Below are positions 1 to 32,127 of a DNA stretch of 32,127 nt, one piece after another. Both the position numbers and the translations under genes were made by a program. The notes under the pieces were generated by a model that was not told the origin of the DNA, made no database searches, and saw nothing but the letters and a program-made list of their open reading frames with translations. Positions within the stretch are counted from its first letter, which is position 1, and every line of letters begins with the position of its first letter. This DNA comes from an uncultured Prevotellaceae bacterium (lineage in GTDB: Bacteria > Bacteroidota > Bacteroidia > Bacteroidales > Bacteroidaceae), in NCBI GenBank assembly GCA_902789415.1, contig CADAOD010000040.1, positions 1 through 32,127 of the forward strand, in the 5' to 3' direction.

Positions 1-103
1 TGTGACCAGTAGCGATGCGGGTAACGTTGAGGACAACGAGAATACCCAGCCTGCTAATGGTGGTGGTAATACCGGAGGCGGCAACGAGTCGAATGGTGAT
101 TAA
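1..103 (+). CDS. 3' end of an HU-like DNA-binding protein gene (partial)
   Basis: An open frame enters from the left edge and stops at a TAA at 101-103. The visible 33 codons encode a low-complexity, acidic, Gly/Asn-rich tail (pieces such as NGGGNTGGGNESNGD). In Bacteroidales, a tail of this kind ends a family of HU-like DNA-binding proteins that are often followed directly by a smalltalk microprotein gene, as here (15-nt gap). The DNA-binding domain lies outside the window, so the identity rests on the tail and the neighbour only. Another secreted or linker-rich protein would be possible. Confidence 0.55.
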   Translation, partial: VTSSDAGNVEDNENTQPANGGGNTGGGNESNGD

Positions 104-118
104 GAGAGGAGGTGAATT

Positions 119-223
119 ATGACCAAGAAGGAAACGATTAAGTTTATAGTGCAGATGATTGCAAGTATTGCAACAGCGATTGTAACTGCACTGGGCGCTT
201 CCAGCTGCGTGGGCGCCATGTGA
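119..223 (+). CDS. Smalltalk family microprotein (34 aa)
   Basis: ATG at 119, TGA at 221-223. The 34-residue product begins MTKKETIKF, has a hydrophobic helix (about residues 8-26, IVQMIASIATAIVTALG) and ends GASSCVGAM. This matches the Bacteroidales small-protein family that NCBI names 'smalltalk protein'; its function is unknown. A strong Shine-Dalgarno AGGAGG at 107-112 lies 6 nt before the ATG, rare in this phylum, and supports both the start and real translation. The gene follows the HU-like gene after 15 nt, so the two are probably cotranscribed, and a terminator follows. The ASSC motif at Cys30 resembles a lipobox placed almost at the C terminus. Whether it is processed cannot be told from sequence. 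Confidence 0.85.
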   Translation: MTKKETIKFIVQMIASIATAIVTALGASSCVGAM

Positions 224-252
224 AAATGCAAAAATATAATTTAGCATAAACA

Positions 253-286
253 AAAAAATCATCCCTGATAAACGGGGATGATTTTT
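253..286. terminator. Bidirectional intrinsic terminator between the smalltalk gene and tetR
   Basis: The arm ATCATCCC (258-265) pairs with GGGATGAT (275-282). The stem is extended by A and T runs on both outer sides (A252-A258, T282-T286), so each strand has a U-tract. The genes on the two sides converge here. Confidence 0.85.
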
Positions 287-293
287 GTATACT

Positions 294-923
294 TTATTGG
301 AACAGCATCTCGTCGATGGCTTTGATACCCTTGTCGGTACAGAGCCCCCGGAGGGATACAAACACGAGATTGCGAAAGATGTCCTCGATGGAATATTGGC
401 GGTAGAGCTCTTTCTGCATGATATACTCGCCCATGGCATCGAACTGCAACACAGCCATCTGATAGTTCAAGTCGGCACGGAAGTAGCCCTCTTCGACACC
501 ACGCTGAATAAAGCCATAACTGTTATCGCGCATAAGATTGTTCTGCTCGTCAAGGAACTTCTTTACCTGAGGATATTTGACCATCTCTGTAAAGAACAGA
601 GGATTGGTTTTCTTAAAGTCGCTCACCTTCATGTGATATACCTCGAGCAGTATCTCCATCACATTTGAGCAATGGCTCACAGCCTGCTCCATGCGATCCA
701 TACGCTGCTTGAAGTGCTTTACAACCACCTCGAACAGCAAATCCTCTTTTTTATCATACAGTTCGTAGATAGTACGCTTTGATATGCTCATGGCCTGCGC
801 CACATCATCCATCCTCACGGCGCTGATGCCTCGCTCGGTAAAAAGCTGCATGGCCACATCGGGGATTCGCTCTTTAACTCCCTGTTTATAGGCCGAAATG
901 TCTTTAATTTCTTGCATAATCAT
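294..923 (-). CDS. TetR/AcrR family transcriptional regulator
   Basis: 209-aa one-component repressor-type regulator. The N-terminal helix-turn-helix is clear (about residues 15-60): RIPDVAMQLFTERGIS, then AVRMDDVAQAMSISKRTIYELYDKKEDLL, the typical TetR recognition-helix region. The remainder is a helical ligand/dimerisation domain with no recognisable ligand signature. The frame is open to 1016, but the promoter -7 box at 936-943 lies inside that extension, so translation must start downstream of it: ATG at 923 (MIMQEI), or at 917. The leader would be only a few nucleotides long. It is divergent from maeB, with mirror-image promoters between them, so it probably controls itself and perhaps maeB; this is inference. 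Confidence 0.9.
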   Translation of the reverse strand: MIMQEIKDISAYKQGVKERIPDVAMQLFTERGISAVRMDDVAQAMSISKRTIYELYDKKEDLLFEVVVKHFKQRMDRMEQAVSHCSNVMEILLEVYHMKVSDFKKTNPLFFTEMVKYPQVKKFLDEQNNLMRDNSYGFIQRGVEEGYFRADLNYQMAVLQFDAMGEYIMQKELYRQYSIEDIFRNLVFVSLRGLCTDKGIKAIDEMLFQ

Positions 924-934
924 CCATTTTGGTG

Positions 935-965
935 GCAAAGATACAAAAAAATCTAAAAACGCAAA
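935..965 (-). promoter_or_regulatory. tetR promoter (Bacteroidetes type)
   Basis: On the minus strand, TTTG (965-962), 18 nt, then TATCTTTG (943-936) fits the TTTG/TAnnTTTG consensus. The start codon at 923 lies only 12 nt beyond the -7 box. Confidence 0.75.
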
Positions 966-978
966 TGTTTTTCGAGAG

Positions 979-994
979 TTTTTTGTATTTTTGC
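979..994 (+). promoter_or_regulatory. maeB promoter -7 region
   Basis: TATTTTTG at 986-993 fits TAnnTTTG. It is preceded by TTTTTTG, and the whole 979-994 block mirrors the tetR promoter block at 935-950. No good TTTG -33 element is seen. The expected leader is about 35 nt. Confidence 0.65.
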
Positions 995-1035
995 GGGCGT
1001 ATTTCAGAATAATCACATTATTAATAATACACTTT

Positions 1036-3339
1036 ATGGTAAAGATTTCGAAAGAAGCCGCACTCGAATATCACGAGAGCGGACGACCAGGTAAAATTGA
1101 AGTGAAGCCTACTAAGGCTTATCGTACACAAACAGACTTAAGTTTAGCTTACTCTCCTGGAGTGGCTTACCCCTGCTTGGAGATTCAGGAAAACCCCGAC
1201 GATGCATATAAATACACCGACAAGGGTAATCTGGTAGCAGTAATCTCTAACGGTACAGCCGTGCTGGGACTGGGCGACATTGGCGCTCTGAGCGGCAAAC
1301 CTGTGATGGAAGGTAAGGGACTGCTGTTTAAGATTTATGGTGGTATCGACGTATTCGATATCGAGGTGGCCGAGAAGGACCCTGAGAAGTTCTGCGAGGC
1401 TGTAGAGCGTATCGCCCCCACATTCGGCGGTATTAACCTGGAAGATATCAAAGCGCCTGAGTGTTTCTATATTGAGGAACGCCTGAAGAAGACGCTGGAT
1501 ATACCCGTGATGCACGACGACCAGCATGGTACTGCCATCATTAGCGCCGCCGGACTGAAGAACGCCATGGAGGTGATTGGCAAGGATATCAGCAAAGTAA
1601 AGATTGTGGTTAACGGTGCCGGTGCTGCTGCCATCAGCTGTACTAAGCTGTATATGGCCATCGGTGCTAAGAAGGAGAATATTGTGATGCTGGACTCGAA
1701 GGGTGTTATATCTGTAGAGCGCCAGGACCTGAACGAGCAGAAGAAATTCTTTGCTACCAGCCGTACCGACATTCACACGCTGGCCGAGGCCGTAAATGGC
1801 GCCGACGTATTCGTAGGATTGTCGAAGGGCAACGTGCTGTCGAAGGATATGGTGAAGACAATGGCTAAGGACCCCGTGATTTTTGCATTGGCCAACCCTG
1901 TGCCCGAAATCAGCTACGAGGATGCCATGGACGCTCGCCCCGACGTACTGATGTCGACCGGACGTACCGACTATCCTAACCAGATTAACAACGTAATCGG
2001 ATTCCCCTATATTTTCCGTGGTGCGCTGGACGTACACGCCAAGGCTATCAACGAGGAGATGAAGCTGGCTGCCGTACATGCCATTGCCGACCTGGCTAAG
2101 CAGCCTGTGCCCGACGTGGTAAACGACGTATATAAGGTGAACAACCTGACATTCGGACGTAACTACTTTATTCCAAAGCCTGTTGACCCACGACTCATCA
2201 CCGAGGTATCGTCGGCTGTTGCCAAGGCTGCCATCGAGAGTGGCGTGGCCCGCAAGGAGATTAAGGACTGGGACGAGTACAAGCGTTCGCTCTCGGTACT
2301 GCTGGGACAGGAGACCAAGCTCACCCAGAAGCTTTACGCTACTGCAGCTGCACACCCACAGCGCGTGGTATTTGCCGAGGCTGTTCACCCCACCATGCTG
2401 AAGGCTGCTGTACAGGCTAAGGCCGAAGGCATCTGCTACCCTATCCTGCTGGGTAACGACGAGGTGATTACCAAGATGGCTGCACAGATGGATCTGAACC
2501 TGGACGGTATTGAGATTGTGAACCTGCGCCACCCCAACGAGCAGGAGCGCCGCGAGCGTTACGCCCGCATACTGACCGAGAAGCGCCAGCGCGAGGGTTA
2601 CACCTTCCAGGAGGCTAACGACAAAATGTTTGAGCGCAACTACTTCGGTATGATGATGGTTGAGACTGGCGAGGCCGATGCCTTTATCACCGGACTGTAC
2701 ACCAAGTACTCGAACACCGTGAAGGTTGTAAAAGAGGTGATTGGCATACGTCCAGAGTACAAGCACTTTGGTACCATGCACATTATCAACTCGCCTAAGG
2801 GTACTTACTATATTGCCGACACGATGGTGAACGAGAACCCCGATCGCGAGGCCTTGCTGGATATCTCGAAGCTGATTTCGACTGCCGTACGATTCTTTAA
2901 CGAGAAGCCTGTTATCGCCATGGTATCGCACTCTAACTTCGGTAGCAGCACCAGCGACGGCGCCTTGAAGGTTAAGGACACCGTGGCCAAGATGCACGAG
3001 CTGTATCCCGACCTGCCTATCGACGGTGAGATGCTGCTGAGCTTTGCACTCGACGACGAACTGCGCGACCAGGAGTTCCCATTCACCAAGCTGAAGGGAC
3101 AGAAGGTGAACACCTTGGTATTCCCCAACCTTACTTCGGCACGCTCATCGTACAAGATGCTACAAATGCTTGGAAGCGATGCTGAAATCATCGGCCCAAT
3201 CCAGATGGGACTTAACAAACCTATCCACTTTATCGACTTTGGTGCCAGTGTGCGAGATGTCGTAAATATCGTGGCTGTAGCGACAATTGATGCGTATGTG
3301 GACAAAATTAAGAACAAATTGTCAGCAATAAGCAAATAA
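1036..3339 (+). CDS. maeB: NADP-dependent malic enzyme with C-terminal phosphotransacetylase-like domain
   Basis: 767 aa, the usual length of the large MaeB class. It converts malate to pyruvate + CO2 with NADPH formation. The malic N-terminal domain carries SLAYSPGVA (Tyr39), MEGKGLLFK (Lys94), NLEDIKAPE (E136-D137) and MHDDQHGT (D161, D162), which are catalytic and metal residues. The nucleotide-binding domain has GAGAAA at 194-199. From about residue 425 to the end is a phosphotransacetylase-like domain, known in this family as regulatory rather than catalytic. The frame is open upstream to 898, but that extension crosses the promoter, so the ATG at 1036 ([13 protein letters not shown]) is chosen. 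It is monocistronic, with an intrinsic terminator just downstream and a divergent TetR regulator upstream. No damage is seen. Confidence 0.95.
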
Positions 3340-3365
3340 TCGCTTACACATTATTATATATATAG

Positions 3366-3405
3366 GCCTCTTTTTTGTGCTCGAACACAAGAAAGAGGCT
3401 TTTTT
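3366..3405 (+). terminator. Intrinsic terminator after maeB
   Basis: GCCTCTTT (3366-3373 region) pairs with AAAGAGGC (3392-3399). An inner TTGTG/CACAA stem and a T-run at 3400-3405 complete it. Confidence 0.85.
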
Positions 3406-3478
3406 ATGTCGTTTTGGCTTGATATACATCAATAATCTTTCAAAATGAAAGCTTTTTCAAGAAAAAAGTGATAAAAAG

Positions 3479-3509
3479 TTTGTTATTTCAAAAAAATGCT
3501 GTAATTTTG
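3479..3509 (+). promoter_or_regulatory. gdhA promoter
   Basis: TTTG (3479-3482), 19 nt, TAATTTTG (3502-3509) is an ideal Bacteroidetes housekeeping promoter. The A-rich leader is about 55 nt and contains AAACAAACAAAC-type repeats before the ATG. Confidence 0.8.
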
Positions 3510-3570
3510 CAAGCACAAAAAGAGAATTTAATCACAAACAAACAAACAACTAAAAAAAAGGATTAAGATT

Positions 3571-4908
3571 ATGAATGCAGCAAAAGTTGTAGAAGATCTG
3601 AAACAGAGATTTCCCAATGAGCCTGAGTACATTCAGGCAGTAAGTCAGGTACTCCCCACTATCGAGGAAGAGTACAACAAGCACCCCGAGTTTGAGAAGG
3701 CTAACCTCATCGAGCGTCTGTGTATCCCCGATCGCGTATATGAATTCCGTATCACATGGGTTGACGACCAGGGTAAGGTTCAGACCAACATGGGTTACCG
3801 CATCCAGCATAACAACGCTATTGGCCCTTACAAAGGTGGTCTGCGTTATCACAAGAGTGTAAACCTGGGTATCCTGAAGTTCTTGGCTTTTGAGCAGACT
3901 TTCAAGAACTCGCTTACTACTCTGCCTATGGGTGGTGCTAAGGGAGGTTCAGACTTCTCGCCACGTGGCAAGAGCGACGCCGAGGTAATGCGTTTCTGCC
4001 AGGCATTCATGAATGAGCTTTATCGCGTAATCGGTCCCGATGAGGATGTACCTGCTGGTGATATTGGCGTAGGTGGCCGTGAGGTTGGTTACCTGTTTGG
4101 ACAGTACAAGAAGCTCACACACCAGTTCCAAGGTGTATTGACCGGTAAGGGTCTCTCATTCGGAGGTTCACTCATCCGTCCTGAGGCTACTGGTTACGGT
4201 TGTGTTTACTTCCTGACCTCTATGCTGGCTACACGTGGCATCGATCTGAAGGGTAAGAAGGTGCTGATTTCTGGTTCGGGTAACGTAGCACAGTATGCTA
4301 CTGAGAAGTGCCTGCAGCTGGGTGCTATCCCCATGACCCTCTCTGACTCAGACGGTTACATCTACGATCCAGACGGAATCGACTTCGACAAGCTGGCTTA
4401 TGTTAAGGAGCTGAAGAACGTTGAGCGCGGACGTATTAAGGAGTATGCAGAGGAGTATCCTAACGCAGTATATCACGCTGGTGAGCGTCCTTGGCACGAG
4501 AAGGCTGATATCGCTCTGCCTTGCGCTACCCAGAACGAGATCAACGGCGAGCAGGCTCAGGCTCTGATTGACAATGGCGTAATCGCTGTTGCTGAGGGTG
4601 CTAACATGCCTTCGCTGCCCGAGGCTATCAAGATTTTCCAGGATGCCAAGATCCTCTATGCTCCTGGTAAGGCTTCGAACGCTGGTGGTGTATCAGTATC
4701 AGGTCTTGAGATGAGTCAGAACTCTGAGCGTCTGAGCTGGACTGCTAAGGAGGTTGACGACTATCTGAAGCGCATTATGAACGACATTCACGAGAACTGC
4801 GTAAAGTACGGTACACAGCCTGATGGTTACATCAACTATGTAAAGGGTGCTAACGTAGCCGGCTTCATGAAGGTTGCAAGTGCTATGATGGCTCAGGGTA
4901 TTGTATAA
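3571..4908 (+). CDS. gdhA: NADP-specific glutamate dehydrogenase
   Basis: 445 aa, normal for the hexameric bacterial GDH family. It makes glutamate from 2-oxoglutarate and ammonium. The substrate-binding/catalytic domain shows GPYKGGLRYH (Lys88), PMGGAKGGSD (catalytic Lys124) and VPAGDIGVGG (catalytic Asp164). The Rossmann domain has GSGNVA at 235-240. The Ser-Asp-Ser at 258-260, after the beta-strand that binds the adenosine ribose, favours NADP over NAD. Start ATG at 3571 follows an A-rich leader and a well-formed promoter. The gene stands alone, with a terminator-like hairpin about 110 nt downstream. It appears intact. Confidence 0.96.
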   Translation: MNAAKVVEDLKQRFPNEPEYIQAVSQVLPTIEEEYNKHPEFEKANLIERLCIPDRVYEFRITWVDDQGKVQTNMGYRIQHNNAIGPYKGGLRYHKSVNLGILKFLAFEQTFKNSLTTLPMGGAKGGSDFSPRGKSDAEVMRFCQAFMNELYRVIGPDEDVPAGDIGVGGREVGYLFGQYKKLTHQFQGVLTGKGLSFGGSLIRPEATGYGCVYFLTSMLATRGIDLKGKKVLISGSGNVAQYATEKCLQLGAIPMTLSDSDGYIYDPDGIDFDKLAYVKELKNVERGRIKEYAEEYPNAVYHAGERPWHEKADIALPCATQNEINGEQAQALIDNGVIAVAEGANMPSLPEAIKIFQDAKILYAPGKASNAGGVSVSGLEMSQNSERLSWTAKEVDDYLKRIMNDIHENCVKYGTQPDGYINYVKGANVAGFMKVASAMMAQGIV

Positions 4909-5015
4909 TACACTATTGCAAAATTATAAAAATCGTTTAAATTTCAATAATACTAAATCGCCATTAACTTGTATATAGTTAGTAAAAGTAAAGTATAAAA
5001 GGTTAAAACTGGAAT

Positions 5016-5052
5016 GGGAGGGGCTTGCTCGTGAGAGTTGGCCCTTCTTTTT
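5016..5052 (+). terminator. Probable intrinsic terminator after gdhA
   Basis: GGGAGGGGC (5016-5024) pairs, with some G-T wobbles, with GCCCTTCTT (5041-5049) and is followed by T residues. The 107 nt between the gdhA stop and this hairpin are AT-rich and hold nothing I recognise. Confidence 0.6.
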
Positions 5053-5114
5053 GTTAATAATTCATAAATCTTTACTCTCTAAAATCTAAATTATCCATTA
5101 TCATCTAAAAAAGT

Positions 5115-5130
5115 AGTACCTTTGCACCCG
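5115..5130 (+). promoter_or_regulatory. rpsA promoter with GC-rich start region
   Basis: TACCTTTG at 5117-5124 is the -7 element, followed by CACCCG. No clear TTTG is seen at the -33 position. The 16-nt block AGTACCTTTGCACCCG recurs exactly in the tRNA-Arg promoter (14700-14685, minus strand). Confidence 0.75.
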
Positions 5131-5269
5131 ATTTTGTCCCCCGTAGGGGGAATAGGGGCCGGAACAGGCGCTTGCCCCTATCAATATTAACCCTTTAAAA
5201 TATGGTCTGTTAAACGTCTGTACAGATCCCGCCCCGACACACAAACGAGGGGCACAAATTAATTTAATT
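5131..5269 (+). promoter_or_regulatory. Structured 5' leader of rpsA
   Basis: About 140 nt separate the promoter from the rpsA ATG. The leader contains CCCCC/GGGGG (5138-5142 with 5146-5150), ATAGGGGC/GCCCCTAT (5152-5159 with 5174-5181), the palindrome TCTGTACAGA (5217-5226) and GCCCC/GGGGC (5231-5235 with 5249-5253), the last ending 16 nt before the start codon. The C and G runs could also pair in alternative ways. In E. coli, S1 represses its own mRNA through a structured leader; a similar role here is inference. I do not recognise a named RNA motif. Confidence 0.5.
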
Positions 5270-7048
5270 ATGTCAGAATTAACAAAGAACGTTAAGCCAC
5301 TCGACGATTTTAATTGGGACGAGTTCGAGAATGGAACAGTTGCTAATGTTAGCAAGGAAGAGCTCGACAAGGCTTACGACGAAACCCTGAACAAGGTTGC
5401 CGACCATCAGGTAGTAGAGGGCACAGTAATCTCTATTGACAAGAAGGAAGTAGTTGTCAACATCGGCTACAAGAGCGACGGTATCATCCCCGCTTCTGAA
5501 TTCCGCTACAACCCTGATCTGAAGATCGGCGACAAGGTAGAGGTTTACGTTGAGAGTGCAGAGGACAAGAAAGGTCAGCTGATCCTTTCTCACAAGAAGG
5601 CACGTCTGAGCCAGTCTTGGGAGAAGGTTAACGAGGCTCTCGAGGCAGACGCTATCATCCAGGGTTACATCAAGTGCCGCACTAAGGGCGGTATGATCGT
5701 TGACGTATTCGGTATCGAGGCCTTCCTCCCCGGATCACAGATTGACGTTCACCCAATACGCGACTACGACCAGTTCGTAGGCAAGACAATGGAGTTCAAG
5801 GTTGTTAAGATCAACCAGGAGTTCCGCAATGTAGTTGTATCTCATAAGGCTCTCATCGAGGCTGAGCTCGAGGCACAGAAGAAGGAGATCATCGGTAAGC
5901 TCGAAAAGGGTCAGATCCTCGAGGGTACCGTTAAGAACATCACTTCTTACGGTGTATTCGTTGACCTCGGTGGTGTTGACGGACTCATCCACATCACAGA
6001 CCTTTCTTGGGGCCGCGTAGATGATCCTCACAAGGTAGTTGAGCTCGATCAGAAGATCAACGTTGTAATTCTCGACTTCGACGATGAGAAGCGTCGTATC
6101 GCTCTCGGTCTGAAGCAGCTCACTCCACATCCTTGGGATGCTCTGGATCCTAACCTCAAGGTGGGCGACCACGTTAAGGGTAAGGTAGTTGTTATTGCCG
6201 ACTACGGTGCATTCGTTGAGATCCAGCCTGGTGTTGAGGGTCTGATCCACGTTTCAGAGATGTCATGGAGCCAGCACCTCCGCTCAGCTCAGGAGTTCCT
6301 GAAGGTTGGCGACGATGTAGAGGCTGTTATCCTGACTCTGGACCGCGACGAGCGCAAGATGTCTCTGGGTATCAAGCAGCTCCGCGAGGATCCATGGGAG
6401 GCTATCGAGACTAAGTATCCTGTAGGCAGCAAGCACACCGCTAAGGTTCGCAACTTCACCAACTTCGGTGTATTTGTTGAGCTCGAGGAGGGTGTTGACG
6501 GTCTGATTCACATCAGCGACCTGAGCTGGACTAAGAAGGTTAAGCATCCTTCAGAGTTCACACAGGTAGGTGAGCAGATTGAGGTTGTTGTTCTGGACAT
6601 CGATAAGGAGAACCGTCGTCTCAGCCTCGGTCACAAACAGCTCGAGGACAATCCTTGGGATGTATTCGAGGGTAAGTACGCTGTAGGTTCAATCCACGAG
6701 GGTAAGATCATCGAGATGCTCGAGAAGGGTGCCGTTGTTTCTCTCGAGGAGAACGTAGAGGGCTTTGCTACTCCTAAGCACCTTGTTAAGGAGGACGGCT
6801 CACAGGCTCAGGCTGGTGAGACTCTGCAGTTCAAGGTTATCGAGTTCAACAAGGACAGCAAGCGCATCATCCTGTCACACAGCCGCACATTCGAGGATCC
6901 CGCACGCGAGGAGAAGAAGGCAGCTGCTAAGAAGGGCGGTCGCAAGAACGATACTCCAAAGATCGAGAATATCGCCGCTAGCACAACTCTCGGTGATATC
7001 GACGCTCTGGCTGAGTTGAAGGCTAAGATGGAGAAGGCTGAGAAGTAA
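5270..7048 (+). CDS. rpsA: 30S ribosomal protein bS1
   Basis: 592 aa with six S1/OB-fold repeats, approximately at residues 47-113, 128-194, 215-283, 300-369, 386-455 and 471-540. The central repeats carry the canonical GVFVDLGGVDGLIHITDLSW-type signature (also GAFVEIQPGVEGLIHVSEMSW and GVFVELEEGVDGLIHISDLSW). The protein binds mRNA leaders and brings them to the 30S subunit. The C-terminal tail (about 545-592) is Lys/Glu/Ala-rich and low in complexity. The start ATG at 5270 follows the leader described above. The gene is monocistronic, with a strong terminator 27 nt after the stop. S1 matters particularly in a phylum that rarely uses Shine-Dalgarno pairing. It appears intact. Confidence 0.96.
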   Translation: MSELTKNVKPLDDFNWDEFENGTVANVSKEELDKAYDETLNKVADHQVVEGTVISIDKKEVVVNIGYKSDGIIPASEFRYNPDLKIGDKVEVYVESAEDKKGQLILSHKKARLSQSWEKVNEALEADAIIQGYIKCRTKGGMIVDVFGIEAFLPGSQIDVHPIRDYDQFVGKTMEFKVVKINQEFRNVVVSHKALIEAELEAQKKEIIGKLEKGQILEGTVKNITSYGVFVDLGGVDGLIHITDLSWGRVDDPHKVVELDQKINVVILDFDDEKRRIALGLKQLTPHPWDALDPNLKVGDHVKGKVVVIADYGAFVEIQPGVEGLIHVSEMSWSQHLRSAQEFLKVGDDVEAVILTLDRDERKMSLGIKQLREDPWEAIETKYPVGSKHTAKVRNFTNFGVFVELEEGVDGLIHISDLSWTKKVKHPSEFTQVGEQIEVVVLDIDKENRRLSLGHKQLEDNPWDVFEGKYAVGSIHEGKIIEMLEKGAVVSLEENVEGFATPKHLVKEDGSQAQAGETLQFKVIEFNKDSKRIILSHSRTFEDPAREEKKAAAKKGGRKNDTPKIENIAASTTLGDIDALAELKAKMEKAEK

Positions 7049-7074
7049 TTCTCTCCTACCCTATAAAACTCAAG

Positions 7075-7106
7075 TCCCTCCGATTCATTTCGGAGGGATT
7101 TTTTTT
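7075..7106 (+). terminator. Intrinsic terminator after rpsA
   Basis: TCCCTCCGA (7075-7083) pairs perfectly with TCGGAGGGA (7090-7098) around a TTCATT loop. An eight-T run follows. Confidence 0.93.
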
Positions 7107-7108
7107 GT

Positions 7109-7125
7109 TTGGCACGCTATTTGCA
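7109..7125 (+). promoter_or_regulatory. Putative sigma54 (-24/-12) promoter of htpG
   Basis: TTGGCACG (7109-7116), 4 nt, TTGCA (7121-7125) matches the RpoN consensus TTGGCACG-N4-TTGCA. The spacing between GG and GC is 10 nt, as required. No TAnnTTTG housekeeping box is seen between the rpsA terminator and the ATG at 7193. The predicted leader is about 55 nt. Confidence 0.65.
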
Positions 7126-7192
7126 TAATTGTGGATTAGAGAATAAGAACAAATAATATTTTTGATAATAAGAACATAAATACATAAGAATT

Positions 7193-9203
7193 ATGCAAAA
7201 AGGTAACATCGGGGTTACAACCGAGAACATTTTCCCCGTCATCAAAAAGTTTCTCTATTCTGATCACGAGATATTCCTCCGCGAAATGGTTTCGAACGCC
7301 GTTGACGCTACACAGAAGTTGAAGACACTCGCCGCTCAGGGCGAATACAAGCAGGAGCTTGGCGACCTGACCGTACGTGTAAAACTGGATACCGACAAAG
7401 GTACCATCACCATCAGCGACCACGGTATCGGCATGACCGAGGAGGAAATCGACAAGTATATCAACCAGATTGCTTTCTCGGGCGTTACCGACTTCCTTGA
7501 GAAGTATAAGGACAATGCCAACAACATCATCGGTCACTTCGGACTTGGTTTCTACTCAAGCTTCATGGTTGCCAAGAAGGTTGAGATTATCACCAAGAGC
7601 TGGAAGGAAGGTTCGTGACGATGCAGAGCGCGAGCAGCACGGATCGGACATCATCCTGTACGTAGATGATGACTGCAAGGAGTTCCTCGATAAGTTCAAG
7701 CTCGAGGGATTGCTCAACAAGTACTGCAAGTTCATGGCTGTACCCGTGGCCTTTGGTAAGAAGACCGAGTGGAAGGACGGCAAGCAGGTTGATACCGATG
7801 AGGACAACATCATCAACAGCGTAGAGCCCCTGTGGACCAAGACTCCAAGCACCTTGAAGGACGAGGACTACAAGAGCTTCTATCGCACACTCTACCCCAT
7901 GAGCGACGAGCCTCTGTTCTGGATTCACCTGAACGTAGACTACCCATTCAATCTCACAGGTATCCTCTACTTCCCCAAAATCAAAAATAACATCGAGCTG
8001 CAGAAGAACAAGATTCAGTTGTATTGCAACCAGGTATTCGTGACCGACCAGGTAGAGGGTATCGTACCAGAATTCCTCACCCTGCTTCATGGTGTGATCG
8101 ACTCACCTGATATTCCTCTGAACGTATCACGTTCGTACCTGCAGAGCGACCGCGAGGTAAAGAAGATCTCTACCTATATCACTAAGAAGGTTGCCGACCG
8201 CCTGAAGGCCATCTTTAACGAGAACCGCAAGGAGTACGAGGAGAAGTGGGACGACCTGAAGCTCTTTATCAACTACGGTATCCTGAGCGAGGACGGTTTC
8301 TACGATCGCGCCAAGGAGTTTGCACTCTTCAAGGATACTGAGGGTAAGTACTTTACCTTCGACGAGTATAAGACGCTGATTGAGGCCAACCAGAAGGATA
8401 AGGACGACCAGCTGGTATATCTGTACGCTACCGACAAGGAGGAGCAGTACAGCTACATCAAGGGCGCCCAGGACAAGGGTTACAGCGTGCTGCTGCTCGA
8501 CGGACAGCTTGATGTTCCAACCATCCAGACGCTGGAGCAGAAGTTTGAGAAGAGTCGCTTCACACGCGTCGACAGCGATATCATCGACCGCCTGATTGTA
8601 AAGAGCGATGCACCTAAGAACAACCTGAGCGAGGATCAGAGTGACAATTTGTCAGCCGTATTCCGCACTCAGCTGCCAAAGATTGAGCATACCGAGTTTA
8701 TGGTTCAGGTAGATGCACTTGGTGCCGAGGCCCGTCCTGTAGTTATTACTCAGAACGAGTACATGCGCCGTATGAAGGAGATGAGCCGATTCCAGCCTGG
8801 CATGAGCTTCTATGGTCAGATGCCCGACTCGTTCAATCTGGTTCTGAACTCAGATCACCCATTGGTAAAGAAGGTGCTTGATGAGAGCAGCGCTGCTACC
8901 GAAGAGGCTCTGAAGCCTATCGTAGCCGAGCTGAAGGGTCAGGAGGCACGTTTGGCTGCCATCCGCGCTCAGCAGGATAAGAAGAAGTACGACGAGCTGA
9001 CACAGGAGGATAAGGACCAGAAAGCCGAGGCTGAGAAGGCCGTACAGGAGCAGAAAGACAAGAAGCAAGCTGTAATTGCCGAATATGCCAAGGGCAACTC
9101 GGTAGTTCATCAGCTGATTGACCTGGCTCTGCTGCAGAACGGCATGCTTAAAGGTGAGGCACTCGATGCATTCCTGAAGCGTTCAGTTGATCTGATTAAA
9201 TAA
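7193..9203 (+). pseudogene. htpG: Molecular chaperone HtpG (Hsp90), interrupted by a frameshifting internal deletion
   Basis: Two pieces together make a Bacteroidales HtpG. The first (7193 to about 7612; local stop TGA at 7616-7618) holds the GHKL ATPase N-domain: FLREMVSNAVDA (Glu31, Asn35), ISDHGIGM (Asp76) and the lid GHFGLGF (114-120). The second, in the +1 frame from about 7605 to 9203, runs from RDDAEREQHGSDIILYVDDD through the middle domain (YPMSDEPLFWIHLNVDYPF, LNVSRSYLQSD) to the C-terminal dimerisation domain. Compared with family members remembered from Bacteroides, about 16-17 residues (the WTCDGSPEFT region, about 50 nt) are missing at the join. As written, the gene yields a 141-aa stub. 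A terminator follows. Real mutation or assembly error cannot be told apart here. Confidence 0.88.
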
Positions 9204-9220
9204 ATGAAACAAGCATAAAG

Positions 9221-9247
9221 AAGGCTCCCAATCGGGAGCCTTTTTTT
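9221..9247. terminator. Bidirectional terminator between htpG and the sensor kinase gene
   Basis: AAGGCTCCC (9221-9229) pairs perfectly with GGGAGCCTT (9234-9242) around a 4-nt loop. There is a T7 run on the plus strand and a T-rich tail on the minus strand. The genes converge, and the plus-strand T-run overlaps the kinase stop codon at 9246-9248. Confidence 0.92.
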
Positions 9248-11153
9248 ATTTAGGTAATTCGAGCGTTACACGACAACCTTGATGATAATCGGCATCGAAA
9301 ACCAGATCGCCACCCAAGCTCTTTGCATGGCGTTTGGCCAATGGGAGACCTAGGCCGAGACCTTCGGACAGATCGCCCTCGCGGGTAAATGGCTCGAACA
9401 GAAGCTCTTTCTTGTCGTCGGGCAATCCTGGACCTACATCCTCTACCGTATAGCTAACGGTATTATCGGTATCGGTAATACTCAACTTGATATGCTGACC
9501 ATCTGAATATTTCGCAGCATTATAAAGCAACTCACGCAGCGTACGCATCAGGTAAATATGATTAGTAACGATGCAAAGCGTATCGGATACGGCTGAAGAG
9601 AGCTCGATATTGGCATCGGGGAAGTGGGCGTGCGTATAAAGGATACACTCGTGGGCCAACGCATTAACCGACTCCTCGTCCTGTTTCTTACACTTCAAGG
9701 CCTCGTTGGCATCGCTCTCCGAAGCATCGAACAGCATCAGCACCATACTGTTAAGATTGATGGCGTTGCTCTTCATCATACTTGAGATATTGGCCAGTTC
9801 CTCCTCGCCTATCATATCCTTATTGTTGCTGCTCTCGCGTAGCATGCTGGCAAAACCGGTAATCACATTTAATGGCGAACGCATGTGTTGGGCCACCTGC
9901 TGCATGAACTGGTTCTTTTTCTTCACGTTCTCCTGAGCCTGCAGGACATCCTGCTGCAGCGCTTCGTTACGCAGTCGCGCCTCGTCGACACGCTGACGCA
10001 AACGGCCCATCTTGTCGTTCAAAGCCATCTGCATCTGAGCAAAACTATTCTGTAGTCGCGCTATCACACCTTTACCCAAGTTGACAGGAATCTGCTCGTC
10101 ATATCGCCCATCAGAGATATCCTTCGTCATATCAAGCAAATCGTTCAATGGACTGACGGTTTGTTTTACGATACGATTACTTAACCACATAATGGCCAGC
10201 AATCCTATCACAATCAAGGCTATGATAACGTATCCCATTCTGTGGTAACTACGCATCAGCTGGTTATCGGGACAAACCCAAGCCAGACTCCAGTTGGTAC
10301 CTTCGACAGGCTCGTAACATACATGATAGAGCTGGTTACCTATATGCACATGCATAGAGCCGCGCTTTCCAGCCGTCATCTCATAACTTAATGATATCAA
10401 ATCCTGATTCGCATTGGGGTCGACATCCGTATAAAGCGTTTTACGGAACAAACGGGTGGTGTCGGGATGAATCAGATAACGTCCATCACCACCTATCAGC
10501 ACATAATACGAATGATCGTAAGTATTCTCATCTTCGTTAATGAGCTTAGCCAATCTGCTGAATGAGAAGTCGACGGTAACAACACCTATCATACGACCAT
10601 TATTCTGGCGCAGGGGTTTGCAATAGGTAGCGATTGCCTGGCGATAGTCGATCGTACTTTCGGTATGTTCAATAAACGGATCAACCCAGCATGATTTACC
10701 TGTTTCTACCGGTTTGGTATAGCTAAGTTTTTCCAGATAGTCGTATTCCGGTTCGCAGTAAGTAGCCAAAGTGTCACCCGTTCTTTTGGTGTAAACCGAG
10801 AATTTCTCGCCATACTGCGGAAACATGTTCGGCAAAGCATATACGGAACAACTCATCACATTGCCATTCAGGCGCACAATACGGTTAGACACAGCCTGAA
10901 TAGCTTGAGGCTCAAAGTTTTCCTCGAGCATCCATACATTAGCATCAGCTGCCGTTTCAATGGTTTGCATATAGTTCTGAACGCGCTGCAAGGTGGTGTT
11001 CAGTAAACTCTGCGAACTCTCCATAGCCTCATGATGTATGAGATAACGCGACTGCAGAAAAAAGATGCCTAACGCCACTACAAAGATTGGGATAGCCAGC
11101 AGCATGATGCCCAAGCTAAGCTCTCTCGACAAACTACGACGTACCTTAATCAT
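9246..11153 (-). CDS. Double-Cache sensor histidine kinase
   Basis: 635 aa. TM1 lies at about residues 13-33, a periplasmic double-Cache domain at about 40-300 (GDGRYLIHPD motif at 222-231), TM2 at about 307-326, HAMP at about 327-380 and a coiled coil at about 380-415. The DHp domain has H-box QHMRSPLNV (His423). The ATPase domain has N-box ELLYNAAKYSDG (Asn545), EDVGPGLP (Asp572), FEPF and GLGLGLPLA (598-606). All catalytic motifs are present, so it should autophosphorylate. Start: ATG at 11153 has AAGGAGG six nt upstream and overlaps the previous gene's stop (ATGATTAA), giving translational coupling; a further in-frame ATG lies at 11180. It is the last gene of a three-sensor operon with no response regulator next to it. 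Confidence 0.9.
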   Translation of the reverse strand: MIKVRRSLSRELSLGIMLLAIPIFVVALGIFFLQSRYLIHHEAMESSQSLLNTTLQRVQNYMQTIETAADANVWMLEENFEPQAIQAVSNRIVRLNGNVMSCSVYALPNMFPQYGEKFSVYTKRTGDTLATYCEPEYDYLEKLSYTKPVETGKSCWVDPFIEHTESTIDYRQAIATYCKPLRQNNGRMIGVVTVDFSFSRLAKLINEDENTYDHSYYVLIGGDGRYLIHPDTTRLFRKTLYTDVDPNANQDLISLSYEMTAGKRGSMHVHIGNQLYHVCYEPVEGTNWSLAWVCPDNQLMRSYHRMGYVIIALIVIGLLAIMWLSNRIVKQTVSPLNDLLDMTKDISDGRYDEQIPVNLGKGVIARLQNSFAQMQMALNDKMGRLRQRVDEARLRNEALQQDVLQAQENVKKKNQFMQQVAQHMRSPLNVITGFASMLRESSNNKDMIGEEELANISSMMKSNAINLNSMVLMLFDASESDANEALKCKKQDEESVNALAHECILYTHAHFPDANIELSSAVSDTLCIVTNHIYLMRTLRELLYNAAKYSDGQHIKLSITDTDNTVSYTVEDVGPGLPDDKKELLFEPFTREGDLSEGLGLGLPLAKRHAKSLGGDLVFDADYHQGCRVTLELPK

Positions 11154-12627
11154 GGTTGGCCTCCTTTCCTGTTTCGGCATCAGTAAAATGAGCCATATGA
11201 TTCAACAGTTCAACCAGCATATCGCTTTTACGCTCGATATTATCTACCTGCTTATCTATTTCGTCTTTACTAATATCATGATAGTTGTTACACAACGTTG
11301 TGACGCTACGGTCGATACTCTCGGCTGGTACAGCCATCTGGTTTGTGATATAGTGCAGGAACGAAGTTTTCATCCTATCGTTCTCTTCTATCCTACCATA
11401 AGCAGCACGTAACTCATCGCTATGTTCATGCAACTGCATCGTTTCGTTCTCCAAATCAGCTGTCTGCTCCTTCAATCTGTCCTGCATCTTACGTAAACGG
11501 TTCTGCAAATGTCCTACCTCATCTTCGCGATTGGTGGCAGGTACCGATTCATCGTAGTTTCCAGCGGCTATACGCTGGGTTAATTGAGTAAGCAGACTGA
11601 GAGGCTTGAGTTCGTGACGAACAAGCCAGCCACAAAGCAGGAAGAATAACAACAAGCCTACAATGGTGATAGCAACCACCAGATAAAGCAGTTTGTTGTG
11701 CACACTATGTATATCGGCATCAGGATAAACCACACCTACACTCCAGTCTAACTGCCAATCAGAGCGCCCCTCCCACTCTACACGTTTAAATGGCTTATAG
11801 AACACGCTCCACGATTCGCCATTCATATAGAATTTCTTCATACCGCTCTGTCCCGACAGCATGGCTTCGATGGCATCATGATAAGTATGGTCGGCACCTT
11901 CCACCATTTTGGTCAATATACTTTCGGATTTCAGCATATCCATATCAGGATGCACTATCAGCGATCCGCTCTTGGCCAACAGCAAACTATAGCCTCGCTC
12001 TGAGGGTTTTGCTGCCAATACAATCTTAGACAACTGACTGATGGAAACATCGACAGCAATCACACCCACACGCTGGCCACTCTTATCGCTGAATGGCAGA
12101 CAGAAATTTACCAGCGGCTCATTCTCGGTATCCTCACCTTTCAATGGGTCGGTCCAGCCTATCCATCCATTGTTCATAGGATCTTTATACCAAGTCTGCT
12201 CGGTATAAGGACGATCGGTAAAAGTATCGGTAGTTACCAAATCGCTCTTGATATCGGTAGTAAAGGCACGGCGATGCACATAGGCCATAAACAGATCCTT
12301 ACCCGGGAAATAGCCAGGCTTAAACGCAATGGCACATCCCACAATATTTGGATTGCTTTCAACAAGCTCCCGGCAATACACATACATGCGGTCGGGCTCA
12401 TCAAGATGCTCCATCAGATCGCAATACATATTACCTGTACTCTGCTCTACGCTCAACAGGATATTGTCGATTGTTTGCGCAGTACCCTCAAGCGTTAGTT
12501 CAGCATTGCGCATAGCCTCGTTCTTCAGCGCCTTGTGCGAGAAGTAGAACAGGATGCCCAGCGATACCGCTAACAACAGCAACGTTTGGCCTGCTATCAG
12601 TATATTAAGCTTATACTTTTTCTGCAT
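11146..12627 (-). CDS. Double-Cache/HAMP membrane sensor with degenerate phosphoacceptor domain and no ATPase domain
   Basis: 493 aa. TM1 is at about residues 9-30, the periplasmic double-Cache domain at about 40-305 (WYKDP at 146-150, GSLIVHPD at 221-228), TM2 at about 313-334, HAMP at about 335-388, a coiled coil at about 380-420 and a DHp-like helix pair at about 420-485. The expected H-box FxxxxSHELRTPL reads FLHYITNQMAVPAESI: the phosphoacceptor His is Asn429 and the next Glu is Gln430. No N, G1 or G2 box follows; the protein ends at HFTDAETGKEANHD. It cannot be a normal kinase. It could dimerise with, titrate or allosterically tune the downstream kinase (inference). It starts 2 nt after the upstream gene's stop and overlaps the downstream kinase start by 8 nt. 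Confidence 0.88.
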   Translation of the reverse strand: MQKKYKLNILIAGQTLLLLAVSLGILFYFSHKALKNEAMRNAELTLEGTAQTIDNILLSVEQSTGNMYCDLMEHLDEPDRMYVYCRELVESNPNIVGCAIAFKPGYFPGKDLFMAYVHRRAFTTDIKSDLVTTDTFTDRPYTEQTWYKDPMNNGWIGWTDPLKGEDTENEPLVNFCLPFSDKSGQRVGVIAVDVSISQLSKIVLAAKPSERGYSLLLAKSGSLIVHPDMDMLKSESILTKMVEGADHTYHDAIEAMLSGQSGMKKFYMNGESWSVFYKPFKRVEWEGRSDWQLDWSVGVVYPDADIHSVHNKLLYLVVAITIVGLLLFFLLCGWLVRHELKPLSLLTQLTQRIAAGNYDESVPATNREDEVGHLQNRLRKMQDRLKEQTADLENETMQLHEHSDELRAAYGRIEENDRMKTSFLHYITNQMAVPAESIDRSVTTLCNNYHDISKDEIDKQVDNIERKSDMLVELLNHMAHFTDAETGKEANHD

Positions 12628-12629
12628 AA

Positions 12630-13598
12630 CTACATACGCTTACAAATAAAACCTACAGCCACAATGCCTATAATGCACAAAAATAAGAGTGTCCATCGCA
12701 TACATCTGAAGGGTTTCGATACATCAGATATAGGAGCTACAACAGCCACCGACCAGTCAATACCATCAATCGGGCCGTAGTAAACCAACGAAGGCTCACC
12801 ATCCACTTCCATCTCAATCATACCAGATTGCTGCTGCTCAAGATTCTTCAACATCTCAGGATCTTTAAACACCGTTTTCTTACCCTCGGGATGCACAATG
12901 CAAGAGCCATCATGATCAACAACCATCGAGAAGAAAGTGAAATCGCGCATCAAATGGTATTTGTTTACCTGCTGGTCGTTACGACAAGCATCGTCGATAC
13001 GCTGCAAGGCCTTAGTAAGCCACTCGAAAGTGATATCAGCACCACACACGCAGGCCAGTTTACCATCGGCTGTATAAACGGGCTTTACGAAAGTACAATA
13101 ATGACCACTAATATAGGTTCCATCATAGTAATAATAAGGCTCCGACCAGAAACTGGTCTTGATATCCTTGGCATGCTTGTACCAGTCCGACTGGGTGTAG
13201 TCATGACGGGCCGAACCTACCATACTAATTTCGAAATCCGAGCTATCAGAATGGTGTATATAGGGCTCGAACCATTGTCCCTTGCTGGGAAAGAAATTAG
13301 GTTCGAATGCAGCAAAATAACCACGCACATCGGGATTCAGGTTCGACTCCTCTTCGAGGGCTTGTACTACCGACTCGGGGCTATCCATGTGTTTCTCAAC
13401 CTCATTAAACACATTGATTGCACTCATCTCCATACCCCTGATGGTTTTATTAAGCTGTGCAGCTATTACACTTTGCAAGCCTGCATAACGTACATTAGTT
13501 TCGGCACGCATTGCCTCACGAAATGCCCAATACGATACACCTGTAACTAACAGTATAACTATTGATGCTGCCAGCAATACATACCATTTCTTTTTCAT
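12630..13598 (-). CDS. Double-Cache membrane sensor without a cytoplasmic output domain
   Basis: 322 aa. TM1 is at about residues 6-26, a periplasmic double-Cache-like domain at about 30-295, and TM2 at about 298-317, after which the protein ends within a few residues (CKRM). Landmarks shared with the two downstream sensors: FEPNFFPSKG (compare FKPGYFPGK), SDWYKHA (compare TWYKDP), ADGKLACVCGADI and SCIVHPEGK. It therefore looks like a paralogue that kept only the sensing half. It is the first gene of the operon, with a good promoter 30 nt upstream; only 2 nt separate its TAG from the next ATG. Possible roles are a hetero-oligomer partner or ligand buffer for the kinase (inference). Confidence 0.85.
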   Translation of the reverse strand: MKKKWYVLLAASIVILLVTGVSYWAFREAMRAETNVRYAGLQSVIAAQLNKTIRGMEMSAINVFNEVEKHMDSPESVVQALEEESNLNPDVRGYFAAFEPNFFPSKGQWFEPYIHHSDSSDFEISMVGSARHDYTQSDWYKHAKDIKTSFWSEPYYYYDGTYISGHYCTFVKPVYTADGKLACVCGADITFEWLTKALQRIDDACRNDQQVNKYHLMRDFTFFSMVVDHDGSCIVHPEGKKTVFKDPEMLKNLEQQQSGMIEMEVDGEPSLVYYGPIDGIDWSVAVVAPISDVSKPFRCMRWTLLFLCIIGIVAVGFICKRM

Positions 13599-13627
13599 AT
13601 CTATCTTCTTTAGGTTCTTTTATTCTG

Positions 13628-13658
13628 CAAATATAGATATTTTTTCTATGTATTCAAA
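13628..13658 (-). promoter_or_regulatory. Promoter of the three-sensor operon
   Basis: On the minus strand, TTTG (13658-13655), exactly 19 nt, TATATTTG (13635-13628). The leader to the ATG at 13598 is about 22 nt. Confidence 0.8.
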
Positions 13659-13699
13659 GCAACATAGCGCAAATTAACATAATTTTAATTAATATAATA

Positions 13700-14404
13700 C
13701 TATAGCGCTTTCAATTTGTTGCGGTAAGCCTTGCGCAACTTACGTACAGCCTTATCGCGTATCTGGCGCACACGCTCGCGCTTGATATCCATATCCTCGG
13801 CTATCTCGGCCATTGTTTCGTGCTCCTGATTAATACCAAAGAAAGCGTTGATAATACGGCGTTCGCGTGCATCGAGTGTACCCAAGGCAAACTCGATGGC
13901 ATCCTCGATAGCTTCGGAGTGTACACGCTCATCGGCCAATGGTGCATCTTTATTTACCAAAACCGACAGCAGACTCATATTGGTACGATGACCCAAAGGT
14001 GCATCAACCGATACAGCCTGCGATTGCTGGCGAGCCACCTCCTGCTTAACGTCCTTGGGCACCTGATACAGTCCACCCTGCTGGTCGATAGCCTTCTCGA
14101 TAGCCTGGCGGATATATACCACAGCAAAGTTAACAAAGCGCACGCCTTTGCTGGCATCGAACTTGGCAGCAGCCTTCATCAGGCCGATATTACCCTCGCT
14201 CACCAGGTCTTCCATATCCACGCCCTTACCTTTGTACTGGCGAGCGATGGTTACCACAAACTTCAGGTTAGCCTCGATCAACTTCGACAGGGCACGTTCG
14301 TCGCCCTTAGCTATACGTTCGGCCAGTTGGCGTTCTTCATCGTTGGTTAGCAACTGCTCACGTCCTATCTCATCTAAATATCTGTTTAATGCTGAATCTT
14401 CCAT
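13700..14404 (-). CDS. RpoD-like sigma-70 factor lacking region 3 (234 aa)
   Basis: Region 1.2 is SALNRYLDEIGREQLL (residues 4-19). Region 2 spans about 44-108 (NLKFVVTIARQY, DLVSEGNIGLMKAAAKFD, FAVVYIRQAI). A linker follows with the region-3.2-like SVDAPLG and SLLSVLVNKDAP (132-155). Region 4 spans about 174-229 (TLDARERRIINAFFGI, then the HTH around MAEIAEDMDIKRERVRQI). The major RpoD of this phylum is about 286 aa with a full helical region 3; here region 2 passes almost directly to the 3.2 linker. The aromatic pair usual before IRQ in region 2.4 (WW) is VY. I read it as an alternative, group-2-like sigma factor rather than the housekeeping one. The mRNA leader is about 12 nt. Confidence 0.85.
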   Translation of the reverse strand: MEDSALNRYLDEIGREQLLTNDEERQLAERIAKGDERALSKLIEANLKFVVTIARQYKGKGVDMEDLVSEGNIGLMKAAAKFDASKGVRFVNFAVVYIRQAIEKAIDQQGGLYQVPKDVKQEVARQQSQAVSVDAPLGHRTNMSLLSVLVNKDAPLADERVHSEAIEDAIEFALGTLDARERRIINAFFGINQEHETMAEIAEDMDIKRERVRQIRDKAVRKLRKAYRNKLKAL

Positions 14405-14423
14405 GTCAATCTCTTTTTGTTTG

Positions 14424-14455
14424 CAAAGATACGAAAGTATTTCGATATATACAAA
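14424..14455 (-). promoter_or_regulatory. Promoter of the sigma factor gene
   Basis: On the minus strand, TTTG (14455-14452), 20 nt, TATCTTTG (14431-14424). The -33 element lies in the U-tract of the upstream tRNA terminator. Confidence 0.75.
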
Positions 14456-14487
14456 AAAAGGAGAAAAAACCTTTCGATTTTCTCTCC
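14453..14487 (-). terminator. Terminator of the tRNA-Arg pair
   Basis: On the minus strand, GGAGAGAAAA (14487-14478) pairs with TTTTTTCTCC (14469-14460), with one G-T wobble. A T7 run follows (14459-14453). Confidence 0.75.
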
Positions 14488-14491
14488 CTCT

Positions 14492-14568
14492 TGGTGATTC
14501 CGGCGGGATTCAAACCCACAACCTTCTGATCCGTAGTCAGATGCTCTATTCAGTTGAGCTACGGAACC
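14492..14568 (-). tRNA. tRNA-Arg (anticodon ACG), second copy, CCA encoded
   Basis: On the minus strand, a complete cloverleaf runs from G1 at 14568 to the discriminator A at 14495, with CCA encoded at 14494-14492. The acceptor is GGTTCCG/CGGAATC (one G-U pair). The D-arm is GCTCAACTGAATAGAGC, the anticodon stem-loop TCTGA-CTACGGA-TCAGA with anticodon ACG, and the T-arm contains GGTTTGAATCC. A34 is normally edited to inosine by TadA, so the tRNA reads CGU/CGC/CGA. Its body is identical to the copy upstream. Confidence 0.95.
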
Positions 14569-14598
14569 ATTGTTCCTTTATTTTTGCAACCGTTTTTG

Positions 14599-14672
14599 TG
14601 ATTCCGGCGGGATTCAAACCCACAACCTTCTGATCCGTAGTCAGATGCTCTATTCAGTTGAGCTACGGAACC
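14599..14672 (-). tRNA. tRNA-Arg (anticodon ACG), first copy, CCA not encoded
   Basis: The same 74-nt cloverleaf runs from 14672 to 14599 on the minus strand. The three bases after the discriminator read CAA instead of CCA, so this copy needs CCA-adding enzyme. It is transcribed first from the promoter just upstream and is separated from the second copy by about 30 nt. Confidence 0.95.
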
Positions 14673-14684
14673 ATTTCCGATTTG

Positions 14685-14722
14685 CGGGTGCAAAGGTACT
14701 GACTTTTTTTGGAACCACCAAA
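14685..14722 (-). promoter_or_regulatory. Promoter of the tRNA-Arg pair
   Basis: On the minus strand, TTTG (14722-14719), 20 nt, TACCTTTG (14698-14691), then CACCCG. The 16 nt from 14700 to 14685 are identical to the rpsA promoter core at 5115-5130. Confidence 0.8.
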
Positions 14723-14757
14723 CTTTTGGCGGACTTTTTTCGAAAAAAGTGCATTTT

Positions 14758-15642
14758 CTACACGATAATACGTGTTTTGTGGTAGTTTTCGCGGAACTCA
14801 GAGGGGCTACAGCCCTTACGTTTCTTGAAAATTCGATTAAAGTTGCTGAGGTTATTGAACCCGCAAGCATAACTGATTTCGGATACCGAATTGGTGCTAT
14901 CTACCAACATGCGGCTGGCATACCCCAATCGCTGGTCGATAATATACTCGCTCAGATTACGGCCGGTATGCAACTTAAAGAACCTACTGAATGCCGAAGG
15001 ACTCATACCTGCCAGGTCGGCAAGTGTAGTCAATCGGATTTCCTTGGTATAGTTCTGCTCAATATAGTTCTTAACCTTTTGCACACGACGGCTATCGCTG
15101 GTAACCTCTACCTTTGCAAAGCTACTTGAGGCCAGCGTGTGGGCACCATCGCACTTCGACAGTTCGTACAGAATAGTAAGGAACTGCTGGAAAGCATAAA
15201 AACCATCCTTTACGCTACAAAGCGAGTTAAGTTGCTGATAAACTCGCATGATGGCATCCATCGGGAAGCTGAGCCCCTTGCGCGCCTCTTGCATCATTTG
15301 CTGGATAGATGCAAATGGGTTACGGGCAAAAATGCTATCCTCGGAAAAATCGAACTCGAAGTGAATGGTTACCTCGTGGATATCTTCGCTATTACAAGTT
15401 CCTTGCTCCCAAACATGCTCAAGGTCGGGACTGGTAATCAGCACCAGGTCGTAATCGCCAATCACCTCGTTAGAGTCGCCCACAATGCGACGAACGCCTG
15501 GGGCATGCTCTACGAAGTTAAGTTCGAAAACCTTATGGTTATGGATGGGATAGGTGAACTCTTTTTTATGTCGTTCGGCAATATAGAGCACATCCTTTCC
15601 CGTTAACTGGGTAATCTCATGAATAACCTTGCTCTCAATCAT
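14758..15642 (-). CDS. AraC family transcriptional regulator
   Basis: 294 aa. The N-terminal cupin-like sensing domain spans about residues 20-110 (HKKEFTYPIHNHKVFELNFVE; a His-rich cupin motif). A helical linker follows, then two C-terminal helix-turn-helices at about 190-290: IRLTTLADLAGMSPSAFSRFFK and VSEISYACGFNNLSNFNRIFKK, with the AraC signature ending GCSPSEFRE. It starts 3 nt after the dapA stop (TAA GAT ATG), so it is probably translated with dapA. There is no room for its own promoter between them. The ligand and target genes cannot be told; the operon position hints at cell-envelope or nutrient control but does not prove it. Confidence 0.9.
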   Translation of the reverse strand: MIESKVIHEITQLTGKDVLYIAERHKKEFTYPIHNHKVFELNFVEHAPGVRRIVGDSNEVIGDYDLVLITSPDLEHVWEQGTCNSEDIHEVTIHFEFDFSEDSIFARNPFASIQQMMQEARKGLSFPMDAIMRVYQQLNSLCSVKDGFYAFQQFLTILYELSKCDGAHTLASSSFAKVEVTSDSRRVQKVKNYIEQNYTKEIRLTTLADLAGMSPSAFSRFFKLHTGRNLSEYIIDQRLGYASRMLVDSTNSVSEISYACGFNNLSNFNRIFKKRKGCSPSEFRENYHKTRIIV

Positions 15643-15645
15643 ATC

Positions 15646-16533
15646 TTAAATTTTGAGTTCTTTGAGAATCTCCGACATGCGCTGCATATTGTTAATGCGC
15701 ATGGGCACTAATGGCAAACGGAGCACATTCTGGATGAATCCCATCTCCGACAGCATGGCCTTTACACCAGCAGGGTTGCCATCTACAAACAGTAACGAGA
15801 AGAGATCGGTAAAACGATGATGGATGGTGCGGGCAGGATCATACTCGCCACGCATCTGCAAACGGATCATACGCGAGAACTCCTTGGGCAGCGCATTACC
15901 AATAACCGAGATAACACCTACGGCACCACAGCTAACCATTGGGAATGTGAGCGAATCATCACCCGAAATCACATCAAAATCGGCTGGTTTGTTCTTGATA
16001 ATCTCATCTACCTGCTCCAGATTACCGCTGGCCTCCTTGATGGCTACGATATTCTGACAGTCGCGAGCCAGACGAACGGTAGTGGCAGCCTGCAGGTTAA
16101 CACCTGTACGACCAGGCACGTTATACAGCACAACGGGGAGCGATGTAGCTGCAGCAATGGCCTTGAAGTGCTGGTACAAACCTTCCTGCGAGGGTTTGTT
16201 GTAATAAGGGCAAACGCTAAGCACGCCGTCGATGCCCTTAAAATCGGCTGTTTTCAACTCTTCTACTACAGCAGCTGTATTGTTTCCACCACATCCTATT
16301 AATATAGGTACGCGCGCCTGTACGTAGTCTACTACTAAATCCTTAATCTTCTGCTTCTCCTCGCGTGTAAGCGTAGGTGTCTCACCAGTTGTGGCGAGGA
16401 TGCAGAAGAAGTCGGCACCGTTATTAAGCTGATAGTCAACCAGACGTATCAGCGCATCATAGTCAACCGAACCGTCTTCCTTGAATGGGGTAATGAGCGC
16501 TATGCCCAAACCTTTAAAAATGTTATGTACCAT
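15646..16533 (-). CDS. dapA: 4-hydroxy-tetrahydrodipicolinate synthase
   Basis: 295 aa, normal family length. It condenses pyruvate with aspartate semialdehyde in the lysine/diaminopimelate pathway. The TIM-barrel motifs are LATTGETPTL (Thr48-Thr49-Gly50-Glu51), CPYYNKPSQEGL, VVLYNVPGRTG (Tyr137, Arg142) and VAIKEASGN (Schiff-base Lys166), plus ISGDD. All catalytic residues of true DapA are visible, including the arginine that distinguishes it from other NAL-family aldolases. It starts 17 nt after the SPFH gene and is followed within 3 nt by the araC gene. The run of short gaps suggests cotranscription with the NfeD/SPFH genes, although the functions differ. Confidence 0.94.
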   Translation of the reverse strand: MVHNIFKGLGIALITPFKEDGSVDYDALIRLVDYQLNNGADFFCILATTGETPTLTREEKQKIKDLVVDYVQARVPILIGCGGNNTAAVVEELKTADFKGIDGVLSVCPYYNKPSQEGLYQHFKAIAAATSLPVVLYNVPGRTGVNLQAATTVRLARDCQNIVAIKEASGNLEQVDEIIKNKPADFDVISGDDSLTFPMVSCGAVGVISVIGNALPKEFSRMIRLQMRGEYDPARTIHHRFTDLFSLLFVDGNPAGVKAMLSEMGFIQNVLRLPLVPMRINNMQRMSEILKELKI

Positions 16534-16550
16534 GTATAATTGTGTTGCTA

Positions 16551-17504
16551 TTATTCTGCTTTAAATAAATCCTTGATACCGCCAATAGAGCCAAGCAGGT
16601 TGGTGGCCTCGTACGGCAGGTAAACGGTCTTTGTCTTATCGCCCTCGGCAAGCTCCTGCATCATCTGGATGTACTTCTGAGCCAGCAGGTAGTTGGCAGG
16701 ATTGGTGCTCTTACCTACAGCCTGGGTAATCAGTTCGATGGCCTTAGCCTCGGCCTCGGCCTTACGGATACGTGCCTGAGCCTCACCTTCGGCCTGAAGG
16801 ATAGCCTGCTGCTTGGCAGCTTCGGCCTTGTTAACGATGGCAGTCTTCTCACCTTCAGAAGCCAGAATCTCGGCAGCCTTCTGTCCCTCTGAGGTCAGAA
16901 TCTGGGCACGCTTATTACGTTCGGCCTGCATCTGCTTCTCCATCGCGGTAAGAACCGAATCGGGAGGTGTGATATCCTGCAACTCTACGCGGTTAACCTT
17001 AACGCCCCACTTATCGGTAGCGTCGTCGAGTACGGCAGAGAGTTTTTTATTGATGGTATCGCGAGAGGTAAGTGTCTCATCGAGTTCCAGCTCACCGATA
17101 ATGTTACGCAGAGTGGTCTGTGTAAGCTTCTCGATAGCATTGGGCAGGTTATTAATCTCGTAAGTAGCCTTGAAAGGATCAACAATCTGAAAATACAGCA
17201 GGGCATTAATCTCTGTCTGTACGTTATCTTTTGTAATCACATTCTGCTTGGGGAAATCGTACACCTGTTCGCGCAGATCGATGGTGGTTGAGTACATATA
17301 GCGTCCGTGATGCAGAACAACTATCGACTTGGCACGATCGATGAACGGAATGATGACGTTGATACCTGGCTGGAGCGTAGCGTAGTAACGACCCAGACGT
17401 TCGATAATCTTGGTTTCTGACTGAGGAATAATCACAAGAGCCATTTTGGCAAAGATAACCACGCATACCACAATGGCTATCAGGATGTAAGACATTATAT
17501 CCAT
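16551..17504 (-). CDS. SPFH/band-7 (stomatin-like) membrane protein
   Basis: 317 aa of the QmcA/stomatin type. One N-terminal membrane segment (about residues 4-27) is followed by the SPFH domain at about 25-185 (IPQSETKIIERLGRYYATLQPGIN, split here into IPQSETKIIERLGRYY and the adjoining TLQPGIN; then KDNVQTEINALLYFQI). A long Ala/Glu/Lys coiled coil spans about 185-265 (EGQKAAEILASEGEKTA, AEAEAKAIELITQAVG), and a short C-terminal segment follows. Such proteins form ring-shaped oligomers in membranes and typically pair with an NfeD protein, as here (31-nt gap). It probably organises membrane domains or protects against membrane stress; the client is unknown. Confidence 0.92.
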   Translation of the reverse strand: MDIMSYILIAIVVCVVIFAKMALVIIPQSETKIIERLGRYYATLQPGINVIIPFIDRAKSIVVLHHGRYMYSTTIDLREQVYDFPKQNVITKDNVQTEINALLYFQIVDPFKATYEINNLPNAIEKLTQTTLRNIIGELELDETLTSRDTINKKLSAVLDDATDKWGVKVNRVELQDITPPDSVLTAMEKQMQAERNKRAQILTSEGQKAAEILASEGEKTAIVNKAEAAKQQAILQAEGEAQARIRKAEAEAKAIELITQAVGKSTNPANYLLAQKYIQMMQELAEGDKTKTVYLPYEATNLLGSIGGIKDLFKAE

Positions 17505-17526
17505 ATGTTTATTTAATTTTACTTTA

Positions 17527-17547
17527 TTTCAATTTTCAATTTTCAAT
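17527..17547. repeat. Period-7 tandem repeat at the NfeD-SPFH junction
   Basis: Three exact copies of TTTCAAT (ATTGAAA on the coding strand) overlap the NfeD stop codon. A related motif, two copies of ATTGATA, overlaps the mmdA stop at 27679-27692, and a degenerate version lies between mce and mmdA (26078-26102). Confidence 0.7.
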
Positions 17548-17988
17548 TTCTACCGTGATAATAGTAGAAGCACGATCCACCACCACCACGTTGGCACCCT
17601 CGGGGATATCAGCATCGCCCTTGGTAACAGCCTTCCAGATGTCGCCATCAATCTGCACACGCCCGAAGCCACCTGCCTTGACTGGCTCTACTACCCTGCC
17701 CTGTCGACCCAGCAACGCATCAGCATTACTGATACGCTTGTCTTCGCCTTTATGCAGATAGCGCTTGGCAAAGGGGCGCACATAAAACAGGCTAACGAGC
17801 GTTACCACCACGAACACCACTATCTGGTAATAGGTGCCCGCACCAAGAGCTGCCACAACAGCCGCTGGAACAGCGCCGATGGCAAAGCAGATGATGAAGA
17901 AATCGCCCGCCGTAAGTTCGAGTATCAGACAAATGAGAGCAACTGCAGCCCACATCTGCCAGAGATGTTGCATGATATAATCAACCAT
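17536..17988 (-). CDS. NfeD-like membrane protein
   Basis: 150 aa, the short NfeD form without a fused serine-protease domain. It has three or four hydrophobic segments within about residues 8-72 (AALICLILELTAGDFFIICF; YYQIVVFVVVTLVSLFYV), then a soluble OB-fold at about 90-148 (ALLGRQGRVVEPVKAGGFGRVQIDG). The OB-fold of NfeD proteins is known to partner SPFH proteins, and the SPFH gene lies directly downstream. The start at 17988 lies only 7 nt after the stop of the C10 protease gene, so it shares that transcript or overlaps its 3' end. Confidence 0.9.
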   Translation of the reverse strand: MVDYIMQHLWQMWAAVALICLILELTAGDFFIICFAIGAVPAAVVAALGAGTYYQIVVFVVVTLVSLFYVRPFAKRYLHKGEDKRISNADALLGRQGRVVEPVKAGGFGRVQIDGDIWKAVTKGDADIPEGANVVVVDRASTIITVEIEN

Positions 17989-17995
17989 AACTATA

Positions 17996-20329
17996 TTACT
18001 TATTTACCACTTTCTTCTTATTAATAATGTATATGCCCTTAGGCAGACTGTTCAGCTCAGAAGCCTTACCCAGTTTAACACCACGCATATCGTAAACGTC
18101 GGCATCAGGCGTTTCGAGCTGGATATTCTGGATGCCAGTTTCGCTGGTAAGCTTATAAACGCAAGTACTTGTAAGGTAACCATTTTCGCCATTTACCCAC
18201 TCATATTCACCCTTATTCAGCATCATCACATAGAATGCATAACTGGTATCGGTATCCAAGCCTTCGAACTGGAATGGCACCTCGCCCGTTTCGCCCACCT
18301 TTATTTCGGCGGTATTGGTTTGTACAGCTGTGCTGTAGTACATGTTGTCGGAACTGTTTTGCTGCAACAGCCAGATACGCACGCCACCATAATAGGTTTC
18401 GGTACTGTTATTCTTAATCTTAGCAACCCCCTTCAAAGCGGTACCTGATACCACATGATCGACACTTGCACCCTCGACATCAAATGTTACATCAACCACC
18501 AAATCAAATACTGGTGCAGCAGCCACGTTAACCTCTACGCTATCAAGCGCAACAGCATCTTTATAATCGCTGGCCGATGTTGAGAAATAGAACTTATAAG
18601 TACCCTCGCGCTGCGGAATGTAGCTGATAGTAACATCGCCCGTTTCGCCTGCATCGAGATTAGAACCAATACCAGCCAACAGAACCGTCTTGGTAGCATC
18701 CTCGTTACTCCACAGGAATACAGGCGCATTAGCAAAAGAATTCTTATCGGTAAGATTGAGTTTGAATGTAATTGGGCGACCAACCATATTATCGGTACTT
18801 ACCTCTTTAGAATTGAGCAAGAACTTAGTATCGCCACTATATACTACACCGCCATGAGGAGTTACCTGCATAGAGAGTCCGTTGATAACGATAGTAGCAT
18901 AACAATCCATACCTTGGATTTGGAGCACAAAGTCGGTCTGCCCAGTTTCGCGACAAATAGGGCGCAACTGATAGGTGCCATCAACCAGATCACCACCTAT
19001 GGTATAGCTATTATTATAATAGCCTCCTTTTCCTGCAGGAATATCTTCGGAGGTAGTTCCTAACATCTTTACCAACTTATCGCCCTGATAAAGTGCCAAA
19101 CCAATATCGTACTTAAGATCCTTGTCGGCAAGACTAAACATCAGGCATTGAGCCATAAACTGCTTGAAGTTAGCAGTTGTGCTGGTACGACTTAACGTAA
19201 CCGTGTTACTTTGGTTGTTAATGGTAAAGTCCATCGCGAGCAATCGCTCAACCGTCATATTAGTAGTGGTAGATGGGGCTATACCAACGATAACCGTCTG
19301 ATCGATATTATAACCGGCAGAGCCCGAAGTACCGCCAGCACCCTGGTTATCAGGATTCATGAGCGACAACATAAAGAAGCCATCGCTTAATCCACCCCAT
19401 CCCCAGTTAACATGATAAAGACCTGCGCCATCATAGCCATCAACCACAAATGCATGTCCTGCCTGAACACCAGCGCCCGAGTCGTCGATATCAATAGCCT
19501 GAGCTGAATATAACACAGGTTTGGCATTGGCCAGATTATCATAAATGAGCGCATCCCACTCGGTAGCTGTATAGTTTGTGCGCGACGAATATTCGGTAGA
19601 TAAAGCATAACTAAATCTATTACGCAAAGCCTCGCATGCATACAAATCACTTGTATACGAACCATCCGAGCTGTAATTCATGCCAACAGCAGCACCAGCA
19701 TCGGCCATCAACTTGGCTACAGCATAAGCAGACTCGGTAGAATCGTTTGAAGCATATTCGGTTTTCATCTTACTCCACTCGTAGGTGGCAGGCCATTGGT
19801 GGTAGTACATCACCTGCGCCATAGCCGTAGCCACACAACCAGTTAATGATGTTTTACCAGTTGTATTATCCTTTGGACAAGTAAGATTATATGGGCCATA
19901 CTGATTCCACTTGGTTTTAACCAATGCCTTGATGGCATCGTGTGTGGGCACCGTACCTCGGGTAATAGCCTGATTGCTGCTTACAGCCTGCTGATATTTA
20001 GAAAGCATTACCTTCAGCGCTTCGGGTGCTGTATTCATATCAAACACGCCGTTATCGCTATATCCCAACACAGAAGGTGTACGATCGTCGGCACTTACGA
20101 TAACAAACGAGTTATCGGCATTAAACACATATATGCCGGCATTATCACCATCGGCAACACCTGTTACGGCACGAGTCAACTCTCCGCTGGCGGCACGGGT
20201 TACGTGCGGCATTTTACTTTGCAAGAAATCGCTGGCAATCTTACGGGCCGACTGCTCGTCAACAGGTGCTGCTATCGTCAGCAAAACGCTGAATAGCACC
20301 AGGTAGGTTGAGAGTAGATATTTTTTCAT
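17996..20329 (-). CDS. Secreted C10 family (streptopain/interpain-like) cysteine protease
   Basis: 777 aa. The signal peptide is about residues 1-20 (MKKYLLSTYLVLFSVLLTIA), followed by a Spi/inhibitor-like prodomain at about 21-125 and the papain-like catalytic domain at about 128-360. The nucleophile Cys165 is in TSLTGCVATAM, His292 in QAGHAFVVDGYDG, and HVNWGWGG completes the active site. Beta-sandwich repeats occupy about 375-740. The C-terminal tail (VYDMRGVKLGK ... LPKGIYIINKKKVV) resembles secretion/anchoring tails of Prevotella surface proteins. The family includes interpain A, an anti-complement factor. The ATG at 20329 is chosen because it begins the signal peptide and follows a good promoter; longer in-frame starts cross that promoter. 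NfeD follows after 7 nt. Confidence 0.93.
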   Translation of the reverse strand: MKKYLLSTYLVLFSVLLTIAAPVDEQSARKIASDFLQSKMPHVTRAASGELTRAVTGVADGDNAGIYVFNADNSFVIVSADDRTPSVLGYSDNGVFDMNTAPEALKVMLSKYQQAVSSNQAITRGTVPTHDAIKALVKTKWNQYGPYNLTCPKDNTTGKTSLTGCVATAMAQVMYYHQWPATYEWSKMKTEYASNDSTESAYAVAKLMADAGAAVGMNYSSDGSYTSDLYACEALRNRFSYALSTEYSSRTNYTATEWDALIYDNLANAKPVLYSAQAIDIDDSGAGVQAGHAFVVDGYDGAGLYHVNWGWGGLSDGFFMLSLMNPDNQGAGGTSGSAGYNIDQTVIVGIAPSTTTNMTVERLLAMDFTINNQSNTVTLSRTSTTANFKQFMAQCLMFSLADKDLKYDIGLALYQGDKLVKMLGTTSEDIPAGKGGYYNNSYTIGGDLVDGTYQLRPICRETGQTDFVLQIQGMDCYATIVINGLSMQVTPHGGVVYSGDTKFLLNSKEVSTDNMVGRPITFKLNLTDKNSFANAPVFLWSNEDATKTVLLAGIGSNLDAGETGDVTISYIPQREGTYKFYFSTSASDYKDAVALDSVEVNVAAAPVFDLVVDVTFDVEGASVDHVVSGTALKGVAKIKNNSTETYYGGVRIWLLQQNSSDNMYYSTAVQTNTAEIKVGETGEVPFQFEGLDTDTSYAFYVMMLNKGEYEWVNGENGYLTSTCVYKLTSETGIQNIQLETPDADVYDMRGVKLGKASELNSLPKGIYIINKKKVVNK

Positions 20330-20358
20330 AATCGTAACAATTTGATGGTTTAATAGTG

Positions 20359-20389
20359 CAAAAATAGACATTTTTGTCGAATTAGCAAA
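20359..20389 (-). promoter_or_regulatory. Promoter of the C10 protease gene
   Basis: On the minus strand, TTTG (20389-20386), 19 nt, TATTTTTG (20366-20359). A 7-bp inverted repeat CAAAAAT/ATTTTTG (20359-20365, 20370-20376) overlaps the -7 box. Confidence 0.78.
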
Positions 20390-20443
20390 GAAAAAACGAA
20401 TTATTAGCAAATAAAAGTGCATTTTTTCCGTTATTATGTTATA

Positions 20444-22804
20444 ATGATACGCAATTTAAACAAATTCATCATCATATTGGTACTATTGATAAGTACCCTG
20501 AATGCCGCCGCCGACGACTTTACCCTGAAGGGGAAAGTGATCGACGAAGAGGGCCATGCCTTAGAGTTAGTAACCATATCGTGTGCCGCCCAAGGAAAGG
20601 TTACCATGAGTAACCTGAAAGGCGAGTTCAGTATAGGATTAAAAACAGCCGACTCGGTAGTAGTAAAGTTTACGATGGTGGGCTATGGCGTGAGGAAACG
20701 TGTGTTCAGGCGGCCCAAAGGCAAGATGACGGTACAGATTGTGATGCACCCGGCTGCCACCTTAAGCGAGGTAACGGTAACCAAGCGCCGCCGACAGACA
20801 TCGCAGACGGAACAGATTGACACCAAGCACCTGCAGCAAACACCTTCAACCACAGGTAATGCGGTTGAGGAAATGATACAGCAGCAGGCTGGCGTATCGA
20901 GTCACAACGAGCTGTCGTCACAATATAATGTACGCGGAGGCTCGTTCGACGAAAACTCGGTTTACATTAACCAAACAGAAGTTTACCGCCCTTTATTAAT
21001 TAGTAGCGGGCAGCAGGAAGGCTTGTCGGTTATCAACCCAAAGATGGTTGAAAAGATTGGTTTTTCGACCGGTGGATACGAAGCGAAATACGGCGACAAA
21101 ATGTCGTCGGTATTAGATATTACCTACCGACGTGTAAATGGCTTCGAAGCCAGCGCCACAGCATCGCTGTTGGGTGCGAGCGGTTTTATAGGTTACGGCA
21201 ACAAGCGTTTCTCTATGAGTCACGGCATCAGATACAAAACCAACCGCTACCTGTTAAGCTCGTTAGAAACAACTGGAGAATACAAACCTAATTTCCTTGA
21301 TTATCAAACATATATAAGTTATACGCCAAACAAAAGGTGGAACATAGACTTTATAGGTAATATAGCTGATAATCATTATAACTTTACCCCCAAAGACAGA
21401 GAAACAAGTTTTGGCACTTTGGCTGATGTAAAGACGTTTAAGGTATATTTCGACGGACAGGAGAAGGACCGCTTCAGTACCCTCTTCGGCGCCCTTGGCA
21501 TAACACGAAGGATTACCGACTCAACCAGTATAAAACTTCTCACATCAGCCTATCACACCAAGGAGCGCGAGACGTACGATATTACGGGGCAGTATTGGCT
21601 TAACGACACACAAACTCAGGAGAGTTTAGGTGTAGGCACCTACATGGAGCATGCCCGCAATTATCTATCGGCCGACGTCATCAACTTTAAACTGATAGGT
21701 CGCCACCAAACGCGCCATCACGATATCGAGGCAGGCATCAGCTACAAAGCCGAACATATCAAAGAGCAATCGCGCGAATACGAGATGCGCGACTCGAGCG
21801 GCTACTCCATCCCCCACTCGGCCGACAAGCTGAACCTGATATACACGCTAACGGCCAAGAACGACATCAGGAGCCACCGAATTGAGGCATACATACAAGA
21901 TATTTACCGTTGGGCTAAAGGCGACAACTACTTTACGCTCAACTACGGCATACGTATTGCCAACTGGAGTTACAACAAGGAGACGACGGTATCGCCCAGA
22001 GCATCGTTAGCCATCGTACCTGCTTTTAACAGCGATCTTACCTTCCGCTTTGCCACCGGTTTTTATTATCAGGCCCCTTTCTACAAGGAGATGCGCGACA
22101 CCACAACGGTTAACGTCGTTACAACGGCTGTTTTAAACAGCCATATCAAGAGTCAGCAGTCCATCCACTTTATCGCTGCTGCCGACTACCGGTTCAGCAT
22201 GCTTAACCGTCCGTTCAAGTTTACGGCCGAAGCCTATTACAAGGCACTTAGCAACCTGATTCCGTACAACGTGCAGAACATGAAAATTACCTATTATGGC
22301 GAGAATCTTACTAAGGGTTACGCTACAGGCATCGACCTGAAACTGTACGGCGAGTTTGTGCCAGGAACCGACTCGTGGCTCACCCTATCGCTGATGAGCA
22401 CCCGACAGAAGTACAACAACCAATGGATACCGCTGCCAACCGACCAGCGATGGGCTGTTAATCTGCACTTTACCGATTACTTCCCTGGCACCGAGCGCTG
22501 GAAGATGACGTTACGATTGGCTTTTGCCGACGGACTACCTTTTGGTGCCCCACATAGAGGATTGGAGCAGCAACAGTTCCGCGCCCCCGCCTACAAACGT
22601 GCCGATATAGGCATGAGCTATTGCGCCCTTAAAAACGCCAAGGGCATTAAGGGCATCTGGTTAGGTATCGACTGTCTGAACCTGTTTGGTATCTCGAACG
22701 TAAACAGCTACTACTGGGTAACCGATGTAAGCAACACTCAATGGGCAGTACCTAATTTCCTGACGAGTAGGCAAATTAACGGGAAAATTACTATAGATTT
22801 ATAA
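20444..22804 (+). CDS. TonB-dependent outer-membrane receptor with carboxypeptidase regulatory-like domain
   Basis: 786 aa. The signal peptide is residues 1-23 (MIRNLNKFIIILVLLISTLN, cleavage near AAADD). A carboxypeptidase regulatory-like (beta-sandwich) domain spans about 25-105 (FTLKGKVIDEEGHALELVTI). The plug domain spans about 110-230 (VEEMIQQQAGVSSHNELSSQ, YNVRGGSFDENSVYINQTEV). The rest is a beta-barrel ending in a short aromatic/hydrophobic strand (INGKITIDL). It imports an unknown large or rare substrate using TonB energy. It lacks a SusD partner and SusC-type features, so it is not a polysaccharide-locus SusC. The ATG at 20444 is chosen for its signal peptide. It is divergent from the C10 protease; no clear TAnnTTTG box was found for it. 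The downstream lipoprotein has its own promoter. Confidence 0.9.
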   Translation: MIRNLNKFIIILVLLISTLNAAADDFTLKGKVIDEEGHALELVTISCAAQGKVTMSNLKGEFSIGLKTADSVVVKFTMVGYGVRKRVFRRPKGKMTVQIVMHPAATLSEVTVTKRRRQTSQTEQIDTKHLQQTPSTTGNAVEEMIQQQAGVSSHNELSSQYNVRGGSFDENSVYINQTEVYRPLLISSGQQEGLSVINPKMVEKIGFSTGGYEAKYGDKMSSVLDITYRRVNGFEASATASLLGASGFIGYGNKRFSMSHGIRYKTNRYLLSSLETTGEYKPNFLDYQTYISYTPNKRWNIDFIGNIADNHYNFTPKDRETSFGTLADVKTFKVYFDGQEKDRFSTLFGALGITRRITDSTSIKLLTSAYHTKERETYDITGQYWLNDTQTQESLGVGTYMEHARNYLSADVINFKLIGRHQTRHHDIEAGISYKAEHIKEQSREYEMRDSSGYSIPHSADKLNLIYTLTAKNDIRSHRIEAYIQDIYRWAKGDNYFTLNYGIRIANWSYNKETTVSPRASLAIVPAFNSDLTFRFATGFYYQAPFYKEMRDTTTVNVVTTAVLNSHIKSQQSIHFIAAADYRFSMLNRPFKFTAEAYYKALSNLIPYNVQNMKITYYGENLTKGYATGIDLKLYGEFVPGTDSWLTLSLMSTRQKYNNQWIPLPTDQRWAVNLHFTDYFPGTERWKMTLRLAFADGLPFGAPHRGLEQQQFRAPAYKRADIGMSYCALKNAKGIKGIWLGIDCLNLFGISNVNSYYWVTDVSNTQWAVPNFLTSRQINGKITIDL

Positions 22805-22860
22805 TATTTGTTAATAATTATTGGTTTTAACATCCTTCGCGCGTGTAATATAAATAAAAA

Positions 22861-22903
22861 AGTTATCTTTGCAAAATGAATTGGTACGTATATTAAGATA
22901 ACT
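22861..22903 (+). promoter_or_regulatory. Promoter of the lipoprotein gene with overlapping inverted repeat
   Basis: TATCTTTG at 22864-22871 is the -7 element; the -33 region is poor. A perfect 9-bp inverted repeat AGTTATCTT (22861-22869) / AAGATAACT (22895-22903) brackets the start region. Confidence 0.6.
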
Positions 22904-22919
22904 AAAAGAATTTTAAGCG

Positions 22920-25511
22920 ATGAAGAAGATGAGAAAGATATCGATTTGGGTAGCATTAGGCATTTTGTCGTTAAGTAGTTGTTCGAAAGATTTTGTGTAC
23001 AACGATGCCGACATTACGAAGGAGAACGCCGAAGCCATATTTGGTTTGATTGATCCTAACCAGGATTGGCGCACCACAACTTCGGGCACAGTCACCATAA
23101 CTGCCGATGCCGACATGGACAACATTGCCAAGGTGCAGATTCTGACCGGATCGCCATTCTTTAACAAGGACGCAAAGATTCTGGCCGAAGCAGAAGCTAC
23201 AGCCGGACAGACCGTAACATTAAGCTACGATGCACCAAGAACTAACACCCGAGTAATTGCCGCCTGCACAGACAACAACGGAAAGTACTATATTCAGGCC
23301 TTTAATATTGGCGACAAGACTGTTAGCTTTAAGAGCGCAACAGCTGGCACCCGTGCTGCAGCTATGACAAGAGCTGGAGGCGAACTGCCAAACATATCGC
23401 TTGACTTTAAGAACTCATTCATGTCGTACAATGCTGAACGTGCCAGAAGTACCAACGCCACTTACAGCAGCTGGCAAGGCTCAAAATGGGATAACGACCG
23501 TTTGTGGCAGCTTACCGGTTCAGAGAGCTACAACGGCTGGACCATTTCCAATAATACCATTCACAGAAATGCTCCAGCTTTATCCGCAGAAGAAGAAGCT
23601 ACTCTTGAGGCTATATTCGAAGATGCGCTCGGTAGATATGAAAAGGGCAAAGCGAAGAATAATCTGCCTATCATCAAAGAGAGTAGTCGTGTTCGTTTAT
23701 ACGGCAACCACTTGGTAAGCACCGGCGATGCAGCTATCACATTAACCCCCGTTCAGGCTGCTTCGACCGAGGCCTATTGGTGCGACATCTATTACTATTA
23801 CTACAGAACAGGCGACATTCCAGAAGGAACTTCAGAGGCTGACTATATCAAGACATTACCAAAGTTCAAGGCTATCGACATGAATGAGGTAAGAGATGGT
23901 ATCAGCGCTGTTACAGGAGTTGCCAAAAAAGCATCAGACACAAAATTCCTCAGACAGAACGAATATCTGCTTCCGTTCTATGGAAATGCTTCAGAGTTTG
24001 AATCCAAGCCATATACACTTGCCTCGTATGGCTATACTACAAATGGAAAATTCTATCGTATCTACAACTACTCTGGCTACAAAACAGTAGCTGCATCGAA
24101 TCATTATATCACTTATAGCGACAACATGCATAATTTGCAGGGTGAAGGCGAAGCCAATATTAAGGATCAGCTATGGCAAGTCTTTACGAACGCCGATGAC
24201 AACAGCATCATGCTGTATAACGTCGGAAATAAAAAATTCTTTTGGTATAAAGATGGTGATTTTGTAGAATTTAAGGATATCGAAGAGAGTAGTCTTAAAA
24301 ACTATACCATCTATGTTTCAGATGGAACAGTTACAAATAGCAAAATAGTCCCAATTGCTTTCAACAACGAAGTAGACAGTCAAACGGTATTTATTTCAAG
24401 TGCAAGCAAAAGCAATTTTATCAAAGCACGTATAGATACAGATTATACGTATCTCAATAAAGGAGGACAAAATATAAGTGGAGACTACAGAACTTCTCGA
24501 TTATGGACATTCAAGGAATATAGCTATCCATCAGCAACTGCTATTACCGACTTTGACCTGCCATATAAGCAGTTCCCCGATGGTCAAATTGTTCCACCAA
24601 GCGCAAAGCCATCTACTATTATCCCTGCGGGCTACCGTATTGGATTCATGGTAAGAAAAGATGGTGGTGCAAAAGCAAACAACAACAATGGCGACAACAG
24701 CCTAAAAGGCTGCGTGTACGGTTATGGTGCATTGAATACAGAGATAAACACCTACGGCAATTTTAATAAATCTGTTACCAACTTCGGCATGGACCTCGAC
24801 TCCCCCCGTATGGCAACGTTTACCGCCAACAATAAGGTATATCTCACTTTCGAGGAAGGAACCGACGCACAGTTTAGCGATATTATCGTTGAGATGGGTT
24901 CTGCAGGCGATACCGGTGTAGACATGTTCGACGAGGAGCAAGAGGTTAACGAGTTTTCGTACACCATGTGCTTTGAGGACCGCCCGAATACGGCCGACTA
25001 CGATATGAACGACGTGGTATTGCGTTGCACCCGCATTTCGGATACCGAATTAATGCTGTCGCTGATTGCTACTGGTGCTAACGACCCCGTTCTTATCAAC
25101 GGTATTGTAGGCGAATTCTTAAGAGGAACAGAGTTGAACGGCAAGGAAGTACATAGCCTGTTTGGCGTAGAAACCTCAACTTTCGTAAACACCGTTGCAT
25201 CAGAAAACACTTTGCCCGAAGTATCGGGTTTTTACAGAGTAGATGAATCAACAACTATCAAGCAATTCTTGAGCAGCATCTACATTACCAACAACGGTCA
25301 GGGCGGCAGAACTATCGGACTGCCTGCAACCGGCGAGCCTCCTTACGCTATCATTATGCCAGGCGACTTTGACTATCCTCAGGAAAGAGTAAGCATAGCA
25401 GTAGCCTACCGACTGTTTAGCGAGTGGGTAAACGACGCCACCAACTATGGCGACTGGCCTAAGTTCTACGATAAGGACAAGATTTACACCAACCCCTACA
25501 ACAGGGAATAA
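22920..25511 (+). CDS. DUF4842 (LruC-like) domain lipoprotein
   Basis: 863 aa. The N terminus is a lipoprotein signal with lipobox LSLSSC (Cys21). Residues about 25-150 form a beta-rich domain. Residues about 340-540 look like a separate module with repeated tryptophan patterns (QLWQVFTN, SRLWTFKEY) of beta-trefoil or lectin-like style, encoded by visibly AT-richer DNA. The C-terminal part (about 560-860) carries the DUF4842/DUF4114-like motif CFEDRPNTADYDMNDVVLR, an acidic loop of the type that binds calcium. It is probably exported to the cell surface. The adjacent TonB receptor may work with it, but the two are not clearly an operon. Domain names other than DUF4842 are tentative. A terminator follows. 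Confidence 0.82.
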   Translation: MKKMRKISIWVALGILSLSSCSKDFVYNDADITKENAEAIFGLIDPNQDWRTTTSGTVTITADADMDNIAKVQILTGSPFFNKDAKILAEAEATAGQTVTLSYDAPRTNTRVIAACTDNNGKYYIQAFNIGDKTVSFKSATAGTRAAAMTRAGGELPNISLDFKNSFMSYNAERARSTNATYSSWQGSKWDNDRLWQLTGSESYNGWTISNNTIHRNAPALSAEEEATLEAIFEDALGRYEKGKAKNNLPIIKESSRVRLYGNHLVSTGDAAITLTPVQAASTEAYWCDIYYYYYRTGDIPEGTSEADYIKTLPKFKAIDMNEVRDGISAVTGVAKKASDTKFLRQNEYLLPFYGNASEFESKPYTLASYGYTTNGKFYRIYNYSGYKTVAASNHYITYSDNMHNLQGEGEANIKDQLWQVFTNADDNSIMLYNVGNKKFFWYKDGDFVEFKDIEESSLKNYTIYVSDGTVTNSKIVPIAFNNEVDSQTVFISSASKSNFIKARIDTDYTYLNKGGQNISGDYRTSRLWTFKEYSYPSATAITDFDLPYKQFPDGQIVPPSAKPSTIIPAGYRIGFMVRKDGGAKANNNNGDNSLKGCVYGYGALNTEINTYGNFNKSVTNFGMDLDSPRMATFTANNKVYLTFEEGTDAQFSDIIVEMGSAGDTGVDMFDEEQEVNEFSYTMCFEDRPNTADYDMNDVVLRCTRISDTELMLSLIATGANDPVLINGIVGEFLRGTELNGKEVHSLFGVETSTFVNTVASENTLPEVSGFYRVDESTTIKQFLSSIYITNNGQGGRTIGLPATGEPPYAIIMPGDFDYPQERVSIAVAYRLFSEWVNDATNYGDWPKFYDKDKIYTNPYNRE

Positions 25512-25535
25512 GTTGAGTAAATATACACAATACAC

Positions 25536-25576
25536 AAGAGATTGCAGCCGAATTAGAGCTACAATCTCTTTTTTTT
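25536..25576 (+). terminator. Intrinsic terminator after the lipoprotein gene
   Basis: AAGAGATTG (25536-25544) pairs perfectly with CAATCTCTT (25562-25570). An inner AGC/GCT pair and a T8 run are present. Confidence 0.9.
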
Positions 25577-25619
25577 AATAAAAAAAGCAAAATAAGGGTG
25601 GATTATCCAATAAGTTTTG

Positions 25620-25627
25620 TACCTTTG
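25620..25627 (+). promoter_or_regulatory. Promoter -7 element of the mce-mmdA operon
   Basis: TACCTTTG lies 34 nt before the mce ATG. No good TTTG is seen at -33. Confidence 0.65.
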
Positions 25628-25661
25628 CATTTCGAAAATATTAATTCTAAATTTTAAGGTT

Positions 25662-26072
25662 ATGAAGATTTCGCACATTGAGCATCTGGGCATTGCCGTT
25701 CAGAGCATTGAGGAAAGCCTGCCGTATTTTACCGACGTGCTGGGTCTGGAGTGTTATGCAACAGAAGTAGTTGAGGACCAGAAAGTGAAGACTGCCTTCC
25801 TGCGTTGCGGCGAGGTAAAGCTCGAGTTGCTGGAGCCCACATCACCCGAGAGCACTATCCAGAAGTGGTTAGATAAGGGCAACAAGGGCGTACATCATGT
25901 AGCCTTCTGTGTAGAGGATGGTGTAGCCAAAGGCTTGGCCGAGGTTTCGGAGAAGGGCGTTCGCCTGATCGACGAGAAGCCACGCAAGGGCGCCGAGGGA
26001 TTGAACATCGCTTTCCTTCACCCCAAATCAACTTGCGGTATCCTGACAGAGCTCTGTGAGCACCCTGAGTAA
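25662..26072 (+). CDS. mce: Methylmalonyl-CoA epimerase
   Basis: 136 aa, a single vicinal-oxygen-chelate fold made of two beta-alpha-beta-beta-beta halves. It interconverts the (2R) and (2S) forms of methylmalonyl-CoA between the mutase and the decarboxylase. Motifs: KISHIEHLGIAV (metal His8), GNKGVHHVAFCV (His78/79), GILTELCEH (Glu130). The ATG at 25662 is chosen because the in-frame extension upstream to 25617 starts before the promoter. It is the first gene of the propionate cluster, with mmdA starting 41 nt after its stop across an AT-rich spacer. The protein is typical in length and undamaged. Confidence 0.94.
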   Translation: MKISHIEHLGIAVQSIEESLPYFTDVLGLECYATEVVEDQKVKTAFLRCGEVKLELLEPTSPESTIQKWLDKGNKGVHHVAFCVEDGVAKGLAEVSEKGVRLIDEKPRKGAEGLNIAFLHPKSTCGILTELCEHPE

Positions 26073-26113
26073 GATTAAAAATTGAAAATTAAAATATTGA
26101 ATTACAAAAAGAA

Positions 26114-27679
26114 ATGAGCAAACAATTAGAAAAAATCAAGCAACTCATCGAGAAGCGCGAACAGGCCCGTCTCGGTGGTGGTGAGAAAGCCATTCAGAAA
26201 CAGCACGACCGTGGTAAGTATACCGCTCGTGAGCGTATTGACATGCTGCTCGACGAGGGTTCGTTCGAAGAGTACGATATGTTTAAGGAGCATCGCTGCC
26301 ATAACTTCGGTATGGAGAAGAAGCAGTTCCTTGGTGATGGTGTAGTAGCCGGTTCGGGTACTATCGATGGTCGCCTGGTATACGTTTTCGCACAGGACTT
26401 CACCGTACACGCAGGTTCTCTGTCGGAAACTATGAGTCAGAAGATTTGTAAGATTATGGATATGGCCATGAAGATGGGCGCTCCTGTTATCGGAATCAAC
26501 GATTCGGGTGGTGCACGTATTCAGGAGGGTATCAACTCTCTGGCTGGTTTCGCCGAGATTTTCGAGCGTAACATCCTGGCATCAGGTGTTATCCCACAGA
26601 TTTCAGGTATCTTCGGTCCTTGCGCCGGTGGTTCGGTTTACAGCCCCGCTCTTACCGACTTTACTCTGATGATGGAGGGTACATCATACATGTTCCTCAC
26701 AGGTCCAAAGGTTGTAAAGACCGTTACTGGCGAGGATATCGACCAGGAGCACCTGGGTGGTGCATCGGTTCACGCTACCAAGTCGGGTGTTACCCACTTC
26801 ACAGCCAAGACCGAGGAAGAGGGTCTGCAGATGATTAAGACTCTGCTGAGCTACATTCCATCAAACAACATGGAGACAGCTCCTTCTAAGCCCTGCACCG
26901 ATCCTATCAACCGCATGGAGGACAGCTTGAACGAGATTATCCCCGAGAACCCCAACGAGGCATACGATATGTACAAGGTTATCGCTGCTATTACCGATAA
27001 TGGCGAGTTCTTCGAGGTACAGCCTAAGTTCGCTAAGAACATCATCGTAGGTTTCGCTCGCTTCAACGGTCAGAGCGTAGGTATCGTAGCTAACCAGCCT
27101 GCTTGCTACGCTGGTGTATTGGACGTTAACGCCAGCCGTAAGGGTGCCCGTTTCGTTCGTTTCTGCGACGCCTTCAATATTCCTATCGTATCACTCGTAG
27201 ACGTTCCAGGATTCCTGCCTGGTACCGGTCAGGAGTACAATGCAGTTATCCTGCACGGTGCTCAGCTGCTTTACGCTTACGGCGAGGCTACTGTGCCCAA
27301 GATTACCGTTACCCTGCGTAAGTCGTACGGTGGTTCACACATCGTTATGGGCTCTAAGCAGCTGCATACCGACCTTAACTACGCATGGCCATCAGCCGAG
27401 ATCGCCGTTATGGGTGCATCGGGTGCTGCTGCCGTACTGTACGCTAAGGAGGCTAAGGCTAAGAAAGAGGCTGGCGAGGACGTTAAGGCATTCATCGCTG
27501 AGAAGGAGGACGAGTACAACGAGCTGTTCGCTAATCCTTATCAGGCTGCCAAGTATGGCTACATCGATGATGTTATCGAGCCACGCAACACTCGTTTCCG
27601 CATCTGCCGCGGTCTGGCTCAGTTGGCTACCAAGCGCGACTCGCTGCCCGCTAAGAAGCACGGTAACATCCCAATGTAA
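26114..27679 (+). CDS. mmdA: Methylmalonyl-CoA decarboxylase / acyl-CoA carboxylase carboxyltransferase subunit
   Basis: 521 aa, full length for the family. It has two crotonase-like carboxyltransferase halves. The N half carries [44 protein letters not shown] and [14 protein letters not shown]. The C half carries [32 protein letters not shown] and [11 protein letters not shown]. Context (mce before, biotin carrier after) supports methylmalonyl-CoA decarboxylase of the succinate-to-propionate path; the same fold serves propionyl-CoA carboxylase in the reverse direction. It is cytoplasmic. It transfers the carboxyl group from methylmalonyl-CoA to biotin on the MmdC product. The start ATG at 26114 follows an A-rich spacer. 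Confidence 0.93.
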
Positions 27680-27695
27680 TTGATAATTGATAAAT

Positions 27696-27848
27696 ATGAA
27701 TAATAACGAAGTATATGCTGCAATTGCCCTGGCCCTGCACGAGCACATGGGAAACAACGTTCACGACGTTGAAACGGGCATTATAACAATTAACGCGCGC
27801 CCCACCCAGTGGAATGGTTACGCACAAACATTTACACAACATCCCTAA
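27696..27848 (+). CDS. 50-aa OadG-like (decarboxylase delta subunit tail) peptide
   Basis: ATG at 27696, TAA at 27846-27848. The product contains EVYAAIALALHEHMG, then NVHDVETGIITI and RPTQWNGYAQTF. This matches the soluble C-terminal part of OadG/MmdD-type delta subunits, which links the carboxyltransferase to the membrane pump, but the usual N-terminal membrane helix is absent. It lies 16 nt after mmdA and 2 nt before mmdC, so it is clearly a member of the operon. Its small size makes it easy to miss in annotation. A role as carboxyltransferase-carrier assembly peptide is inference from family and position. Confidence 0.75.
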   Translation: MNNNEVYAAIALALHEHMGNNVHDVETGIITINARPTQWNGYAQTFTQHP

Positions 27849-27850
27849 AA

Positions 27851-28279
27851 ATGAAAGAATACAAGTATACCATTAATGGAAACAAGTACGAGGTTGTGGT
27901 AGGCGATATTACTGATAACATCGCTACCCTGACCGTTAACGGCGAACAGTATACCGTAGAAATGGAGAAGCAGGCTGAACCTGAGAAGAAGAAGCCAGTA
28001 GTTAAGGCTGCTGCTACAGCTGCTGCCGACGACGCTCCTGCAGCCAACAAGGGCGCTGTAAACAAGGCCAATGCCGTAAAGGCTCCTCTGCCAGGTGTTA
28101 TTACCGACATTCTGGTGGCCGAGGGCGACGAGGTTAAGGCTGGCGATACAGTAGTAGTTCTTGAGGCTATGAAGATGGCCAACAACCTGGCTGCCGAGAA
28201 GGACGGTAAGGTTACTGCCATTTGCGTAAAAGTTGGTGAGAGTGTAATGGAAGACGATGCGCTGATTGTTATCGAGTAA
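27851..28279 (+). CDS. mmdC: Biotin carboxyl carrier subunit of methylmalonyl-CoA decarboxylase
   Basis: 142 aa. A short beta-rich N-terminal domain (about residues 1-40, KEYKYTINGNKYEVVVGDI) is followed by an Ala/Pro/Lys-rich flexible linker (about 41-76). The biotinyl domain (about 77-142) has the canonical VLEAMKMAN motif with biotin attachment Lys108. It carries the carboxyl group between the MmdA active site and a membrane decarboxylase. The ATG at 27851 sits 2 nt after the preceding small gene's stop and is chosen over an in-frame upstream ATG that overlaps it. A terminator follows directly, and no sodium-pump beta subunit gene (mmdB/oadB) is found next to it. Confidence 0.93.
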   Translation: MKEYKYTINGNKYEVVVGDITDNIATLTVNGEQYTVEMEKQAEPEKKKPVVKAAATAAADDAPAANKGAVNKANAVKAPLPGVITDILVAEGDEVKAGDTVVVLEAMKMANNLAAEKDGKVTAICVKVGESVMEDDALIVIE

Positions 28280-28306
28280 GATTACACCTTATTAATAATA
28301 AAAAGA

Positions 28307-28342
28307 AATCCCTGCTACTACAACGGTGGCAGGGATTACTTT
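28307..28342. terminator. Bidirectional terminator after mmdC
   Basis: AATCCCTGC (28307-28315) pairs with GCAGGGATT (28329-28337). T-rich tails occur on both sides. The gene on the right converges. Confidence 0.82.
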
Positions 28343-28345
28343 TAT

Positions 28346-29395
28346 TTATCGTTTGCGAACGCTCATGCGATACTTGTCGGTTAGCTCGATGTGCATCACC
28401 CGGGTAAAGCCATCGGCAAAGGGCGGAATGGCCAAAGCCACATGCCCCATGGTGCGGCGCAGATTAATCTCAACGCATGGGTGCAACAGGAATCCATCCT
28501 TATCGGCTGTTGATACCACCATCATATCAATACCAAACGGTCCTTGATATACGCCCTTAAAAGTCTCGCCCAGAATCTGGCAAATCTTTTCTCGAACATC
28601 AGAAAGCAAATCAACTGATATATATCTACTTAGCAATTCTTGCTTTTCCTCTTCCTTAGCAATAATATTACCCGTGTATGCACCATTCTTGGTTTGGAAT
28701 AGCGATAAACCTAAATAGCTAACGCAGCCCTGACCATCGCTCACAAACTCCATTCCAAAGTCTTTCACCTTATTATAATAAGGCTCAACCACCACGCAAC
28801 CTTGCTTGGCAACGATATTCTTTATCCAGCGCTCCTGATAGTCGTCGATGGCGCCTGCCATAAAACGCACCCCTCGCCCACTACTGCTCCAAGGGGCTTT
28901 TACCACAATATGGCCGTGCTGATTCAGCTGCTGGCAAATCTCAACAAGCGTATCGGCACAGCACGACGAACCTATGGTACCGGGCAGCTGCAGCTGGTGC
29001 AACAAAGCCACAGCCTGCTTGCGGTGCGACAAGTCGCGAATCACAGCGATATCGTCCTCGCTGGGCATAGCATCCACACCCCATCGCAACAGGAACGAGC
29101 GCAAAGCCAAATCCCATCCCCATGGTTCCACCTTATTTATATATAGGGAGCGAAGTTGCGATTTATCAACAAACAGCTTGGGCGTTCCACCTATCTTTGC
29201 CCTTACCCTACCATATTGTCGCACAGCTTTCTCAACATCATCCACCAGAATATAGTCGTCGTTGCTTGCCCAAAGTGCTGGCAGGTACCCCAAGTCGTGT
29301 CGCAACTGTCGGCCGGCATGCGGCGCAGTAAAATTAGCGAGGTTTGCAGCCAAAGCAAGGTCGTGTTCTGGATTAAATACGTATAATTTTGCCAT
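28346..29395 (-). CDS. Uncharacterised ATP-grasp-like protein
   Basis: 349 aa from ATG at 29395 (MAKLYVFNPEHDLALA); an ATG 6 nt upstream is also possible, while longer in-frame extension crosses the promoter. I do not recognise a named enzyme. Visible features: an N-terminal motif FNPEHDLALA that recurs in conserved Bacteroidetes hypothetical proteins; a region resembling the ATP-grasp nucleotide-binding lysine and glycine loop (HIVVKAPWSSSGRGVRF); VVVEPYYNKVKDFGMEFV; and an acidic/metal-type motif HPCVEINLRRTMGH. This order fits an ATP-grasp ligase fold. The substrate is unknown. It is monocistronic, with a shared terminator with mmdC and a promoter 18 nt upstream of the ATG, so the leader is very short. 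Confidence 0.75.
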   Translation of the reverse strand: MAKLYVFNPEHDLALAANLANFTAPHAGRQLRHDLGYLPALWASNDDYILVDDVEKAVRQYGRVRAKIGGTPKLFVDKSQLRSLYINKVEPWGWDLALRSFLLRWGVDAMPSEDDIAVIRDLSHRKQAVALLHQLQLPGTIGSSCCADTLVEICQQLNQHGHIVVKAPWSSSGRGVRFMAGAIDDYQERWIKNIVAKQGCVVVEPYYNKVKDFGMEFVSDGQGCVSYLGLSLFQTKNGAYTGNIIAKEEEKQELLSRYISVDLLSDVREKICQILGETFKGVYQGPFGIDMMVVSTADKDGFLLHPCVEINLRRTMGHVALAIPPFADGFTRVMHIELTDKYRMSVRKR

Positions 29396-29412
29396 TTTCA
29401 TCAATTTTGGCG

Positions 29413-29420
29413 CAAAATTA
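29413..29420 (-). promoter_or_regulatory. Promoter -7 element of the ATP-grasp-like gene
   Basis: TAATTTTG on the minus strand. The -33 position reads CTTG at 29445-29442, a near match, 21 nt away. Confidence 0.6.
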
Positions 29421-29451
29421 CTACTTTTTTTTGAGATTTTGCAAGTTAGAG

Positions 29452-29482
29452 TTTGCAATTTAAGATAAAATGTGTATCTTTG
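29452..29482 (+). promoter_or_regulatory. Promoter of the AAA ATPase gene
   Basis: TTTG (29452-29455), 19 nt, TATCTTTG (29475-29482). The leader is about 33 nt. Confidence 0.8.
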
Positions 29483-29521
29483 CACCACTTTTAAAAGTAC
29501 AACAAAACAAATCAAGCAGGA

Positions 29522-32127
<2,606 letters not shown>

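What the first reader, a model, noticed from the sequence alone, without database searches (positions are those of the whole stretch)
9246..13658. Tiered three-gene double-Cache sensor operon: sensor only, sensor plus dead phosphoacceptor, full kinase
Three adjacent, tightly coupled genes (gaps of 2 nt and -8 nt, one promoter) encode related double-Cache membrane proteins with graded output: none (322 aa), HAMP + coiled coil + degenerate DHp without ATPase domain (493 aa), and a complete kinase (635 aa). All share the HP(D/E) landmark in the distal Cache domain and F.P..FP in the proximal one (FP.K/FPGK in the two shorter proteins). The order from simplest to complete, with overlaps, suggests made-to-ratio subunits of one signalling complex in which two partners modulate one kinase. 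No response regulator is nearby. Family knowledge covers each domain; I know of no described system with this arrangement.
Basis: partly seen in the sequence, partly recalled or inferred. Interest (0 to 1): 0.78.

Follow-up and report, generated by a model that had tools for sequence, protein, structure and literature searches.

The report
Three-part bacterial sensor with disarmed kinase
Three neighbouring genes in a rumen-type bacterium appear to build one membrane sensor in which even the 'kinase' part has lost the amino acid that kinases of its family phosphorylate, and that kinase gene starts with a ribosome-binding signal which these bacteria are thought not to use.

Summary
The three genes are real and their order is conserved: 34 A-B-C loci in 33 genomes of the genus. 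A (322 aa) is a double-Cache sensor without output. B (493 aa) is Cache-HAMP plus a two-helix DHp region without phosphoacceptor, ending before any ATPase domain. C (635 aa) is Cache-HAMP-DHp-ATPase.

Corrections: C is not a complete kinase; its phosphoacceptor position is Q (AQHMRSPLN). The His is gone in 17 of 34 A-B-C kinases and in 0 of 25 B-C pairs without A, while ATP-site motifs remain in 17 of 17. B-C is the older module, inherited as a unit (mirror-tree r 0.93). A joined later and has the best-conserved ligand domain (identity 0.72 against 0.54 and 0.50).

New: C begins with an extended Shine-Dalgarno, predicted pairing at or below -13 kcal/mol in 32 of 34 A-B-C kinases, against 0 of 58 B starts, 0 of 61 A starts and 3 of 483 other genes. 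Such signals had no effect in Prevotella bryantii (PMC3155529).

Best reading: a heteromeric receptor whose kinase subunit is an ATP-binding pseudokinase, or phosphorylates elsewhere. Hetero-oligomerisation, ligand and output are untested.

The parts
13628..13658 (-). promoter-like sequence TTTG-N19-TATATTTG, about 30 nt before the A start codon
   Evidence: 12 of 61 A genes and 40 of 589 other genes match the same strict pattern, so suggestive only
12630..13598 (-). gene A: membrane-anchored double-Cache protein, no HAMP, no output; best-conserved ligand domain of the three
   Evidence: AlphaFold2 model pLDDT 89.5; Foldseek best match 3lib, a dCache sensor
11146..12627 (-). gene B: dCache + HAMP + coiled coil + two-helix DHp region without phosphoacceptor (ITNQMAVP), ending before any ATPase domain
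   Evidence: profile comparison with HAMP-DHp of sister kinases E 2e-42 over 171 columns; model pLDDT 79.5 with helices 370-447 and 454-486
9246..11153 (-). gene C: dCache + HAMP + HisKA + HATPase_c; phosphoacceptor His replaced by Q (AQHMRSPLN), ATP-site boxes intact
11146..11153 (-). 8-nt overlap of the end of B with the start of C
   Evidence: the same overlap in 39 of 59 B/C junctions after start refinement
11160..11169 (-). extended Shine-Dalgarno GGAAAGGAGG inside the last codons of B, 6 nt before the C start codon; predicted pairing with the 16S tail -16.3 kcal/mol

Best explanation
A, B and C are subunits of one membrane receptor complex. B and C, the older pair, dimerise through HAMP and DHp helices. 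A is a ligand-binding co-receptor added in front of them. Ligand binding by A (strictly conserved distal Cache pocket) is passed through the Cache and transmembrane helices to the B-C heterodimer. In this lineage neither B nor C keeps a phosphoacceptor at the usual place, so the complex cannot pass phosphate by the textbook His-Asp route on its own. C most likely works as an ATP-binding pseudokinase: its conserved ATPase domain sets the state of the complex, and the output is made on a partner in trans. The first candidate partner is a His-bearing paralogous kinase of the same cell (in this genome the B-C pair on contig 9, with MTHQIRTPLN). Shown here by sequence: gene order, co-inheritance, loss of His, retention of the ATP site, purifying selection, conserved distal domain of A. 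Inferred: heterodimerisation, direction of signalling, identity of the partner.
For: 34 A-B-C loci in 33 genomes. B and C trees mirror each other: 50 pairs, r 0.93, 0 of 2000 permutations as high, 33 of 47 splits shared. Of the 54 of 59 B proteins that aligned, 53 lack His at the phosphoacceptor position. The B tail is homologous to HAMP plus DHp of C-type kinases. His lost in 17 of 34 A-B-C kinases, kept in 25 of 25 pairs without A (4 of these 25 are C-like proteins lacking, or cut before, the ATPase domain). N, G1 and G2 boxes matched in 17 of 17 His-less kinases, with patterns that I wrote after seeing the sequences. dN/dS (NG86; dS near saturation) for the C ATPase part, window against L071, 0.07 at 75% identity. 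Distal Cache identity within 24 triples: A 0.72, B 0.54, C 0.50; positions at 95% or more: 50 of 116, 18 of 115, 14 of 115. A also overlaps by 4 nt a SpoIIE phosphatase gene that has no Cache domain, as expected of a portable sensor subunit. 14 of 17 genomes with a His-less C carry a His-bearing full-length paralogue among the 30 loci read.
Against: No interaction, ligand or activity has been measured, and no multimer prediction could be run. His loss maps to two sub-clades of one clade (at least 4 changes; two rows inside them have His), so the link between A and His loss is not independent (2 independent pairs only). 17 of 34 A-B-C kinases still have His, so the same architecture can be an ordinary kinase elsewhere. 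In the window a His sits one residue later and could conceivably be used. In one operon with a His-less C (L080) it is B that has a His at that position (THQM). Across 24 triples the proximal Cache of C (0.58) is a little better conserved than its ATPase part (0.55), and the DHp is the least conserved (0.47). Three of 17 genomes showed no His-bearing full-length paralogue among the loci read, and there was no control with genomes whose C has His.
Confidence: 0.55

Rival explanations
1. C is still an active kinase: its ATPase domain phosphorylates a His in another DHp protein (trans-acting donor, as proposed for FasB on FasC) or the His one residue later in its own helix, and A and B only tune it.
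For: ATP-site boxes in 17 of 17 His-less kinases; His-bearing paralogues in 14 of 17 such genomes; in L080 B itself has the His that C lacks; FasB/FasC precedent (PMC12675982, abstract and sections 2.6 and 3 part 1 read). Some relatives are the mirror image: a C-like protein with HEIRTPLN or HDVRTPLN but no ATPase domain (L056, L064).
Against: The shifted His is not conserved: the next residue is H in 3, N in 2 and Q in 11 of the 16 His-less triple kinases. The acidic residue reported as needed for kinase activity (PMC3510030, abstract read) is Q in most of the family, although HQ kinases of other phyla are recalled as active.
Confidence: 0.25
2. C with its DHp and ATPase domain has become an input reader of a response regulator or kinase state, like DivL, rather than an output kinase.
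For: Loss of the phosphoacceptor with a kept ATPase domain; DivL is a repurposed kinase whose catalytic domain senses a phosphorylated regulator (PMC4211667, start of abstract in a listing only).
Against: No regulator gene was recognised by eye from the first 35 residues of the 31 genes listed directly after C (no domain search was run on them), and none among the window proteins put to Pfam. Co-variation with a regulator was not tested.
Confidence: 0.12
3. Ordinary paralogue decay: the complex is a leftover sensor array in which C is losing function.
For: His loss is recurrent; L046 has C in two ORFs, L092 and L102 have B in two ORFs, L086 has one ORF joining the B and C Cache parts, and L034 has a shortened A.
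Against: Whole-gene dN/dS 0.05-0.15 wherever dS was finite in five comparisons among the window and L071-L078 (dS near saturation, infinite for some; a sixth, near-identical pair L082/L084 gave 0.47 at dS 0.01 for A); conserved junction, Shine-Dalgarno and ATP site over many species.
Confidence: 0.08

Closest known systems
FasB-FasC of group A Streptococcus (PMC12675982)
   Same: Two kinase-like genes of one locus whose products interact as a heterodimer; the ATPase domain of FasC is dispensable, so the authors propose it as a pseudokinase.
   Different: There the partner keeps the phosphoacceptor His and a cognate regulator (FasA) is in the locus; no third sensor-only gene is described. Here B lacks the His in 53 of 54 rows, C of this lineage has lost it, and no regulator is linked.
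GacS-RetS of Pseudomonas (recalled; PMC12148439 seen in a search listing only)
   Same: A kinase-like membrane protein acting on another kinase by heterodimerisation.
   Different: RetS keeps its kinase-type domains and is not encoded beside gacS (recalled); B here is a truncated, His-less protein encoded next to its kinase and co-inherited with it.
ChrS pseudokinase of Corynebacterium (PMC9491836, abstract read)
   Same: A kinase without a working ATPase domain heterodimerises with a paralogous kinase and changes output.
   Different: Laboratory-evolved mutant of one strain; B is a natural, conserved family.
DivL of Caulobacter (PMC4211667, listing only)
   Same: Kinase-derived protein repurposed so that its catalytic part is not an output kinase; lacks the usual His (recalled).
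   Different: Single protein; not an operon of graded Cache proteins.
SiaA-type dCache-HAMP-PP2C receptors with NMT1/THI5 binding protein and STAS
   Same: Same Cache-HAMP family; a binding protein is the first gene, as A is here.
   Different: Output is a PP2C-type phosphatase with a STAS protein, not a kinase-derived pair.
rpsU extended Shine-Dalgarno autoregulation in Bacteroidia (PMC9976891: abstract, section 32, section 34 part 1 and passages read)
   Same: Pairing energy of the same size (-14 to -21 there, -16.3 here) in a lineage whose ribosomes hide the anti-Shine-Dalgarno.
   Different: Here a receptor kinase gene inside an overlapping junction, in the order Bacteroidales, in which the paper says no member meets its rpsU criteria.

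Membership tests
HisKA histidine kinase (gene C) | HisKA and HATPase_c domains | tested here: met
   PF00512 28.9 bits (cut-off 26.9), PF02518 69.3 bits (cut-off 26.4)
HisKA histidine kinase (gene C) | phosphoacceptor His in H-E/D-x-x-T/N | tested here: not met
   Q-H-M-R-S in the window; 17 of 34 A-B-C kinases lack His at that position
HisKA histidine kinase (gene C) | N, G1 and G2 boxes of the ATP site | tested here: met
   present in 17 of 17 His-less kinases including the window
HisKA histidine kinase (gene C) | autophosphorylation and phosphotransfer | not testable with these tools
   needs biochemistry
dCache_1 sensor (A, B, C) | double PDC fold between two transmembrane helices | tested here: met
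   Pfam in all three (A scores 29.1 for dCache_1, below its cut-off of 45, but 60.7 for MCP-like_PDC_1, cut-off 27); A modelled at pLDDT 89.5, Foldseek best 3lib E 5.6e-15; B modelled at 79.5; C not modelled. The L040 A orthologue lacks the second helix
dCache_1AA amino-acid sensor (A) | Arg that binds the ligand carboxylate (R126 of PctA) | tested here: inconclusive
   placing W139-Y140 of A on W128-Y129 of PctA by eye puts S137 at the Arg position; no alignment to PctA itself was made
FasBC-like heterodimeric kinase | two co-encoded kinase-like partners that interact | tested here: inconclusive
   co-encoding and co-evolution shown; interaction not testable here
FasBC-like heterodimeric kinase | one partner supplies the phosphoacceptor His | tested here: not met
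   neither B nor C in the window has it at the usual position; met in 25 of 25 pairs and 17 of 34 triples through C
Shine-Dalgarno-led gene | extended complementarity to the 16S tail at normal spacing | tested here: met
   -16.3 kcal/mol, 6-nt spacing; the 16S tail was read from three sister genomes because no match was found in this assembly

The most novel reading that the evidence does not exclude
Kinase C is made by a special translation route. In a lineage whose ribosomes hide the anti-Shine-Dalgarno, the conserved 9-10-base Shine-Dalgarno at the B/C overlap lets C be translated mainly by ribosomes with an exposed 16S tail (for example lacking bS21 or bS18), or by reinitiating ribosomes held by the tail, so that the ratio of kinase to its two partner receptors, and thereby the sensor's state, reports the condition of the ribosome. 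The complex would be a receptor that integrates an outside ligand (through A) with translation status.
Probability: 0.2. Interest if true: 0.9.

Novelty: new variant of a known kind. Interest (0 to 1): 0.72.

Why it matters
It shows a large natural family of co-encoded, co-inherited kinase-less partners (B) for histidine kinases in one genus, with a third sensor-only subunit in part of it and repeated loss of the phosphoacceptor while the ATP site is kept: a test bed for how receptor complexes can signal without their own phosphotransfer. Independently, the kinase gene gives a conserved extended Shine-Dalgarno outside ribosomal protein genes in bacteria reported not to use them, which makes the open question of what such signals do in Bacteroidota directly testable with a short natural leader.

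Tried and rejected
Rejected: that the three-gene order is peculiar to this strain (34 loci). That A is a truncated copy of B or C (separate clade). That the His one residue later in C is a conserved substitute (Q, N or H there). That the conserved G-K-E tail of B is kept for the peptide alone: AAG and GAG are used in every -8 junction with the Shine-Dalgarno, although B genes use AAG for 859 of 1395 Lys and GAG for 1221 of 1912 Glu, and L050 reads the same RNA motif in another frame; against this, L113 keeps G-K-E in other codons without the Shine-Dalgarno. That the Shine-Dalgarno is simply a feature of overlapping genes here (40 of 50 overlapping B/C junctions against 2 of 77 others, after identical upstream stretches were dropped; one of the 2 is a broken B-C pair). 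That it is hidden in a hairpin (mean pairing probability 0.52 against 0.49 for the whole stretch, 40 junctions). That bS21 is shortened in genomes with this operon: of the rows printed (a capped list; 238 of 299 genomes matched), those of G242, G293, G300 and G316, which carry A-B or A-B-C, reach position 53.

Led nowhere or limited: amino-acid and amine motif comparison (no alignment to PctA itself); the VIA-align library was absent; the model of B came late and was not put to a fold search. Literature searches for a described system of this kind gave none (open-licence library only).

Dropped or uneven rows: 5 of 59 B proteins did not align to the DHp profile. The kinase tree used 55 of 59 C rows (the 4 CA-less or cut C-like proteins left out) and did not leave out the His-box columns. 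The mirror tree used 50 of 59 pairs, the region identities 24 of 33 triples. The dN/dS script stopped with an error; only printed pairs are used. In the Cache tree the B proteins of L036 and L053 fall outside the B clade. Pairs without A come from loci picked from the first search, triples mainly from the A search, so the groups are not random samples. Junction lengths depend on my ORF caller's start choice. 127 of 398 is a hand count of the rows with best E below 1e-45.
Full report
THE OBSERVATION. The window holds three minus-strand genes, A 12630-13598, B 11146-12627 and C 9246-11153, with a 2-nt gap and an 8-nt overlap. A promoter-like TTTG-N19-TATATTTG lies at 13628-13658. Pfam gives Cache-type domains in all three, HAMP in B and C, HisKA and HATPase_c only in C; the three are related by pairwise BLASTP.

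HOW CONSERVED. The first search in 60 relatives showed many tandem B-C pairs, several per genome. After taking 40 stretches and 60 more around A orthologues, 59 B-C pairs could be read; 33 have A just upstream on the same strand (in L092 and L102 B is itself in two ORFs), and L113, where A was found but its ORF was masked by my gene caller, makes 34 loci in 33 genomes. The commonest junctions by my gene caller are A/B -17 nt and B/C -8 nt. About half of the 60 A loci are not followed by B-C: some end at a contig edge, about ten have the phosphatase-type gene described below, others have A alone. A orthologues form a distinct family with a gap in E-value to other Cache proteins. Among named genomes a scan for A found 44 loci, and a crude motif scan saw A, B and kinase together in 17 of 43 of them, among them Xylanibacter ruminicola Ga6B6 (A 98% identical, same C motif). 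Best E below 1e-45 for the B tail profile occurs in 127 of 398 genus genomes (hand count). At E 1e-27 only the window's own genome matched among 295 sampled genomes of the order and 247 of the phylum. The system is thus a lineage-specific, much-duplicated family.

WHAT B IS. A profile of 30 B tails aligns with the HAMP-DHp part of 16 sister kinases over 171 columns, E 2e-42, and the model of B (pLDDT 79.5) shows two cytoplasmic helices, 370-447 and 454-486, after HAMP. B ends where the ATPase domain would start. Of 54 alignable B proteins (of 59), 53 have no His at the phosphoacceptor position, mostly N, D or T; the exception is L080, THQM. B and C trees mirror each other (50 pairs, r 0.93, 0 of 2000 permutations as high, 33 of 47 splits shared), so pairs are inherited and duplicated as a unit. 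Overlapping gene pairs are reported to encode often subunits of heteromeric complexes (PMC10666635, title and start of abstract in the listing).

WHAT C IS. The C proteins of B-C pairs without A read (S/T/Y/M/A)H(Q/E/D/R)(I/V)RTPLN: 25 of 25 keep His and T; 4 of these 25 (L033, L056, L058, L064) lack, or are cut before, the ATPase domain. The residue after His is Q in 22 of the 26 rows of that group (L113 included there), where HisKA kinases usually have an acid reported to be needed for kinase but not phosphatase activity (PMC3510030, abstract). In A-B-C operons 17 of 34 kinases have lost the His: in the window and its nearest relatives to Q (AQHMRSPLN, AQQMRMPLN, AQNMRMPLN), elsewhere to R, P, Y or N. 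The tree puts all 34 A-B-C kinases in one clade of 35 rows, with one pair (L031) inside, and His loss in two sub-clades, at least 4 changes in all. In all 17 His-less kinases the N, G1 and G2 boxes of the ATP site are intact. Between the window and L071 the ATPase part is the most conserved part of C (75% identity, dN/dS 0.07 with dS near saturation); over 24 triples it is second to the proximal Cache (0.55 and 0.58). This looks like a kept ATP-binding domain without its usual target rather than decay. No other His of the DHp helices is conserved in the window clade of 11 rows.

WHAT A IS. In the Cache tree A forms its own clade, apart from the B and C of the triples, and it stands in front of the older B-C pair. 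Within 24 triples its distal Cache domain is far better conserved (identity 0.72, 50 of 116 positions at 95% or more) than those of B (0.54, 18 of 115) and C (0.50, 14 of 115). A therefore most likely fixes the ligand. The model of A is a good dCache (pLDDT 89.5), nearest to the archaeal sensor 3lib. The A of L040 lacks the second transmembrane helix. In a second context A, of about 294 aa, is followed by a 611-667-aa gene in nine loci and a cut one in a tenth (L118, L120, L121, L122, L124, L126-L130), eight of the ten with a 4-nt overlap; the two put to Pfam are SpoIIE phosphatases without a Cache domain. In a third context an NMT1/THI5 binding protein takes the first place before B-C (three loci by clustering, Pfam on one). 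The first gene of these operons is thus an exchangeable extracytoplasmic sensor. Four loci carry five graded proteins: a transmembrane protein with an ATPase domain, Cache-HAMP, A, B, C (L108, L109, L110, L114).

THE START OF C. The last codons of B hold GGAAAGGAGG, complementary to the 16S tail, 6 nt before the C start codon. Predicted pairing at or below -13 kcal/mol occurs in 32 of 34 A-B-C kinases and 9 of 25 pair kinases, against 0 of 58 B starts, 0 of 61 A starts, 3 of 483 other genes (one of them a broken C) and 1 of 544 mock positions. Among overlapping junctions an SD core is in 40 of 50 B/C and 2 of 77 others. The whole genome has 19 matches of AAAGGAGG-N4-8-ATG, against 4 for the reversed control; what the other 18 are was not worked out. 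In Prevotella bryantii the level of a reporter did not follow Shine-Dalgarno length (PMC3155529, abstract and section 13). Bacteroidia ribosomes hide the anti-Shine-Dalgarno; pairing of this strength is described there as distinctive of rpsU, with no Bacteroidales meeting the criteria (PMC9976891, abstract, section 32 and passages). Why a receptor kinase should have one is open: either ribosomes ending B use it to restart, or ribosomes with an exposed 16S tail prefer it. Both can be tested at the bench.

SURROUNDINGS. Upstream in the window and in L071 and L073 lies a 234-aa sigma-70 factor with regions 1.2, 2 and 4; downstream, convergent, is htpG. No regulator gene was seen nearby. In 8 of 31 triples with a listed downstream gene, C is followed by a secreted, probably outer-membrane protein; the one put to Pfam matched nothing. 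The window lacks it.

MECHANISM. Shown: order, co-inheritance, loss of His with kept ATP site, conserved distal domain of A, unusual C start. Inferred: A binds the signal, B-C is the transmembrane heterodimer, C in this lineage is an ATP-binding pseudokinase acting on a partner in trans. 14 of 17 genomes with a His-less C have a His-bearing full-length paralogue among the 30 loci read, without a control set; in this genome it is the pair on contig 9. Precedents for single steps exist (FasBC, ChrS, GacS-RetS, DivL); I found none for the combination.

VERDICT. Observation partly confirmed, interpretation partly supported, and the more surprising facts were missed: the 'full kinase' is disarmed, and its gene starts with a signal that its lineage is thought not to use.

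Noticed in passing
window 11160-11169 (minus): Extended Shine-Dalgarno at the B/C overlap in an SD-blind lineage; 41 of 59 B/C junctions reach -13 kcal/mol or below.
   Followed up: yes
window 7193-9203 (+): htpG is split over two frames: residues 1-141 and 157-684 of the L071 homologue match in different frames. May be a real lesion or an assembly error.
   Followed up: partly
genome contig 39, 23800-23913 (+), locus L197: rpsU (bS21) of this genome matches its family only to position 39 of 58, while the relatives printed match to 51-53. Notable because bS21 helps to hide the anti-Shine-Dalgarno (PMC9976891); may be an assembly error.
   Followed up: partly
window 13700-14404 (minus): Sigma-70 family factor of 234 aa with regions 1.2, 2 and 4 but no significant region 3 match, conserved upstream of A in L071 and L073.
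   Followed up: partly
window 14492-14568 and 14598-14672 (minus): Two tandem tRNA-Arg(acg) genes directly upstream of the sigma factor gene.
   Followed up: no
L075 2943-3596 and downstream of C in L076, L077, L082, L084, L096, L102, L105: Recurrent fourth gene after C: a secreted, probably outer-membrane-barrel protein (AQIPYYAGTVG..GYTS..RPGIN); the L075 copy has no Pfam match.
   Followed up: partly
L056 5867-7393 (minus), L064 6283-7764 (+), L033 6616-8097 (+): Mirror-image pairs: a C-like protein with His kept (HEIRTPLN, HDVRTPLN, HRIRTPLN) but ending at about 500 aa without a detected ATPase domain (Pfam on L056 and L064), next to a short His-less B-like protein of 221-341 aa and a GH9 cellulase gene (Pfam on L033 and L064, by clustering in L056). 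L058 looks alike but is cut by the contig end.
   Followed up: partly
L108, L109, L110, L114; L106: Five graded proteins in a row: a transmembrane protein with an ATPase domain and weak TPR matches (Pfam on the L106 copy), Cache-HAMP, Cache only, Cache-HAMP-pseudoDHp, Cache-HAMP-DHp-ATPase; in L106 the two extra genes follow C.
   Followed up: partly
L080: The only aligned B protein with a His at the phosphoacceptor position (THQM) lies beside a C that has lost it (TQQM): a possible swap of roles.
   Followed up: no
L118, L120, L121, L124, L126, L128, L129, L130: A of about 294 aa overlaps by 4 nt a phosphatase-type gene; SpoIIE (PP2C) shown by Pfam for L121 and L128.
   Followed up: partly
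window 17999-20422 (minus): Peptidase C10 family protein with Spi inhibitor prodomain next to a TonB-dependent-receptor-like gene on the other strand.
   Followed up: no
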